Positions 1-64,000 of a stretch of DNA of 64,000 nucleotides are shown piece by piece. Both the position numbers and the translations under genes were made by a program. Below the pieces are notes generated by a model. That model saw only the letters and a program-made list of their open reading frames with translations, did not search any database and was not told the DNA's origin. Every line of letters starts with the position of its first letter. Positions within the stretch are counted from its first letter, which is position 1. The stretch is from assembly GCA_022821145.1 (NCBI GenBank), contig JAJEEE010000041.1:1-64000 (forward strand), written 5' to 3'. The DNA is from Acidobacteriota bacterium (GTDB lineage Bacteria; Acidobacteriota; Terriglobia; 20CM-2-55-15).

Positions 1-279
1 CAGGAATCCCCTACGGCGCCCGTATGTCCAATGGATTCAACGCCGAACCCGTCCAACATCGGCTAATTTGGACAGCAATGGGACCGAATAGCTGATCCCG
101 CACACGAAAACTCACGCCCGAAAAAGAATCCAGGCTGATGACGGATTTTTCAGCAGCCTGCTAGGGGTGGTTGGGAGGTTTGGCTGACATGTCACGGTGA
201 TACGTCGATACAGGCCTCAATACCTCATATAGGGCTCGCAGTCGGCAAACGAAAACGAAGCACAATGAGCTGCCCGGCG
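1..279. mobile_element. Gene-free left edge with possible insertion-sequence terminus
   Basis: No credible gene lies here. An imperfect inverted repeat, CAGGCTGATGA (131-141) against TCAGCAGCCTG (150-160), is followed by CTAG at 161-164. The string TTTTTCAGCAGCCTGC resembles the terminal inverted repeats of some transposase elements, so bases 1-164 may be the non-coding end of an insertion sequence whose transposase lies outside the window. It could equally be a terminator-like hairpin. The IS reading is inference from motif memory only. Confidence 0.3.
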
Positions 280-2625
280 CTATTCGCGCAAATCATCCAA
301 CGGATCTCCAAAGGAAAAGCGAAAAACAAGACCAACTGACAGTGCAGCGCCGGACGCCAAGCACATGCCGGCGAAAGCGAGTATCGCAACCCAACTGGGC
401 ACGGCGACGCCGCCAACGAACGATGCTCCCAGCGATTCGACTGCAACAACCGAGACTAGAATTCCGAGCAAGGCGCCGGCCAACAACAGTGGCGAAACAT
501 CCTTAATTACTTGCAGCAACAAGTCCATGCGTCGCGCTCCAAGCGCCGCCCGAACGGCCATTTCGGTTTTGCGGCGCGCCAGGTAGTGACCCGCGTGGCC
601 GACGATTCCCACCAGGGTCAAGACGAGTGCGATAATCGCCATGAACGACCCCGCGAGGGCGGCCAGACGAAGATCTGAAAGTCCTTCATCGACAACGTTA
701 GCCATCGTCTGAACGGACACGACTCCAACGCCAGCGACGGTCCTCTCCAAGACACTCCCGAGATACAGCGGGATATTGTGGTCTCCCGTCGTTCGGACGA
801 GAACCGCGCCGCCGAATCCCGGAGCTGTATCGTGCATCACGTACAGCTCAGGAGAAATCGCGGCTCGAGGCCCTTCACTTCGCACATCGGGAACGACACC
901 GATAATCTCCCTCTCGATGCCGTCGAAGTCGGCGATCAACGTGCGTCCGACCGCATTCTCGTCGAAGAACAAGGCTCGGGACAAAGTCCGGTTTACGACG
1001 GCGCTGGGTCGAGATCGCGTCGTACCATCGGCAAGATCGGACCAACCGAAGAGACGCCCACTCAGGATCCTTAGCCCCAGCGCCTCAACGTAACCGGGCG
1101 TGACGACATGCAGCAACGTTGACTGGCCAGGATCTTCCGGGTCATCCGAATACGCGCCGTGTTTTACATTGACACGCGTCCGCGATCGCGACGGAACATC
1201 GGTAATCGCGACGCCACCAGCGTCCGACCACGGAGCCAACGCAACCGCCTGAGCGATACGTCGATGCTCCGTGCTCCAACGTGGAAGCTGTTCCGCAGGA
1301 ACGAGTTCTGGAGCGAAGGGCAAGCGGTATCGTGCGACCAGCAGGTTGTTGGCCTCGAACCCCATCGACGATGAGCCCTCGGACGCATAAAGGCCACCGA
1401 CCAGAGCGAATGCCGTGCACACTAGTGCGGTAGTACTCAATGCTTCCACCGCCAGCAGTAGGTTTCCCGCGCGGCTTCCTCCCGCTATTCGGTTCGCCCC
1501 CACTAAGCTTCCCGGCTTTGTTCGCATAGCCACGATCGCCGGCAAGGCCATCGTGATTCCGATGATCACGATGGACACGATCGCGACGAACATGGTTTGT
1601 TCAAGCGTTCCGCCACTCAAATTCAAATAGGGCAACTCGGAATACTCCACACGCAAGATCAACGCCTTCACCAAAAGAAGTCCCAAGACGCTGGCCGAGC
1701 AGGCCACGAGCGCCGATTCCAAGATGATCGCGCGAACAATCGCGGCTCTCGACGATCCCAACGCGAATCTCAGTGCAATGTGACGCCGGTTCATCAGCAC
1801 TCGCGCTACGCCGAGTCGGGCGATGTCCGCCGACGCGAACAATAGGAGCACCATGGATGTCGCCACGAAAAGCAGCAGCCCACCCGGAATGCCAGCCAGG
1901 GCCTCGTCCGACAAGCGTCTGACCACAAAGTGTTGTGGCTCGCCGTTCGCTTCCAACGCAGTTAGCGCGGGGCCCACAAGTCCCGGCTCCACGCCTTGAG
2001 CCAGTCGAACGAGAGGTATCCCGGTGAATCCGCGCTCAGCCCCAGACGCCCACCATACGTCGGATTCGTTCGGGAAACGGAATCCTGCCGGCATGACGCC
2101 GACGATGTTGAATTCACCGGACATGTTGAGCCGTACCGCTTCACCGACGACATCCTCCGCCCCACCGAATTGGCTGCGCCACAACCGGAAGCTGATCGCG
2201 ACCTCACCTCCTCGACCGCTCGCATCCGATGGACGCGGTAGTCGTCCCTTTTGCGGCCGGACACCGAGGACATCGAAGAACCTCTCGGATACGGTCGCGC
2301 CGCGGAGGGGGATGTGCGTCGAACCTCGCGATAGAAGCCACTGCGTCGATGCGTAGACTGCAGACGCATCAATCGCACCCAATCGCTCTTCCCACAGCTC
2401 AACCTCAACGGAATGCATGGACAGTACGCCTGGAGCGGACGTGGTTCCCCCGCGGACGTGTGCAAGATCCGCGTGCGGGCCGGGCGTTGCGGCGGCTAGA
2501 AACGCGGAAAGAACCACGTAAACGACGACCGTTGAAGCCACGGCCAAGGTCAGGGACAATACGCCAGCCACCGTGCTTGCACGATCACGAATCAGATTCT
2601 TGGCGGCTGTTCGCAGTTCCCGCAT
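280..2625 (-). CDS. ADOP-family duplicated FtsX/MacB-like permease
   Basis: A 781-residue inner-membrane protein with a duplicated MacB/FtsX layout. TM1 lies around residues 18-40 and is followed by a periplasmic MacB_PCD-like domain. An FtsX core of three helices spans about 245-355. A second TM (about 390-410), a second periplasmic domain and a second FtsX core (about 660-775) follow. The second core opens with a cytoplasmic RRKTEMAVRAALGA segment typical of FtsX permeases. This two-in-one form without its own ATPase is the 'acidobacterial duplicated orphan permease' type; the substrate is unknown. It lacks the PadR-like helix-turn-helix some relatives carry at the N-terminus. The base composition is visibly less GC-rich than the central part of the window. 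Confidence 0.9.
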   Translation of the reverse strand: MRELRTAAKNLIRDRASTVAGVLSLTLAVASTVVVYVVLSAFLAAATPGPHADLAHVRGGTTSAPGVLSMHSVEVELWEERLGAIDASAVYASTQWLLSRGSTHIPLRGATVSERFFDVLGVRPQKGRLPRPSDASGRGGEVAISFRLWRSQFGGAEDVVGEAVRLNMSGEFNIVGVMPAGFRFPNESDVWWASGAERGFTGIPLVRLAQGVEPGLVGPALTALEANGEPQHFVVRRLSDEALAGIPGGLLLFVATSMVLLLFASADIARLGVARVLMNRRHIALRFALGSSRAAIVRAIILESALVACSASVLGLLLVKALILRVEYSELPYLNLSGGTLEQTMFVAIVSIVIIGITMALPAIVAMRTKPGSLVGANRIAGGSRAGNLLLAVEALSTTALVCTAFALVGGLYASEGSSSMGFEANNLLVARYRLPFAPELVPAEQLPRWSTEHRRIAQAVALAPWSDAGGVAITDVPSRSRTRVNVKHGAYSDDPEDPGQSTLLHVVTPGYVEALGLRILSGRLFGWSDLADGTTRSRPSAVVNRTLSRALFFDENAVGRTLIADFDGIEREIIGVVPDVRSEGPRAAISPELYVMHDTAPGFGGAVLVRTTGDHNIPLYLGSVLERTVAGVGVVSVQTMANVVDEGLSDLRLAALAGSFMAIIALVLTLVGIVGHAGHYLARRKTEMAVRAALGARRMDLLLQVIKDVSPLLLAGALLGILVSVVAVESLGASFVGGVAVPSWVAILAFAGMCLASGAALSVGLVFRFSFGDPLDDLRE

Positions 2626-2768
2626 GGATCATCCAGCTGTAGCCGTTTAGTAATTATCCGACAGTCCGCCCCAAAAGTGAGGAGGGGGCACCGGGGTCTC
2701 CGGTAGATTGGCAAATGCCGCGAAAACCAACTACGAGGAGACGATCCATGTCTTCGCCATTTCGGGAA

Positions 2769-4541
2769 TCAACGAACCACCCGTACATCAACGTGTTCGC
2801 GCCCGTTCTCGCCCACGCGTACGATCTGGCCTCGACCCTCGATACTGGCGATATATTCCGGATCCAGCCACGCGTTGACCGCGATGCGCTCCCAAGCGAA
2901 CACACGGTACTCGCCGGGTGCGATCGCATCGAACGTCAGAAAACCACGCTCGTCTGTCCATCCGGTCCGGTGGAGATCGGGTTGATGGCGGCGTGCCACA
3001 TCGGGAACGGCAGCCACAAAGACGGTGCCCTCTGACTGGCCAAGCGCCTCGACGGCGACTGAGAGGCTGCCGGAGGATCGGCGGAGCACGATCGTGAGCG
3101 GTTGCGCGGCCCAACTCCGGTCGACGCGGAACTCGGCAGCCGACGCGTCGATCGCACCAAGGCGCGCCGAGTCCACGTACCATCCTGCCGGAAGTCCATC
3201 CGGCATCCCTCGACTACTCAAGCCGGTCACGATGAGCCGATAGTCGCCTTCCGGTACATGAGTGATGGTGAAGGCGCCATCTTCGTCCAGTTCAACCGGA
3301 TGCGGTTGGTTCGTCGACAGGCCAGGTCCCCTAATGGCCACGAACAGTCCCTCGGGCAGCATACCTCCGTCGGCTGCCTCCACCGTGCCTGACACGGCGA
3401 CAACCTCGGGCACGATCTCGACCCCCTCCACGTCGTCGTTGATGATGGTGACTTGCACGTGGTCGACCAACCGGTCTGGATCGAGATTGGGCTGCACTGG
3501 CACCGGCATAGGCGGGCGACCGGAAATGTGTGACGGCACTGTGCCCGCCTGCTCGCTTGCCGTCAGGATCACATTGATGTCATAGGTTCCAGGTGCGAGA
3601 TTGCGGATCTCGAACGAGCCGTCGTCCTCGATTCGTCGGAAAGGCTGGAGGCGGATCGCCCTCGACGACAGCGCGAAGTATGACGGACGCCGGCCCAGCG
3701 ACATCGGGTCGACGACCGCGCCACGAATGCTGAAACCCGGTTCCAGCGGCATGACGATCTGAACAAAGTTCTCGCGTCCGTAGTCAACGTCGATCCGGAC
3801 GGCTTGCAGCAGATCAGACGTGTTCGGATAGTAGATGGGCAACAGTCCGTCGCCGCCGGAATTCCCTGGCACCTGCCCGGTCGTGATCGCCGCCCGCACT
3901 GCTTCCGGCAATGTTTCGAAGGCGTCGCTGTCTTGAATGCGCGCCAAGGAGTCGTCAAGCTTGACATTGGACGGCGGCGTTGCCCGAACGACATATCGAC
4001 CGGGATGAAGGCCCTCGAAACGGAAATTGCCGCCGTCGCTCGTAGTGACTAGTTCGATCGGCATCCACATCCACCGGTACCGGATCTCGTCGTACACGTG
4101 GCGGAATGCCCGCACCGGCGCGTCCGCAACGCCCTGTCGCTCGATGTTGAGCACCGTGCCGGAGATCACGCCGGCCGGGCCCATCAGCAGCGTCACGCCT
4201 TCGACACTTTGACCCGACCTCACGAGAACGCTTCGCGTTACCGTGCTGACGAAACCTTCCGTCGCGTCCACGTAACCGTCCCGTCGCGGAACCAACTGGT
4301 ACTCGCCGGCTTCGAGGCGTGAGAATACGAAGTTCCCCGTCCTTGCCGTTGAGGCTTCGATCGTCCTTGCCGCACCACCTCCCGTGCGGGGTGTCAGGCT
4401 CACCTGCGCGTTGACCAACGGGGCATTGTTCCTGACGTCACGCACGGTGCCTCGAATCGACCCGAACTCCGATCCCGACTGTGCCAGGGCGCCTACGGAA
4501 GATGACACAATGAACGTCAGAACAATCACCGAACGCGACAT
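2769..4541 (-). CDS. Secreted protein with repeated carboxypeptidase-regulatory-like domains
   Basis: A 590-residue exported protein. The ORF opens at 4649, but I place the start at 4541. There ATG follows a perfect GGAGG by six bases and begins a signal peptide (MSRSVIVLTFIVSS...ALAQ). At least four beta-sandwich units can be seen. Each has a GxVxG/IRGTV-type opening strand and a closing G-x-F-x-F/I...L-x-PGxY/GDYR strand (for example LEAGEYQL, LAPGTYDI, VPEGDYRL, IAPGEYRV). This is the transthyretin-like fold common in large secreted Acidobacteriota proteins. No peptidase or TonB barrel is present. The role is unknown; surface or carbohydrate binding is a guess. It is codirectional with the ADOP permease, with a gap of about 140 bp. 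Confidence 0.8.
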   Translation of the reverse strand: MSRSVIVLTFIVSSSVGALAQSGSEFGSIRGTVRDVRNNAPLVNAQVSLTPRTGGGAARTIEASTARTGNFVFSRLEAGEYQLVPRRDGYVDATEGFVSTVTRSVLVRSGQSVEGVTLLMGPAGVISGTVLNIERQGVADAPVRAFRHVYDEIRYRWMWMPIELVTTSDGGNFRFEGLHPGRYVVRATPPSNVKLDDSLARIQDSDAFETLPEAVRAAITTGQVPGNSGGDGLLPIYYPNTSDLLQAVRIDVDYGRENFVQIVMPLEPGFSIRGAVVDPMSLGRRPSYFALSSRAIRLQPFRRIEDDGSFEIRNLAPGTYDINVILTASEQAGTVPSHISGRPPMPVPVQPNLDPDRLVDHVQVTIINDDVEGVEIVPEVVAVSGTVEAADGGMLPEGLFVAIRGPGLSTNQPHPVELDEDGAFTITHVPEGDYRLIVTGLSSRGMPDGLPAGWYVDSARLGAIDASAAEFRVDRSWAAQPLTIVLRRSSGSLSVAVEALGQSEGTVFVAAVPDVARRHQPDLHRTGWTDERGFLTFDAIAPGEYRVFAWERIAVNAWLDPEYIASIEGRGQIVRVGENGREHVDVRVVR

Positions 4542-4867
4542 CCATAACCTCCGGCTAGGGTCTTTCCGAAAGGTCAGTCGGCGACAGTGCGAACCTATCT
4601 TCCGCCCGCGCACGCGTCGGAAACGAATGCAACACGACGTGTTGCTCACTCATGATACGATTTGCCCCATAATTGTTGCGAAGGAACCGGTCGAAGTGTC
4701 AGGTTGGCCGACGTGCCGGCGGCGTTGGCGTGAGTCGATGGGCACACACGCACCCGCATCGCAACCCGGCGCGCTGGCCAACCTGAATGTGGCATCGGTG
4801 TAACCCCAAATTCGCTTGTCTACGGTGAATGTTCGCCGCTGAGTCCGGAAAGTCAACGAATAAAGAG
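4542..4867. other. Intergenic stretch upstream of the regulatory-like protein
   Basis: About 326 bp lie between the start of the secreted protein and the integrase relic. It must hold the secreted protein's promoter on the minus strand. I see no coding potential, RNA gene or strong hairpin. Confidence 0.5.
4548..4552 (-). promoter_or_regulatory. Shine-Dalgarno deciding the start at 4541
   Basis: On the minus strand GGAGG stands six bases before ATG 4541. This supports the internal start directly ahead of a signal peptide and rejects the upstream in-frame start at 4649. Confidence 0.7.
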
Positions 4868-5146
4868 TCAACAAGCAGTATCGTTCGCCCTTAACGGTCG
4901 GAACGCCGACGTGTCGGCAGCTTGCCAGACGAGCGCTTTTGCGTCGGTCTCCTCGCCCGTCTTGAGCCGATCCAGGAAATCCGCCCATTCCTGCATCATC
5001 CGCCGCCGCTCCGGCAGAAACGCCGTCCGGTTGTAGGCCCGTCCGTTGGGATCCCTGACGGCGTGGGCCAACTGATGCTCGATGAAGTCCGATCCGGACG
5101 CCGCCCGGCGCAAAGGCCAGGAGCATAGGGCATCACCTCGAAACAA
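4868..5146 (-). pseudogene. C-terminal relic of a tyrosine (P4-type) integrase
   Basis: The 92-codon frame ends with the C-terminal block of P4-like phage/island integrases. A segment like IEHQLAHA precedes AYNRT, which carries the catalytic tyrosine, and is followed by LPERRRMMQEWADFLD. Full integrases are about 400 residues. The DNA-binding domain and most of the catalytic domain (first Arg, His-x-x-Arg box) are missing, and the frame upstream is broken. This is therefore a remnant of an integrated element. No tRNA lies beside it. The neighbouring gene-poor region and repeats fit a decayed island. Confidence 0.75.
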
Positions 5147-5924
5147 TCGGGATATGCCCCGGAATGTCGCCCCCAGAATGCCCCGGCTGTCAACGGCTTT
5201 CGTGCGAGCGTGTCAGCGCAAGATATAGCCTATATCACACATATAAGACAGTTAATGGGACACATCGGGACAGCTTCGCACGTCGATGGATACGCCTCTA
5301 ATCCACATCGATCCCTGCGGGAACACTCGGACCGGCGCCCGGCGCCGGAGACCCCTTCGCCGCCTCGACGGCCGTCCCGGCCCGCGCGCCGCCCGTCTCG
5401 ACGTCGCCGCCCTCCACGGCCGCCAACCCCATGACGGCCGCGGCGAGGCCCTCGGAGTCGATTCCCTCCTGGCCCAAGCCCCTTTCGCCGTTGATAATCG
5501 CCACCGGGGCCGGTGGACGCTGTGGGTCAGGCCGTCTTCGGGCTGTCCAAGCCGAGGTGGGCGCGCCGGGGCGTCCTCGGCGGCGGCGGCGTCCATGGGC
5601 CTCTTCCAGACGGCCGTCCCGGCCGATCCGGCCAGCCGCCTCCCCAAGCCGTTCGACGGCTTCCGATTCCAGGCCGGTGTAAGATGGATCCCGGATGGAG
5701 GTCCTCGGTCTCGCCGACTACGGAGTCCAGGTGCGGGAAGACGTTCCCGGAGATGCCTCGAACGACACGAAAGACGTTCAGAAACAGCCCGGACAGTGTG
5801 CCGCCGTACTATGCCGAATGGTGGGTGAAGCGAGGGAACGCGACACCGCGTGTAAATATAAGTGACTCTCTGTCAATCACTTATGAGGACTCCTTGCCGG
5901 ACAAGGCGGCCTCCGGGCCGCCGC
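5147..5924. other. Gene-poor stretch, possible decayed coding remnants
   Basis: Nearly 780 bp without a convincing gene. A minus-strand frame (5298-5504) has coding-like Ala/Gly/Glu composition but no recognised motif and no clear start, and the plus-strand ORFs look like shadows. The stretch between an integrase relic and a repeat array probably represents degraded mobile-element DNA. The last 25 bases (GACAAGGCGGCCTCCGGGCC...) resemble the end of the third repeat unit downstream. Confidence 0.4.
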
Positions 5925-6734
5925 GTCAGCACGACGAGATCTCGCAAACGGCCGACACCGTGGACGAAGAGATCATTTTCTTGGACTGACGCCTCGGCTC
6001 CGCCTCGTTGTCCAGTCGCGGCGAGGAACGCCGCGCCTACTATTGGAGCGTCCCGCCAGGTGGCGGCGAAACACCGAGCGCCATGCCAACCCACGGAAGA
6101 CATGCGAAACATCGTCCCATTCCCCATGGTACCGGCGGCGTCCGTCGCCGCGTCAGCAAGACGAGATCTTGCCAGGGGCCGACACCGTGAACGAAGAGAT
6201 CATTTTCTTGGACTGACGCCTCGCTGCGCTCGTTGTCCAGTCGCGGCGAGGAACGCCGCGCCTACTATCGGAGCGTCCCGCAAGGTGGCGGCGAAACACC
6301 GAGCGCCATGCCAAGCCACGGAAGACATGCGAAACATCGTCCCATTCCCCATGGTACCCGCGGCCTCCGGGCCGCCGCGTCAGCAAGACGAGATCTTGCC
6401 AGGGGCCGACACCGTGAACGAAGAGATCATTTTCTTGGACTGACGCCTCGGCGTCCGCCTCGTTGTCCAGTCGCGGCGAGGAACGCCGCGCCTACTATTG
6501 GAGCGTCCCGCAAGGTGGCGGCGAAACACCGAGCGCCATGCCAACCCACGGACGGCATGCGAAACATCGTCCCATTCCCCATGGTACCCGCGGCGTCCGT
6601 CGCCGCGGGTGGACAAGGCGGCCTCCGGGCCTCCGCGTCAGCAAGACGAGATCTTGCAGGGGCCGACACCGTGAACGAAGCGATCATTTTCTTGGACTGA
6701 CGCCACGCTGCGCTCGTTGTCCAGTCGCGGCGCT
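5925..6734 (+). repeat. Tandem array of ~227-bp structured repeats (3 full copies plus 1 partial)
   Basis: Units begin with GTCAGCA(A/C)GACGAGATC at 5925, 6152, 6379 and 6637. The first two are 227 bp, the third is 258 bp with a GGTGGACAAGGCGGCC-type insertion, and the fourth breaks off at the asnS stop codon. Each contains the core GAAGAGATCATTTTCTTGG (GAAGCGATC in the fourth), then TTGTCCAGTC. The three full units then carry a hairpin CGCGGCG-AGGAA-CGCCGCG, and they end in a second hairpin that differs between copies by paired changes (GCGGCC-TCCG-GGCCGC in one, GCGGCG-TCCGT-CGCCGC in others). The length is not a multiple of three and the frame shifts between units, so it is not coding. Related copies occur at 26.3-26.57 kb, so this is a dispersed family. 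Confidence 0.85.
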
Positions 6735-8036
6735 TCACGGCCTCAGTCGATAGAGCATCCGCGGGAACGGGATCGTCTCCCGTACGTGGTCGAGGCCGCA
6801 GATCCAGGCGACCACGCGCTCGACGCCCATGCCGAAGCCGCCGTGCGGCACCGAACCGAACTTCCGCAGATCGAGGTACCAGTCGAAGACCTCCCGGTCG
6901 AGGCCGTGTTCGTCCAGCCGTTGGGCGAGAAGCGCGTAGCTGGATGTCCGCTGCCCGCCACCGATGATCTCGCCGTATCCCTCCGGCGCCAGCACGTCCA
7001 GGCACAGCGCGACCTCCGGCCGCTCCGGATCGGGTTCCATGTAGAAAGCCTTGATCGAGGAGGGGTAGCGGTGGACGATGACCGGCCGGTCGAACGCCTC
7101 GGACAGCAGGGTCTCGTCCCCGCCGCCGAAGTCGCCGCCCCACTCGATATCGGACCCCTTTGTCCGCAGGATGTCGAGCGCCTCGTCGTAGGCGATTCTC
7201 GGGAATGGCGGCGCCACGGCTTCCAGCGGCGCCGGGTCGCGTTCCAGCGTCTTCAACTCGTCGAGCCGCCGTTCCAGGACGCGGCCGACGATGTGCGTCA
7301 CGAAACGCTCGGCGAGGTCCATCACGTCGTCGACGGTCGCGTACGCCACCTCGGGCTCCACCATCCAGAATTCCGTCAGGTGGCGGCGGGTCTTGGATTT
7401 TTCGGCGCGGAACGTCGGACCGAAGTTGTAGACCCTGCCCAGCGCCATGGCCGTTGCCTCGCTGTATAACTGGCCGGACTGGGTAAGGAACGCCTCTTCC
7501 TCGAAGTAGTCGACCGGGAACAGCGTCGTGGTGCCCTCGCACGCGGCGGGCGTCAGGATCGGCGTGTCGCACAACGTGAACCCGTCGTCGTCGAGGAACT
7601 CGCGCGCGGCGCGAACCACTTCGTGCCGTATTCTCAGGATCGCCCGTTGGCGCGTCGAGCGCAGCCACAGGTGCCGCTTGTCCATCAGGAACTCGACGCC
7701 GTGCCCCTTCGGCGTGATCGGGAACGCGTCCTCGGGCGGAATGATCTGCAGGGGCTCGATCGCGGTCACGCTCATCTCGTAACCGCCCGGGGCGCGCTCG
7801 TCGGCGCGGACGGTTCCCGTGATCGTCAGCGACGATTCGTGGGTCAACTCGCCGGCCGCCGCGAACGTCGCCTCCGGCACGGACTTCTTGAATACCACGG
7901 CCTGAAGGTATCCCGTTCCGTCGCGCACGATCAGGAAGCGCAGCTTGCCGCTCGACCGCTTGTTGTGCAGCCAGCACCGGACGGTGACCTCGCCGCCGAC
8001 GTGGCTTCCGATGTCTTCGATGTAGGGGGTTGTCAT
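6735..8036 (-). CDS. asnS: Asparaginyl-tRNA synthetase
   Basis: A 433-residue class IIb aminoacyl-tRNA synthetase that charges tRNA-Asn in the cytoplasm. The N-terminal OB fold (about 15-100) binds the anticodon. Class II motif 2 appears as [17 protein letters not shown] and motif 3 as [11 protein letters not shown] near the C-terminus. The long ORF to 9731 is an artefact of GC-rich sequence. The true start is ATG 8036 ([10 protein letters not shown]), which fits the family length. The stop codon sits at the edge of the tandem repeat array, so the transcript would run straight into the repeats. It is divergent from the TPR protein gene at 8094. Confidence 0.95.
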
Positions 8037-8057
8037 TCGCGCTCCCAACCCGAGCCA

Positions 8058-8086
8058 TGCACAATTCCGACACGGGCTGATATGAT
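8058..8086 (+). promoter_or_regulatory. Sigma-70-like promoter, probable leaderless start
   Basis: TGCACA (8058-8063), a 17-bp spacer and TATGAT (8081-8086) form a good promoter. The -10 ends seven bases before ATG 8094, so transcription would begin at or next to the start codon. Confidence 0.6.
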
Positions 8087-8093
8087 CCTGTTC

Positions 8094-9611
8094 ATGATGC
8101 GTCCTCGCATCGCGGCGCTGTGGGCCGCGGCGGCTCTTGCGGTTCCGGGGCCGTCCGCCGTTGGGCAGTTGAACTCCGGCGTCGGGTCCAGCGCCGTCGT
8201 CGACCGCGACATCCGCGTGTTCACGGTCACGGCCGCGCTGAACGCCGCGGGCTTCGACGTCGATTTCGCTCCACAGTATCACCCGGTCCGGCAGGCCGTC
8301 CGACAACAACTCGAAGATCTCGACGCCGGCCTGCGGGACCGGCTGGCGGCATTCTACTCGGAACACCGTGGCGACACGCCCGACGAGGACGAACTGGCGC
8401 GCTACGTGTCCCTGGCGCTGAGCCTGACTTTCCCGCCGGCCATGGATCTGGCGGTCGAAGGCATGTTCGTGCCGCCCGACGCCCGGGACCTGACCGGCTT
8501 CGTCCCGCTGCTCAACGAATTCTACGACGCGGCCGGGATCAGCCGGCTCTGGGTTCAGTTGGCGCCGGCCTACGACGCGGTCCTGGATTCGATGGGCGGC
8601 CGATTGCGCCAGGCCGTCGTGCAGTCGGAGGCCTACCTGCGCGTTCCGGCCGGTTCGACCGGGGGACGCCGGCTGGTCGCCTACCTGGAGCTGTCCGCCC
8701 CGATCAACAGCGTGCACGTCCGCAACTATCCCGAGAGCCTCTACATGGTCTTCGGCTACACGGCGGACATCCCGATCGAGGAGGTGCGGCACGCCTATCT
8801 CCACCTGGTCCTGGATCCGGTCATCGACGCCAACCGCGAGGAGCTGGAAGCCGTGGAGGGCATGTCCGACTGGCTCGCCGGAATCGAAGGCGTCCGGGCC
8901 GAGTACGCGGACGACTTCGGCATCATGGTGCGCGAGTCCCTGATCCGCGCGGTCGAGTTGCGCCTCGACCGGGATCCCGACGGGGTCGTGGCGCGCCTGG
9001 ACGCGGCCTATCGATCCGGACTGCTTCTGGCCCCGTATTTCATGGATCGCTTGTCCGAATTCGAGCAGACGCCGGTCGGAATCCGGGAGTACTTCGTCGA
9101 CATGGCGCTGGAGCTGGACGACGGGGCGGAACGGGCGCGCTTCGACGACCGATTCCACGCGATCGAGGCCGCCGCCGCCGCGCCGCCGCGGGCCGAGGTC
9201 CCGGCGCCGCCTCCGTCCGATCCCGTGCGGGACCTGTTGCTGGCCGGGCAGGACGCTTTCAACTCGGGGGACGACCCCGCCGCCCGGACCGCGTTCGAGA
9301 CCGTGTTGGAGGAGTTCGATCCGTTGAACGGACCCGCCCTGTACGGCATGGCGCTTCTGGCGAGCCGCGAGGGCGATCCCGCTTCGGCGCGGACCTATTT
9401 CGGACAGACCGTCCGGAGCGATTCGGCCGAGCCGGCGATGCGCGCCTGGTCCCATGTGTTCCTCGGCCGCATCCTGGACATCGAGTGCGACCGGGAGGCG
9501 GCGCTGGACGAGTACCGGGCGGCCGTGGCCGTCGGGGACGACACCAACGGGGCCGATGACGCGGCGCGGAACGCCATCGAGGAGCCGTTTGGCGGCGGTT
9601 GCGGGATCTGA
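8094..9611 (+). CDS. Secreted protein of unknown function with C-terminal TPR-like region
   Basis: About 505 residues. The start is placed at ATG 8094 (or 8097) because the upstream in-frame ATG 8082 lies inside the -10 box. A signal peptide ([25 protein letters not shown]) is followed by a mostly helical domain of about 330 residues that I do not recognise. It contains [10 protein letters not shown] and [13 protein letters not shown]. An Ala/Pro-rich linker and tetratricopeptide-like helices at about 385-495 follow. It probably acts in the periplasm, and its partners are unknown. It overlaps the next gene by 23 bp, so the two are likely co-translated. Confidence 0.7.
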
Positions 9612-10752
9612 GCCCGCGCGGCTCGCCGCGGTCGTTCTCGCGGCGATGTCCGCCGCGGCCGCTCCCCTGCAGCCGGACCCGCTGGCGCCGGCGGTCCGAT
9701 CGGAGTTCGAGCTCAACGCGTTCGAAGCCATCCAGTCCGAGAACGATCTCGAAACCCGGCTCCAGGCGGCCGAGTCCTTCCTGGTGCGTTACCCCGACTC
9801 CGAGCTGCGCCACCTGGTCCTGCGCCTTCGGTGGAACGCGTTCGCGCGGATGGGCGATCTCGCGTCGGTCGCGGGAACGGCCGAAGCGGCGCTGGCCGCC
9901 GAGACCGCGTTCTTCGAGGGGCGCCTGGCGTCGGTCGAGGAACCCCGATCGCTTCCCGGCTACGACGCGGCCCTGGCCCGGCACCTCGAGCTTCGCGTCG
10001 CCTACTACGAATCGTTGGTGGAGGCCCATAACGGGTTGGCCAACTGGCGCGATGCGATCCTGTTCGGCGAGCAGGGACTGGCCGCCGAAGCCGAGTGGTG
10101 GGAGAGCGCCCGCCAGGCCGATCCGGACTCGGCGGCGTATGCCGACGCGCGCGCGCGTCACCTCGGGGTGGAGGCGTTCTTCTTCCGCAACCTGATGACG
10201 GCCCACCGCGCGCTGGGCGACGACGCGGGTACGATCGAGCATGCCCGGCAAACCCTGGAGCGGGTTCCCGGAGATCTGGCGGTCCTGGTGACGCTGGCCG
10301 CGACAATGGCCGACGGAGGCGGTGAAGCCGGCGAGGAACGGTGGAGCGACGCCGAGGGATACGCGCTCCAGGCGTTGGAGGTCCTGGATTCGCTGGCCGC
10401 GGGTCCGGAGCCGGAGATCGCGGCCGACGCGGCGGCGCGGCTACGATCCGAGATTCACAACGCGCTGGGACTGTCCCATTTCCGCCGCGGGCGGGCCGTG
10501 GCGGCCCAGGACGCGTTTCTCCTCGCGGTGGAGTCCGTGCCCTCGGATCCGGTGACGCACTACCGGTTGGGGGTCGCCTACGCCAACGACGGGAAGAACG
10601 GCGAGGCGATCGACGCCCTGGCTCGCGCCGTCCGCTACGGCTATCCCGGCGCCGAGGCGCGCGACGCGCTGATTCGCGTGTACGAGGCCGTCCACGGCAA
10701 CCTGGACGGCGTGGACTCCGTGATCGAGAACGTCGGACCACCGACCGACTGA
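9589..10752 (+). CDS. Exported tetratricopeptide repeat protein
   Basis: 387 residues from a proposed TTG start at 9589, which has GGAG five bases upstream. The alternative is ATG 9646. The first 30 residues ([17 protein letters not shown]) look like a signal peptide. The rest is TPR-like helical pairs, clearest at about 300-370 ([20 protein letters not shown], then [20 protein letters not shown]). It follows the previous secreted gene with an overlap and precedes rnc by 15 bp, so the three form one unit. Function unknown; a protein-interaction scaffold is likely. Confidence 0.7.
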
Positions 10753-10767
10753 CGCGGACGCCTGCGC

Positions 10768-11484
10768 ATGCGGACGCAATCCCTGGACGCGCTGGAACGC
10801 GGACTGGGCTACCGTTTCCGGAACCGCGGGCGGCTGGAGCGCGCGCTGACCCACAGCTCGTTCGCGCACGAGCTGCGGGCGGAGGTTCGCGACGACAACG
10901 AGCGCCTGGAGTTCCTGGGAGACGCCCTGCTCGGGTTTCTCGTCAGCGACTGGCTGTTCCAGGTCCGCCCCGACTTCAGCGAGGGCGAGCTGTCCACGCT
11001 CAAGTCCGTCCTGGTCAGCGCGGCCAATCTCCGGCGCTACGGAGACGCGCTCTCGCTGGGGGATCACCTGCGGCTCGGAAAGGGCGAGGAAAAGACCGGC
11101 GGGCGGGAAAAACCGGCGCTCGTCGTGAACGCGTTCGAGGCCGTCCTGGCGGCCGTTTACCTGGACGGAGGTCTTGACGCGGCGTCCGGCGTCGCGCGCC
11201 GGCTCTTCGGCGACCAGGTCCGGGAGATCGCATCGGGACGCTGGCGGGTGTCCAACTTCAAGTCGGCCCTCCAGGAGCTGCTGCAATCCACGGGACGCGG
11301 CGCGGCGCGCTACCGCCTTGTGGAGAAGTCGGGGCCCGGCCACGAGCCGCGATTCACGGTCGAGGTGTCGATCGACGGCGAGCCGGGGGCCCTCGGGACG
11401 GGCGCGACGAAGAAGCAGGCCGAACAGTCCGCGGCGCGCGTCGCGCTGGAGAACCTGCGCGCGAAAGGTCCCTGCAGTGCGTGA
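10768..11484 (+). CDS. rnc: Ribonuclease III
   Basis: 238 residues, the usual RNase III size. It cleaves double-stranded RNA in rRNA processing and mRNA turnover. The catalytic signature is DNERLEFLGDALLGF around 45-60, with the second acidic cluster at about 120 (NAFEAVLAAVYLDGG). A double-stranded RNA-binding domain occupies about 160-235 (FKSALQELLQ ... GATKKQAEQSAARVALENL). It is the third gene in a run with two TPR proteins and is followed by lepB, as in many bacteria. Confidence 0.95.
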   Translation: MRTQSLDALERGLGYRFRNRGRLERALTHSSFAHELRAEVRDDNERLEFLGDALLGFLVSDWLFQVRPDFSEGELSTLKSVLVSAANLRRYGDALSLGDHLRLGKGEEKTGGREKPALVVNAFEAVLAAVYLDGGLDAASGVARRLFGDQVREIASGRWRVSNFKSALQELLQSTGRGAARYRLVEKSGPGHEPRFTVEVSIDGEPGALGTGATKKQAEQSAARVALENLRAKGPCSA

Positions 11485-11615
11485 TCCCATGCGTTCGGGC
11501 TGCGTGAACGATTCGTTTTCGTTGGACGGACGGACTGGCGAGGCGCGACACGGGCGCCGCGTGGGGATGTGCGGGTCCCGCAGCCGTGACACTGGCGCAA
11601 ATACGGCATCCGAGC

Positions 11616-11621
11616 TATAGT
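11616..11621 (+). promoter_or_regulatory. -10 box TATAGT ahead of lepB
   Basis: TATAGT ends 11 bp before the lepB ATG and no Shine-Dalgarno lies between, which implies a very short or absent leader. The -35 is weak (CTGGCG, 18-bp spacer). Confidence 0.45.
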
Positions 11622-11632
11622 TTCTGGCCAAC

Positions 11633-12397
11633 ATGTCCGATGCGCCGCAATTCCGGAAGTCCACCGCGCGCGAGTACTTCGAATCGCTGGTGATCACGGT
11701 GATCCTGGCGCTGTTCGGCACCACGTTCATCGTCCAGGCGTTCAAGATCCCGACGCCGTCGATGGAGAACAACCTTCTTGTCGGCGACCACCTTCTCGTC
11801 AACAAGTTCGCGTTCGGAACGTCCGGCTCCCCGATCGACGCCGTGCTTCCGCTCCGGACCGTCGAGCGCGGGGACGTCATCGTGTTCCGCTACCCGGAAG
11901 ACCTGACGAAACACTACGTCAAGCGGGTCATCGCCCTGCCCGGGGAGCGCTTCCGGCTCGTCGACCAGCAGGTGTTCGTCGACGGCGAGGCCATCGACGA
12001 GCCCTACAAGATGCACATCGGCCCGCCCGGCGGCGGCGATCCCTTCCGGGATCATTTTCCGCCGCAGCCGCACCCGGGCCGCATCTACAGCGGCGCCGAC
12101 GGAGGCCGGTTCTGGCCGTACCAGGACCACGTGGCCGGCGGCGAGCTGGTCGTTCCCGAAGGCCACTACTTCGCCATGGGCGACAACCGCGACAACAGCT
12201 CCGACAGCCGGTACTGGGGTTTCGTGCCCGCCGACGACGTCGTCGGAAAGGCGCTCGTCATCTACTGGTCCTACGACGCGGACGCGGCCGCCTACGCCCA
12301 GACGAGTTTCCTGGCGCGGATCCGCCAGATCGGGGACATGGTCGTCAACTTCTTCGGCAAGACGCGCTGGAGCCGGACTTTTCAGGTCGTTCGATAG
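11633..12397 (+). CDS. lepB: Signal peptidase I
   Basis: A 254-residue inner-membrane protease that removes signal peptides from exported proteins. One TM helix spans about 16-36. The catalytic serine lies in IPTPSMENNL, and the lysine general base in HYVKRVIALPGER. The later conserved box GDNRDNSSDSRYWGFV is intact. An insertion rich in Gly/Pro/His lies between boxes (about 125-165). It follows rnc, and a predicted secreted protein lies 9 bp downstream. Confidence 0.95.
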   Translation: MSDAPQFRKSTAREYFESLVITVILALFGTTFIVQAFKIPTPSMENNLLVGDHLLVNKFAFGTSGSPIDAVLPLRTVERGDVIVFRYPEDLTKHYVKRVIALPGERFRLVDQQVFVDGEAIDEPYKMHIGPPGGGDPFRDHFPPQPHPGRIYSGADGGRFWPYQDHVAGGELVVPEGHYFAMGDNRDNSSDSRYWGFVPADDVVGKALVIYWSYDADAAAYAQTSFLARIRQIGDMVVNFFGKTRWSRTFQVVR

Positions 12398-12406
12398 ACA
12401 ACCCGC

Positions 12407-13009
12407 ATGCTCCGGTTAGCGGATCGGTTCCGGCGCCCCGCACTGGTGTTGGCGGTGGCTCTGACATCGGGCGGCGCCCGGGCGCAGGCCCCCGCCGCGC
12501 CGTCGCCGGAGGCGGCGGATGCGCTCGGCGTCAAGATCGCGTTGATCCGCCAGGCCGCCTCCGACGCCGCCCGCCCCGCCGCCGCCGATTCGGTGCAGGT
12601 CCGCGAGGTCGAGATGGAGTCGTTCGTCCTCTATCGCATGGGCGAGGAGATCCCGCCGCGCGTCGACGCCATCGACGTCAACGTTCGGGACGCGGTGATC
12701 TCGGCCGAGGCGGAGCTGACGTTCGACGCGGAGAACCGCACGGGCAACGTCATCGTCGACACGCTGCTGGCCGGAACCCACACGGTGTTCGTCGAGGGGC
12801 GCCTCCAGGGGCGCCAGGGGCGTGGAGAGTTCGAGTTGCGCGAAGTGCGCATCGACGACTTCACGGTGCCGTTGACCGTGATCCAGGTCCTGGTCTCCCG
12901 CTTCGTGACCCCGCGCTATCCCGCGGTCGATCTCGACGAACCGTTCGACATCCCGTGGGGGATCGAAGAGATCCGCCTTCTGCCGGGACGGGCCGAGTTC
13001 GACTACTGA
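12407..13009 (+). CDS. Conserved exported protein of unknown function
   Basis: 200 residues with a signal peptide (FRRPALVLAVALTSGGARAQA). The mature part is beta-rich, with segments DAIDVNVRDAVISAEAEL, HTVFVEGRLQGR and a C-terminal IEEIRLLPGRAEFDY. The pattern resembles periplasmic lipid-binding or LmeA/DUF2993-like sheets, but I cannot assign a family with confidence. It lies 9 bp after lepB and probably shares its transcript. It is convergent with the methyltransferase at 13018. Confidence 0.6.
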   Translation: MLRLADRFRRPALVLAVALTSGGARAQAPAAPSPEAADALGVKIALIRQAASDAARPAAADSVQVREVEMESFVLYRMGEEIPPRVDAIDVNVRDAVISAEAELTFDAENRTGNVIVDTLLAGTHTVFVEGRLQGRQGRGEFELREVRIDDFTVPLTVIQVLVSRFVTPRYPAVDLDEPFDIPWGIEEIRLLPGRAEFDY

Positions 13010-13017
13010 GAGAGGGC

Positions 13018-13857
13018 TCAGCCGGCGGCGGGCGCGCTCTCGGGGCCGCGCTTGGCCGCCACGAAGATGTAGCTCAGGCGGGAGGACTCCTCGTCGCGGA
13101 TTTCCATGCCGAGGCCGTCGAGCTGGCTCCGCAGGTCGTCCCGGCGGAAGTAGCCGAAACGGAGCAGACGGTCGGCCATGCGCAGCCACAGGGGCGTCCG
13201 GCCGGGCGTGATGACGGTCTGGCAGATGAATTCGCCGCCGGGTTTCAGTACGCGGGCGATTTCCGACAACGCCCGGTCGCGGTCGGTGAATAGCTGCAAC
13301 GCCGCGCAGCAGACGACGGCGTCGAACGCGCCGGCGTCGAACGGCAGGTCCAGGGCGCTCCCGCGCAGGTAGCGGACGTTGTCGTACTCGGGCGCACGCG
13401 AGAGGCCGACGGCGCGGGACAGCATCTCGGCGGCCAGGTCGAAACCCACGACGATCGTGTCGGGTCCCTGCCGCGCGATGCTGCGGGTGAAGTTGCCCGG
13501 CCCGCAGGCCAGATCCAGCACCCGGTCGTGCCTCGCCGGGGCCATCATGGCCGTGATCCGCTCCATGTCCTTGGGGAACGACCGCGAGCTGGTCAGGAAA
13601 TAGCCGAACGGGCGCCAGACGCTGTCGTAGACCGCGATCATCGGCGGGAACTGGCAGAGTTTCTGGATCGGCGTCAACGTTCCGGTCAGGTCCGGGCAGA
13701 GATCGAGATACCCCCGGTCCACGGGGTACTCGGCCGCGCAGTCCGGACACTTCAGGCGGCGGCCGCCGTTGGGAACCAGCCGACCGCGGTGCCGGCACGC
13801 GGGACAACGGACCATGTCCAGGACATCCGGGGGCGCGGTGTGTCTGGACAAGTCCAT
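13018..13857 (-). CDS. Zinc-ribbon SAM-dependent methyltransferase
   Basis: 279 residues. An N-terminal Trm112-like zinc ribbon is seen as CPAC...CPDC (about 18-40). A class I Rossmann methyltransferase follows, with motif [17 protein letters not shown] near residue 115 and the acidic motif [27 protein letters not shown] is the motif IV region. This architecture is shared with ubiquinone/menaquinone-type and RlmA-like methyltransferases, and the substrate cannot be read from the sequence. A monocistronic minus-strand gene between the lepB group and uvrB. Confidence 0.8.
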
Positions 13858-13981
13858 GGATTCGTGCGCGGCCTGGCGAACGACGCGGCGGCCGGACCGG
13901 AACGGATTGCCCTGAGCCTAGGCAATGTGCGAGTTCGTGTCAAGCCGGGCCGAATCCCGCGGGGGTTCCACGTCGGGCTGC

Positions 13982-13987
13982 TAGAAT
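13982..13987 (+). promoter_or_regulatory. -10 box TAGAAT ahead of uvrB
   Basis: TAGAAT ends 11 bp before the uvrB ATG with no Shine-Dalgarno, the same layout as in front of lepB, aroC and the ABC exporter gene at 24455. Confidence 0.4.
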
Positions 13988-13998
13988 GCGGGTTTCGG

Positions 13999-15990
13999 AT
14001 GCCGTTCGAACTCGCATCGAGCTACGAGCCCCGCGGCGACCAGGCCGCGGCCATCGAGCAACTCGTGCGCGGCGTGCGGGACGGGGACCCCCACCAGGTG
14101 CTGCTCGGGGTCACCGGTTCGGGCAAGACGTTCACGATGGCCAAGGTCGTCGAGGCCGTCGACCGCCCCACGCTGGTCCTGGCGCACAACAAGACGCTGG
14201 CGGCGCAACTGTACCAGGAGTTCCGGGCGTTCTTTCCCGGCAACGCGGTCGAGTACTTCGTCAGCTACTACGACTACTACCAGCCCGAGGCCTACGTTGC
14301 GTCGACGGACACGTACATCGAGAAGGAATCGACGATCAACGACGAGATCGACCGGCTCCGCCTGTCGGCGACGCGCTCGCTGTTCGAGCGCCGCGACGTG
14401 TTGATCGTCGCGTCGGTGTCCTGCATCTACGGCCTGGGATCGCCGGAAGCCTATTACGGGATGCTGCTCATGCTCGAAAACGGCCAGCACGTGACCCGGG
14501 CGGCCATACTGTCCAAGCTGGTCGAGGTGCTCTACGAACGCGACGACGCGGATTTCAGGCGGGGGACGTTCCGCGTCCGCGGGGACACGGTCGAGGTCTT
14601 CCCGACCTACGAGAACATCGGGTACCGCATCGAGTTGTGGGGCGACGACATCGACCGTCTCAGCACCTTCGACCCGCTGACCGGCGACGTCATCCGGCCC
14701 CTGGACCGCCTCACCGTCTACCCCAAGAGTCACTTCGTCATGCCCCGACCCCGCCTGGAGCACGCGATCGAGACGATCCGCGCCGAGTTGAAGGACTGGG
14801 AGGCGCTGCTGGAGCGGCAGCGTAAGCTGCTGGAGGCCCAGCGCATCCATCAACGGACCCTGTTCGACCTGGAAATGATGAAGGAGGTCGGCTATTGCCA
14901 CGGGATCGAGAACTATTCCCGGCACCTGACCGGACGCGTCCCCGGCCAACCGCCGCCGACGCTGCTCGACTACCTGCCGCACGATTCCCTGATGTTCATC
15001 GACGAGAGTCACCAGACGGTCCCGCAGTTGCGGGGCATGTACGCCGGGGACCGGTCCCGCAAGGCCAATCTCGTCGACTACGGCTTCCGCCTCCCTTCGG
15101 CGCTCGACAACCGTCCCCTGACGTTCGCCGAGTTCCGGAAACGGTCGAACCAGTTGGTGTACGTCTCGGCCACTCCCGGACCCTACGAGTTGACCCAGTC
15201 GTCCGGCGTCGTGGTGGAGCAGGTGATCCGCCCGACCGGGTTGACCGATCCGAAGGTCGAGGTGCGGTCCGTCGCCGGGCAGATCGACGATCTCCTCCAC
15301 GAGATCCGCGAACGGGTGGCCGTCCGGGAGCGTGTCCTGGTGACGACGCTCACCAAGAGAATGGCCGAGGACCTGGCCGAGTACTACACCGAGGTCGGCG
15401 TCCGCTGCCGCTATCTCCACTCCGAGGTCGAGACGCTGGAGCGCATCAAGATTCTTCGTGGGCTTCGGGTCGGAGAGTTCGACGTATTGATCGGCATCAA
15501 CCTGCTGCGGGAAGGACTGGATCTCCCGGAGGTGTCTCTCGTAGCCATCCTGGACGCCGACAAGGAAGGCTTCCTGCGATCGGCGGGGTCGCTGATCCAG
15601 ACCGTGGGGCGCGCGGCGCGGAACGTCCACGGCATGGCCATCCTGTATGCCGAGACCGTGACCGACTCGATGCGGCAGGCGATCGACGAGACCGACCGGC
15701 GGCGATCCATCCAGTTGACCTACAACGAAGAGCACGGGATCACGCCGGAGAGCATCGTCAAGCCCGTCGACATGACGCTGGTGGCCGTTTCGAAAGCGGA
15801 CTATGTCGACACGCCGGTCGAAGGCCCCGCCGACGACGACATCGCGGGCGACGCCGAGTCGATGGACGCGCGCATCGAGCGGATCGAGTCCGAGATGCGG
15901 GAGGCCGCGCGCCGGTTCGAATTCGAGCGCGCGGCCGAGCTGCGCGACCGCGCGAAAGCGTTGCGTGCGAAGCGCCTGGAGATCGCGTGA
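13999..15990 (+). CDS. uvrB: Excinuclease ABC subunit B
   Basis: A 663-residue DNA helicase-like subunit of nucleotide excision repair that verifies damage delivered by UvrA and recruits UvrC. Walker A is [13 protein letters not shown] (about 36-48). The damage-probing beta-hairpin appears as [11 protein letters not shown] (about 90-100). The DEAD-like box is FIDESH, and helicase motif VI is QTVGRAARN. The C-terminal UVR domain ([17 protein letters not shown]) that contacts UvrC is present. The ORF extends upstream, but ATG 13999 gives the canonical [15 protein letters not shown] start. Confidence 0.97.
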
Positions 15991-16031
15991 AGCGGGCCGC
16001 GTGCTACACTTTTACGTACCGGGAGGGAACG

Positions 16032-17276
16032 ATGAGAGCGGGCGTGGCGTGGTGGTTTCCGGCGCTGCTGGCGGCCGCCTGCATACCCGGCGCCTGGGCC
16101 GCGCCCCAGGCCTTGCCGGAGGCCGCGCCCGGCGCGGGACCCGATCCGGGGCCCGACTACCTCGCCATCGGGGACGCCGCCTTCGGCGCCGCCGACTTCC
16201 AGGGCGCCGCCGACGCCTACGCGCGGTTCTCGCCCATCGAGATCGAGCCCCGGGCCCAGAACCGGCTGGCCGTTTCCTATTTCATGCTCGGCCGCGAGCG
16301 CGATGCCGAGGGCACTTTCCGGCTGGCCACGAGTCGCGGTCCGGACCTGGCGGCGGCGTTCAACAACCTCGGCGCGCTCTACTACTCGCGCGAGGACTTC
16401 GGGGACGCCGAGGACCGGTTCCGGGACGCCGCCGAACGCGATCCGGCGAATCCCAATATCCAGGACAACCTCCATGCCGCCCGGTACGCGCGCGAGAACC
16501 GCTCCCGGTCCACCGCCGTGGCCGCCGCGCTCCGGGGGGCCAACCCGCGGCTCGTCCAGAGGATCGTCGGCGATTTCCTGCGGGTAGAGTTCCTGATCAC
16601 TCCGGAGATGCAGGCCGAGATCGACGACTTCGAGCTTCGGGGCGACGTGTTCCTGGCGCGGAAGATGTTCGAGGACGCGGTGATCGAGTACGAGCGCGCG
16701 CTCGGGATCGACGAATACAACCCGTTCATCATGAACAAGCTGGGTCTGGCCTACCTGCAGTTGCAGGAGTTCGACGAAGCGGAGGACTGGTACCGCGACG
16801 TGTTGCGCGTGAACCCGCACTACGTTCCGGCGCTCAACAACCTGGGCTCGGTCGAGCAGGCCCGGAACCGTTTCGACCGCGCGATGCGCTACTACAGCGA
16901 CGCCCTGGAAATCCAGCCCGACTACAGCGTCGTGCTGCAGAACGTCGGCGCGTTGCTCTTCGCGATGGAACGGTACGAGGAGGGATTGCAGTTCTACATC
17001 CAGGCGATTCGGGCCGACCCCACGATCCTCGACGCCGACGACGAGGGCGGCCTCCCGACGCTGGCCCAGGCCGCGCGCGCCAACGAGGCCATGACCAACT
17101 TCTACATGGCGAAGGTGTTCGCGAATATCGGCGACGCGGACCGGACGATGTCCTCCCTCTACCGCGCCGTCGAGGAGGGCTTCGACGACGCGGAGTTGCT
17201 GTCCGACGCCGTCTTCGGATTGCTTGTTGAGGATCCGCGGTTCCAGCAGTTGTTGATGACCCTCCAGTCGGAATAG
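16032..17276 (+). CDS. Exported tetratricopeptide repeat protein
   Basis: 414 residues starting at ATG 16032 behind a purine-rich GGGAGGGAA. A signal peptide (MRAGVAWWFPALLAAACIPGAWA) is followed by TPR units. The clearest are NNLGALYYSREDFGDAEDRF, NKLGLAYLQLQEFDEAEDWY and NNLGSVEQARNRFDRAMRYY, with a further unit at the C-terminus. It is probably periplasmic or membrane-associated and its partners are unknown. It lies between uvrB and the inositol monophosphatase gene, all codirectional with short gaps. A TACACT hexamer about 25 bp upstream could give it a separate promoter. Confidence 0.8.
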   Translation: MRAGVAWWFPALLAAACIPGAWAAPQALPEAAPGAGPDPGPDYLAIGDAAFGAADFQGAADAYARFSPIEIEPRAQNRLAVSYFMLGRERDAEGTFRLATSRGPDLAAAFNNLGALYYSREDFGDAEDRFRDAAERDPANPNIQDNLHAARYARENRSRSTAVAAALRGANPRLVQRIVGDFLRVEFLITPEMQAEIDDFELRGDVFLARKMFEDAVIEYERALGIDEYNPFIMNKLGLAYLQLQEFDEAEDWYRDVLRVNPHYVPALNNLGSVEQARNRFDRAMRYYSDALEIQPDYSVVLQNVGALLFAMERYEEGLQFYIQAIRADPTILDADDEGGLPTLAQAARANEAMTNFYMAKVFANIGDADRTMSSLYRAVEEGFDDAELLSDAVFGLLVEDPRFQQLLMTLQSE

Positions 17277-17293
17277 CGGCCCCCGCCCCATCC

Positions 17294-18088
17294 ATGGAAC
17301 ACCTGGACTTCGCGATGGAGTTGGCGCGCGCCGCCGGGGATGTGCTGCGGCACTACGCGTCGCGGGACAAGCGCGTGGAGCTGAAGGGGCGGGGCAACCT
17401 GGTGACGATCGCCGACACGGAGAGCGAACGGCTGATGGTCCGTACGATCCGCTCCCGGTATCCGGAGCACGGCGTGCTGGCCGAAGAGTCCGGGTCGCTG
17501 GAAACGCCCGGCTCGCGGCCGGCGGGCCGCTGGATCATCGATCCGCTCGACGGGACGACGAACTACGCCCACCAGTACCCGATGTACTCGGTGTCGATCG
17601 CGCTGGAGCTGGACGGCCGTATCGAGTGCGGCGCCGTGTTCGATCCCGTGCGCGACGAAATGTTCGCGGCGGCCCGGGGCGCGGGCGCGACGCTCAACGC
17701 CGAGCCGGTCCGCGTTTCCGAGGTGCCGCGACTGGACGGCGCGCTCCTGTTGACCGGCTTCCCCTACGGCATCGAGGACCGCGTGGCGTGGGCGTTGGGG
17801 ATGTTCCGGACGTTCCTGCTGAAGGCGCAGGCCGTCCGGCGCGGCGGCTCGGCGGCGTTGGACCTGTGCCACCTGGCCATGGGACGCTCGGACGGCTTCT
17901 GGGAGCTGGACCTGCATCCCTGGGACACGGCGGCCGGCGCGCTGATTCTCGACGAAGCCGGCGGCCGGGTCAGCCGATTCGACGGGTCTCCGTTTCGCAT
18001 CGAGGACCGGGAGATCCTGGCTTCGAACGGCCGCATCCACGGCGAAATGGCGGCCGCGATCGCGTCCGCCCGTCCGATCGAAGCCTGA
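17294..18088 (+). CDS. suhB: Inositol-1-monophosphatase family phosphatase
   Basis: A 264-residue Mg-dependent phosphatase of the IMPase/FIG superfamily. The metal-binding signature is IIDPLDGTTNYAHQYP (about 78-93), and the second motif WDTAAGALILDEAGG lies at about 215-230. The upstream acidic box is EESGS (about 65). It hydrolyses inositol monophosphate or related sugar phosphates; SuhB-type proteins can also act with RNA polymerase on rRNA transcription. The symbol follows family similarity, and the physiological substrate is not certain. Confidence 0.85.
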   Translation: MEHLDFAMELARAAGDVLRHYASRDKRVELKGRGNLVTIADTESERLMVRTIRSRYPEHGVLAEESGSLETPGSRPAGRWIIDPLDGTTNYAHQYPMYSVSIALELDGRIECGAVFDPVRDEMFAAARGAGATLNAEPVRVSEVPRLDGALLLTGFPYGIEDRVAWALGMFRTFLLKAQAVRRGGSAALDLCHLAMGRSDGFWELDLHPWDTAAGALILDEAGGRVSRFDGSPFRIEDREILASNGRIHGEMAAAIASARPIEA

Positions 18089-18116
18089 TCCGGAGCGCCG
18101 CCCCGGCCGCCGGGCG

Positions 18117-19871
18117 CTATCCGGCCGTCATCTTCAGAGCGAACAACGTCTGGTCGTCATTGGCCGCCCGTCCGTGGCTGTAACGGTCCAGTTCGCCCAG
18201 GATCGACTCGATGACTTCCGAAGGTTGCCGGTCGCGGCAATCCACGACGGCCTGAGCGAGCCGGCGGAGTCCGAATTCCTCGCCGGCGGCGTTGCGCCGC
18301 TCGATGATGCCGTCGGTGTAGATGACGACCAGATCGCCGTCCTCCAGGTCCAGCGCCCGTTCCTGGTAGGTCGAGTTCGGGAACAGCCCGAGCGGTATGC
18401 CCGCCACGTCCAGGAAGCTGAAGTCGCCGCCGCGCACCAGGATCGGATACGGCAAGCCCGAGTTGGCGAGCGTCAGCCGCCGGTTCCCGGGATCGTAGAC
18501 GGCGTAGGTCAGCGCGATGTATTGGCCGGCGATGGGTCGCTGCTGGAGCGTCTTGTTCACCAGCTCCAGCATCTTGGCCGGGAGATACTTGCGCGCGGCG
18601 CGCGTCCGGATGATGCCGCTGGAGAGCGCGGCATAGAGCGCCGCCGGCGCGCCCTTGCCCGCCACGTCTCCGACCGAGATGGCGAACCGGCCGTCGTCGA
18701 AACGGATCACGTCGTAGTGGTCCCCGCCGAGATGGGCCACCGGGGTGAACGCCACGGCCAGTTGGAGCGGGCCGATCGGGCGGATCTCCCGCGGGAGAAG
18801 CTGGCGCTGGATCTCGCGCGCGATGTCCAGCTCCCGCTGGTAGCGCTGCTCGTTCTCCGCGACGCGTTCGTAGAGTTCCGCGTTGACCAGGGCCGAGGCG
18901 ATGCGGGTGGCCAGCGTCATCAGGAGGCGCTCGTCGTACTCGGTGAAGTGATCTTCCTTGCGGCTCTCCAGGTCGAGGACCCCGATCATGCGTCCCTTGA
19001 ACGCCAGCGGGATCACCATCTCCGAAACCGTCTCGCTGTGCATGTCGATGTATCGCGGATCGTCGTGGACGTTGCCCACCCTCAGGGGCCGGTTCTCCAG
19101 CGCCGCCGTGCCGACCAGCCCCTCGCCGAGCCGAATGTCGAACTTCTCGGTCTTCTGCACGTCGTGCCGGAAGATCATGCGCGGGGTCAGCGTGCGGGTC
19201 TCCTCGTCCAGCAGGAAGATCGAGAGGATGTGGTGCTCGATCGTGCCGCGCACGGCCGTGGCGATCTTCCGGATCAGCTCCTCCCCATCGAGCGTGGACG
19301 CGACGTCGAGGCTGATGTCGTAGAGCAGCGTGAGGATTTCCCGGTTTCGCCGCTCGCTCTCGTAGACGTTCGCGTTCTCGATCGCGATCGCGATCTGGCT
19401 CGCCAGCATGTCGAGCATCCGGACCTGGTCCTCGGTGAAGTCGGCTCGTTCCGGGCTCTCGATGTCGAGGACCCCCAGGACGCGCCCCTGGCTGATCAGC
19501 GGGACGGCCATCTCGGAACGCGTCGCCGACACCACGTTGATGTACCGCGCGTCCTTCGAGACGTCGTCCACGACGATGGTCCGCCGTTCCTTGGCGGCCG
19601 CCCCGATGATCCCCTGACCGACGGGGACCCGCATCGTCTCCACGACGTCGGCGGGGTGTCCGATCGAGAACCTGTAATGGAGATCGTTCCGGGACTCGTC
19701 GACCAGGAGGATCGCGAACACCTTGAACGGCACGAACCGCCGCGTGTGCTCGGCGATCTTGTCGAGCAGGCGGTCGAGATCGAGAATCGACGTCAACTCG
19801 CGGTTGATCGCGATCAGCTCGGTCAGGAACGACGCGGCGCCGCCGGTGTCCCCGCTTCCGGGACTCTTCAT
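18117..19871 (-). CDS. GAF-GAF-SpoIIE (PP2C-type) serine/threonine phosphatase
   Basis: 584 residues with two tandem GAF sensor domains (about 20-165 and 185-330). A short coiled segment follows, then a SpoIIE/RsbU-like PP2C domain (about 370-582) with metal-binding GGDHYDVI, ISVGDVAGKG and VIYTDGIIERRN. Such proteins dephosphorylate anti-sigma-factor antagonists in response to ligands or redox state bound by GAF. No cognate STAS antagonist or switch kinase lies nearby, so the target is elsewhere. The start overlaps the hpt stop (ATGA at 19868-19871), so translation is coupled to hpt. Confidence 0.9.
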   Translation of the reverse strand: MKSPGSGDTGGAASFLTELIAINRELTSILDLDRLLDKIAEHTRRFVPFKVFAILLVDESRNDLHYRFSIGHPADVVETMRVPVGQGIIGAAAKERRTIVVDDVSKDARYINVVSATRSEMAVPLISQGRVLGVLDIESPERADFTEDQVRMLDMLASQIAIAIENANVYESERRNREILTLLYDISLDVASTLDGEELIRKIATAVRGTIEHHILSIFLLDEETRTLTPRMIFRHDVQKTEKFDIRLGEGLVGTAALENRPLRVGNVHDDPRYIDMHSETVSEMVIPLAFKGRMIGVLDLESRKEDHFTEYDERLLMTLATRIASALVNAELYERVAENEQRYQRELDIAREIQRQLLPREIRPIGPLQLAVAFTPVAHLGGDHYDVIRFDDGRFAISVGDVAGKGAPAALYAALSSGIIRTRAARKYLPAKMLELVNKTLQQRPIAGQYIALTYAVYDPGNRRLTLANSGLPYPILVRGGDFSFLDVAGIPLGLFPNSTYQERALDLEDGDLVVIYTDGIIERRNAAGEEFGLRRLAQAVVDCRDRQPSEVIESILGELDRYSHGRAANDDQTLFALKMTAG

Positions 19872-20425
19872 GGCGATTCCTCCGGGCGCGGCTCGTGGTT
19901 CAGGACGTGGATGTCGGGGAGGTGCCGGTACATCTGGGCGTAGTCCAGCCCGTAGCCGACGACGAACAGGTCCGGGATCCGGAAACCGACGTAGTCCAGC
20001 GTGCAGCGCCGATCGGGCCGGCCCTCCTTGTCGAGCAGCGTGACGGTGCGCAGCGAACGCGCGCCCCGATCGCGGATGCGCTCCTGCAGGCTCTCGAGCG
20101 TCCGGCCGGTGTCGACGATGTCCTCGACGATCAGGACGTCGCGGCCGTCGACCGGAGGTGGGTGCTCGACGTCGACGCGGCCCGAGGACGTCGTCCCATC
20201 GCCGTAGCTGCCGGCCCGCAGGAAATCGACCTGTACGGCGATTGCCGGGTCCATCCGCCGGATCAGGTCCGCGCCGAAGACGAAGCCGCCGCGAAGCACT
20301 GTCAGGGCCAGCAGGCCGACGCCGGCGTAGTCGTCCGAGATCCGGCGCGCGAGCCCGGAGATGCGGGTGTGAATCTCGGCGGCCGGAATCAACATGCGGC
20401 CGATCGCGGCGTCATTGGCATTCAT
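19868..20425 (-). CDS. hpt: Hypoxanthine phosphoribosyltransferase
   Basis: A 185-residue purine-salvage enzyme that joins hypoxanthine or guanine to PRPP. The PRPP-binding loop is VLIVEDIVDTGRTL (about 95-108). The flexible catalytic loop and the base-binding DYVGFRIPDLFVVGYGLDY are at the expected spacing. The very long ORF is cut to ATG 20425 (MNANDAAIGRM), giving the normal family length. It forms a coupled pair with the downstream phosphatase and is divergent from the cytochrome gene at 20483. Confidence 0.93.
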   Translation of the reverse strand: MNANDAAIGRMLIPAAEIHTRISGLARRISDDYAGVGLLALTVLRGGFVFGADLIRRMDPAIAVQVDFLRAGSYGDGTTSSGRVDVEHPPPVDGRDVLIVEDIVDTGRTLESLQERIRDRGARSLRTVTLLDKEGRPDRRCTLDYVGFRIPDLFVVGYGLDYAQMYRHLPDIHVLNHEPRPEESP

Positions 20426-20482
20426 GGTACAAATTCCAGGGGACGGGCCGCCTGTCGGCGCGCGGCTCGCCCCGTGAACATC

Positions 20483-22774
20483 ATGCCTCCGTACCGCCCC
20501 ACCCTGAAACGCCCCTGGCGGCTCGCGACGGCGGCGCTGGCCGGCGCTCTCGCCGCGTGGATCATCTTCGGCGGCGGGGACGTCGGAACCCGTACCGTGA
20601 CGGGTCCCGCCCATCGTCCAGCCTACGTCGAGGACGCCGCGTGCGGCGCCTGCCATGTCCAACAATACAACGACTGGCTCGCATCGCACCACGACCGGGC
20701 CATGCAGGTCGCCGGCGCGGAGACCGTGCTGGGCGACTTCGACAATGCGGCGTTCGACCATTTCGGCGTCGAGTCGCGTTTTTTCCGCCGGGACGGCGGC
20801 TTCTTCGTCCGCACCGACGGCCCCGACGGCGGGCTCGAGGATTTCGAGGTCCGGTACACGTTCGGCGTCGAACCGCTGCAACAGTACCTGATCCCGCTTC
20901 CCGGCGGCCGGTTCCAGGCGTTGGGCGTCGCCTGGGACACGGTTCGGGGCGAGTGGTTTCACCTGTATCCGGACGAGGCGATTCACGCCGGCGACCCGTT
21001 GCACTGGACCGGCCGGTTGCAGAACTGGAACTCCGGCTGCGCCGAGTGCCATTCCACGGACGTCGACGTCGATTACGATGCGTCCGGCCGGACGTACGGC
21101 ACGACGTGGAGCGCGATCGACGTCGGCTGCCAGGCGTGCCACGGCCCCGGGGCGCGCCACGTCGAGTGGGCCGACGGACGGCGGCCCGCGCTGGTCGAGG
21201 CGGCCGGAGACGTCGGCCTGGACATTCGCTACGGCGACGGCGCCGCGGAGATCGAGGCCTGCTCGACGTGCCACGCGCTCCGTTCGCCGATCCGAAGCGA
21301 CCGCTCCGTGGGCGGCGCCTTCCTCGACGGCTTCACTCCCGCGCTGCTGGAGCCCGGGCTCTACCACGCGGACGGCCAGATTCTCGGCGAAGTGTTCGAG
21401 TACGGTTCGTTCCTCCAGAGCCGCATGTTCGCCGAGGGCGTTCGATGCACCGACTGCCACAACCCGCACAGCGTCCGGCCGCGCGTTGTCGGCAACGCGC
21501 TCTGCGAGCAGTGCCACCACCCGGACGCGCCCCGGAACCGGTTCCCGACGTTGACGGCCCGGAACTACGATACCCCGGACCACCACTTCCACCCGGAAGG
21601 CAGCGCCGGGTCCCTGTGCGTCAACTGTCACATGGCCGAGCGCACCTACATGGAGGTGGACCCGCGCCGGGACCACAGCTTCCGCGTTCCGCGCCCGGAC
21701 GTGGCGGCCGAGGTCGGGAGCGCCGACGCGTGCACGCTGTGCCACACCGGTCAAAGCCACGACTGGGCGGCCGGCGCGATCGCGGAATGGTACGGACCCG
21801 GCCGGCGCACGGAGGGTCATTACGGCGAGGTCCTGGCCGCCGGAAGGGAGGGAGGACCGGAGGCCGCGGACGCCCTCGCCGCGCTCGTCCGGGACCCGGA
21901 GCAGCCGGCCATCGTCCGCGCCACCGCGCTCGGACTGCTCGTCCCCTACGGACCCGAAGGCGTCGGCAACGTCACGGCGGTCTTCGACGATCCGGAACCG
22001 CTCGTCCGAATGGCCGCCGCTTCCGGTCTCGGAGCGCTCGAGCTTTCGGAACGGTTGCGGCTGGGAGGCCGTCTGCTCCGGGATTCGGTCCGTTCGGTCC
22101 GGATCGAGGCGGCGCGGGAAATGGCGCCGGACGCCGCCAACCTGGCCGCCGGCGACCTTGCGGCTTTCGGCGCCGCGCGGGCGGAGTACGAGGCCGCCCA
22201 GTCCGTGCGTCTCGATATGCCGGAGTCGCATGTCAACCTGGGCAACTTCCACACGGCGACGGGAGACCACGCGCGGGCGGTCGACGACTACCGGACGGCG
22301 CTGTCGCTGGATCCGTCCTTCGCTCCGGCGAGCATGAACCTGAGCGTCCTCCTGAGCCGGCTCGGGCGGAACGACGAAGCCGAGAACGCGCTTCGCGACG
22401 CGCTGGACGTCACCCCCGATTTCGGCGATGCGTACTACTCGCTCGGCCTGCTGCTGGCCGAGGACGGCCGGCTCGACGAGGCCGCCGGGGCGCTGGAACG
22501 CGCCGCCGGTCTGCTGCCCGGGAACGCGCGCGTCCACTACAACCGGGGACTGGCGCTGCAGCGCCTCGATCGGAGAGGCGAGGCCGAGGCCGCTTTCCTG
22601 CGGGCGGACGCGCTGGCGCCGGGTACGCCGGAGTACCTGACCGCGCTGGCCATCCTCCATGCGCAGGAAGGTCGCTGGGCCGAGGCGCTGCCGTGGGCCG
22701 AGCGCGCGGCGCAGTCGGGCGGCGATGCGGGCGCGCGCGACCTGCTGGACCGGATCCGGTCCGAGTTGCCATGA
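20483..22774 (+). CDS. Multiheme c-type cytochrome with HEAT-like and TPR domains
   Basis: 763 residues. A TM/signal helix at about 13-31 is followed by eight CxxCH heme sites: CGACH, CAECH, CQACH, CSTCH, CTDCH, CEQCH, CVNCH and CTLCH, spread over about 50-425. This part resembles cytochrome c554/NrfA-like periplasmic multihemes. It is followed by a HEAT-like helical block (about 455-555), then four or so TPRs (about 565-750, such as HVNLGNFHTATGDHARAVDDY). It should be a membrane-anchored periplasmic electron carrier or oxidoreductase that also docks partners through its TPRs. ATG 20483 or GTG 20474 could start it. Its stop overlaps the glycerate kinase start (ATGA). Confidence 0.88.
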   Translation: MPPYRPTLKRPWRLATAALAGALAAWIIFGGGDVGTRTVTGPAHRPAYVEDAACGACHVQQYNDWLASHHDRAMQVAGAETVLGDFDNAAFDHFGVESRFFRRDGGFFVRTDGPDGGLEDFEVRYTFGVEPLQQYLIPLPGGRFQALGVAWDTVRGEWFHLYPDEAIHAGDPLHWTGRLQNWNSGCAECHSTDVDVDYDASGRTYGTTWSAIDVGCQACHGPGARHVEWADGRRPALVEAAGDVGLDIRYGDGAAEIEACSTCHALRSPIRSDRSVGGAFLDGFTPALLEPGLYHADGQILGEVFEYGSFLQSRMFAEGVRCTDCHNPHSVRPRVVGNALCEQCHHPDAPRNRFPTLTARNYDTPDHHFHPEGSAGSLCVNCHMAERTYMEVDPRRDHSFRVPRPDVAAEVGSADACTLCHTGQSHDWAAGAIAEWYGPGRRTEGHYGEVLAAGREGGPEAADALAALVRDPEQPAIVRATALGLLVPYGPEGVGNVTAVFDDPEPLVRMAAASGLGALELSERLRLGGRLLRDSVRSVRIEAAREMAPDAANLAAGDLAAFGAARAEYEAAQSVRLDMPESHVNLGNFHTATGDHARAVDDYRTALSLDPSFAPASMNLSVLLSRLGRNDEAENALRDALDVTPDFGDAYYSLGLLLAEDGRLDEAAGALERAAGLLPGNARVHYNRGLALQRLDRRGEAEAAFLRADALAPGTPEYLTALAILHAQEGRWAEALPWAERAAQSGGDAGARDLLDRIRSELP

Positions 22775-24090
22775 CCATCACGGAGCTTCGCGCCTCGGCC
22801 CGGGCGATCTGGGAGGCGGCCCTGGAGGCGGCCCGCCCGGAGACCTGCGTTTCCGAGGCCCTGCAAGCGGCCGGCGACGGGTTCACCGTGGACGGCGCGC
22901 GCTACGCGACGCCGGGCCGGCTGATCGTCGTGGGCGCGGGCAAGGCCGGCGCGGCTATGGCCCAAACGGTCGAGCGCATTCTCGGGGACCGGATTTCCAC
23001 CGGCCGGGTCGTCACCAAGCACGGGCACCGGCTACCGACCCGGCGCATCGAAATCCTCGAGGCCGGCCACCCGGTGCCCGACGCGGCGGGCGTCGCGGCC
23101 GCCATGAAAGTGCGCGAAATGGTCCGCGGCCTCTCGTCCGACGACGTCGTGCTGTGCCTGATCTCCGGCGGCGGGTCGGCCCTGCTTCCGGCCCCGGCCG
23201 ACGGCGTCACGCTCGACGACAAGCAGGCCGTCACGTCCCGCCTGTTGCGGGCGGGCGCGGACATCCGGGAGCTGAACGCGGTGCGCAAGCACCTGTCCGC
23301 GGTGAAGGGCGGCCGGCTGATGGAGTGGGCCGCGCCCGCGCGCGTGGTGTCGCTCGTCATGTCCGACGTCATAGGCGACCCGATGGACTTCATCGCGTCG
23401 GGACCCACCGCGCCCGACTCCACGACGTTCGCCGACGCCCTGGAGATCGTCCGAAACTACGGAATCGAGGTCCCCGCCTCGGTCCGAGAACGGTTCGAGC
23501 GCGGAGCGCGCGGAGCGATACCCGACACGCCCAAGCCGGGGGATGCGATGTTCGAACGCGCGCACAATCACATCGTGGCCAATAACCGCAGGCTTGTCGC
23601 CGCCGCCCGGGCGAAGGCCGAGCGGCTGGGTTTCCGGACCCTGATCCTGAGCACCGAAGTCGAAGGGGAAGCGCGCGACGTGGGCGCCTTCTTCGCCTCG
23701 GTCGCACGCGAGATCGGCGTCGGCGGCAACCCCGCGGCGGCGCCGGCGTGCATTCTGGCGGCCGGCGAGACGACGGTCACGGTCCGCGGTTCGGGTCGTG
23801 GAGGACGCAACCAGGAGATGGCCCTGGCGTGGGCCCTGCGGATGCGGGGATGGACGCGTCCCGTATGTTTCGCCAGCGTTGCGACCGACGGTACCGACGG
23901 CCCGACCGATGCGGCCGGCGGGCTCGTCGATCCGGACACCTGCACCCGGCGCGGCGGCGGGGACCGCGCGGCGGAAACGTCGCTCCGGTCGAACGACTCC
24001 TACACGTTCCTCGAAGCGGCCGGGGACCTGATCCGGACCGGCCCGACGCGGACCAACCTGATGGACCTGCAGATCCTGCTGGCGGGATAG
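22771..24090 (+). CDS. Glycerate 2-kinase (MOFRL/GckA type)
   Basis: 439 residues, two-domain DUF4147/MOFRL family. The N-terminal domain carries VVGAGKAGAAMAQ (about 50-62) and CLISGGGSALLPAP (about 130-143). The C-terminal MOFRL domain carries RGSGRGGRNQEMAL and ATDGTDGPTDAAGG. It phosphorylates glycerate with ATP, normally giving 2-phosphoglycerate for glycolysis. It is coupled to the multiheme cytochrome by a 4-bp overlap, although the two functions have no obvious link. A small membrane protein follows after 4 bp. Confidence 0.9.
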   Translation: MTITELRASARAIWEAALEAARPETCVSEALQAAGDGFTVDGARYATPGRLIVVGAGKAGAAMAQTVERILGDRISTGRVVTKHGHRLPTRRIEILEAGHPVPDAAGVAAAMKVREMVRGLSSDDVVLCLISGGGSALLPAPADGVTLDDKQAVTSRLLRAGADIRELNAVRKHLSAVKGGRLMEWAAPARVVSLVMSDVIGDPMDFIASGPTAPDSTTFADALEIVRNYGIEVPASVRERFERGARGAIPDTPKPGDAMFERAHNHIVANNRRLVAAARAKAERLGFRTLILSTEVEGEARDVGAFFASVAREIGVGGNPAAAPACILAAGETTVTVRGSGRGGRNQEMALAWALRMRGWTRPVCFASVATDGTDGPTDAAGGLVDPDTCTRRGGGDRAAETSLRSNDSYTFLEAAGDLIRTGPTRTNLMDLQILLAG

Positions 24091-24094
24091 AAGA

Positions 24095-24400
24095 ATGACC
24101 AATCCGGTGCTCGGACTGTCGATCTTCTTTGGGGTGATCTTCGGTGCGTGCCTTGCCGGCGTGCACGTTGGTTTCTTTCTCGTGCGCAGAGGGACTCGCT
24201 TCGAGCTCGTATTCGGCGCCGTCAACTACGTGACCGCAATCGTGCTGTTCCTCGTGCCCATGGCGTTCGGATTCCCGCCGGTGTTCGTCCTGGGCGTAAC
24301 TGGCCTGGGTCCGTTCATCGTGTTGGCCGTCTTCGCGACAGTCAACGCCCTGGTCGCGCGTCGGATACGGGCCGGGCGCTGGGGCGCCGGGCGTTCGTGA
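24095..24400 (+). CDS. Small hydrophobic membrane protein
   Basis: 101 residues, most of them in hydrophobic segments: about 5-29 (LGLSIFFGVIFGACLAGVHV), 36-58 and 62-86. It ends in a basic tail (RRIRAGRWGAGRS). No family is recognised. The base composition is slightly less GC-rich than its neighbours. It starts 4 bp after the glycerate kinase stop, so translation is likely linked to that gene. Confidence 0.55.
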   Translation: MTNPVLGLSIFFGVIFGACLAGVHVGFFLVRRGTRFELVFGAVNYVTAIVLFLVPMAFGFPPVFVLGVTGLGPFIVLAVFATVNALVARRIRAGRWGAGRS

Positions 24401-24439
24401 CCGACCCCGGGGCCGTTCCGGCGGCCTCGGCAAACCATG

Positions 24440-24445
24440 TAGAAT
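24440..24445 (+). promoter_or_regulatory. -10 box TAGAAT ahead of the ABC exporter gene
   Basis: TAGAAT ends nine bases before ATG 24455 with no Shine-Dalgarno, consistent with a leaderless transcript. Confidence 0.4.
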
Positions 24446-24454
24446 AGCCGCTGG

Positions 24455-26212
24455 ATGTCCCAGCCCGTTCCTCGAGACCGCGTTCTATTCCGCCTGCCTG
24501 GATACGTCGCGCGATACAAGACCCGGATGATCCTGGGCACGGGCGCCGTCGTGGCGACGACGGCGCTGGCCGTCGCCCGGCCTCTGGTCGTCCGGCAGGG
24601 GATCGACAGCCTGGGCGAGGCCGTCACCCGGGACGTTCTCGTCCAGCTCGCGGCCCTCATCGTGGGCTTGGCCGCCATGGAGGGCGTGTTCCGCTTCTCG
24701 CAGCGATGGCTGATGATCGGCGTGTCGCGGCGCATCGAGTACGACCTCCGATCCGACGTGCTGGACCACCTGATGCGGCTGCCGCAGGCGTTCTACCACA
24801 GGAACTTCACGGGCGACCTGATGTCGCGCGCCACCAACGACCTCTCCAACGTTCGAATGCTGCTGGGGCCGGGCATGATGTACCCGACCGAGACGATCCT
24901 GCGAGTCGTGTTCTCCACGTCCGTGATGCTCTGGATCGACTGGCGGCTGACGCTGGTGGCCCTGTTGCCGCTGCCGCTGATCTCGCTCGGCGTGTACCAG
25001 TTCGGCCGCCGGATCCACCGGTTGAGCGAGCGGTCGCAGCGGAAGCTGGCCGAGCTGAGCGCGCGCGTCCAGGAGAGCCTGTCGGGCATCCGCGTCGTCA
25101 AGGCCTTCCGGCAGGAAGCCTTCGAGATGGCGGAGTTCGACGAGCGCAACCGGGCCCTCCAGCAGCGGAACATGGACCTGATCCGCGTCCAGAGCGTGTT
25201 CTTCCCCACGATGCAGCTCACCATCGGCTTCGCGACCGTCGTCGTCCTCTGGTTCGGGGGCCGCCGCGTCATCGCCGGCGACATCACCCCGGGCGACTTC
25301 GTCAGCTTCATGATGTACCTGAGCATGCTGGCGTTCCCGATGATCGCCGTGGGTTGGGTGATGAACCTGTACCAGCGGGGGCGGGCGTCGATGGAGCGGC
25401 TCAACTTCATTCTCGACGCGCGGCCGGAGACCCTGGACGCAGGGGGCGTCGCCGACCGGGACGTGGACGGGGAGATCGAATTCCGGAACCTGAGCTTCGC
25501 CTACAACGGCGTCCCGGTGTTGCGGGACATATCGCTCCGTGTCCCCAGGGGCGGCACGCTGGCGATCGTGGGGCCGACCGGTTCGGGCAAGTCGACGCTG
25601 GTCCAGTTGATCCCGCGCCTCTACGAAGCGCCGCCCGGGACGCTGTTCATCGACGGCGTTCCGATCGAGCAGTGGCCTCTCGACCGGCTGCGCCGGGCGA
25701 TCGGGTTCATTCCCCAGGACACGTTCCTCTTCGGCGAGACCATCGCCGGGAACATCGCGTTCGGGACCGACGGCGCATCTCGCGAAGAAGTTGAGGAATC
25801 GGCACGCATTTCAAACATATATCAAGACATAGAAGAGTTTCCCGACCGGTTCGAAACGGTCGTCGGCGAGCGCGGCATCACGTTGTCCGGTGGGCAGAAG
25901 CAACGCACGGCGATCTCCCGCGCGGTGGTCCGGGACCCCAGGATCCTGATCCTGGACGACGCCCTGTCCAGCGTCGACACCTACACCGAGGAGCAGATCC
26001 TGGGCCGGCTCCGCGGCGTCATGCGGGAGCGCACGGCCATCCTGATCAGCCATCGGGTGTCGACGGTCAAGGACGCCGACCAGATCGTCGTGCTCGACGG
26101 GGGCCGCATCCGGGAACGGGGGACCCACGCCGAGTTGCTGGCGCTGGACGGCGAGTACGCGGCGCTCTACCGGCGGCAGCTTCTCGAGGACGAGATCGAG
26201 GCCAGCGAGTAG
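24455..26212 (+). CDS. ABC exporter half-transporter, degenerate-Walker-B subunit
   Basis: 585 residues: a six-helix ABC exporter membrane domain (about 15-320) fused to an ATPase domain (about 340-580). Walker A is GPTGSGKST (about 372), the signature is LSGGQKQR (about 477), and Walker B reads ILILDDALSSVD (about 497). The residue after Walker B is Asp where an active ATPase has the catalytic Glu. That is the hallmark of the degenerate partner in heterodimeric exporters such as TM287/288 and BmrCD. The canonical partner is the gene at 26684. It probably exports drugs or lipids across the inner membrane. Confidence 0.9.
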   Translation: MSQPVPRDRVLFRLPGYVARYKTRMILGTGAVVATTALAVARPLVVRQGIDSLGEAVTRDVLVQLAALIVGLAAMEGVFRFSQRWLMIGVSRRIEYDLRSDVLDHLMRLPQAFYHRNFTGDLMSRATNDLSNVRMLLGPGMMYPTETILRVVFSTSVMLWIDWRLTLVALLPLPLISLGVYQFGRRIHRLSERSQRKLAELSARVQESLSGIRVVKAFRQEAFEMAEFDERNRALQQRNMDLIRVQSVFFPTMQLTIGFATVVVLWFGGRRVIAGDITPGDFVSFMMYLSMLAFPMIAVGWVMNLYQRGRASMERLNFILDARPETLDAGGVADRDVDGEIEFRNLSFAYNGVPVLRDISLRVPRGGTLAIVGPTGSGKSTLVQLIPRLYEAPPGTLFIDGVPIEQWPLDRLRRAIGFIPQDTFLFGETIAGNIAFGTDGASREEVEESARISNIYQDIEEFPDRFETVVGERGITLSGGQKQRTAISRAVVRDPRILILDDALSSVDTYTEEQILGRLRGVMRERTAILISHRVSTVKDADQIVVLDGGRIRERGTHAELLALDGEYAALYRRQLLEDEIEASE

Positions 26213-26243
26213 TGACGGCTCGCGTGAGTTTGCGGCAGGACTG

Positions 26244-26295
26244 GGGAACGGTTTCGTCGGGCCTGTGGAGCGAGGGTGAAGCCGGGAGTTGGAAG
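26244..26295 (+). repeat. 52-bp direct repeat, copy 1
   Basis: A segment from GGGAACGGTTTCGTCG to GAAGCCGGGAGTTGGAAG. It recurs with a few substitutions at 26411-26462. The pair flanks the hairpin-bearing repeat core at 26301-26376 inside the exporter locus. Confidence 0.7.
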
Positions 26296-26300
26296 GCAGT

Positions 26301-26376
26301 GAAGAGATCATTTTCCTGGGCTGACGCCGCGGCTACCGCCGCGTTGTCCAGCCGCGGCGAGGAACGCCGCGGCTAC
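26301..26376 (+). repeat. Dispersed repeat core, forward copy
   Basis: It matches the core of the 6-kb array: GAAGAGATCATTTTC, then GGGCTGACGCC, TTGTCCAG and a hairpin GCCGCGGCG-AGGAA-CGCCGCGGC (9-bp stem, 26351-26373). The stem is longer than in the 6-kb copies but keeps the same AGGAA loop. Confidence 0.75.
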
Positions 26377-26410
26377 TCATGAAGAGAGCGCCCGGTTCGT
26401 GTCACGAGTC

Positions 26411-26462
26411 GGGAACGGTTCCGTCGTGCCGGGAGATCGAGGGTGAAGCCGGGAGTCGGAAG
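26411..26462 (+). repeat. 52-bp direct repeat, copy 2
   Basis: Second copy of the 26244-26295 segment (GGGAACGGTTCCGTCG ... GAAGCCGGGAGTCGGAAG). Confidence 0.7.
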
Positions 26463-26493
26463 ACATGGAAGACGTCGCCGCAAGCCCACTTGG

Positions 26494-26565
26494 ACCCGCG
26501 GCGTTCCTCGCCGCGGGTGGACAACGAGCGGAGCGAGACGTCAGTCCAAGAAAACAATCTCTTCA
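26494..26565 (-). repeat. Dispersed repeat core, inverted copy
   Basis: The same element on the opposite strand. A perfect 10-bp hairpin ACCCGCGGCG-TTCCT-CGCCGCGGGT (26494-26518) is followed by GGACAACGAG and CAGTCCAAGAAAACAATCTC. With the forward copy it fills much of the 471-bp gap between the two exporter genes. I see no gene in that gap. Confidence 0.75.
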
Positions 26566-26683
26566 CTCTGCCCGAACGTCACCCCCGGCCATCGGCCCCG
26601 CGGCTACTTGCGAAGAGTCCGCCAGAAAAAATGACACCACGGTACGTCCATCAACGAACTGACAGGACGCCACACTAGCAGCG

Positions 26684-28486
26684 ATGCACGAAGAGGAAGT
26701 ACTCGGCAAGGCCTACGACGCCCGGTTGATGAGGCGCCTGCTGACCTACCTGGCGCCGTACCGGGCGACGGTCGCGTTCGCGTTCCTGCTGATCGTTCTC
26801 GGCTCCGCGATCGACGTCAGCTTCCCGGCCCTGACCATGTTGGCCGTCGACGACTACATGACCGTCGGCGACGCGAACGGGCTGCTGATGGTGGCGGTGC
26901 TCTACTTCGCGCTGCTGCTGGTCAAGTTCGGCGTCGCCTACCTGGAGACCTACCTGCTGCAGGCCACGGGCCAGAAGATCATGTTCGACATGCGCCGGCA
27001 GATCTTCAACCACATCCAGTCGCTGTCGAACGACTTCTTCGACAAGAACCCGGTCGGACGGCTGATCACGCGCGTCACCGGCGACGTCGAGGTGCTCAAC
27101 GAGATGTTCTCCTCGGGCATCGTCACCGTGTTCGGCGACGTCCTCACCCTGACCGGCATCATGATCGCGATGCTGATCATCGACTGGCGCCTGGCCCTGA
27201 TCGTGATGGCCGTCGTGCCGCTGATCATGGCGGTGACCGCCGTGTTCCGGCGCAAGGCGCGCGACGGGTACCGCCGCGTCCGCATCGCCGTGGCGAAGAT
27301 CAGCGCGTTCCTCCAGGAGCACATCACCGGCATGACGGTCGTGCAGCTCTACAACCGCGAGCGCGCCAGCGCCGCCCGCTTCGCGCGGATCAACGGGGAG
27401 AACCTGCGGGCGAACCTCGATTCGATCCTGGCCTACGCGGTCTTCTATCCGGCCGTCGAGCTGCTCAGCGCCGCCGCCATCGCCATGATCGTCTGGTACG
27501 GCGGCGCCCGCGTCCTGTCCGACACGCTGTCGCTCGGGGTGCTGTTCGCCTTCTTCCAGTACTCGGAGCGTTTCTTCCGTCCGATCCGGGACCTCAGCGA
27601 GAAATACAACATCCTGCAGTCGGCCATGGCCAGCTCGGAGCGCATCTTCACGTTGCTGGACACGCCGCCGACCATCGTCGGGCCGGAGCGTCCAGTGCGG
27701 CTGGGCGCGTCGTCGAACGGGCGGCGCGGATCCGTCGAGTTCCGAAACGTGTGGTTCGCCTACGACGCCGACAACTGGGTGCTCCGGGACGTGTCTTTCC
27801 AGGTGCGTCCGGGCGAGTCCGTGGCCATCGTGGGCCACACCGGGGCGGGGAAGACGACGATCACCCACCTGATGACGCGCCTCTACGACATCGGGAAGGG
27901 CCGGATCCTGATCGACGGCGTCGACGTCTCCCGGGCCGATCTCGACGACCTGCGGCGCCGGTTCGCCGTCGTCCTCCAGGACGTCTTCATGTTCTCGGGA
28001 ACGCTGGATTCCAACATCCGTCTGGGCTCGGACATTCCCCCCGAACGCGTGCTCGCTTCCGTGGAGGAGGTGGGACTGGGGCCGTACCTGGAGAGCCTGG
28101 ACGGCGGTCTCCAGCACCGCGTCAACGAGCGCGGCGCCACGATGTCGGTGGGACAGCGGCAGTTGATCGCGTTCGCGCGCGCGCTGGCCCACGACGCGGA
28201 CATTCTCATCCTGGACGAGGCGACGTCGAGCGTCGACACCGAGACCGAGCAGCAGATCCGCCGAGCAATCGACCGGTTGATGTACGGGCGCACTTCGATC
28301 ATCATCGCGCATCGCCTGTCGACGATTCAGCGCGCCGACAGGATCATCGTCATGCACAAGGGACGGATTCGGGAAACGGGCACGCACCAGGAACTGCTGG
28401 CGGCGCGCGGGCTGTACTACAAGCTGTACCAGTTGCAATACAAGGAACAGGGCCTGGTGACGGTCCACGGGGGTTCCACGCCGTGA
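26684..28486 (+). CDS. ABC exporter half-transporter, canonical ATPase subunit
   Basis: 600 residues, exporter membrane domain (about 20-330) plus ATPase (about 350-590). Walker A is GHTGAGKTT (about 381) and Walker B ILILDEATSSVD (about 506) has the catalytic Glu. The signature reads MSVGQRQ instead of LSGGQ. Canonical Walker B with a weakened signature is exactly complementary to the partner at 24455: together they give one active and one degenerate ATP site, as in BmrCD-type heterodimers. The N-terminus (EEEVLGKAYDARLMRRLL) also resembles the BmrD/YheH side. Its stop overlaps the GTG of the SDR gene. Confidence 0.9.
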   Translation: MHEEEVLGKAYDARLMRRLLTYLAPYRATVAFAFLLIVLGSAIDVSFPALTMLAVDDYMTVGDANGLLMVAVLYFALLLVKFGVAYLETYLLQATGQKIMFDMRRQIFNHIQSLSNDFFDKNPVGRLITRVTGDVEVLNEMFSSGIVTVFGDVLTLTGIMIAMLIIDWRLALIVMAVVPLIMAVTAVFRRKARDGYRRVRIAVAKISAFLQEHITGMTVVQLYNRERASAARFARINGENLRANLDSILAYAVFYPAVELLSAAAIAMIVWYGGARVLSDTLSLGVLFAFFQYSERFFRPIRDLSEKYNILQSAMASSERIFTLLDTPPTIVGPERPVRLGASSNGRRGSVEFRNVWFAYDADNWVLRDVSFQVRPGESVAIVGHTGAGKTTITHLMTRLYDIGKGRILIDGVDVSRADLDDLRRRFAVVLQDVFMFSGTLDSNIRLGSDIPPERVLASVEEVGLGPYLESLDGGLQHRVNERGATMSVGQRQLIAFARALAHDADILILDEATSSVDTETEQQIRRAIDRLMYGRTSIIIAHRLSTIQRADRIIVMHKGRIRETGTHQELLAARGLYYKLYQLQYKEQGLVTVHGGSTP

Positions 28487-29187
28487 GCGGGCCGGAGAAC
28501 GGCGCGGCGCTGGTGATGGGCGCCGGGCGCGGCATCGGCCGCGCCGTGGACGTCGAGCTGGGCCGGCTCGGAATGCGCGTGGCCCTCGCCTCGAGGACGC
28601 CGTCCGAGCTGGAGGCGGCCGCATCGGAGATACCCGGCGCGATCGCGCTCCCCGTCGATGTCCGCGTCCGGTCCGAGGTCGACGCGGCCGCCGCGGAAGC
28701 CGCTCGCCGCCTGGGTCCGCTCCACGTCCTGGTGAACTCGGCCGGCGTCTACCACTACGGCCCCGTCGCCGAGACCGGCGACGACGACTTCGACGCCGTC
28801 CTCGACACGAACCTGCGGGGCGTCTTCCTGGCGTGCCGGGCCGTCCTCCCCCCGATGATCGCGGCCGGCGGCGGCCACATCGTGAACATCGCCTCGATCG
28901 CGGGCAAGGTCGGAACGGCGGGACGCGCCGTGTACTGCGCGTCCAAGTTCGGCGTCGTCGGTTTCTCCCAGGCGCTGGCCGAGGAGGTGCGCGAGCACGG
29001 CGTCCGCGTGTCCGCCGTCTGTCCCGGGTCCACCGACACCCGGTTCTCTCCCAAGGAAACGGCGGGCAAGTCGCGCGACAAGATGCTCGCCCCGGCCGAC
29101 GTCGCGCACGCGGTGGCGATGCTGGTCCGCCAGGCGCCGAACAGCTTCATCAGCGAGGTCGTGATGCGGCCCACGCGGAAGCCGTGA
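28483..29187 (+). CDS. Short-chain dehydrogenase/reductase
   Basis: A 234-residue classical SDR. The NAD(P)-binding motif is GAGRGIGRAV (about 12-21), the structural NSAG motif is at about 86, and the active-site Ser and YxxxK (YCASK) lie around 135-155. It starts with GTG overlapping the ABC gene stop (GTGA), so translation is coupled to the exporter. It may modify the exported compound, but this is inference and the substrate is unknown. Confidence 0.9.
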   Translation: MSGPENGAALVMGAGRGIGRAVDVELGRLGMRVALASRTPSELEAAASEIPGAIALPVDVRVRSEVDAAAAEAARRLGPLHVLVNSAGVYHYGPVAETGDDDFDAVLDTNLRGVFLACRAVLPPMIAAGGGHIVNIASIAGKVGTAGRAVYCASKFGVVGFSQALAEEVREHGVRVSAVCPGSTDTRFSPKETAGKSRDKMLAPADVAHAVAMLVRQAPNSFISEVVMRPTRKP

Positions 29188-29233
29188 GTTTCTGCGGTAA
29201 GATATTCGTTTCGGATCGGGTGGATCCATCAAC

Positions 29234-30802
29234 GTGAGATACCGACTGAATTCCCGGGCGGCGGCCCTGGCCGTCGCGTCCGCGTGGGCCATGACCGGCT
29301 GGGCGCAGGAGGGGGACGGCGTCCAGCCGTTCGCGTTCCCCGACGGCGGAGGCGTGCATCTCGAGACGGGCGGCGGGGGTCCGGTGTCGGTGTCCCACGG
29401 GGTCGTCGAGCCGACGGGCGGGAGCGTATCCCCGCCCGGGTTCGCCATCCTGGGCTGGCGCAACGCCGAGGGCGTCCTGGTCACGGAGACGACGGTCCAG
29501 GCGGCGCCCGCCATCCGGAACGGGCGCGTCTACGCCGCCTACAGCGAGGCCGTCGCGGACACGGGCATCGCCATCGCCAACCCCCACGACCAGGAGGTCA
29601 CCGTCGAGTACTTCTTCACCGTGCCGGCGGAGAACGCCGAGGATTCGGACTTCGGGCACGGCGCGTTGACGATCGGACCCCGTCAGCAGACGGCGCGCAC
29701 ACTGTCGGGCGATCCGTTCAACCTGCCGACCGGTTCGCGCGGCACGTTCTCGTTCTCGGCTTCGCTTCCCGTCGCCGCGACCGCCCAGGCATGGCGCGGC
29801 AACGAGCGGGGGGAAGGGATCTTCCACGCCTTGCCGGTCATCGACCTGGACGCGGCGCACGAGGCGAGGGATGTCTATATCCCCCACCTGGCGACGGGCG
29901 GGACGTGGCTGACGGACTTCATCCTGGTCAACCCGACCGACGAGACGATGTCCGGACAGTTGATCTTCGTCAGCCCGGGGGCCTTGAACGCGGAGAACCC
30001 GGCCTGGGACTCTCCGGGGTTGAGCGCGTCCGTGTCCTTGAACAACCTGTTCGTGCCGGCCTATACCTACTCGGTCGGCGCCCGCGGCACGTTCTTCTAC
30101 CGCACCACGCTGCCCCGCGCGTTCGTCGAGACGTTCTCGGCGCGCGCCCGGCCGGCGGCCGATAGCGGGGCGACGCCAACCCTCCACGTGACGTTGACGA
30201 CCCTGCGTATCATCGAGGAAGAGGGCCAGTTCCGATCCGACCTGATTTCGACGGCGGGGTTCACCGCGGGGCGGCCCGACACGGCGTTCCGCGCGTACGT
30301 GGAGACGCGCGGCGAGCTGGAGGAGCCCGGCGCCATCCGGTCCCTCGTCGCCTTGAACAACATCGAGTTCGAGCGCGCGACGATTGCCGCCGAGCTGCGC
30401 GACCTGGACGGCAACCTGCGCGCGACGGCCGATTTCCCGGTCCCGCCGTCCGGGACGCGCTTCGTCTACGTGAACGATCTGTTTCCGGACTTCGACTTCG
30501 GGGACGCGTTCCGGGGCGTCCTGCGCGTTTCGATGGCGGAGCCGGAGCCCCGCAACGGCGGTCTCACGACGCTGGTCCTGCGGAGCCGCTGGAACGAACG
30601 CGGCGAGCTCCTGATCACGACGACGCCGGCCTTCGCGGAATCCGAACCGTCCACGGCCGACATGCGCGTCCTTCCGCACTTGCTGGACGGGGGCGGCTGG
30701 ACGACGGAGATCGTCTTCTTCAGCGGCGCCGCCGGTCAGGCCGCCGCCGGCCGGATCGATCTCAGGGACCCGGCCGGCGCGCCCGCCGACATCATCGACT
30801 GA
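29234..30802 (+). CDS. Secreted protein with repeated 'GGxWxT' beta domains
   Basis: 522 residues from GTG 29234 with a signal peptide (LAVASAWAMTGWAQ). At least two clear repeat units contain IPHLATGGTWLTDFILVNP (about 215-235) and LPHLLDGGGWTTEIVFF (about 478-495), each followed by G-Q/R-[IL] strands. Related patterns lie earlier (DTGIAIANPHDQEVTVEYFF). Such units occur in secreted Acidobacteriota proteins of unknown role. The protein ends (PADIID) only about 30 residues into the last unit, so the C-terminus may be truncated compared with relatives. Confidence 0.65.
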   Translation: MRYRLNSRAAALAVASAWAMTGWAQEGDGVQPFAFPDGGGVHLETGGGGPVSVSHGVVEPTGGSVSPPGFAILGWRNAEGVLVTETTVQAAPAIRNGRVYAAYSEAVADTGIAIANPHDQEVTVEYFFTVPAENAEDSDFGHGALTIGPRQQTARTLSGDPFNLPTGSRGTFSFSASLPVAATAQAWRGNERGEGIFHALPVIDLDAAHEARDVYIPHLATGGTWLTDFILVNPTDETMSGQLIFVSPGALNAENPAWDSPGLSASVSLNNLFVPAYTYSVGARGTFFYRTTLPRAFVETFSARARPAADSGATPTLHVTLTTLRIIEEEGQFRSDLISTAGFTAGRPDTAFRAYVETRGELEEPGAIRSLVALNNIEFERATIAAELRDLDGNLRATADFPVPPSGTRFVYVNDLFPDFDFGDAFRGVLRVSMAEPEPRNGGLTTLVLRSRWNERGELLITTTPAFAESEPSTADMRVLPHLLDGGGWTTEIVFFSGAAGQAAAGRIDLRDPAGAPADIID

Positions 30803-30808
30803 CCCGCC

Positions 30809-31681
30809 ATGCTGGCGTGCCCCGGGTGCCGTCGCCCGCTCGATCCGGACCGCGCCTGCGCCTGCGGATTCGAACCGAAACGCCGCGACGGCGTCCTCGA
30901 CCTGATGACCCCCGAACAGACGGCCGCGTACGCGGCGTTCTGCGACGGATACGAGACGCTTCGGCGGCGCGAGGGCTGGGGCGGGGACGACCTGGAGCTG
31001 CCGTTCGAGCCCCGGGCACACCACGACGTCTGGGCGGTGCGGCAGTGGACGTTCAAGCGCCTCGAACGCCTGCTCGGCCAGCGGCTGCCGGAAGGCGGCG
31101 CCGCGCTTGACGCCGGGGCGGGCAACTGCTGGCTGACCCGTCACCTGGACCACTGGGGGTTCGAGGCCGTGGCCGTCGACGTGAACGACGGGGGGTGGGA
31201 CGGCCTCCGCGCCGGGGGCGCCTATATCGGCGTCGGCGACCATTTCGAGCGGGTCCGCGCCCCGATGGAGCGCCTGCCTTTTCAGGACGGCGTGTTCCGC
31301 CTGGTCATCGCCGCCGACGCGCTTCACTACTGTCCCGACATGGCCGCCGCTCTGGGCGAGTTCAAGAGGGTTCTCGCCGAAGACGGACTGATCGTCGTGA
31401 TGGACTCGCCGTGGTACGAGCGCGAGAGGTACGGTGTCCGGGCCTGGGAATCCGCCGTCCGGGCCCGCGTCGACCGTCACGGCGCCGCCGGAGAGGTGGC
31501 GCGCCGTCCGAGGTTTCTTCACCGGGAGGCGTTCGCCGCCGACGCGGACCGGAACGGACTGCGGTTCGAGCTCATCCGCGCGTGGCCGGGGTGGCGGCGG
31601 GCGCTGGAAACGGCCTCGGCCCGCTTCTACGAGCGGCGGCTCGCCGCCTTTCCCATTGCGGTCCTTCGGGATGCGGCGTGA
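30809..31681 (+). CDS. Zinc-ribbon SAM-dependent methyltransferase
   Basis: 290 residues. An N-terminal CPGC...CAC zinc-binding segment is followed by a class I methyltransferase domain with motif I ALDAGAGNCWLTRHL (about 98-112), motif II AVAVDVN and motif IV VIAADALHYC. ALGEFKRVLAEDGLIVVMD completes the fold. It has the same overall architecture as the gene at 13018 but low similarity. It starts 6 bp after the secreted protein gene, so the two are co-transcribed. The substrate is unknown. Confidence 0.8.
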   Translation: MLACPGCRRPLDPDRACACGFEPKRRDGVLDLMTPEQTAAYAAFCDGYETLRRREGWGGDDLELPFEPRAHHDVWAVRQWTFKRLERLLGQRLPEGGAALDAGAGNCWLTRHLDHWGFEAVAVDVNDGGWDGLRAGGAYIGVGDHFERVRAPMERLPFQDGVFRLVIAADALHYCPDMAAALGEFKRVLAEDGLIVVMDSPWYERERYGVRAWESAVRARVDRHGAAGEVARRPRFLHREAFAADADRNGLRFELIRAWPGWRRALETASARFYERRLAAFPIAVLRDAA

Positions 31682-31686
31682 ACCGT

Positions 31687-31713
31687 GGCCGGGACCCGCG
31701 CGGGGCCCCGGCC
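31687..31713. terminator. Bidirectional hairpin between convergent genes
   Basis: GGCCGGG (31687-31693) pairs with CCCGGCC (31707-31713) and an inner CCC/GGG can extend the stem. It sits between the convergent methyltransferase and glnA genes. There is no T-tract, so it is at best a weak or Rho-assisted terminator. Confidence 0.35.
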
Positions 31714-31726
31714 CTCGGGGAACGTT

Positions 31727-33142
31727 CTACGCGTCGTAGTACATGGAGAACTCGTAGGGGTGGGGCCGCAGGCGCAGCACGTCCACCTCGTTCTCCCGCT
31801 TGTAATCGATGAAGGTCTCGACGACGTCCGGCGTGAACACGCCGCCGTCGAGCAGGAACTCGTGGTCGGCCTCCAGCGCCGCGAGCGCCTCTTCCAGCGA
31901 GCCCGGCGTCGAGGCGATGCCCGCTTTCTCTTCCGCGGACAGGTCGTAGATGTCCTTGTCCAACGGCGCCGGCGGCTCGATCCGGTTCTTGATCCCGTCC
32001 AGGCCGGCCATCATCATCGCCGCGAAGGCCATGTAGCCGTTGCATGTGGGATCGGGGGCGCGGAACTCGATGCGCTTGGCCCCTTCGCTCTTCGAGTACA
32101 ACGGAATGCGGACGCAGGCGCTGCGGTTGCGCTGCGAGTACACCAGGTTGACGGGCGCCTCGAAGCCGGGGACCAGCCGCCGGTAGGAGTTGGCCGTCGG
32201 GGCCGCGAACGCCAGGACGGCGGACGCGTGCTTGAGCAGGCCGCCGATATAGTACCGGCAGGCGTCGCTGATGTCGGCGTAGCCGCCGGGGCCGTAGAAG
32301 ACGTTCTTGCCGTCCTTCCAGATGCTCTGGTGGACGTGCATACCCGAGCCGTTGTCGCTGAAGATCGGTTTCGGCATGAACGTCGCGGTCTTTCCATGTT
32401 TGCGGGCGACGTTCTTGACGACGTACTTGTACATCTGGAGCTGGTCGCCCATCCGGGTCAACGTGTCGAACCGCATGTCGATCTCGTTCTGGCCGGCGGT
32501 GGCCACTTCGTGGTGGTGAACCTCGACCCGAACGCCGATCTGTTCGAGCGCCAGAACCATCTCGCTGCGGATGTCCTGCAGCGTGTCCACCGGCGGGCAG
32601 GGGAAGTAGCCCTCCTTGTATCGCGGCTTGTGACCGAGATTGGGGTTCTCCTCGCGTCCCGTGTTCCATGCGGCCTCGACGGAGTCGACGTGGTAGTACG
32701 CGAACCCGGGGCCGGAATCGTATCGGACGTCGTCGAGCACGAAGAACTCCGGCTCGGGTCCGAAATAGATCGTGTCGCCGACGCCGGTCGAGCGCAGGTG
32801 CGCCTCGGCCTTCCGGGCGATGTGGCGCGGGTCGCGCGAATACGGCTCCTCCGTCACCGGGTCCTTCACGTTGCAGATCATGACCAGCGTCGTGACCCCC
32901 GCGAACGGATCGATGAAGGCGCTGTCGGCGTCCGGGATCAGGAGCATGTCGCTCTCCTGGATCTTCTGGAAACCCCGGATGCTGGACCCGTCGAATCCCA
33001 GCCCGTCCTCGAAAATGTCCTCGTTCAACTCCGTCGTCGAGATCGAGAAGTGCTGCCACGTTCCGGGAAGGTCGGCAAAGCGCAGGTCGACCATCCGGAC
33101 GCCCTTCTCCCTGGCGAGTTCCAATACCTCTTTCGGTGTCAT
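31727..33142 (-). CDS. glnA: Glutamine synthetase, type I
   Basis: 471 residues, the dodecameric GSI enzyme that makes glutamine from glutamate, ammonia and ATP. Beta-grasp N-domain and catalytic domain are intact: DGSSIRGFQ (about 50), metal-ligand FGPEPEFFV, the ATP region GSGMHVHQS, and RIPLYS...KRIEFRAPD. The segment [11 protein letters not shown] keeps a Tyr at the site adenylylated by GlnE in GSI-beta enzymes, so covalent control is possible. A GGAGG precedes the start and a 9-bp hairpin lies in the 5' leader. No nitrogen-regulatory genes flank it. Confidence 0.96.
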
Positions 33143-33195
33143 TGTGAACGAACCTCCGTTAACGAATCGCCGTTGTCTCTCACTGCAGGCCGGGT

Positions 33196-33218
33196 GTTTG
33201 CGGGGGCGTCCCGCAAAC
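33196..33218 (-). promoter_or_regulatory. Perfect hairpin in the glnA leader
   Basis: GTTTGCGGG and CCCGCAAAC form a 9-bp stem around a 5-base loop, about 54 nt upstream of the glnA start. Upstream on the minus strand a TTGCGC-N17-TAAACT pair could be the glnA promoter, which would place the hairpin inside the 5' UTR. A role in attenuation, mRNA stability or protein binding cannot be told apart. Confidence 0.45.
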
Positions 33219-33321
33219 CCACCAGTTTACATCAGGTCGAACGACGGCGCAAAACAATCGCGCGGACTCGGACGCGGCGCGGATCGCGGCACGAATCAGC
33301 GGAGTCGTCCCGGCCGCAAAG

Positions 33322-33330
33322 TGTTAAAAT
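33322..33330 (+). promoter_or_regulatory. Extended -10 promoter (TGTTAAAAT)
   Basis: TGnTAAAAT matches an extended -10 element and lies about 85 bp before the VTT-protein start. It is the most likely promoter of the 33415-37947 run. No good -35 is visible, as is common for extended -10 promoters. Confidence 0.45.
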
Positions 33331-33414
33331 GTACGGTTTCTGCGTTCCGATCGCGCTCGTGCATCGGCGCGGATACGCAGTCGAACCGGGTTCGGACAGT
33401 GACGACACACGGAT

Positions 33415-34026
33415 ATGGAACTGCTCGACGGAGTCGCCGGATGGCTGGAAGCGACGCTCCTGCCCTACGGCGGGGTCGGGTTGATGTTGCTGGCCGTCTG
33501 CGACTCCTCGTTCCTGTCCTTGCCCGAGGTCAACGACGTCCTGCTGATGACGTTCTCGATTCGCGACCCGGACCGGATGGCGGGCCTGGCGGCCATGACC
33601 ACGCTGGGATCCGTCGCCGGATCCTCGGCGCTGTACGCTGTGGGACGCGGCGGCGGCGGGGCGTTCCTCCAGCGGCGCGCCCGGTGGGGCCGATCCACGG
33701 ACCGGCTGGAGAGGATCGGCGGATGGTACCGGCGGTACGGCATGCTGGCGGTGGTCGTTCCGTCGTTGCTGCCGCCGCCGACGCCCTTCAAGATCTTCGT
33801 ACTTTCGGCCGGGACGTTCGGGATTTCCTGGCCGCGTTTCATAGCGGCCGTCACCGTCGGACGCAGTATCCGGTACTTTTCGGCCGGCGTGCTGGCGGTG
33901 CTCTACGGGAACGCGGCCATCGAGTTCGTGGAAGCGAACTATCGCGTCGTCGGATGGGTCGTGGCGGCGGCGGTGGTCGCCGTGATCCTCGTTCTCGCCC
34001 TCAACGCGGTCCGGAGGCGCGCGTGA
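33415..34026 (+). CDS. DedA/VTT-like (SNARE-associated) inner-membrane protein
   Basis: A 203-residue polytopic membrane protein of the VTT/DedA (YqaA-like) type. It has a hydrophobic start (GVGLMLLAVCDSSFLSLPEVNDVLL), a Gly-rich GSVAGSSALYAVGRGGG turn, the re-entrant loop LLPPPTPFKIFVLSAG (about 118-133), and two C-terminal helices. Family members move phospholipids or undecaprenyl phosphate across the membrane. It is first in a same-strand run leading into the Lol-like gene set, 31 bp before the lipoprotein gene. Confidence 0.8.
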   Translation: MELLDGVAGWLEATLLPYGGVGLMLLAVCDSSFLSLPEVNDVLLMTFSIRDPDRMAGLAAMTTLGSVAGSSALYAVGRGGGGAFLQRRARWGRSTDRLERIGGWYRRYGMLAVVVPSLLPPPTPFKIFVLSAGTFGISWPRFIAAVTVGRSIRYFSAGVLAVLYGNAAIEFVEANYRVVGWVVAAAVVAVILVLALNAVRRRA

Positions 34027-34057
34027 GGCCCGGGCCCGACGCAACGGGGGGAACGCC

Positions 34058-35026
34058 GTGACGCGCGGAACGCGCCATGGTTGGAAGGCGGCCGCGGGCG
34101 CCGCCGCGTGGCTCGCCCTCATGGCCGGGTGCAGCGCCTCGCAGACCCGCATCGTGTTGCCTGAGGAATTGCCTTTCGCGGCGCTCGAGGCGTCGCGCGA
34201 AGAACTGCTCGCGAAGCTGCAAGCCGGAGGCGGCCGCTTCGACACCATCCGCGCCACCGTCAACTACCTGGCGTCCGGCGACCTGCGGGGCGAATCCGGC
34301 GACGTGCGGCAGCGCACCTACGACCCGGTTCGGGGAGGGTTGATCGTGGAACGGCCGTCGCGCATCCGCATGAACGGGAACACGACGCTCGGCCTGATCT
34401 CGGCGTTCGACATGTCCTCCGACGGCGTCGAGTTCCGGTTGTCGGTTCCAGCGCAGGGGAAGTTCTACCACGGGCCCAACGAGGGCCGGATCGAGGGCGC
34501 CGAGGACAACCCGTTGCTTCAGCTTCGGCCGCATCACGTGTTGCAGGCCCTGTTCGTGGACGTGCGCGAGTACCTGGCCGATTCCCGCGTCGTCCGGTCG
34601 TTCGCGGAGGTGTCGGAGGGCCGCCGGCGCTTCTACGTGTTCAGCTTCATCGATGCGGCGGGCCCCGACGGCCGGCTCCGGGAACGCATCTGGATCGACC
34701 GCCGGAACCTGGAGGTGGCCCGCAAGCAGCTTTTCACGGACGACGGCGTCCTGGAGCTGCAGGTCGACTACGACGACCATGGGACGATCGACGATTTGGC
34801 GTTTCCGCGCCGCGTGGCGATCGAACGGCCCATCGAGGGCGCGTCGCTGGAGATCGAATTCCTGGAGGCGTCGCTGGACGAGGACATCGCCCAGGCGCTC
34901 TTCGTGCTCCCCTATCCATCGGGCGCGGAATCGATTCGCGTCGGAGACACCGATGTCCGTCCGACCGGCTCCGGCGATTCCGTAGTCGGCGTCGCGCCCG
35001 GGGCGCCGCCCAACGCGGCGCGCTGA
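34058..35026 (+). CDS. LolA/LolB-like (DUF4292-like) lipoprotein
   Basis: 322 residues starting with GTG. A lipoprotein signal peptide ends in a lipobox (LALMAGC, Cys at about 25). The mature part has alternating strands (FDTIRATVNYLASGDL, RPSRIRMNGNTTLGL, LRERIWIDRRNLEVARKQLF, VLELQVDYDD) like the half-barrel of LolA/LolB/DUF4292 proteins. As a lipidated LolA-fold protein it could be a LolB-like acceptor in the outer membrane. It directly precedes an FtsX-type permease, an ATPase and a soluble LolA-like protein. The assignment to a Lol role is inference. Confidence 0.65.
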   Translation: MTRGTRHGWKAAAGAAAWLALMAGCSASQTRIVLPEELPFAALEASREELLAKLQAGGGRFDTIRATVNYLASGDLRGESGDVRQRTYDPVRGGLIVERPSRIRMNGNTTLGLISAFDMSSDGVEFRLSVPAQGKFYHGPNEGRIEGAEDNPLLQLRPHHVLQALFVDVREYLADSRVVRSFAEVSEGRRRFYVFSFIDAAGPDGRLRERIWIDRRNLEVARKQLFTDDGVLELQVDYDDHGTIDDLAFPRRVAIERPIEGASLEIEFLEASLDEDIAQALFVLPYPSGAESIRVGDTDVRPTGSGDSVVGVAPGAPPNAAR

Positions 35027-35057
35027 CGACGCCCCGGGACCTTCGATCGCATCTGCC

Positions 35058-36158
35058 GTGAACCGGGAAATCATCGTTTCGAACTTCGCCAGGCGCCCCG
35101 TGCGCACCGGCGTGAGCATCGTGGCCGTGGCCACGGAAGTGGCGCTGATCCTCCTGATCGTGGGCCTCGTGGTGGGCATCAACACGGAGACCGGGGAGCG
35201 GACGGCGGGCGTCGGGGCCGACATCATGTTCCAGCCTCCGGGCGCGTCGGTCTTCCTGGGCCTCAACAGCGCGGTCATGCCGGTCGAGGTCGGCGATCTC
35301 CTCGCCGGCGTCGACGGCGTGGAAGCCGTGGCTCCCATCGTGACGCAGTTCAACACGCAGGGCGGTTTCGACGTCGTGTACGGGATCGAGCCCCAGAGCT
35401 TCGACGCGGTCAGCGGCGGTTTCCGCTTCATCGAGGGACGGATGTTCCAGTCGCCGGAAGAGATCGTGATCGACGATCTGTACGCCGAGGCCAAGGGACT
35501 GGGCGTCGGCGACGGCCTGGTCCTGCTCAACCACAGCTTCACGGTGGCGGGTGTGGTGGACAACGGAAAGGGGGCCCGGTTGTACCTGGACCTGGCCGCC
35601 GCGCAGGAGATGTCGGGCAATCCCGGCAACGTGTCGCTGTTCTTCGTCCGGCTGGACGATGCGGACGCGGTCTACGCGATGCAGGAAACCCTGGAAGAGC
35701 GGTTTCTCACATACCATGCCGTTCCGATGCGGGACCTGGTCTCGATCATGGCCAATACGAGCCTGCCGGCCCTGGACGCGTTCCTGACCCTGGTGGTCGC
35801 CGTGGCGGTCACGATCGGAGCGTTGGTGATCTTCCTGTCGATGTATACGACGATCAGCGAGCGGACGCGCGAAATCGGCATCCTGCGGTCCATGGGGGCC
35901 TCCAAGGGCTTCGTCGTCGCCCTGGTGCTCCAGGAGACGGTCTGGCTGTGCCTTGCCGGGGTCGTTCTCGGACTGGCCGCCAGCTTCGCCATCGTCGCGG
36001 CCGTGCCGTCCTTCTTCCCGACACTGCAACTCATGATCACCGGCGAATGGATCGTGCGGGCCGGGCTCCTCGCCGTCGCCAGCGGACTCGTCGGCGCCGT
36101 CTACCCGTCGATCCGGGCGGCCGGGCAAGATCCGGTCGAAGCGCTGGCCTATGAGTGA
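35058..36158 (+). CDS. LolC/MacB-type ABC transporter permease
   Basis: A 366-residue inner-membrane permease with the four-helix FtsX/LolC layout. TM1 spans about 17-41, a periplasmic MacB_PCD domain covers about 45-235, and helices follow at about 248-268, 292-316 and 332-352. The cytoplasmic coupling segment TISERTREIGILRSMGAS links to the ATPase. This is the mechanotransmission type that extracts lipoproteins or drives efflux. It is a single, non-duplicated permease, so a homodimer (LolDF-like) is expected. It begins with GTG and is followed after 15 bp by its ATPase. Confidence 0.88.
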   Translation: MNREIIVSNFARRPVRTGVSIVAVATEVALILLIVGLVVGINTETGERTAGVGADIMFQPPGASVFLGLNSAVMPVEVGDLLAGVDGVEAVAPIVTQFNTQGGFDVVYGIEPQSFDAVSGGFRFIEGRMFQSPEEIVIDDLYAEAKGLGVGDGLVLLNHSFTVAGVVDNGKGARLYLDLAAAQEMSGNPGNVSLFFVRLDDADAVYAMQETLEERFLTYHAVPMRDLVSIMANTSLPALDAFLTLVVAVAVTIGALVIFLSMYTTISERTREIGILRSMGASKGFVVALVLQETVWLCLAGVVLGLAASFAIVAAVPSFFPTLQLMITGEWIVRAGLLAVASGLVGAVYPSIRAAGQDPVEALAYE

Positions 36159-36173
36159 GACCGCGAGAACGGT

Positions 36174-36908
36174 GTGATGTCGGTCCTGCTCGAGGTGGTC
36201 GACGTCGTCAAGACCTACACGGTCGGAACCGTCGCCGTCGAGGCGCTCCGTGGGGTCAACCTTTCGGTCGAGCCCGGCGAGATGGTGGCCGTGATGGGCC
36301 CGTCCGGTTGCGGCAAGTCGTCGCTGATGCACGTGCTCGGCGCGATGACGCGGCCCACGTCCGGCCGGGTCCTGATCGACGGCGTGAACGTCGCCGAGAT
36401 GGGCGACGGCGCGCGGACGGCGTTCCGGCGGGACAAGGTCGGCTTCGTGTTCCAGAAGTTCAACCTGCTGCCCACGTTGACCGCGCGCGCCAACGTGGAG
36501 CTCGCGCGCCGGATCCACGGGAGTCATCGCGACCCGGAAGCCGATGAGCGCGTCGAGCAGGTGCTGGACCTGCTCCGGATCCGGGACCTGATGGACCGGC
36601 GGCCCGTCGAGCTGTCGGGCGGAGAGCAGCAGCGCGTGGCCATCGCGCGGGCGGTGGTCAAGCACCCGTCGCTCATCCTGGCCGACGAACCCACCGGCAA
36701 TCTGGATTCGAAGAACTCGGAAATCGTGCTAAACATGTTCCGGGAGCTCAATCGCCGGATGGCGCAGACGATCATCATCGTGACCCACAACCCGGACCTG
36801 GCGTCCCGCGTCGACCGGGTGATCGAGATGATGGACGGCCGGATCGTGCGAGACGGCCGGCGCGCGCCGGCGGAGATCGCGGAAAGCGCGCGGCGGGCGG
36901 GACAATGA
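36174..36908 (+). CDS. LolD/MacB-type ABC transporter ATPase
   Basis: A 244-residue ATP-binding subunit of the FtsE/LolD/MacB class. Walker A is GPSGCGKSSLMHVLG (about 41-55), the signature LSGGEQQRVAIARA is at about 145, Walker B is LILADEPTGNLD at about 165, and the switch His is in IIVTHNPDLA. It powers the permease encoded just upstream. The start is GTG 36174 or ATG 36177. It overlaps the next small gene by 4 bp (ATGA), so the stoichiometry is likely linked. Confidence 0.92.
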   Translation: MMSVLLEVVDVVKTYTVGTVAVEALRGVNLSVEPGEMVAVMGPSGCGKSSLMHVLGAMTRPTSGRVLIDGVNVAEMGDGARTAFRRDKVGFVFQKFNLLPTLTARANVELARRIHGSHRDPEADERVEQVLDLLRIRDLMDRRPVELSGGEQQRVAIARAVVKHPSLILADEPTGNLDSKNSEIVLNMFRELNRRMAQTIIIVTHNPDLASRVDRVIEMMDGRIVRDGRRAPAEIAESARRAGQ

Positions 36909-37252
36909 AGAAGTGGATCTTCTGGTCGTTCGATCGCGGGTCGCTCCAGTACGACATCCTGTGCGTCCTGATCCTGGTGGTGGTGTTCGCCGCCCCGCGC
37001 GAGGCGTTCAACGACCGTCCCGACTACAAGCGGATTCCGGAATCCGGCGTCCGGCAGGTCCAGGACCGCGACGGCAACGACGTCTACACGGTCCGCGTGG
37101 ACGCGTCCGGCGACGCGCCGGCGGCCCAGGCGGCCGCGCGGTCGCAGTTGCGGACGCACCTGGCCTCGGAGGAGCCCCTGAACGTGTTCCGCGCCGAGGC
37201 GGTCGTCGACACGCGGGGACGCATCCAGGCATACGCCTTCTGGCTGCGATGA
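36905..37252 (+). CDS. Small single-pass membrane protein within the Lol-like operon
   Basis: 115 residues. One hydrophobic helix at about 18-32 (YDILCVLILVVVFAAP) follows a short cytoplasmic start (MKKWIFWSFDRGS). A periplasmic part of about 80 residues ends in strands VFRAEAVVDTRGRIQAYAFWL. It resembles no family I can name; a vague ExbD/TolR-like layout is seen. It overlaps both neighbours by 4 bp (ATGA on each side), so it is translated in fixed register with the ATPase and the LolA-like protein. That argues for a working part of the same machine. Confidence 0.7.
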   Translation: MKKWIFWSFDRGSLQYDILCVLILVVVFAAPREAFNDRPDYKRIPESGVRQVQDRDGNDVYTVRVDASGDAPAAQAAARSQLRTHLASEEPLNVFRAEAVVDTRGRIQAYAFWLR

Positions 37253-37947
37253 CGGCGCGGTGGCCGGTTCGGGCGTGGATGGCCGCGGCGGCGGCGCTCA
37301 CCGCCTGGCCCGCGGCGGCCCAGACGCCCGTCGCCCTTGAAGACGTCCTGGCCCGGATGGCCGAAGCGGGCGGCCGGCTGACGACCCTGGAGGCCCGCGT
37401 GGACCGCGACACGGTCAACGCGCTGGTCGACGACCACAGCCTGGATTCCGGCCGCGTGTATTTCGAAGCCGGAGCGGGGAACAGCCGGATACGCGTCGAG
37501 ATCACCGAACCCGACTACGCGCGCCAGTCCGTGCTGGTGGCCGATGGGCGCATCGACGTCTACAACCCCCGCACCCGCCAGGTGTCGCGAGGCACGCTGG
37601 AGGGCCCCACCGACATGGCGCAGTTCCTGGTGGTGGGCTTCGGCCCCGGGAACGCGGCTCTGGAGACCAACTTCGAGATCACGCTCGTCGGGGACGAGAG
37701 CCTGGACGGCGTCCCGACCACGGTGCTCGACCTGGTCCCCCGGTCGGACCAGGTGCGGGGCAACGTGTCGAAGATCCGCCTGTGGGTGGACCACGACCGA
37801 TGGGCGCCCGTCCGGCAGCGCCTGGAGCAGCCCAGCCTCAACTACCAGGTCGTCGACTACTCGGACATCGAGATCAACGGCGGCCTCGGGGGCGACGTGT
37901 TCGACCTGGGCCTGCCCGACGACGTGGAAGTGCTTCGTTTGAACTAA
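37249..37947 (+). CDS. LolA-like periplasmic outer-membrane lipoprotein-sorting protein
   Basis: 232 residues. A signal peptide (WMAAAAALTAWPAAAQ) is followed by the LolA-type half-barrel: RLTTLEARVDRDTVN, SGRVYFEAGAGNSRIRVE, QSVLVADGRIDVYNPRTRQV, then TVLDLVPRSDQVRGNVSKI and a C-terminal VDYSDIEINGGL. This matches the 'outer membrane lipoprotein-sorting protein' family of soluble hydrophobic-cargo carriers. ATG 37249 overlaps the previous stop. With the lipoprotein at 34058 it brackets an ABC permease and ATPase, suggesting chaperone and acceptor roles. Confidence 0.8.
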   Translation: MTARWPVRAWMAAAAALTAWPAAAQTPVALEDVLARMAEAGGRLTTLEARVDRDTVNALVDDHSLDSGRVYFEAGAGNSRIRVEITEPDYARQSVLVADGRIDVYNPRTRQVSRGTLEGPTDMAQFLVVGFGPGNAALETNFEITLVGDESLDGVPTTVLDLVPRSDQVRGNVSKIRLWVDHDRWAPVRQRLEQPSLNYQVVDYSDIEINGGLGGDVFDLGLPDDVEVLRLN

Positions 37948-37967
37948 CGCCCGGCGGTCGGGCGCCT

Positions 37968-38639
37968 CTACGGTTCGCTGTTCTCACTCTGGATCCGCGC
38001 CAGCTCCCGCGACGTGAACCAGATGCGGTGGACGGCCGTCCAGTTGGTCAGGATGGCCAGGATCCAGAGGACGATGGCCATCCGGTCCGTCAACGCGCCC
38101 AGTATCAACAGGACGACGCGCTCGGCGCGTTCCAGGAACCCCACCTTGCAGCGGGGGATCAGCGACTCGGCGCGCGCCCGGGTGTAGCTGATCATCACCG
38201 ACCCGATGATGGCCATTCCGGTCAGGCCGACGTACCAGAGCCGGTCGTCGCGCGCGTACCAGATCAGCAACCCGAACAGCATCAGCATGTCCGAGTACCG
38301 GTCGATGACGGAGTCCAGGAACCCGCCGAACCGCGTGACCCGGCCGCTGACGCGCGCGACCGCGCCGTCGAGCATGTCGAAGGCGCCGCCGAACACCATG
38401 ACCAGCCCGGCCCAGAAGAACAATCCCTGGGCGAACAGCGTGGTGGCGAAGATGTTGATGCCGAGGCCGACGTAGGTGAGCACGTTCGGGTCGACGCGAA
38501 GGCGGGACAATCGGGCGACCAGAAACTCCAGGACGCGCCGGCCGGCGTCCCCGATCCGCCCGCTGACGGTGTGCGTGGGCACGGACCGTCGCTCGGGCGT
38601 TCCGATCATGGACTCGTCTCGGCGGGCCACGCCTCTCAC
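37968..38639 (-). CDS. CDP-alcohol phosphatidyltransferase family protein
   Basis: A 223-residue integral membrane enzyme. The family motif DGxxAR(x8)GxxxDxxxD is seen as DGAVARVSG...GGFLDSVIDR around 90-112, and several hydrophobic helices follow. It transfers a phosphatidyl group from CDP-diacylglycerol to an alcohol (glycerol-3-phosphate, inositol phosphate or similar); the acceptor cannot be read from sequence. It starts with GTG overlapping the greA stop (GTGA), an alternative start being ATG 38609. It is the last gene of an operon beginning with the Mla transporter. Confidence 0.85.
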   Translation of the reverse strand: MRGVARRDESMIGTPERRSVPTHTVSGRIGDAGRRVLEFLVARLSRLRVDPNVLTYVGLGINIFATTLFAQGLFFWAGLVMVFGGAFDMLDGAVARVSGRVTRFGGFLDSVIDRYSDMLMLFGLLIWYARDDRLWYVGLTGMAIIGSVMISYTRARAESLIPRCKVGFLERAERVVLLILGALTDRMAIVLWILAILTNWTAVHRIWFTSRELARIQSENSEP

Positions 38640-39109
38640 CCCGAATCGTCGTGGATCGTCGTGAAACGGACCACCTCGAAGACGCGGGCGCCGGCCGGGA
38701 TCCGGATCCGGACCTCGTCGCCCTCCTGCTTGTTGAGCAGACCGCGCCCGATCGGCGACGTCGTCGATATCGCGCCCCGTTCCGCGTCGGCGTCCTCGCT
38801 GGTCACCAGCCGGTAGGTCACCTCTTCCTCCCGGTCGATGTCGAACAGGACGACCGTGGAGCCCAGGGAGATCCGGTCCCGCGGGATCTTGTCGACGTTG
38901 ATCATCGCCAGGTCCGAGAGGCGTTGCCGGAGCTGTCCGATCCGGGCCAGGACGTAGTCGCGGCGTTCCTTGGCCGCGTGGTATTCGGCGTTCTCGCGGA
39001 GATCGCCCATGGCGAGGGCCGCCTTCAACGCCCGCGGCAGTTCCGTGGTCAACTCCTTCTCGAGGATCTTGATCTCGTCTTCCAGCTTCCGTTGGGCATC
39101 CAGCGCCAT
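38636..39109 (-). CDS. greA: Transcript cleavage factor GreA
   Basis: 157 residues, normal GreA length. It rescues backtracked RNA polymerase. The N-terminal coiled coil carries the acidic tip in MGDLRENAEYHAAKE (about 34-48), and the C-terminal FKBP-like domain has ISTTSPIGRGLLNKQEGDEV. It is coupled by overlap to the CDP-alcohol phosphatidyltransferase gene and sits downstream of the Mla genes, which is an unusual mix. Confidence 0.95.
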   Translation of the reverse strand: MALDAQRKLEDEIKILEKELTTELPRALKAALAMGDLRENAEYHAAKERRDYVLARIGQLRQRLSDLAMINVDKIPRDRISLGSTVVLFDIDREEEVTYRLVTSEDADAERGAISTTSPIGRGLLNKQEGDEVRIRIPAGARVFEVVRFTTIHDDSG

Positions 39110-39134
39110 GTGGGGGGTCTCCGTCCAGGTCCGG

Positions 39135-40205
39135 TCAGAACAGCCTGAAGTTGATCGTCAGGAACCGCTCGGGGTTCTCCCGGAAATCGTACATCAGCTT
39201 GAGGAACTCCGCGATCGTCTGGTTCATGTTGTCGTACATCGCCGGATCTTCGATCAGGCGTCCGAACGTGCCCTCGCTTTCCGCGATGCGGGTGACGGTC
39301 TGGTCGACGTTCACGACGGCCGCGTTCAGGTTGGTGTAGAGAGTGTCGTCGGTCATCAGCCGCCCCAACGTGCCCTGTCCCCCTCGAACGTCCGCGAGGA
39401 GTTCCTCGGCCGAGGCCACGACGCCGACCATGCGGTCGTAGAGAACGCGTTCGCTGGCCAGGAGGCCGATCGTCCCCTCGCCGTTCTCGATCCCGTCCAC
39501 GACGGCCTCCAGGTCCGTGACCACCGCCGTCATGCGGTCGTAGAGCTCCGCGTCGGACATCAACCGCCCGATGGTGCCGTCGCCGGTCCGGGCGTTCTCC
39601 ACCAGCAGGCGCGTTTCCTCCATGATCGCGTCCACGTTCTGGTAGATGGAGTCGTTGGTGAGAATCTGGCCCAGCGAGCCCTCCCCCTGCTCGATGCGGC
39701 TCATGATCAGCAGGATCTGATCGCTCAGGAGGTCGAAGTTGGCCACGATGTCGTTGGCGCCCTGGACGATGGCGCGGATGTCGCCGCCGCTCTGCCCCTG
39801 GATCTCGTCGCCGTCCCCCAATGGGGCGCCGGCGGCGCCGGCCCGCTCGATCTCGACGATCGCGTCTCCCAGCAGCCCGATCGAGCCGATCGTCAACAGG
39901 GAGTCCGACGGGATCGTGTAGCTTTCGTCGATGGCCATCTCGATGGCGACGAACCGTTCCGGATCCGGATCGTTGGTCACCCGGACGCTCCGGACGTTGC
40001 CGGCCGTCACCCCCTCCACCCGGACTTCCGCGCCGGTCTTCATGCCCCCGGCGGATGCGAAGTAGGCGGTCACCGCGTACCGGGCGCGAAAGAACCCGCC
40101 CTCCCCCCCGATGTAGAAGATCCCCACGGCCAGCAATGCGAAGCCGCCGAGAACGAGGAGTCCCACCCGAAGCTCGGCCCACGAGATCGATTGACGTCTT
40201 GCCAT
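39135..40205 (-). CDS. mlaD: MlaD-type MCE protein with tandem C-terminal repeats
   Basis: 356 residues, about twice the size of E. coli MlaD. One TM helix (about 10-28) is followed by an MCE domain (about 38-115) that binds lipid. The C-terminal part holds five units of about 37 residues with the pattern G-x-G-[ST]-[LIF]-G-x-[IL]-[LIM]-x-[DES]-x-x-[LIM]-Y, such as GQGTLGRLMTDDTLYTN and GEGTIGLLASERVLYDR. These may form a helical extension across the periplasm. It acts with MlaE and MlaF, encoded just upstream, in phospholipid transport between membranes. Confidence 0.9.
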   Translation of the reverse strand: MARRQSISWAELRVGLLVLGGFALLAVGIFYIGGEGGFFRARYAVTAYFASAGGMKTGAEVRVEGVTAGNVRSVRVTNDPDPERFVAIEMAIDESYTIPSDSLLTIGSIGLLGDAIVEIERAGAAGAPLGDGDEIQGQSGGDIRAIVQGANDIVANFDLLSDQILLIMSRIEQGEGSLGQILTNDSIYQNVDAIMEETRLLVENARTGDGTIGRLMSDAELYDRMTAVVTDLEAVVDGIENGEGTIGLLASERVLYDRMVGVVASAEELLADVRGGQGTLGRLMTDDTLYTNLNAAVVNVDQTVTRIAESEGTFGRLIEDPAMYDNMNQTIAEFLKLMYDFRENPERFLTINFRLF

Positions 40206-40215
40206 GTTCTTCTCC

Positions 40216-41052
40216 TTATGCGATGAACTGCCGGATGTAGGCGTCGTCGGAACGGCGCAGGATCTCGTCGGGGCCCTCGAAGATCGTTCGACCGTCCCGG
40301 AGCATGACGAAGCGCGTATGCGGCAGGCAGAACGTGCCGTCCTCCCGGATGAAGCGGACGCGCCCGCCGGATTCGACGGCGATCTCGCTCGCCAGCGTGA
40401 AGGCGTCGCGCAGCCGGTGCGTGACGAATACGCCGGAGACCCCGCGAACGTCGCGCAGCCGGATGATCAACTCGTTGATTCGCCGGGACGTGATCGGATC
40501 CAGCCCGGCGGTCGGTTCGTCGTACAACATGACGGCCGGCCGCGAGACCAGGGCCCGGGCCAGGGCCACGCGGCGTTTCATGCCCCCGGACAGCTCCGCG
40601 GGCATCTTGTCGATCGCGTCCTCGAGGCCGACGAATCCCAGGACCTCCCGGACCCGGTCCGTGATCGTGTCCTCGTCCGTCCCCACTTCGGACAGGCGGA
40701 ACGCCACGTTCTCGAATACGCTGAGCGAGTCGAACAGCGCGGATTCCTGGAACACCATCCCGATGCGCGGGCGGAGCCGCATCAGTTGGCGCTCGCCGGC
40801 GCGCCCGAGATCGACGCCCTCGATCAGGACCTGTCCCGAGTCGGGAGTTTCCAGGCCCATCATGAGCTTGAGCATCGTGGATTTCCCCGATCCGCTGCCG
40901 CCGAGAACGATCTTGGTCTGGCCCTCGTGGAGCGCGAACGAGACGCCGTCCAGGACGCGGACGTCGCCGTAGTACTTCGTCACGTTCCGGAGCTCGATCA
41001 GAGGCGCCTGCGCCACCCGGACGCGGGACCCGTCTCCCTCGGCCCGGCTCAT
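40216..41052 (-). CDS. mlaF: MlaF-type ABC transporter ATPase
   Basis: 278 residues from ATG 41052; the ORF is open much further upstream, but that part is shadow. Walker A is GGSGSGKSTMLKLM (about 54-67), the signature is LSGGMKRRVALARA, Walker B is VMLYDEPTAGLDP, and the switch is VFVTHRLRD. The GGMKRR signature is typical of MlaF/TtgA2 ATPases of lipid transporters. It overlaps the mlaE stop by 4 bp and is followed after 10 bp by mlaD. Confidence 0.93.
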   Translation of the reverse strand: MSRAEGDGSRVRVAQAPLIELRNVTKYYGDVRVLDGVSFALHEGQTKIVLGGSGSGKSTMLKLMMGLETPDSGQVLIEGVDLGRAGERQLMRLRPRIGMVFQESALFDSLSVFENVAFRLSEVGTDEDTITDRVREVLGFVGLEDAIDKMPAELSGGMKRRVALARALVSRPAVMLYDEPTAGLDPITSRRINELIIRLRDVRGVSGVFVTHRLRDAFTLASEIAVESGGRVRFIREDGTFCLPHTRFVMLRDGRTIFEGPDEILRRSDDAYIRQFIA

Positions 41053-41822
41053 GGCGAGTATTCCAGGATCAACTGGGTCAGGAAGTAGTCGGATACGAGG
41101 ATGAGCAGGGACGACACGACGACGGCCTGGGTCGTGGAGCGTCCCACGCCGCGCGTGCCCCCTTCGGTCCGCATGCCGCAGCGGCAGCTCACGACGGCGA
41201 CGACCGCGCCGAAGAACACGGGCTTGACCAGCAGGCCGCCGGCGATGTCGTAGTAGTCCAGGCCGTTCCACGCCGAGTTCAGGTACAGGTCGGGGCTGGT
41301 CCTGAGGATCCCGACCGCGTCCGCAAGCCCACGGTGGATTCCCATGCTGCAGGCGACGACGGTCAACAGCGGCTGCATCGACACGGTCGCCAGCAACCGC
41401 GGCACGACCAGCTTCTTGATCGGGTCCGTACCCAGGGCGCGCATGGCGTTGACCTGCTCGGTCACGATCATGGATCCCAGTTCCGAGGCCATTCCCGAAC
41501 CCACGCGTCCCGCGACCATCAGGGCGCCGAGCACCGGGCCGAGCTCCCGCACCAGCGACACCGCGACCAGCGTGCCGGTCAGTCCCACGGCCCCGAACCG
41601 GGACATCTCGGACGCGCTCTGCAGCGTCAGCACGGCGCCGGTGAAGAACCCGGTCAGCATGATGATCGTCAGAGAACCGACGCCGACATGGTCCATCTGG
41701 GTCAGGATGTCCCGAACGTAGAACGGCTTGCGGAACGCACGCCGGAAGGCGCGGAACGCGAGGAGCGCGGTTTCCTGCACCTCCAGGACCGCGGCCTTCG
41801 GGCTCGGCAGCATGCCCGCCAT
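41049..41822 (-). CDS. mlaE: MlaE-type lipid ABC transporter permease
   Basis: A 257-residue MlaE/YrbE permease. The N-terminal amphipathic segment is followed by about five helices. Family hallmarks are GALMVAGRVGSGMASELGSM (about 115-134), ALGTDPIKKLVVPRLLA and the TEGGTRGVGRSTTQAVV segment near the C-terminus. It pairs with MlaF and MlaD to move phospholipids between the inner membrane and the envelope. It is first gene of the minus-strand operon mlaE-mlaF-mlaD-greA-phosphatidyltransferase, divergent from aroC. Confidence 0.93.
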   Translation of the reverse strand: MAGMLPSPKAAVLEVQETALLAFRAFRRAFRKPFYVRDILTQMDHVGVGSLTIIMLTGFFTGAVLTLQSASEMSRFGAVGLTGTLVAVSLVRELGPVLGALMVAGRVGSGMASELGSMIVTEQVNAMRALGTDPIKKLVVPRLLATVSMQPLLTVVACSMGIHRGLADAVGILRTSPDLYLNSAWNGLDYYDIAGGLLVKPVFFGAVVAVVSCRCGMRTEGGTRGVGRSTTQAVVVSSLLILVSDYFLTQLILEYSP

Positions 41823-41932
41823 CGTATCGGAATCGTTCCGGCCCGGTCAACGCCGCCGCCGGGCGCCTGAACGGCCCGTTTTCTTTCCTGTTTACAGTCA
41901 CTTGTCGCCGGTTGGGGGTATTGGAGTTCGGC

Positions 41933-41938
41933 TATACT
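41933..41938 (+). promoter_or_regulatory. -10 box TATACT directly ahead of aroC
   Basis: TATACT ends six bases before the aroC ATG, so transcription should start at the ATG itself. The best -35 candidate is TTGGGG with a short 15-bp spacer. There is no Shine-Dalgarno. Confidence 0.5.
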
Positions 41939-41944
41939 GAAGCC

Positions 41945-43147
41945 ATGCTCACCTTCAGGACGGCGGGCGAATCGCACGGTCCGGCCCTGGTTGCGATCGT
42001 CGACGGATTGCCGTCCAACCTGGGTTTTGACGTGGATTTCGTCAACCGCGAGCTGGGCCGTCGGCAGGGCGGTTTCGGCCGGGGCGGCCGGATGAAGATC
42101 GAAACGGACCGGGTGCGGGTGTTGTCCGGCGTCCGGCACGGCAAGACGCTCGGCAGTCCGGTCTCGATGTTGATCGAGAACCGGGACTGGGAAAACTGGG
42201 GCGACGTCATGTCGGCCGAGCCGGCGCCGGAAGCGGTCCGGGCCAAGCGTCGCGTGACGCGTCCCCGGCCGGGGCACGCCGACCTGGTCGGCTCGCAGAA
42301 GTTCGACCAGACCGACGCGCGCAACATCCTGGAACGGTCCAGCGCGCGGGAGACGACGGCCCGCGTGGCCGCCGGGGCCGTGGCCAAGCTGTTCCTGAAG
42401 CCCTTCGGCGTGAACATCCTGAGCCACACCACGTCGATCGGGTCCGTGCGCGTTCCGGAGGGCTTCCGCGTGTCCTGGGAGCAGTTGGAATCCGTCCGCG
42501 ACGACAAGATCGTCCGGTGCGTTCTCGACGACTGCGCCGAGCGGATGGTCGACGAGATCCGGAATGCCCAGAAGGACGGCGACACGGTGGGCGGGACGTT
42601 CGAGGTGGTCGTGCGCGATCCGCCGGTCGGGCTGGGGTCCCACACGAGTTGGGACCGGAAGCTGGACGGGCGCCTGGCGCAGGCCATGATGTCGATCAAC
42701 GCCGTCAAGGCGGTCGAGATCGGCGAGGGCGTGCGGACGGCGGCGCGCCGGGGCTCGCTGGCGCACGACGAGATCGGGTTCGATGCCGCGACCGGGCGCT
42801 TCGACCGGCTCTCGAATCGCGCCGGCGGCATCGAAGGCGGGATGTCCAACGGCGAGGAGATCCGCGTGGTGGGTTACCTGAAGCCGATCCCGACGCTCAA
42901 GAAGGCGCTGCGGTCCGTCGACATGATTTCCAAGGAGCCGTTCCTGGCGCAGCATGAGCGTTCCGACACCTGCGTCGTCCCGGCGGCGGGCGTGATCGGA
43001 GAAGCCATGGTTGCGCTGGTGCTGGCCCAGGCCGTGCGGGAGAAGTGCGGCGGCGACTCGATCGGCGAGGCCCTGGCCCACTACGAGAGCTACCGCGCGC
43101 AGTTGCGGCGGTTCGCGGCCGTGCCCGAGCCGGCGGCCGAAGGCTGA
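41945..43147 (+). CDS. aroC: Chorismate synthase
   Basis: A 400-residue enzyme that makes chorismate, the last shikimate-pathway step, with reduced FMN. Signatures are GESHGPALVAIVDGLP (about 8-23), the conserved RPRPGHADL...KF and SARETTARVAAGA (about 130), and GGIEGGMSNGEEIRV near 300. ATG 41945 is preferred over the upstream GTG at 41912 because it gives the canonical start MLTFRTAGESHG and sits right behind the -10 box. It is first gene of a run into def, fmt, a PASTA protein, rpe and bamD. Confidence 0.97.
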   Translation: MLTFRTAGESHGPALVAIVDGLPSNLGFDVDFVNRELGRRQGGFGRGGRMKIETDRVRVLSGVRHGKTLGSPVSMLIENRDWENWGDVMSAEPAPEAVRAKRRVTRPRPGHADLVGSQKFDQTDARNILERSSARETTARVAAGAVAKLFLKPFGVNILSHTTSIGSVRVPEGFRVSWEQLESVRDDKIVRCVLDDCAERMVDEIRNAQKDGDTVGGTFEVVVRDPPVGLGSHTSWDRKLDGRLAQAMMSINAVKAVEIGEGVRTAARRGSLAHDEIGFDAATGRFDRLSNRAGGIEGGMSNGEEIRVVGYLKPIPTLKKALRSVDMISKEPFLAQHERSDTCVVPAAGVIGEAMVALVLAQAVREKCGGDSIGEALAHYESYRAQLRRFAAVPEPAAEG

Positions 43148-43150
43148 TGG

Positions 43151-43156
43151 TACGAT
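43151..43156 (+). promoter_or_regulatory. -10 box TACGAT ahead of def
   Basis: TACGAT ends eight bases before the def ATG and may provide an internal promoter for def-fmt in addition to read-through from aroC. Confidence 0.35.
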
Positions 43157-43164
43157 AGGACCCC

Positions 43165-43674
43165 ATGGAGCGAACCATCGTCCGGTACGGTGCGGACGTC
43201 CTGGCGCGGGTGGCCGCGCCCGTCACGGACATCACCGGCGCGGAGGCCCGACTGGTCGAGGACATGGTCCGGGCCATGTACCGGGCGCCGGGCGTGGGGC
43301 TGGCGGCCCCGCAGGTCGGGGTGTCCCAGCGCATCATGGTGACCGACACCAGCGCGGGCGAGAAGCCGGACCACCTGCTGGTTCTGGTGAACCCCGAGAT
43401 CGTCGATTCCGAGGGCGAGCAGTACGAGGAAGAAGGCTGTCTGAGCATTCCGGGATTCAGCGAGCGCGTCCGCCGTCCCCGCACGGTCGTCGTCCGGGGG
43501 CTCGACATGGACGGCCGGGAGCAGGTTCTGGAGGGCTCGGGCCTGCTGGCGCGGGCCTTCTGCCACGAGCTCGACCACCTGAACGGCGTGCTCTTCCTCG
43601 ACCACGTCAGCTTCATCAAGCGCGACCGGATCCGTCGCCGCATCCGCAAGCTCGTCAAGCAGAATGAATGGTAG
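43165..43674 (+). CDS. def: Peptide deformylase
   Basis: A 169-residue metalloprotease that removes the formyl group from nascent proteins. All three motifs are intact: GVGLAAPQVG (about 45-54), EEGCLSIPG (about 90-98) with the Cys metal ligand, and HELDHLNGVLF (about 134-144) with the two His ligands and catalytic Glu. fmt follows after 3 bp, the common def-fmt pair that adds and removes the formyl group. Confidence 0.96.
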   Translation: MERTIVRYGADVLARVAAPVTDITGAEARLVEDMVRAMYRAPGVGLAAPQVGVSQRIMVTDTSAGEKPDHLLVLVNPEIVDSEGEQYEEEGCLSIPGFSERVRRPRTVVVRGLDMDGREQVLEGSGLLARAFCHELDHLNGVLFLDHVSFIKRDRIRRRIRKLVKQNEW

Positions 43675-43677
43675 CTG

Positions 43678-44622
43678 ATGCGCGCGGTCTTCATGGGGAC
43701 CGCCGAGTTCGCCGTCCCGTCGCTGGAGGCCATGGTCGAGAGCGGACACGCGGTCCGGAGCGTCTGGACCCAACCCGACCGCCCGGCCGGCCGCGGGCGC
43801 AGTCTCCGCGAGTCACACGTCAAGCGGGCGGCCCGCCGCCTCGGCATCGAGATCCATCAGCCCGAATCGCTCGCCGATGACGGAGTCCGCGAAGTCGTGG
43901 AAAGCGCCAGTCCGGAGATCCTCGTCGTCGTCGCCTATGGCCGGATCGTCCCGGAATGGCTGCGCACGGCGCCCCGGTACGGCGCCGTCAACGTCCACGG
44001 CTCGTTGTTGCCGCTGTTTCGGGGCGCCGCGCCCGTGAACTGGGCCATCGCGCGCGGGGAGTCCGTCACCGGCGTCTCGACCATGGCGATCGACGACGGG
44101 CTCGACACCGGGCCCGTCTACGACCGCGAATCGACGTCGATCGGCGAGAACGAGACGGCCCCCGAGCTTTCGGAACGCCTGTCCAGGATCGGAGCGTCGC
44201 TGCTGGCCCGAACGGTCGCGGCCATCGCGCGCGGCGAGGCGCGGGCCGTTCCGCAAGACGGCGCCCGGGCCACGCGGGCGCCCCGGCTGCGGAAAGAGGA
44301 CGGGAGGATCCGCTGGGACGCGCCGGCGCGAACGATTCATAATCAGGTCCGGGCGTTCCTGCCGTGGCCTTCCGTGGTGGTTTCGTTCCGGGGAACGCCC
44401 TGCCGGATTCTGGAGACCCGGACCACCGGTGAATCCGCCGGCGGCGCCCCGGGAACGATCCTGTCCGGCGCCGGCCGCCTGGCGGTCGGCTGCGGCGACG
44501 GGCGCGCGCTGGAGATCGTCCGTCTGCAGCTGGAGAACCGGCGGGCGGTCCGAGGCGTCGATTTCGTTCACGGCAAGCGCCTCGAGGCGGGTGAACGTTT
44601 CGGGGTTTTCGGAGAGTCGTGA
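43678..44622 (+). CDS. fmt: Methionyl-tRNA formyltransferase
   Basis: 314 residues. It formylates initiator Met-tRNA using 10-formyltetrahydrofolate. The N-terminal Rossmann-like domain starts MRAVFMGTAEFAVPSLEAM, and the catalytic signature is NVHGSLLPLFRGAAPVNWA (about 102-120). The C-terminal domain (about 205-310) includes RIRWDAPARTIHNQVRAF. It lies 3 bp after def and forms the translation-initiation pair. Confidence 0.96.
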   Translation: MRAVFMGTAEFAVPSLEAMVESGHAVRSVWTQPDRPAGRGRSLRESHVKRAARRLGIEIHQPESLADDGVREVVESASPEILVVVAYGRIVPEWLRTAPRYGAVNVHGSLLPLFRGAAPVNWAIARGESVTGVSTMAIDDGLDTGPVYDRESTSIGENETAPELSERLSRIGASLLARTVAAIARGEARAVPQDGARATRAPRLRKEDGRIRWDAPARTIHNQVRAFLPWPSVVVSFRGTPCRILETRTTGESAGGAPGTILSGAGRLAVGCGDGRALEIVRLQLENRRAVRGVDFVHGKRLEAGERFGVFGES

Positions 44623-44662
44623 CGCCGGACGGGTCCAGATCCGGCCCCTCGGGACGTAAACT

Positions 44663-45451
44663 GTGGTGAAGGGATCTGTGGCGGGGCACATGCGAGAACG
44701 GTTCGACGAGAGCGGCTCGAATTCCCGGCACCACGGTTTCTGGTCCCGCGTGCCCATGGTTCTGCTGATGGCGATGGTCCTCGTCGTCGCCGGGTTGCTG
44801 AGCGCGATGACGGCGATGCGTTTCGCCATCCGCGGCCGCGAGGTGGTCGTTCCCGAGGTGGTGGACATGACCCGGGACGAGGCCGCGGCTCGTCTCTTCG
44901 ACCGTGGCCTGGGGCTGGACGTGACGAGCCGCCGGTTCCACGACACCGTGCCCGCCGGCCGGGTCGTGGACCAGAGCCCTCCGCCGGGCGTTTCGGTGAA
45001 GAGCGCCCGCTCGGTCCGTGTCCTGATCAGCCTGGGCGAGCGCCGGTTTCCGGTACCGGAGATCGAGGGCGTCAGCGTGCGCGGCGCCCGGATGCTGCTG
45101 GGGCAGCACGGCCGGGTTCTCGGCCACACGCTTTACGCCCACACGGACCGGGGCGAGCCCTCGATGGTGGTCCATCAGGTCCCGCCGGCGGGCGACGTCG
45201 GCAGCACCGACCCGCGCGTCAGCGTTCTGGTCTCGATGGGGAACCTGGCGGATTACTTCATCATGCCGGACGTCGTCGGCCAGGACGCGGCCTCGGTTGC
45301 GTCGCGCATGCGAAGCGAGGGGTTCCGCGTGGGCGACGTCGCCCGCGTGCCGCGCACGGACGCGGCGAGCGGGCGCATCGTCGGGCAGTCGCCCGCGGCC
45401 GGGTACAAGGTGTCGAAGAGCGACATCGTCCGTCTGGAAGTGAGCGAGTGA
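44663..45451 (+). CDS. Single-pass membrane protein with three PASTA domains
   Basis: 262 residues from GTG 44663. GTG 44678 or ATG 44690 are plausible later starts, because a TAAACT hexamer abuts 44663. A cytoplasmic start and one TM helix (about 30-52) are followed by three PASTA units at about 60-127, 128-195 and 196-262, with VVDQSPPPG, VVHQVPPAG and IVGQSPAAG turns. PASTA domains bind peptidoglycan fragments and are usually on kinases or penicillin-binding proteins; here no catalytic domain is present. The stop overlaps rpe (GTGA). Confidence 0.85.
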   Translation: MVKGSVAGHMRERFDESGSNSRHHGFWSRVPMVLLMAMVLVVAGLLSAMTAMRFAIRGREVVVPEVVDMTRDEAAARLFDRGLGLDVTSRRFHDTVPAGRVVDQSPPPGVSVKSARSVRVLISLGERRFPVPEIEGVSVRGARMLLGQHGRVLGHTLYAHTDRGEPSMVVHQVPPAGDVGSTDPRVSVLVSMGNLADYFIMPDVVGQDAASVASRMRSEGFRVGDVARVPRTDAASGRIVGQSPAAGYKVSKSDIVRLEVSE

Positions 45452-46107
45452 AGCCGCGGATCGCACCCTCGATCCTGGCCGCGGACTTCGCCCGTCTCGG
45501 CGAGCAGGTCCGGGCGGTCGAGGCGGCCGGGGCCGAATGGCTCCACGTCGACGTCATGGACGGTCATTTCGTGCCGAACATCACGATCGGCCCGCCCGTC
45601 GTCGAGAGTCTGCGCCGGGTGACCGCGGCGCATCTGGACGTCCACCTGATGGTGAGCGAGCCCGACCGCTTTGTTGACGAATTCGTCCGGGCGGGGTCCA
45701 ACAGCTTGACGGTCCACGTGGAAGCCTCGCGGCACCTGGATCGCACGATCGAGGCGATCCGCGCCAGCGGCGCGGGCGCCGGCGTCGCCCTGAACCCGGG
45801 CACGCCCGTCGGCGCCGTCGAGCAGGTGCTGGGCCTGGTGGACACGGTTTTGGTCATGAGCGTGAATCCGGGCTTCGGGGGGCAGCGTTTCATCCCCTAC
45901 GCGGTCGACAAGATCCGCCGGTTGCGGGGGATGATCGACGGCGCGGGGTTGGGGACGGCGATCCAGGTCGACGGGGGAATCAACGACCGGACCCTGGAGG
46001 ATGTCGTCGGAGCCGGCGCCGATATTCTGGTGGCCGGTTCGGCCATATTCGGGTCGTCCGACCCGGGACGGAAGGTGAAGGAAATGATGGAAAAGGCGGC
46101 CGGGTGA
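45448..46107 (+). CDS. rpe: Ribulose-phosphate 3-epimerase
   Basis: A 219-residue TIM-barrel enzyme that interconverts ribulose-5-P and xylulose-5-P in the pentose phosphate and Calvin pathways. Signatures are IAPSILAADFARLGEQ, HVDVMDGHFVPNITIGP (about 33-49), MSVNPGFGGQRFI (about 138-150) and QVDGGIN (about 173). It starts with GTG overlapping the PASTA gene stop and overlaps the next start by 4 bp. Confidence 0.96.
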   Translation: MKPRIAPSILAADFARLGEQVRAVEAAGAEWLHVDVMDGHFVPNITIGPPVVESLRRVTAAHLDVHLMVSEPDRFVDEFVRAGSNSLTVHVEASRHLDRTIEAIRASGAGAGVALNPGTPVGAVEQVLGLVDTVLVMSVNPGFGGQRFIPYAVDKIRRLRGMIDGAGLGTAIQVDGGINDRTLEDVVGAGADILVAGSAIFGSSDPGRKVKEMMEKAAG

Positions 46108-47162
46108 CGTTATCATTCGTGATTGCCGTCGAACCAAGGATTGGCTCTCTAGTGGAGACTGCCGGACGAAATCTCTCGGCGCTGTTCCTGGTGTGCTGCC
46201 TCGCCGGTTGCGGGGGCTATCCGGACGACATCGACCTGGGAGGACTGGACGAGCCCGACCGGACCCTGTACGACCGGGCGGTCCATGACCTGGATCGCGG
46301 CCAGTTGACGCGTTCCCGCCTGTTGTTCCAGAACCTGATCAACACCTATCCGGACAGCGAGTACCTTCCCCTGGCCAAGTACGGGCTCGCCGAGACCTTC
46401 TACCACGGCGGCAGCCGGGCCGACATGGTCCAGGCGCAGGCGGAATTCAAGGACTTCATCACGTTCTTCCCGACCAGCGGCATGGCCGACGACGCCCAGA
46501 TGCACGTGGCGATGGCCCACGTTCGGCAGATGGAGAAGTCCGACCGCGATCCCACGCAGGGGCAACTCGCCGAGATCGAACTCCAGAACATGATCGCGAG
46601 TTACCCGGACAGCGACCTGGCCGTCGAGGCGCGCGAGGTGCTTCGCGCCGTGCAGGACGTGATGGCCGAGCATCACCGGAGAGTCGCCGACTTCTACGCC
46701 ACGACCGGCAACTACGCCGGCGCCGTCGACCGTTACCGCGAGGTTCTCGATCGCTACCCGGACTACAGCGACCTTGCGGAGTCCGTCTACAGGTTGGGTG
46801 AAACGATGCGCCGCGGACAGAACGACGGGGAGGCGATCGTCTATTACAACCGGGTGATCCGGAATCACCCGATGACGGACGCGGCCGAGCAGGCTCGCGA
46901 GCGACTCGAGGAGATGGGACAGCCCGTCCCGACGAGCAACCCGGCCGCTTTGGCGCGGGCCGAATCCGTGGAACCGCCCGAAGGCAAGGGCATCTTCGCC
47001 AAGATGTTCGGTCTGTGGAGCCGGCGGCCGGACGTTCCGACCGACACGGCCGCGGCTTCGATCATTCCGCGCGGCGAGGACGGGGAAGGCGCTGGAACGG
47101 GCCTGGGGACGTTCGAGGTCGAAGGCGCCGTACTGGGGACCGAGGGTCCTCCCGAGCGGTAA
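46104..47162 (+). CDS. bamD: BamD/YfiO-like outer-membrane assembly lipoprotein
   Basis: 352 residues, longer than E. coli BamD (about 245). A lipoprotein signal ends in LVCCLAGC. TPR-like repeats follow, with LTRSRLLFQNLINTYPDSEY, GYADDAQ-like spacing, ELQNMIASYPDSDLAVEA and AVDRYREVLDRYPDYSD, matching the outer membrane BamD family. A C-terminal extension of about 60 residues is of low complexity. GTG 46104 overlaps the rpe stop. GTG 46152 would give a more typical 20-residue signal and is a real alternative. It delivers outer-membrane proteins to the Bam complex. A strong terminator follows. Confidence 0.85.
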   Translation: MTLSFVIAVEPRIGSLVETAGRNLSALFLVCCLAGCGGYPDDIDLGGLDEPDRTLYDRAVHDLDRGQLTRSRLLFQNLINTYPDSEYLPLAKYGLAETFYHGGSRADMVQAQAEFKDFITFFPTSGMADDAQMHVAMAHVRQMEKSDRDPTQGQLAEIELQNMIASYPDSDLAVEAREVLRAVQDVMAEHHRRVADFYATTGNYAGAVDRYREVLDRYPDYSDLAESVYRLGETMRRGQNDGEAIVYYNRVIRNHPMTDAAEQARERLEEMGQPVPTSNPAALARAESVEPPEGKGIFAKMFGLWSRRPDVPTDTAAASIIPRGEDGEGAGTGLGTFEVEGAVLGTEGPPER

Positions 47163-47187
47163 TCCCACGACACGGAGACGACTCGTA

Positions 47188-47215
47188 CGGGCGGCCCGGG
47201 GGGCCGCCCGCTTTT
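47188..47215 (+). terminator. Rho-independent terminator after bamD
   Basis: A perfect 10-bp stem CGGGCGGCCC / GGGCCGCCCG with a 3-base loop is followed by CTTTT. It closes the aroC-bamD run and separates it from the receiver-valS run. Confidence 0.8.
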
Positions 47216-47257
47216 GCGAATGGGCGAAACCCGCAACTCTCCCGCCAACGAGACACC

Positions 47258-47860
47258 ATGAAAAGGACCCTTCTGCTGGCCGACGACAGTCCGACGATCC
47301 AGCGGCTGGTGACCCAGACCTTCGATGGCGAGGACTTCGACGTCGTGCCCGTCAACGACGGGGAGTCCGCGTTGCGGTCGCTGGAAGAACTGCGTCCGGA
47401 CCTCGTCCTCGCCGAGGTGGCCCTGCCCGGCATGACCGGGTACCAGGTGTGCGCTTCGGTCAAGCGGCACCCGTTCCTGGAGGGGACTCCCGTCATCCTG
47501 TTGTCCGGGGCCCGCGAGACGTTGGACGAGGACGAGGCGTCCCGTGTCGGCGCGGACGGTTGGATCGACAAGCCCTTCGAGCCCGCGGAGTTGTCCGGGC
47601 GTGTCCGGGAGGCCGTCGAGGCGCGGTCCCGTCCGGAACCGGATCCGGACGACGACATCCTGGGCCTGTCCAGGGTTTTCGTTCCCCCGGACGGGGAACG
47701 GCCGGCCGCCTCGTTATCGGCCGACGACGTCGAGACGATCGCCGACCGCGTCGTCGCCCGCCTGTCGTCGGAGGCCGTCGAGGGCGTCGCCTGGCGCGTG
47801 GTGCCCGGCATTGCCGAGAAGGCGGTGCGCGAAGCGATCCGGAAGCACGATGAGCATTGA
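47258..47860 (+). CDS. Receiver-like protein with Glu at the phospho-acceptor site
   Basis: 200 residues. A CheY-like receiver fills about 1-120: acidic pocket LLADDSPT (Asp9-Asp10), switch Ser in ILLSGA and the invariant Lys in WIDKPFEP. The acceptor position reads [14 protein letters not shown], Glu53 in place of the Asp found in the usual LVLADVxMPG. After a Pro/Asp-rich linker, a C-terminal helical tail ([18 protein letters not shown]) matches a short module seen in receiver proteins of Acidobacteriota and myxobacteria. It overlaps valS by 11 bp. It probably signals without phosphorylation, or Glu mimics the phosphorylated state. Confidence 0.8.
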
Positions 47861-50477
47861 TATCCCCAAGACCTACGACTTCTCGGCGGTCGAGACCCGG
47901 TGGTACGCCGCCTGGGAGTCCCGGGGCTACTTCCGGGCGGACCCGGCGTCCGGGAAACCGCCGTTCGTCATCGTCATCCCGCCGCCCAACGTGACGGGCT
48001 CGCTGCACATGGGGCACATGCTGAACCAGACGATCCAGGATGTCGTCATCCGAAGGAAGCGCATGCAGGGGTTCAACGCGCTCTGGATCCCGGGCACGGA
48101 CCATGCCGGGATCGCCACGCAGAACGTGGTGGAAAGGCAGTTGCGGGACGAAGGCCTCAGCCGGCACGATCTCGGCCGGGACCGGTTCCTCGAGCGCGTG
48201 TGGGCCTGGAAGGAAGAGTCCGGACAGATCATCACCCGGCAGTTGCGGCGTCTGGGCGTGTCCTGCGACTGGTCGCGCGAGCGCTTTACCTTCGACGACG
48301 GCTTGTCCCGGGCGGTTCGCGAAGTCTTCGTCCGTCTGTACGAAGAGGGATTGATCTACCGGGGCGAGCGGTTGATCCACTGGTGTCCGCGCTGCCGGAC
48401 GGCGCTTTCCGATCTCGAGGTGGAGCACGTGGAGATCGTCGGAAGCCTCTACCGCGTCCGCTATCCGGTCGACGGCGTCTCGGCCGATTTCATCGAGGTC
48501 GCGACGACGCGGCCCGAAACGATGCTGGGCGATACCGGTCTGGCCGTGCATCCGGACGACGCCCGCTACGCCGGTTTCCGGAAAGCCCGGGGGCGGTTGC
48601 CGCTCCTGGGGCGGGCGCTTCCGTTCGTCGCCGACGCCATCGTCGATCCGGAGTTCGGAACCGGGGTCGTCAAGGTCACGCCGGCGCACGATCCCAATGA
48701 CTTCGAGATCGGCGAACGGCACGGACTGGAGCGGATCCGGGTCATCGACGAGGACGGCCGGATCACCGCCGACGGCGGCGCCTACGCCGGCATGGATCGT
48801 TTCGAAGCCCGGACGCGCGTCGTCCAGGACCTGGAGGCGCAGGGCTGCCTCGCTGCGGTGGAGGATCATCGGCACAACGTCGGCCACTGCTCGCGGTGCC
48901 GCACGGTCGTGGAGCCGTTGCTCTCCACCCAGTGGTTCGTTCGGACCGCGCCGCTCGCCGAGGCGGCCGTCGAGGCCGTTCGGAGCGGGGAAACGCGGTT
49001 CGTCCCGGAGAACTGGGCCAAGACCTATTTCGAATGGATGCGGAACATTCGGGACTGGTGCGTGTCGCGGCAGCTCTGGTGGGGGCACCGGATCCCCGCC
49101 TGGTACTGCGACGACTGCGGCGAGGTCATCGTCTCGCGAACCGACCCGGACCGATGCGCGCGCTGCGGTACGGAGGCGCTGCGCCGCGACGAGGACGTCC
49201 TGGACACCTGGTTCAGCTCGCAGCTCTGGCCCTTCTCGACCATGGGTTGGCCGGACGACACGGCGGAGCTCGAGGCCTTCTATCCCACCAGCCTGCTGGT
49301 GACGGCCTACGACATCATTTTCTTCTGGGTCGCGCGCATGGTCATGGCCGGGAAGCATTTCACCGGGCGGGCGCCGTTCCGGGAAGTCTACATCCACGGG
49401 CTCGTGCGGGACGCGGAGCGCCGGAAGCTGTCCAAGTCCAAGGGGAACGTGGGCGACCCCCTCCTGGCCTGCGACCACTACGGCACCGACGCTGTCCGTT
49501 TCGCGATGGCGAGCCTCGGTGCGCCGGGTTCGGACCTGGTCCTGGAAGCGCCCCAGATCGAGAGCCAGCGGTCGTTCGCGACCAAGATCTGGAACGCGGC
49601 CCGCTACATTCTGGGCCACGTGGACGCTTCGGCGCGCGTGCCCTCCGGCGACGAGGTTCGCGCCATGGACCACCCGCTCGCCGACCGGTGGATCCTGTCC
49701 CGGCACGCGCGGGCCGTCGAATCGGTCAACGCCGCCCTGGACCGCTATTTCCTGCACGAGGCGTCGAAAGGCGTCCGCCAGTTCTTCTGGCGCGACTTCT
49801 GCGACTGGTACCTGGAGATGACCAAGCTCCACCCGGCCGAGTCGCGTCCGGTGCTGCTGTACGTCCTGGAAAGCTCTCTCCGGCTGCTGCATCCGTTCAT
49901 GCCGTTCCTGACCGAGGAACTGTGGCAGCGGATGCCGCATCGGGGAGAATCCATCGTGATCGCGGACTACCCGGTTCCGCGCGGCGACCTGGTCGATGCG
50001 ACCGCGGAGCGGATGGCGGAGTTGATTCGTGAAATCATCGTCCGGGTCCGCAACGTCCGCGCGGAGATGAACGTGGAGGCGAAGGCGCGCCTCCCGTTGC
50101 GCATCGCGGGCGCGGATCCCGACACCGCGGCCGTGCTGTCGGCGAACGCGGCGTACCTCCATCGGCTCGCGCGCGTGGACGCGATCGAGTGGATCGCGGC
50201 GCCCTCGGACGAGCGGGCCTCGGCGCGGGCCGTCGCGGGGCCGTTGTCGCTCGAGATCCCGCTGTCCGGCGTCCTGGACGTCGAGGCCGAGCGGGCGCGG
50301 TTGCGGAAGGAACTCGAGAAGGTCCGGAAGGAGATCGCCGGTCTCGATCGAAAGCTCGGCAACGCGAAGTTCGTCGAGCGCGCGCCGCGGGAGGTCGTCG
50401 AGGAGAACAGGCGGCGCCTGGCCGGCTATCGGGACCAGGAAGCCCGCCTGGCCGACAGTCTGGACCGCCTCGCGTGA
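47850..50477 (+). CDS. valS: Valyl-tRNA synthetase
   Basis: A 875-residue class Ia synthetase. The HIGH motif is canonical ([15 protein letters not shown], about 44-58) and the KMSKS motif is [11 protein letters not shown] (about 528-538). The editing domain lies between ([11 protein letters not shown]). The C-terminal coiled-coil tRNA arm is present ([19 protein letters not shown]). ATG 47850 lies inside the end of the receiver-like gene, so the two are translationally coupled. Confidence 0.96.
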
Positions 50478-50497
50478 GACCGCCGGGACGGACGCCG

Positions 50498-51340
50498 ATG
50501 AACCCGCCTCCGCTCGAGCCGCTTCGATGGCTGCTCGAGGCGTCGCTCGGCGAGGATGTCGGCGAGGGGGACGTCACTTCCGCCGCTCTGGTTCCGGCCG
50601 ACGCGGTCGCCCGGGGGGCTTACGTCGCCAAGGAACCGCTCGTGCTGGCCGGACTCGCGGTCGCGCGGGAACTGGCCCGACTCCACGATTCCCGCCTCGA
50701 GTTCCGCGCCTTGGCCGCAGACGGCGATCGCGTTCGCGCCGGCGCCGTCCTGGCGCGCATCGACGGGAACGCGCGCGCGATCCTGGCCGTCGAGCGGGCG
50801 TCGCTGAACTTCTTGCAGCGCCTGTCGGGGATCGCGACGCTGACCGGCCGTTACGTGGAGGCGGTCGAAGGGACGAACGCCGTCATCGTCGACACGCGAA
50901 AGACGACGCCGGGCCATCGTGTCCTGGACAAGTACGCCGTCGTTTGCGGCGGGGGACGCAACCACCGGATGGGTTTGTTCGACGCCGTCCTGATCAAGAA
51001 TAGCCACTCAGTGTTTCATGGCGCGCCCGGGCGGGCCGTCGAGCGGGCGCGGCGGCATTCCCCGGCGTCGCCGTTGGAGGTCGAGGTGCGGGACCTGGCG
51101 GAACTGGAAAGTGCGCTCGACGCCGGGGCGGATGTCGTGATGCTGGACAACTTCACGCCCGAGGGCGCCGCCGAGGCCGTGCGGCGCTCGGGCGGGCGCG
51201 CCGTTCTGGAGTCGTCCGGCGGGATCACCCTCGAGAACGTTCGCGCCTACGCCGAAGCCGGCGTCGACCGGATCGCCGTCGGCGCTGTGACGCACTCGGC
51301 GCCGGCGTCGGACATTCACTTGCAGGTTTCCCCCGCATAG
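50498..51340 (+). CDS. nadC: Nicotinate-nucleotide pyrophosphorylase (carboxylating)
   Basis: 280 residues. It converts quinolinate and PRPP to nicotinate mononucleotide in de novo NAD synthesis. N-domain start LLEASLGEDVGEGDVTS, DTRKTTPGHRVLDKYAV (about 129-145) and GGGRNHRMGLFDAVLIKNSH (about 148-167) are typical. The usual KDNH/KENH at the end of that block is KNSH here. Product-binding MLDNF and SGGI follow. ATG 50498 is chosen; GTG 50474 overlapping the valS stop is an alternative. No nadA or nadB is in the window. Confidence 0.94.
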   Translation: MNPPPLEPLRWLLEASLGEDVGEGDVTSAALVPADAVARGAYVAKEPLVLAGLAVARELARLHDSRLEFRALAADGDRVRAGAVLARIDGNARAILAVERASLNFLQRLSGIATLTGRYVEAVEGTNAVIVDTRKTTPGHRVLDKYAVVCGGGRNHRMGLFDAVLIKNSHSVFHGAPGRAVERARRHSPASPLEVEVRDLAELESALDAGADVVMLDNFTPEGAAEAVRRSGGRAVLESSGGITLENVRAYAEAGVDRIAVGAVTHSAPASDIHLQVSPA

Positions 51341-51363
51341 CGGCCTGTGGTGGAATTCACTGC

Positions 51364-52368
51364 ATGGTGAGCGCCGCCGCCCGCCAAACCGATCGTCATC
51401 TGGACCAGGTCCTCCTGTTTCTGACCCGCAACCGGACGGTGCCGGTTTCGGGCGAGAAGCTGGCCCGCGATCTCGGCGTCTCGCACTCGCGGATGTTTCG
51501 CATGATCGACCGGTTGCGGGGCATGGGCGTCGAGATACAGGGCGAGCCGTTCACCGGGTTCCGGTTGATGCGGTTGCCGGACGTCATCGTGCCCGACCTG
51601 CTGCGGGAGCGGCTCCGAACGCGCGAGTTCGGCCGCGAGATCCACCATCTCTACACGGTCGACTCGACCAACGCATTCGCCGAGCGGCTCGTTTCGGGCC
51701 AGGATCCACCGCACGGGACGCTCGTGGTGGCGGAGGAGCAGACCGCCGGACGCGGCCGTCTCGGGCGCCGCTGGATCTCGCATCCCGGCGCCGGCCTCTA
51801 CATGACGCTGGTCCTGCGTCCCGAGATTCCCATCTCGATGGCGCCGCTGATGACGCTGGGCGCGGCGGTCGCGGCCCACGAGTCGATCGAGCGCGTGACG
51901 GGTCTGGACGTCGACGTCAAGTGGCCCAACGACCTGCTGGTCGGGGGCCGGAAGGTCTCGGGCATTCTCTGCGAGTTGCAGGCCGAGCTGGATCGCGTAT
52001 CATCGATTACGATCGGCATCGGGATCAACGTCAACCACACGGAGTTCCCCGACGAGATCGCGCCGATCGCCACCTCCCTGTCGATCGAGACCGGTCGCCG
52101 TCATTCGCGAATCGAGGTTCTGCTGGACTTTCTCGCGACATTCGAACGCCTCTACGGAGAGTTCCTGGCCGGCGGCCCGGGCGTGGTTATGAACGCGTGG
52201 ACCCGGGCGTCGAGCTTCGCGTCCGGCCGCCGCCTGGAGGTCCACGACGGTTTCCGGACGATCCGGGGCGCGACCGACGGCCTCGAAGCCCCGGGGGGGT
52301 TGCGCATTCGCCAGGCCGACGGCAGCGTCGAAGTCGTGTACAGTGGCGATGTGATCTCCTGGGAATGA
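51364..52368 (+). CDS. birA: Biotin--[acetyl-CoA carboxylase] ligase / biotin repressor
   Basis: 334 residues. The N-terminal winged helix (about 10-60: VSGEKLARDLGVSHSRMFRMI) is the DNA-binding part of group II BirA. The catalytic domain has STNAFAERL, the biotin loop AEEQTAGRGRLGRRW (about 123-137), VKWPNDLLV (about 180) and GIGINVNH. The C-terminal SH3-like cap is present. It attaches biotin to carboxylase carriers and may repress biotin genes. The stop nearly coincides with the coaX start. Confidence 0.95.
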   Translation: MVSAAARQTDRHLDQVLLFLTRNRTVPVSGEKLARDLGVSHSRMFRMIDRLRGMGVEIQGEPFTGFRLMRLPDVIVPDLLRERLRTREFGREIHHLYTVDSTNAFAERLVSGQDPPHGTLVVAEEQTAGRGRLGRRWISHPGAGLYMTLVLRPEIPISMAPLMTLGAAVAAHESIERVTGLDVDVKWPNDLLVGGRKVSGILCELQAELDRVSSITIGIGINVNHTEFPDEIAPIATSLSIETGRRHSRIEVLLDFLATFERLYGEFLAGGPGVVMNAWTRASSFASGRRLEVHDGFRTIRGATDGLEAPGGLRIRQADGSVEVVYSGDVISWE

Positions 52369-52376
52369 GAGGCGAA

Positions 52377-53144
52377 ATGCTGCTGGCGGTCGATGTCGGG
52401 AACACCAATTCCGTTTTCGGCGTGTATCGGGACGGCGCGTTGGTTCGAAGCTGGAGGCTGTCCACCCGGAGGGAGCGGACCGTCGACGAGTTCGGCGTTC
52501 TGCTCCGGAACCTGTTCCTGCTCGAGAACCTGAGTGTCGCGGACGTGGGCGCCGTCATCGTCGCGTCCGTCGTGCCGCCCCTGGACTGGAAGATCGCGGA
52601 GATGACCGCGCGCTACTTCTCGCTCGAGGCCGTCTTCGTCACACCCGAGAACGCCGGCATACCGATCCTGTACGACGATCCGTGGGAGGTGGGCGCGGAC
52701 CGCATCGTGGACGCGGTCGCCGCCCTGGACCGGTACGGCGCCCCGTCGATCGTGGTCGATCTCGGCACCGCGACCACGTTCAACGCCGTGACGCGGAACG
52801 GGGAATACCAGGGCGGCCTGATCGCCCCCGGCCTCGAGTTGTCGTTGTCGACGCTCATCGAGCGCGCCGCCAAGCTGCCGCGTATCGACATCCGCAAGCC
52901 GCGGACGCTGATCGGACGGACGACGGCCGAAAGCATGCAGAGCGGGTTCTTCTGGGGTTACGTGTCCATGGTCGACGGGATCGTCCGGAAGATGCTCGAG
53001 GAGATCGGTTCGGATACCGCCGTGGTCGCGACCGGCGGCATGGCCCGCTTCATCGAGGGCGCGTCGACGCGCATCACGCGGTTCGATCCCGACCTGACGC
53101 TGCACGGTCTGTCGCTCGTTGCGAAACGACTGGGCGGTGCCTGA
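52377..53144 (+). CDS. coaX: Type III pantothenate kinase
   Basis: A 255-residue ASKHA-fold kinase, first step of CoA synthesis. Phosphate-1 motif is DVGNTNSVFGVY (about 5-16), the pantothenate region is DDPWEVGADRIVDAVAA (about 100-116), and phosphate-2 is VVDLGTATTFNAV (about 126-138). The start is taken as ATG 52377. ATG 52365, which overlaps the birA stop, is also in frame. The birA-coaX pairing is common in bacteria. Confidence 0.95.
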   Translation: MLLAVDVGNTNSVFGVYRDGALVRSWRLSTRRERTVDEFGVLLRNLFLLENLSVADVGAVIVASVVPPLDWKIAEMTARYFSLEAVFVTPENAGIPILYDDPWEVGADRIVDAVAALDRYGAPSIVVDLGTATTFNAVTRNGEYQGGLIAPGLELSLSTLIERAAKLPRIDIRKPRTLIGRTTAESMQSGFFWGYVSMVDGIVRKMLEEIGSDTAVVATGGMARFIEGASTRITRFDPDLTLHGLSLVAKRLGGA

Positions 53145-53162
53145 GGCCGCGGAGCGCGCCGC

Positions 53163-54791
53163 ATGGCCTACGACTGGAACCGCTTCCGCGGCGACGTGTT
53201 CGGCGGCGCGACCTCCACCGTCGTGGCGTTGCCGGTGGCCCTGGGCTTCGGCGTCGCGTCGGGGCTCGGGGCGGCCGCCGGCCTGTACGGCGCGATCGCG
53301 CTCGGCTTCTTCGCGGCCGTGTTCGGCGGCACGCGTTCCCAGATATCCGGACCTACCGGGCCCATGACGGTCGCGATGGTCGTGATTCTCACGAGCCACG
53401 CCGACACGCTGGCCGAGGCCATGACCGTGGTCGTTCTCGCCGGCCTGCTGCAGGTGCTGCTGGGCCTGTCGCGGATCGGCCGGTTCGTCGTCTACACGCC
53501 CTACGTCGTCGTCTCGGGGTTCATGTCCGGCATCGGTCTCATCATCATCCTGATACAGACGGCGCCCTTCCTGGGGGCGCCGGGCGTATCCGGCGGGCCG
53601 ATCGACGCGATCCGGGCGCTGCCGGACACCCTGGCCAACGCCAACCTCCAGGCCTTGGCGGTCGCCGCCGCCACGCTCGCCGTCGGCGTCTGGTGGCCCC
53701 GCAGGTTCGCCCGGTTCCTGCCGGCCCCGCTGGTGGCCCTGGCGACGGGCACCGGGCTCAGCGTGACCTGGCTGACGGCTGTGCCGGTCATCGGAGACGT
53801 CCCGACCGGGCTACCGGCGTTGCAGTTCCAATGGCCCACCGCCGGTTTCCTGGCCGCGGCGTTCCAACCGGCGCTCATTCTGGCCCTCCTGGGCTCGGTC
53901 GACAGCCTTCTCACCTCGCTGGTCGCCGATTCGCTGACCGGGACCCGGCACGATCCCGACCGCGAGCTCGTGGGGCAGGGGATCGGGAACATGGCCACCG
54001 GCCTCGTCGGGGGGCTGCCCGGGGCCGGCGCGACCATGGGCACGGTGACCAACATACGCGCCGGCGGATCGACGCGGGTGTCGGGCGCCTTGCGCGCCGT
54101 GCTGCTGCTGGGCCTTGTGCTGGGCCTGGGCCGGTTCGTCGAGCCCGTCCCCCTGGCCGCCCTGGCGGGCGTTCTGATCAAGGTGGGCTGGGACATCATC
54201 GACTGGTCGATGATGTCGCGCATACGCCGCATCCGGCCCGAGCATCTCGGCGTGATGCTGATGACGCTCGGGCTCACGGTGTTCGTCGACCTGGTCACCG
54301 CCGTCGCGATCGGCCTGATCGCGGCGGGCATGACGCACGCCCGGCAACTCGAGAACCTGGAGCTGGACAGCGTGGTGTCGGTACCGCTACTGGACAGGAC
54401 GTTCTTTGCCGGGCGCGACGACGTGGCGCCGGCCGGCTCCTACGCGGCCCGGGTCGGCCTGGTCGCGCTCCGGGGTCGTTTCACGGTGGCCTCATCGCAC
54501 AAGCTCGTCACCGTGATCGGCGCCGACATCAAGGAACACGAGATCGTGATCTTCGACTTCACCGAGGCCACCTACCTGGACGACAGCGCGTCGATGGTCG
54601 TTCGACAGCTCGTCGAGGTCGCCCGGGGGGCCGGCACCTGTTGCATCGTCATGGGGCTGGGCGGCGCCGTGGCCGACGCCCTTCGGACGATGGACGTCCT
54701 GGAGGGCGTGCCCGAGCACCACGTCGTCGAAACCGTGGACAAGGCGCGGGAGATAGCCGTCCGGTTCCTCGCCGCGAAGGAATCGCCGTGA
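53163..54791 (+). CDS. SulP/SLC26-family anion permease with STAS domain
   Basis: A 542-residue inner-membrane transporter with about 10-14 helices (1-410) and a cytoplasmic STAS domain (about 430-540). Family features are the N-terminal GATSTVVALPVALGFGVASG, SQISGPTGPMTVAM (about 60-73) and LGSVDSLLTSLVADSLTG (about 243). STAS shows IVIFDFTEATYLDDSAS where DLSxVxxID(S/T)S is usual. The substrate may be sulfate, bicarbonate or another anion and cannot be read here. It starts 18 bp after coaX. Confidence 0.9.
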   Translation: MAYDWNRFRGDVFGGATSTVVALPVALGFGVASGLGAAAGLYGAIALGFFAAVFGGTRSQISGPTGPMTVAMVVILTSHADTLAEAMTVVVLAGLLQVLLGLSRIGRFVVYTPYVVVSGFMSGIGLIIILIQTAPFLGAPGVSGGPIDAIRALPDTLANANLQALAVAAATLAVGVWWPRRFARFLPAPLVALATGTGLSVTWLTAVPVIGDVPTGLPALQFQWPTAGFLAAAFQPALILALLGSVDSLLTSLVADSLTGTRHDPDRELVGQGIGNMATGLVGGLPGAGATMGTVTNIRAGGSTRVSGALRAVLLLGLVLGLGRFVEPVPLAALAGVLIKVGWDIIDWSMMSRIRRIRPEHLGVMLMTLGLTVFVDLVTAVAIGLIAAGMTHARQLENLELDSVVSVPLLDRTFFAGRDDVAPAGSYAARVGLVALRGRFTVASSHKLVTVIGADIKEHEIVIFDFTEATYLDDSASMVVRQLVEVARGAGTCCIVMGLGGAVADALRTMDVLEGVPEHHVVETVDKAREIAVRFLAAKESP

Positions 54792-54838
54792 AACCCCTGG
54801 GGCCGATGTAACATGTGGGGCAGTCGCCGCGGCGGCGC

Positions 54839-54844
54839 GATAAT
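54839..54844 (+). promoter_or_regulatory. -10-like hexamer GATAAT ahead of the J-domain gene
   Basis: GATAAT ends 11 bp before ATG 54856, the same spacing as in front of lepB and uvrB. Confidence 0.3.
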
Positions 54845-54855
54845 CGGGGCGTTCC

Positions 54856-55452
54856 ATGGCCGAGTTACGCACGTTCTACGATGAGCTGGGCGTCGCCTAC
54901 GACGCCGACCATGCCGAGATCAAGCGTGCGTTCAAGGAACTGGCCAAGGACTACCATCCCGACCACAACCCGCCCGACAAGCAGGAGTGGGCTCACGAAC
55001 AGATGAGCCGGCTCAACTTCATCGTCGAGACGCTCCTGGACCGGAAGGCGCGTCTGGAATACCACGAGATTCTCGACAAGTACCGGAGAGGCCTGGAACG
55101 TCCGCGCCGGACGGCCCGGCAGGAATACGCGCTGCAACGGGAGTACGCCCGCGTGTCGGTGGAGATCATCAACCTGGGCGAGAAGTACTCGAATTGCCGG
55201 CTCAAGATGCTGATCGGGGGTACGGTCTGCATCCTCGCCCTGCTGGCGCTGATCGCGTTCCGGCTGTTCGAGATCGAGTCGACGCTGGCTGTCGCCACCG
55301 GCCAGTTCCTGTCGCTGGTCGGCCTGATCATGGCCGGGCTGGGGGTGTCGGACTTCCTGGGGCGCGGACACTATCGGACGCGCATCGACGAGTTGGAATC
55401 GCGGCGCTCGGACCTTCGGAGGCGCATGTTCGAGGTTTGGTCGTCCTATTGA
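54856..55452 (+). CDS. Membrane-anchored J-domain protein
   Basis: 198 residues. An N-terminal J domain (about 5-75) carries the HPD motif in DYHPDHNPPD, which stimulates Hsp70 ATPase. A charged middle follows, then two hydrophobic segments (about 117-138 LIGGTVCILALLALIAFRLF and 146-168), then a basic coiled tail. No Gly/Phe or zinc-finger region is present, so this is a class III/C J protein that would recruit DnaK to the inner membrane. It is convergent with egtD. Confidence 0.85.
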   Translation: MAELRTFYDELGVAYDADHAEIKRAFKELAKDYHPDHNPPDKQEWAHEQMSRLNFIVETLLDRKARLEYHEILDKYRRGLERPRRTARQEYALQREYARVSVEIINLGEKYSNCRLKMLIGGTVCILALLALIAFRLFEIESTLAVATGQFLSLVGLIMAGLGVSDFLGRGHYRTRIDELESRRSDLRRRMFEVWSSY

Positions 55453-55462
55453 CGGCCGGCGC

Positions 55463-56443
55463 CTAGTCCGCCAGGAAGACGCTTTCGGCGAACGGCCACT
55501 CCGGGTCCGTCCACTGCGCGACGCAACTGAAACCGGCCCGCCGCCCCATGTCGGCCACTTCCTCGCGGTCGAACTTGTGGGAGCTCTCGGTCCATATCGT
55601 CTCCCCGCGCTCGAAATCGACGACGCGATCGGCCCGGCCGATCCGGACCGACTGATGCTCCAGGGATTCCAGGTGCATTTCGATTCGGCGCTCCGACGCG
55701 TTCCAGCGGGCCGCGTGGGCGAACCGCGAGAGGTCGAACTCGCCGTCGAGCTCGCGATTGATCCGGCAAAGCAGGTTGAGGTTGAACGCCGCCGTCACGC
55801 CGGCCGCATCGTCGTAGGCGCGCAGCAGGTCCGCGACGGGTTTCTCGAGATCCGTTCCCAGGATGAGCACATCCCGCGCACGGAGGGTTTCCCGAATCCG
55901 GGAAAGGAACTCGCCGGCGTGGGGCCGGTCGAAGTTGCCGATCGTGCTGCCGAGAAACAGCACGAGCAAGGGCTGGCCGTCGGCCGTTCGGTCCACGACC
56001 CTGCGGAGTCCGTCCAGGTAGGAGCAGGCCAGCGGCTCGACGATCAGTCCTTCGGTCGCGCCCAGCTCCGACGTGCACCGTTCCAGCGCGGTGACCGAGA
56101 TGTCGATCGGGTAGTACAGGCCGGGACCCGCGCCGCCGAACGCCGAGAGAACGCGGCGCGTCTTGGTCCCGCTGCCGCTTCCGAGCTCGGCCACCACGGG
56201 CGTCGTGTCGAAGTAGTCCGGTACGGTGTCGGCCGACGCCTCGAGCAGGCGTTCGTCGGCCCGGGTCAGTCCGTATTCCGGAAGCAGCGTGATGACCTCG
56301 AACAGGGCCGACCCCACGGCGTCGTACAGGTACTGGGACGGCACGTACTTCTGGCTCGGACAGGTCAGGCCGTGCTCGACGTCGCGCAGGAACTCGTCGG
56401 TCGCGATCGCGGTTTCCGGCTGGGCCGGTGCGGACCGCGTCAT
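55463..56443 (-). CDS. egtD: L-histidine N-alpha-methyltransferase (ergothioneine synthesis)
   Basis: 326 residues, SAM-dependent enzyme that makes hercynine (trimethylhistidine). SAM motif is ELGSGSGTKTRRVL (about 85-98), YPIDISVTAL follows, and LVLFLGSTIGNF (about 156-167) is the EgtD signature. The start ATG 56443 overlaps the egtB stop by 4 bp, so the two steps are coupled. The long upstream ORF is shadow over egtB. Confidence 0.94.
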   Translation of the reverse strand: MTRSAPAQPETAIATDEFLRDVEHGLTCPSQKYVPSQYLYDAVGSALFEVITLLPEYGLTRADERLLEASADTVPDYFDTTPVVAELGSGSGTKTRRVLSAFGGAGPGLYYPIDISVTALERCTSELGATEGLIVEPLACSYLDGLRRVVDRTADGQPLLVLFLGSTIGNFDRPHAGEFLSRIRETLRARDVLILGTDLEKPVADLLRAYDDAAGVTAAFNLNLLCRINRELDGEFDLSRFAHAARWNASERRIEMHLESLEHQSVRIGRADRVVDFERGETIWTESSHKFDREEVADMGRRAGFSCVAQWTDPEWPFAESVFLAD

Positions 56444-57765
56444 GGGCTCACCAGCCGGAACGTCGAGTAGATGTGCGGGTAGTGCGGCTGGAACCAGTTG
56501 CGGAACGAGCGCCGCAGCAGAGGCGCGGCCGTTCGCTGCGAACCGCCCTTCATGACGTAGTGCCGGCCGTCGAAGAAGTCGGCCGAGTAGCCCGGATAGA
56601 CATGAAAACTCCGGACGCCCGGAAGCGGCTCGAAGAGGGTCGACGTCCATTCCCACCCGTTCCCCAGAAGGTCGGCGACGCCGAAAGCGCTGTCGCCGGC
56701 CGGGAAGGAGCCGACCGGCGCCGGGTCCCACGACTGGAAATCGAAGTTGCCGTGCGCCGGTCCGGGGGGCGCGCCGCCCCAGGGGTAGGCCCGTTCCTCG
56801 CCGCCGGGCGAGCCGTAGGCCGCCCGGTGGAACTGGTCTTCGGTCGGCAGCGACCGTCCCTTCCACCGCGCGTACGCCGACGCCTCGGCGTGGCTGACGT
56901 ACACCGGCCAGGACGGCGGCAGCGGCCGCGTGTCGAACATGGTCCGGATGTTCCAGGCCTCCGAGCCGTTTCCGGCCGGTTCCCAGAAACGCGGGTGCCG
57001 GATGCCGGCCGCTTCGCGCCATGCGCGGTCCGGGTCCGTCCACAACGACGGGTCCGAGTAGCCGCCCTCGCGGACGAAGTCGAGGAACTGGCCGTTGGTC
57101 ACGTTGTGGCGGTCGATGGCGAACGCGGCCACGTCGCGCCGGACCGTGCCGAACTCGTTGTCCCAGCCGAACGCCGCGCGCGGCGGTTGGCCGAGCGTGG
57201 CCGCGCCCGCCGGGATCGGAACCTGTCCGGACGAAGGCCGCCGGGGCCCGGTTTCGCGCGCGCCGCCGCGGGGCGGGGCCTTGCACCGGGCGGGAAGCCA
57301 GTGCAGCATGTAGGCCAGAGTTTCGACGTGCATCAGGCGGTGTTCGACGGCGACCTCGAACACCAGGCCGCGGTCCAGGTCGTCCGACTCCGTGAAATCG
57401 GTTCGGGCCAGCGCGTCGTCCACTGCCGATCGCACGCGCTGCTTGTAGGCGTGGACGGCGTCCACGCGCGGCCAGTCGCCCGGGGCGTCGTCGGGCAATC
57501 CTCCGCCGACGGGATCGATGCCGAAGGCGAACAGCCGATCCAGCGTCGCATCGAAGGCCGGGATTCCGAACGTCGACCGGCACAGCAGGTTCCAGTCGAA
57601 AGCTTCCATGTGCCCCAGGTAGAAGAGGATTCGGTGGCGTTCCGGGATCGGACGTGCGGCCATTGCCTCCGGCGCCAGCATTCCGAACAGGGCGTCGCTG
57701 GACTCCCGGGCCGTCCGGAGCCGGTGGGTCAGGGAAGCGCGAAGGGCTGCGGCGTCGAACGTCAT
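56440..57765 (-). CDS. egtB: Ergothioneine synthase EgtB (sulfoxide synthase)
   Basis: A 441-residue non-heme iron enzyme that forms the C-S bond between hercynine and a thiol. The N-terminal DinB-like domain (about 1-165) gives iron ligands in FYLGHMEAFDWN and HRLMHVETLAYML (HxxxHxE). The C-terminal FGE-sulfatase domain (about 190-440) has GWDNEFG and YVSHAEASAYARWKGRSLPTE. It pairs with EgtD. No egtA or egtC is nearby, so the enzyme may use cysteine directly, as the EgtB of Chloracidobacterium does. That point is inference. Confidence 0.93.
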   Translation of the reverse strand: MTFDAAALRASLTHRLRTARESSDALFGMLAPEAMAARPIPERHRILFYLGHMEAFDWNLLCRSTFGIPAFDATLDRLFAFGIDPVGGGLPDDAPGDWPRVDAVHAYKQRVRSAVDDALARTDFTESDDLDRGLVFEVAVEHRLMHVETLAYMLHWLPARCKAPPRGGARETGPRRPSSGQVPIPAGAATLGQPPRAAFGWDNEFGTVRRDVAAFAIDRHNVTNGQFLDFVREGGYSDPSLWTDPDRAWREAAGIRHPRFWEPAGNGSEAWNIRTMFDTRPLPPSWPVYVSHAEASAYARWKGRSLPTEDQFHRAAYGSPGGEERAYPWGGAPPGPAHGNFDFQSWDPAPVGSFPAGDSAFGVADLLGNGWEWTSTLFEPLPGVRSFHVYPGYSADFFDGRHYVMKGGSQRTAAPLLRRSFRNWFQPHYPHIYSTFRLVSP

Positions 57766-57777
57766 TCGTGCGGCATC

Positions 57778-57817
57778 GAAACACCCGAGTGTTTCAGGTT
57801 GTCCGATCGAAAGTCAA
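57778..57817 (-). promoter_or_regulatory. egtB promoter with overlapping palindromic operator
   Basis: On the minus strand TTGACT (57812-57817), an 18-bp spacer and AACACT (57788-57793) make a promoter. A perfect inverted repeat GAAACAC-CCGA-GTGTTTC (57778-57795) overlaps the -10 and ends 12 bp before the egtB ATG, a typical position for a repressor site. The regulator is unknown. Confidence 0.5.
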
Positions 57818-57839
57818 CCGGACGGTCCGATCCGCGTGG

Positions 57840-57869
57840 TTCGCACGCGGCGGCGCGGGGGCGTATGAT
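57840..57869 (+). promoter_or_regulatory. Promoter of the DUF3179 gene
   Basis: TTCGCA (57840-57845), an 18-bp spacer and TATGAT (57864-57869). The -10 ends seven bases before ATG 57877, which implies a leaderless transcript and rules out the in-frame ATG at 57865. Confidence 0.5.
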
Positions 57870-57876
57870 GCCAGGT

Positions 57877-59256
57877 ATGAGCCGAGTTGCCGCAACCCTC
57901 CTCATCGCGTCGATGTGGATTACTTCCGCCGGCCCCGCCGCAGGTCAGGACGCCGGCTTGGGCGCGGACGTGTTCCTCCGGGCCGTCCAGCCCGACGAAG
58001 CCGCCGCGGCGCGCGCCCTGGACCGCATAGCCGCGGATTGGAACGACGGCCATGTGCCCATGCTCCTGGACCTGGCCGGATTCGTCTCGCCCGCCGTCGG
58101 CGGACGCATTCTCGAATTCCTCGAGGCCCGGACCGGTGAGCGCTTCGGCGCCGACATGAACCGGTGGCGCCGCTGGATGTGGAACCGCCCGTACGCGGCG
58201 CACCCCGAGTACCTGGAACTCAAGAGCCGCCTGTTCTCGCTGATCGACCCGTTGATGGGGGAGTTCCTGCAGCCTGGTCCGCCGCCGCTGATCCGGCTGG
58301 ACGAGGTGCAATGGGGCGGCGTGCGCGTCAACGGCATCCCGCCGCTGGACCATCCCGCGCACGTGCCCGCTTCGGAAGCCGGCTACCTGGGCGGCGGCGA
58401 CGTCGTGTTCGGCGTCGTCGTGAACGGCGAGGCCCGCGCCTATCCCAAGCGTATCCTGGGATGGCACGAAATGGCGTTGGACGAAGTGGGCGGCGTCGAG
58501 TTGACGATCATCTACTGCACGCTGTGCGGCACGGTGCTGCCCTACGAGAGCGAGGTCGCCGGCCGGACGCTGCGGTTCGGCACCAGCGGCCTGCTCTACC
58601 GTTCGAACAAGCTCTTCTTCGACCACAACACGGCCAGCCTCTGGTCGACGCTGACCGGAAGTCCCGTCATCGGGCCGCTGGCCGGCGCGGAAGGCGTCGC
58701 GCTCCGGCTGCGCCCCTCGGTGACCACGACGTGGCGGGAATGGGTGGCGGTCCATCCGGACACGCGCGTGCTGTCGCTGGACACCGGCTACAGCCGGGAC
58801 TACGCCGAGGGCGCGGCCTATCGAGACTACTTCGCGACGGACGCGCTGATGTTCGAAGTACCCGAGACCGACGACCGCCTGCGGAACAAGGACGAGGTGC
58901 TCGTCATGCGGATTGCCCCGGCGTCCGGGGGCGGACCCGCCCGGCCGTGGGCCATCGCCGTGGACTTCCTGGACCGGAACCGCGTCTACGCCTTCACGGC
59001 CCAGGGGCGGTCGTTCCTGGTCGTCACGACCGACGGCGGCGCGAACCGCGTATACGAGACCGGCGCCGTGGTCTTCGAGCCGTCCGGCGATCCTGAGACG
59101 CTGGTCGATGGGGCCGGGCGGCTGTGGCGGCTGGAACCGGAGGCCCTGGCGGCCGTCGACGATCCGGCGGCGACCCTGCCGCGGGTGACCGCCAACCGGG
59201 CCTTCTGGTTCGGCTGGCACGCGCAGTTTCCGGAGACCGAGCTGATCTACGAATGA
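57877..59256 (+). CDS. Exported DUF3179-domain protein
   Basis: 459 residues with a signal peptide (VAATLLIASMWITSAGPAAGQ). The N-terminal 120 residues are helical. The DUF3179 domain follows: VVNGEARAYPKRILGWHEM, IYCTLCGTVLPYE (about 211-223), FGTSGLLYRSNKLFFDH, then VLSLDTGYSRDY (about 300). The conserved Cys pair and His residues suggest metal or cofactor binding, but the function is not known. It is divergent from egtB and shares a 110-bp control region. Confidence 0.8.
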   Translation: MSRVAATLLIASMWITSAGPAAGQDAGLGADVFLRAVQPDEAAAARALDRIAADWNDGHVPMLLDLAGFVSPAVGGRILEFLEARTGERFGADMNRWRRWMWNRPYAAHPEYLELKSRLFSLIDPLMGEFLQPGPPPLIRLDEVQWGGVRVNGIPPLDHPAHVPASEAGYLGGGDVVFGVVVNGEARAYPKRILGWHEMALDEVGGVELTIIYCTLCGTVLPYESEVAGRTLRFGTSGLLYRSNKLFFDHNTASLWSTLTGSPVIGPLAGAEGVALRLRPSVTTTWREWVAVHPDTRVLSLDTGYSRDYAEGAAYRDYFATDALMFEVPETDDRLRNKDEVLVMRIAPASGGGPARPWAIAVDFLDRNRVYAFTAQGRSFLVVTTDGGANRVYETGAVVFEPSGDPETLVDGAGRLWRLEPEALAAVDDPAATLPRVTANRAFWFGWHAQFPETELIYE

Positions 59257-59343
59257 GGGCGCCGAGAACGGCCCATGATCTCTGATCGGCTCGTGCCGCT
59301 CCCTTGGCGGCGGTTCGGTCGTGAACGGATGGGTTGCTGAGCT

Positions 59344-60105
59344 GTGATGCGAAGACGGTTCCTGCTTGCAGCCGCCGGGTTGGCGTTGCTGGACTGGCCG
59401 TTGGTGGTCCATGCGTCGCAGCGCCGCGCGGACGAGGCAGCCATCCGGCTTCGCTTTCCGGACGGCGTGGATCTGACCGGCCTGTCGATCGAGTATTACC
59501 TTTCAGGGCCGTTCGGCGGGTACGGAAGCTTCATTCGTACGGATCGCGACCGTCGAGAATACACGATAGACATCTCGCGCAACGGCGAGACAGCCACGAC
59601 GCTGAAAGCCATCATTTATTGTCCGGGGTATCGGATCGTATTGTTGAACGACCCGATGGTGGCGACTCGCGCCGATTCGGCGGTGTCGATCGAATTGGAG
59701 CCGCTCGGTTCGATCCCATTGTCCGGACGACTTGTCTCCGCGCCTGCCAGGCTGCCGGCATGGCGGAGTCTCAGGGTCGAAGTTCAATACATTGCATACT
59801 GGGCGCACGCGTTCTACGGGATCCCGGATGGCATCGTGACGCAGTTCAAGGTGGCCGAGGCGGAACTCGACGCAGACGGCAGGTTCATGCTGAGTGTTCC
59901 CGACTTCGCTTCAGATCCGGTGGAAACGGCCTTTGGCGGCCACGTTCTCGAAAGCGTTTTTCAGTTGGCGCTCCGCGAGGTCGATACCGGAAATTTCCCT
60001 TACAGGATTCGGAACGTCGACGCGCCTGATGAGCCGTGGGGGGTCGACTTGCCGATAGCAGGGGACTACCCGCAAGAACTGCTCATCACGGGTGTTCCGG
60101 AGTAG
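59344..60105 (+). CDS. Exported protein of unknown function (Tat-like signal)
   Basis: 253 residues. The N-terminus MRRRFLLAAAGLALLDW with paired Arg and a short hydrophobic core resembles a Tat signal. The mature part is beta-rich (IRLRFPDGVDLTGLSIEYYL, IPLSGRLVSAPARLPAWRSL, ELDADGRFMLSVPDF), suggesting a carboxypeptidase-regulatory-like beta sandwich in the middle. No family is certain. Its codon use and base composition are visibly less GC-rich than the central genes, which hints at more recent acquisition. The start is GTG 59344 or ATG 59347. Confidence 0.6.
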   Translation: MMRRRFLLAAAGLALLDWPLVVHASQRRADEAAIRLRFPDGVDLTGLSIEYYLSGPFGGYGSFIRTDRDRREYTIDISRNGETATTLKAIIYCPGYRIVLLNDPMVATRADSAVSIELEPLGSIPLSGRLVSAPARLPAWRSLRVEVQYIAYWAHAFYGIPDGIVTQFKVAEAELDADGRFMLSVPDFASDPVETAFGGHVLESVFQLALREVDTGNFPYRIRNVDAPDEPWGVDLPIAGDYPQELLITGVPE

Positions 60106-60145
60106 AAGCCACGTAACAGTTGGCTGCGGTCGTTGGCCACCGAGA

Positions 60146-60481
60146 CTATCCGACGATCTCGCCGAGTCCTTCCAGCACGTCCCCGAGTTCCTCGGCCGAC
60201 GCGCCGCCGAGACGCCGACCGATGCGCTCCACCGAGAGAGTCCGGATCTGGCTGATTTTGACCCAAGATCGTCTCGGCGACTTCGAGGAAGTCAACTCGA
60301 GTGTCAGTGGGAACTGAGCTCTTGGCTCCCGGCTCGTCAGAGCCATGGCGATCACGGTGCCCGACCGATCGTTGAAGACGTCATGGCTGAGTATCAGGAC
60401 GGGTCGCCGCCCAGCTTGCTCGTGGCCGCGAACCGGATCCAGACTCGCCCACCGAATCTCGCCTCTCAATATTCTGGCCAT
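60146..60481 (-). CDS. mazF: MazF-type endoribonuclease toxin
   Basis: 111 residues from ATG 60481, typical for MazF/PemK. The N-terminus RGEIRWASLDPVRGHEQAGRR and VLILSHDVFNDRSGTVIAMALTS give the SH3-like toxin core; the GxEQxGxRP-type loop is readable as GHEQAGRRP. The later strand WVKISQIRTLSVERIGRRLG also matches. It cleaves mRNA when freed from its antitoxin. It overlaps the antitoxin gene by 16 bp, the usual arrangement, with the antitoxin first. Confidence 0.88.
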   Translation of the reverse strand: MARILRGEIRWASLDPVRGHEQAGRRPVLILSHDVFNDRSGTVIAMALTSREPRAQFPLTLELTSSKSPRRSWVKISQIRTLSVERIGRRLGGASAEELGDVLEGLGEIVG

Positions 60482-60702
60482 GTTTTCGCGTCGAGTCCTT
60501 CGTCGGCCAGTCTCTGCTCTTCGGCACGGTCCAACTTGGCGCACTCTCGCGCCAGCCGAGCGCGGTCCAGCCGCTCGATTTTCTCGCTCAGCGCCGTTTC
60601 CATCGCTTGGCTGCGATTCTTGAATCGGTCCCGCGAAACGAGATCGTCGACCCGGCTCACCAGTTGGGCGTCGAGCGTGAGAGCCACCTTTCTCTTCGGC
60701 AT
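60466..60702 (-). CDS. mazE: Ribbon-helix-helix antitoxin of the MazEF module
   Basis: 78 residues from ATG 60702, which has GGAGG six bases upstream; the ORF-track start at 60735 lies inside the operator. The N-terminus KRKVALTLDAQLVSRVDDLV and NRSQAMETALSEKI give the strand-helix-helix DNA-binding fold. The acidic/basic C-terminal tail (LARECAKLDRAEEQRLADEG) should wrap and inhibit the toxin. With the toxin it likely represses its own promoter. Confidence 0.85.
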   Translation of the reverse strand: MPKRKVALTLDAQLVSRVDDLVSRDRFKNRSQAMETALSEKIERLDRARLARECAKLDRAEEQRLADEGLDAKTWPEY

Positions 60703-60716
60703 GAGCGCCTCCCAGA

Positions 60717-60739
60717 AAGTATGGTATTTGATCATACTT
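60717..60739 (-). promoter_or_regulatory. Operator-promoter of mazEF
   Basis: A perfect inverted repeat AAGTATG-N9-CATACTT lies just upstream of the antitoxin. On the minus strand TTGTTT-N17-TACCAT can serve as promoter, so the palindrome covers spacer and -10. This is the expected place for an antitoxin operator. Confidence 0.6.
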
Positions 60740-60818
60740 CTGAAAACAATAGTCCGAACGTCGGGCCTCGATGGATGCGGCGGGAAGAGCGGTACCCGGG
60801 ATGAAGAGCGAAGGGAAA

Positions 60819-60891
60819 TGCCGAGGGACGGAATTGAACCGCCGACGCCGGCCTTTTCAGGGCCGCGCTCTACCGACTGAGCTACCTCGGC
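60819..60891 (-). tRNA. tRNA-Phe (anticodon GAA)
   Basis: A full cloverleaf on the minus strand. The acceptor stem GCCGAGG/CCTCGGC is followed by D-arm TAGCTCAGTCGGTAGAGC, anticodon loop CTGAAAA closed by CGGCC/GGCCG, and T-arm GGTTCAATTCC. The discriminator is A. CCA is not encoded. It lies between the mazEF module and ileS. Confidence 0.95.
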
Positions 60892-60920
60892 TGGGGCAAC
60901 CTTTCTAATCTAACGGTTTT

Positions 60921-60946
60921 GCGGCGCGGCGTAAAGCCCGCGCCGC
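60921..60946. terminator. Strong GC hairpin between ileS and tRNA-Phe
   Basis: GCGGCGCGG and CCGCGCCGC form a 9-bp stem with an 8-base loop, a few bases past the ileS stop. No T-tract follows on the minus strand, so it may act with Rho or stabilise the 3' end. Confidence 0.4.
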
Positions 60947-60952
60947 AGGCGT

Positions 60953-63900
60953 CTACGCCCGCTTCGAGAGGCCGATCTCGCAGTCCTCGCCGTCGATCCG
61001 GACACGGCTCCGGTGTTCCAGACCGTCGATCTCCATCCGGACGTCGATGGCCAGCGTCTCCGACTGGACATAGTCGCGCATGCTCTCGACCGCCTGGACG
61101 AGACGCTCGCCGGCGGCGAGGCCCAGGCGGATCCGGTCGGTCACGTCCAGCCCCGCCTCCCTCCGCATGTTCTGCACCCGGTTGACGAACTCGCGCGCGA
61201 TTCCCTCCCGCACCAGCTCCGGCGTCAACGACACGTCGAGCGCGACGGTCAGGCCGCCGCCGGATTCGACCGTCCATCCCTCGATGTCCCCGGTCCGCGT
61301 CGTCAGATCGCCCGTCTCGAGCACGACGTCCAGGTCGCCGACGCGGGCGGCGAAACGGCCGGTCGTCTCGTAGGCGGCGATCTCCTCGCCCGACATTCGC
61401 CGGACGCGTTCGGCGACGCGGTTGACGTCCTTCCCGAACCGCGGTCCCAGCTTCCGGAAGTTCGGCACGGCGTGCTTGTCGATCAGGGGCGAGTCCGCGT
61501 CGACGAACTCGATGGCCTTGACGTTGATCTCGTCGAGGATGATGTCCCGTGCGCCTTCGACGAGGCGGCGGACGGCGTCGCCGGCCGGCAGGGCGATTCG
61601 CGGCAGGGGCTGGCGGACCTTCAGGTTGTTCCGTGCGCGCATGGAGCGGACCAGCGACACGATGGTCTGCGCCAGCGCCATCCGCCGTTCCAGGTCCGGG
61701 TCGATCAGCGCGTCCCGCGGCTCGACCATCGGCGCGACGTGCACGGAGGCGTGCGGCTCCGCGCGCGTGGGCTCCATGAGCCGCGCGTAAATCCGGTCGG
61801 ACAGGAACGGTGCGATCGGCGCCATCATCTTGACCGCGCCGACGAGGCATTCGAACAACGTCTGGTAGGCGGCCGTCTTGTCGGCGTTCGGCTCGCCCTT
61901 CCAGAAGCGCCGGCGGTTGCGCCGGACGTACCAGTTCGACACCTGCTCGACGACGAAGTCATCGACGAGCCGGGCCGCGCGCGTGGGATCGTAGGCGTCC
62001 ATGGCCTGGATGTACGCCGTCGACGTGGAGTGCAGCAGCGACAGGATCCAGCGGTCGATGTCGGGGCGTTCGGCCACGGGAACCTCGGCCTCGGAGTGGT
62101 CGAACCCGTCGATGTTGGCGTAGAGCGCGAAGAACGCGTAGGTGTTCAGCAGCGTGTTGAACAGCTTGCGTTGGACGTCGGCCACGGCGTCGGTGTCGAA
62201 AAGCGTCGGTTTCCAGGGCGGGCTCGACGCGATGAAGAACCAGCGGACCGCGTCGGCGCCGTAGTCGTCGATCACGCGGATGGGGTCGACGGTGTTGCCG
62301 CGCGACTTGGCCATCTTCTGGCCGTTCTTGTCGAGCACCATGTCGTTGACGATGACGTTCCGGAACGCGGGTTCATCGAACAGGTGCGTGCCGATGGCGT
62401 GCAGCGTGTAGAACCATCCCCGGGTCTGGTCCACGCCCTCGGCGATGAAGTCGGCCGGGAACGCGCGCCGGAACGCGTCGCGATTCTCGAACGGGTAGTG
62501 GAGCTGGGCGAAGGGCATGGCGCCGGAATCGAACCAGACGTCGACCACCTCCGGAATCCGCTTCATCGCGCTCCCGCACTCGCACCGGATCGCGATCGCG
62601 TCGACGTGCGGCTTGTGGAGGTCCAGCGCCTCGGGGACATCCTCGCCCTCGCGACGCAGCTCGGCGATGCTGCCGATCGATCGCCGCCGGTCGCAGTCGG
62701 CGCACACCCAGATCGGTATCGGCGTGCCCCAGTACCGGTCCCGGGAGATGGCCCAGTCCTTGTTCTCCTCCAGCCAGTTTCCGAAGCGCCCCCGGCCCAC
62801 CTCGGGGGGGCGCCAGCCGATGCGGCCGTTGAACTCGATCATCTTCGACGCGTATGCGGTGGTCCGGATGTACCAGGAGCGCCGCGCGTAGAAAAGCAGG
62901 GGCGTTTCGCAGCGCCAGCAATGCGGGTAGCTGTGGCGGACGGTGTCGCGCGCGTGCAGCAGGCCGCGTTCGTCGAGGTCGGCCGCGATATCGGCGTCGG
63001 CGTCCTTGAAGAACCGTCCCGCCAGGGGCCCGGCCGCGTCCCTGAAGCGCCCCTGCGCGTCGACGGCGTGGATGACGGGCAGGTCGGCGTCTCGGGCGGC
63101 GTTGTAGTCGTCTTCACCGTAGGCCGGCGCGAGGTGCACGATTCCGGAGCCGTCCGTAGTGGTCACGAAGTCGGCGGCGATCACTCTCCACGCCGGTTTG
63201 TCGACGGGAAAGAAGTCGAACCACCGTTCGTATTCGAGTCCCACCAGCCGGGAGCCCGGAAACGAGTCCACCACCTCGGCGGCGCCGCCGAGGACCGGGA
63301 GGCGCTCCCTTGCCAGGATCAGGCGCTCGCCCGCGACGAGAGCGGCGACGTATTCGACGTCGGGGGCGACGGCGAGCGCGACGTTGGAAACCAGCGTCCA
63401 CGGAGTCGTCGTCCAGACGAGGAGAAACGCGTCGTCCGGGCCCTTCACGCGCGCCTTGACGTACACGGAGGGGTCGTCCACGTCCCGGTAGCCGAGCGAC
63501 ACCTCGTGAGACGACAACGGCGTGCCGCAACGCGGGCAGTAGAGCTGCACCCTGAGTCCCTGGTAGATGAGCCCGCTCTTGAAGAACGAGTCCAGCGCCC
63601 ACCAGACGGACTCGATGTAGTCGTTGTCGCACGTGATGTAGGGCGCGTCCATGTCGACCCAGAACCCCATGCGCTCGGTCAGGTCTTCCCAGAGGTCCTT
63701 GTACTCGAACACCGAACGGCGGCATTCGGCGTTGAAGCGGTCCACGCCGTACCGCTCGATCTCCTCCTTGCGCCGGATCCCGAGCGCGCGTTCGACCTCG
63801 ATCTCGACGGGCAGGCCGTGGGTGTCCCACCCGGCCTTGCGGTGCACCTGGTAGCCGCGCATCGTCTTGTAACGGCACACCAGGTCCTTGATCGCGCGCG

Positions 63901-64000
63901 CCCAGACGTGATGGATGCCGGGCTTGCCGTTGGCGGTCGGGGGGCCTTCGTAGAACGTGAAGTCCGGCGCGCCGGGGCGGTCGAGGCTCTGTTCGAACAC
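60953..64000 (-). CDS. ileS: Isoleucyl-tRNA synthetase, type 2 (5' end outside window)
   Basis: 1015 residues are visible; the N-terminal few tens lie beyond 64000. It is a class Ia synthetase for isoleucine with an editing domain and the long C-terminal domain of type-2 (eukaryote-like) IleRS, seen in ELVREGIAREFVNRVQNMRR. KMSKS is KMAKSRGNTVDP. The HIGH signature after GPPTANGKP reads GIHH (visible residues 28-31) where HxGH is expected. This GXHH form is known from mupirocin hyper-resistant type-2 enzymes. It has the short zinc/anticodon end DCEIGLSKRA. No second ileS is in the window. Confidence 0.95.
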   Translation of the reverse strand: MFEQSLDRPGAPDFTFYEGPPTANGKPGIHHVWARAIKDLVCRYKTMRGYQVHRKAGWDTHGLPVEIEVERALGIRRKEEIERYGVDRFNAECRRSVFEYKDLWEDLTERMGFWVDMDAPYITCDNDYIESVWWALDSFFKSGLIYQGLRVQLYCPRCGTPLSSHEVSLGYRDVDDPSVYVKARVKGPDDAFLLVWTTTPWTLVSNVALAVAPDVEYVAALVAGERLILARERLPVLGGAAEVVDSFPGSRLVGLEYERWFDFFPVDKPAWRVIAADFVTTTDGSGIVHLAPAYGEDDYNAARDADLPVIHAVDAQGRFRDAAGPLAGRFFKDADADIAADLDERGLLHARDTVRHSYPHCWRCETPLLFYARRSWYIRTTAYASKMIEFNGRIGWRPPEVGRGRFGNWLEENKDWAISRDRYWGTPIPIWVCADCDRRRSIGSIAELRREGEDVPEALDLHKPHVDAIAIRCECGSAMKRIPEVVDVWFDSGAMPFAQLHYPFENRDAFRRAFPADFIAEGVDQTRGWFYTLHAIGTHLFDEPAFRNVIVNDMVLDKNGQKMAKSRGNTVDPIRVIDDYGADAVRWFFIASSPPWKPTLFDTDAVADVQRKLFNTLLNTYAFFALYANIDGFDHSEAEVPVAERPDIDRWILSLLHSTSTAYIQAMDAYDPTRAARLVDDFVVEQVSNWYVRRNRRRFWKGEPNADKTAAYQTLFECLVGAVKMMAPIAPFLSDRIYARLMEPTRAEPHASVHVAPMVEPRDALIDPDLERRMALAQTIVSLVRSMRARNNLKVRQPLPRIALPAGDAVRRLVEGARDIILDEINVKAIEFVDADSPLIDKHAVPNFRKLGPRFGKDVNRVAERVRRMSGEEIAAYETTGRFAARVGDLDVVLETGDLTTRTGDIEGWTVESGGGLTVALDVSLTPELVREGIAREFVNRVQNMRREAGLDVTDRIRLGLAAGERLVQAVESMRDYVQSETLAIDVRMEIDGLEHRSRVRIDGEDCEIGLSKRA

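Follow-up and report, generated by a model that had tools for sequence, protein, structure and literature searches.

A tandem array directly 3′ of asnS (asparagine-tRNA ligase) is probably a BIME-2-like cluster of a REP-type, non-autonomous repeat family that spread by transposition and whose arrays were built by recombination. The array lies in the 64,000-nucleotide stretch of acidobacterial DNA analysed here (the window), and the family, which is very likely a REP/BIME-type dispersed repeat, is lineage-specific, being confined to one genus among the genomes searched. With it, the known range of REP/BIME-type repeats would come to include an acidobacterial (Vicinamibacteria-like) genus, where the unit is unusual in having two hairpins.

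Tandem Repeats Finder reports one strong array at 5906-6599 (period 227, copy number 3.0, matches 93%), and alignment agrees with it on the ~227-bp tandem array of three full units and one partial unit running into the end of asnS that a preliminary description had proposed. The partial fourth copy (6617-6732, identity 93%) reaches the stop codon of asnS, which lies at 6735-6737 (minus strand); asnS itself (6735-8036, minus strand) encodes a protein 94% identical to the same-genus orthologue. The window contains a 30-mer of the repeat unit four times, where shuffling predicts 0.00 occurrences, and chance is thereby excluded. The boundaries first given, 5925-6734, were too narrow for an array that is otherwise real: it extends nearer to 5879-6750, with unrelated DNA to its left and the 3′ end of asnS to its right, and is made of alternating inverted copies of a two-hairpin core in a BIME-2-like arrangement. 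An AT-rich perfect hairpin (ATAAGTGA...TCACTTAT) is found immediately to the left of the array at 5858-5884, and a degenerate version of this left junction lies beside another copy of the element (L074:2146).

The 227-bp unit is an inverted pair, consisting of a minus-strand core, a long spacer, a plus-strand core and a short spacer with a CAAG/CTTG hairpin. The minus-strand cores, of type A with a GTAG head, occupy 5959-6046, 6186-6271 and 6413-6501 (108.2, 99.9 and 107.1 bits with the covariance model R1), and a fourth at 6670-6750 (53.9 bits; sequence read directly) has its 5′ half, hairpin 1, replaced at the asnS stop codon. On the plus strand, a complete inverted copy of type B (GTAC head, loop TCCGT) lies at 6578-6665 and scores 53.9 bits (E of about 1e-14), having been absent from the training set of R1. 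Aligned to this copy, the inverted copy of unit 3 (6352-6392, plus strand) shows a 28-nt deletion removing hairpin 1, and that of unit 2 (6127-6165, plus strand; a weak model match of 15 bits) a 30-nt deletion removing hairpin 2; at the left end of the array, a further plus-strand copy (5899-5935; model match 5879-5953, 18.9 bits) is truncated on its 5′ side. The long spacers between facing 5′ (GTAG/GTAC) ends, at 6047-6126, 6272-6351 and 6502-6577, belong to repeat family D1. The small CAAG...CTTG hairpin, read directly at 6157-6171 (plus strand) in the short spacer between A and B 3′ ends, is repeated in units 2, 3 and 4 and altered in unit 1, and the short spacer bearing it is conserved in other clusters too. 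A second locus in the window holds a single inverted pair between convergent genes (26294-26571), with a type A half at 26294-26382 (minus strand, 98.2 bits) and a type B half at 26486-26571 (plus strand, 92.5 bits).

The AGGAA-loop hairpin (GCGGCG-AGGAA-CGCCGC) is kept in all three full units, as had been described, at 6014-6038, 6239-6263 and 6469-6493, and is truncated in the fourth, partial unit. On the other hand, the compensatory change that had been read from the terminal hairpins of the window (GCGGCC/GGCCGC versus GCGGCG/CGCCGC) arose from a comparison of non-homologous hairpins, the first of the core with the second. Unit 2, after its loss of about 30 nt, keeps hairpin 1 (GCGGCG/CGCCGC, loop TCCGT); unit 3, after its different 28-nt loss, keeps hairpin 2 (GCGGCC/GGCCGC, loop TCCG), and the GCGGCC/GGCCGC of unit 1 is hairpin 2 as well. 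Because the unit 2 and unit 3 hairpins are not homologous, the comparison within the window is uninformative on selection. Tandem growth to 227-bp arrays may have proceeded by recombination or slippage between short direct repeats, and the same process could have produced the deletions in units 2 and 3.

A search of the genome with one unit gave 97 matches, which covered both orientations and often only part of the unit. The shared core was recognised after these matches were read in one orientation, and R1 was built on it. The core is an imperfect palindrome of about 75-88 nt with two hairpins (hp1 and hp2), in the order GTAG, GTAC or GGAC, hp1 (NCGCGGCG-TTCCT-CGCCGCGN), CTGGACAA, hp2 and GCGTCAGTCCAAGAAAA.GATCTCTTC; the hp1 loop TTCCT reads AGGAA on the opposite strand and is therefore that of the AGGAA-loop hairpin of the window. 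With R1, the 4.18-Mb genome contains at least 147 copies at E<=0.001, a lower bound from 150 scored candidates. Many contigs of this genome end inside arrays, and so the real arrays are likely to exceed the assembled ones in length or number.

The preliminary description had looked to copies beyond the window and to significant covariation, and both are found. In 52 copies aligned by sequence only, the count of double-change cells was 45, compared with 12.6 for shuffles and 0-24 for controls with slid partners; in 150 copies fitted to the model, an alignment hence biased towards its structure, there were 186 against 62.5 in shuffles and far fewer in the slid-partner controls. These are counts and not probabilities, since the copies are related rather than independent. 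Alternative pair types recur in both the window's own genome and a second genome of the same genus, the covariation being strong in hp1 and weaker in hp2. The informative pairs of the 52-copy alignment are that between the fourth GTAG base and its partner (GC, CG and AU), the CG/GC pair adjoining the loop-closing pair, GC/AU in the outer stem of hp2 and GC/CG inside hp2. At two positions of hp2, most copies have a G-A mismatch and a minority have a standard pair. GTAG is present in 69 of the 150 copies, and its fourth base is paired with swaps between G and C (GC in 74, CG in 64). The proposal that structure is kept while sequence varies thus holds across the family but not for the evidence originally drawn from within the window, which came from the misaligned hairpins.

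Covarying stems that include some G-U pairs, in an array directly 3′ of asnS, would suit a structured RNA transcribed by read-through from asnS or from other genes and serving as a 3′ UTR stabiliser, a terminator or a small RNA, a reading that we consider highly improbable. The clustering at gene 3′ ends suggested earlier is not borne out: of the clusters with both neighbours called, 13 lie between convergent genes, 19 between same-strand genes and 14 between divergent ones, which is close to the 37:90:43 of the background, and the 14 between divergent genes speak against an RNA, as do copies in both orientations side by side. Furthermore, the array has no terminator-like or promoter-like site, no Rfam family matches, and the sister species has no element downstream of asnS. 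A 3′-end or terminator role was rejected for lack of orientation bias and of terminator-like sites. Conserved pairing together with neutral gene orientation is explained by selection on an RNA no better than by selection on a DNA hairpin that mobility requires, and the array is unlikely to have a specific function for asnS. Clusters are extragenic (59 of 64 outside called genes, by a home-made gene caller that is reliable for stop codons and less so for starts).

The layout of the copies is that of BIMEs. In 57 of 64 cases a copy is oriented opposite to its neighbour, and the usual arrangement is an inverted pair with fixed spacers, mostly 3-7 or 39-48 nt where 3′ ends face each other and mostly 74-104 nt where 5′ ends do. 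BIME-2/REP of Escherichia coli (units Y and Z2) are similar: numerous imperfect palindromes lie outside genes, alternate in orientation, are separated by fixed spacers of short and long lengths and repeat in tandem, with two sequence types per pair and arrays that vary between relatives. Unlike them, the acidobacterial core is about twice as long, has two hairpins and is unrelated in sequence, carries GTAG in under half of its copies and is not found flanking a RAYT gene. The usual REP core is 20-50 nt in length, and the acidobacterial core is longer.

REPs are extragenic and numerous, often lie in alternating BIMEs, and border RAYT genes (PMC2817692, PMC8266576); what defines the GTAG REP super-family is a GTAG that is conserved and left unpaired (Di Nocera et al. 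2013, PMC3733652), a terminus seen in >90% of copies in most described families (PMC3733652). The acidobacterial repeat resembles GTAG REPs (PMC3733652; Nunvar et al. 2010, PMC2817692) in that type A starts with GTAG followed by a GC-rich stem-loop, stem bases have complementary alternatives, and dimers and clusters contain structured spacers. It differs in that the A and G of GTAG are paired in hairpin 1, the G swapping to C with its partner, that the tag is present in 69 of 150 copies rather than in >90%, and that no REPtron was found for the element. The general features of REP/BIME repeats are all seen here, namely more than 100 copies per genome, a compensated palindrome, extragenic position and alternating, regular spacing, whereas of the marks of GTAG REPs, a conserved unpaired GTAG is lacking, and a RAYT gene flanked by the repeat was not found in the own and sister genomes. 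Because the REP features of the literature are present except for RAYT linkage, we file the family as a REP/BIME-type variant and not as a member of the GTAG-REP family. The first impression that it resembles no named repeat family is accordingly right as far as Rfam, the GTAG-REP tag and a linked RAYT are concerned, and wrong in that its layout is that of REP/BIME.

Among 121 genomes searched, the element occurs in many copies in its own genome and in one sister species of the same genus; the other 119 relatives, up to class level, yielded none. A scan of 84,980 species genomes with an exact pattern matched two acidobacterial MAGs only, 'Acidobacteria bacterium p16x33bins.48' (the same-genus genome) and 'Vicinamibacteria bacterium p16x33bins.71', the latter with several alternating copies and one flank 99% identical to a contig of the own genome. 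No plasmid relatives were found. Comparison of the two species identifies sites that are empty in the same-genus genome (469 bp versus 8 bp, L063/L184; 402 bp versus 4 bp, L079/L198), where gain and loss are not separable, as well as a site differently filled in the two genomes (L069/L193) and several copies conserved in place (for example, L073/L088).

A chromosome-structuring role, which has been proposed for E. coli BIMEs, would have the copies kept by selection as sites bound by gyrase, IHF/HU or another protein. The BIME-like layout, the extragenic position and the copies conserved in place between species are in line with such a role; restriction to one genus, sites that vary between two species and arrays that decay by deletion are not, and it would leave the spread of copies unexplained. 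We regard it as improbable as the primary explanation; it could be a secondary role.

Spread by transposition would instead make the copies non-autonomous mobile elements, as we infer them to be. Their hairpins, when single-stranded, could be the substrate of an HUH transposase (IS200/IS605-like, of TnpA-REP/RAYT type), which would act in trans on single-stranded DNA and join it beside GTAG-like sequences. One single copy (L248:6947) lies directly after a TGTAG stop codon, and the corresponding copy-free site (L174) has TGTAG too, in this one case. The own and same-genus genomes each encode one Y1/RAYT-like gene (PF01797), which is collinear and well conserved between them (96% DNA identity) and matches the REP-associated tyrosine transposase model NF047646 of NCBIfam at E 2e-15, below the curated cut-off. 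The RAYT-like protein is encoded at L081:4873-5541 (minus strand), and a PDB sequence search with it found no relatives. With search filters off, no copy of the element was found in the flanks of the gene in either genome, where MAG contigs break at arrays and a RAYT locus flanked by the element may be missing from the assembly.

That the mover is a RAYT-type enzyme has, in our judgement, about an even chance. GTAG in only 69 of 150 copies, the unlinked position of the RAYT-like gene and the presence of its homologues in family members without the repeat stand against such an enzyme. The RAYT/REP system does exist in the lineage, given RAYT genes flanked by GTAG hairpins in the same class: in two such genomes (L095 and L097), RAYT genes are bordered on both sides by inverted GTAG-tagged hairpins, apparently as ordinary REPtrons, and these hairpins are similar in design to the core. 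TIRYT/TIRtron repeats of Acidobacteria and RAYT-like genes without REP flanks have also been described (PMC3733652); the present case shares the phylum and a RAYT-like gene without REP flanks, and differs in that the element was not found at the RAYT-like locus. A repeat unlinked from its supposed transposase makes the family a case for testing the idea that RAYTs mobilise REPs.

Part of the family may have moved as MITEs. A subset of singletons lies inside ~255-bp elements with terminal inverted repeats (TIRs) CTAGTGTCGTGTCAC...GTGACACGACACTAG and one hairpin core each (L229, L231, L233, L238, L243, L246; C30:28589-28845; C79:47743-47993), resembling MITEs with IS-like TIRs and pointing to a different, MITE-type mover for this part. 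If this held for the family as a whole, the core would be the cargo of mini-elements moved by a TIR-recognising DDE transposase, and the A/B pair would itself be a MITE with long TIRs and the ends GAAGAGATC; inverted copies of GAAGAGATCATTTTCTTGGACTGACGCC do form the outer ends of A/B pairs. Two further singleton backbones exist, however (L233:3108, L235 and L050; L236, L237 and L239), and since at least three different backbones carry the core, it is not tied to one TIR. Most copies, the window array included, show no TIR beyond the core: none is common to the array clusters, a few of whose sites share an outer motif near AGCGTGGGAA, and for the A/B pairs tested neither a common TIR beyond the core nor a target duplication was found. 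Nor was a transposase gene bounded by such ends noticed in an unsystematic look at the genome. We consider a MITE origin of the family unlikely. A broader reading, which we advance tentatively as unlikely, is that the repeat represents a two-hairpin REP class of Acidobacteriota in which pairing is kept rather than the GTAG tag. The class would be carried by several mobile backbones, namely BIME arrays and mini-elements of at least three kinds, one kind having clear TIRs. The enzyme that moves it in trans would be either RAYT-like, unlinked and inherited vertically, or a so far unknown transposase.

Arrays of the BIME-2-like family break assemblies and coincide with a break in synteny beside asnS. 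The same-genus genome (L140) has asnS followed directly by a convergent coaE without an array, and the two genes overlap convergently there (L140:2790-2830). In the own genome, coaE is on a different contig from asnS, about 300 bp from another array, and in the five outgroup loci tested it was not found within 1.5 kb of asnS. Both broken ends of the asnS-coaE synteny (window 6735-6750; L054:1670-1700) carry the 12-mer TGAAGCGCCGCG. A different dispersed repeat, of about 150-170 bp, was seen on contig C84 of the own genome (L245:3549-3715); the loci checked contained no tRNA and matched no Rfam family. Within ~0.7 Mb of the same-genus genome, this repeat recurs with 85-91% identity at six or more places (L203, L181, L157, L170, L185 and L193).
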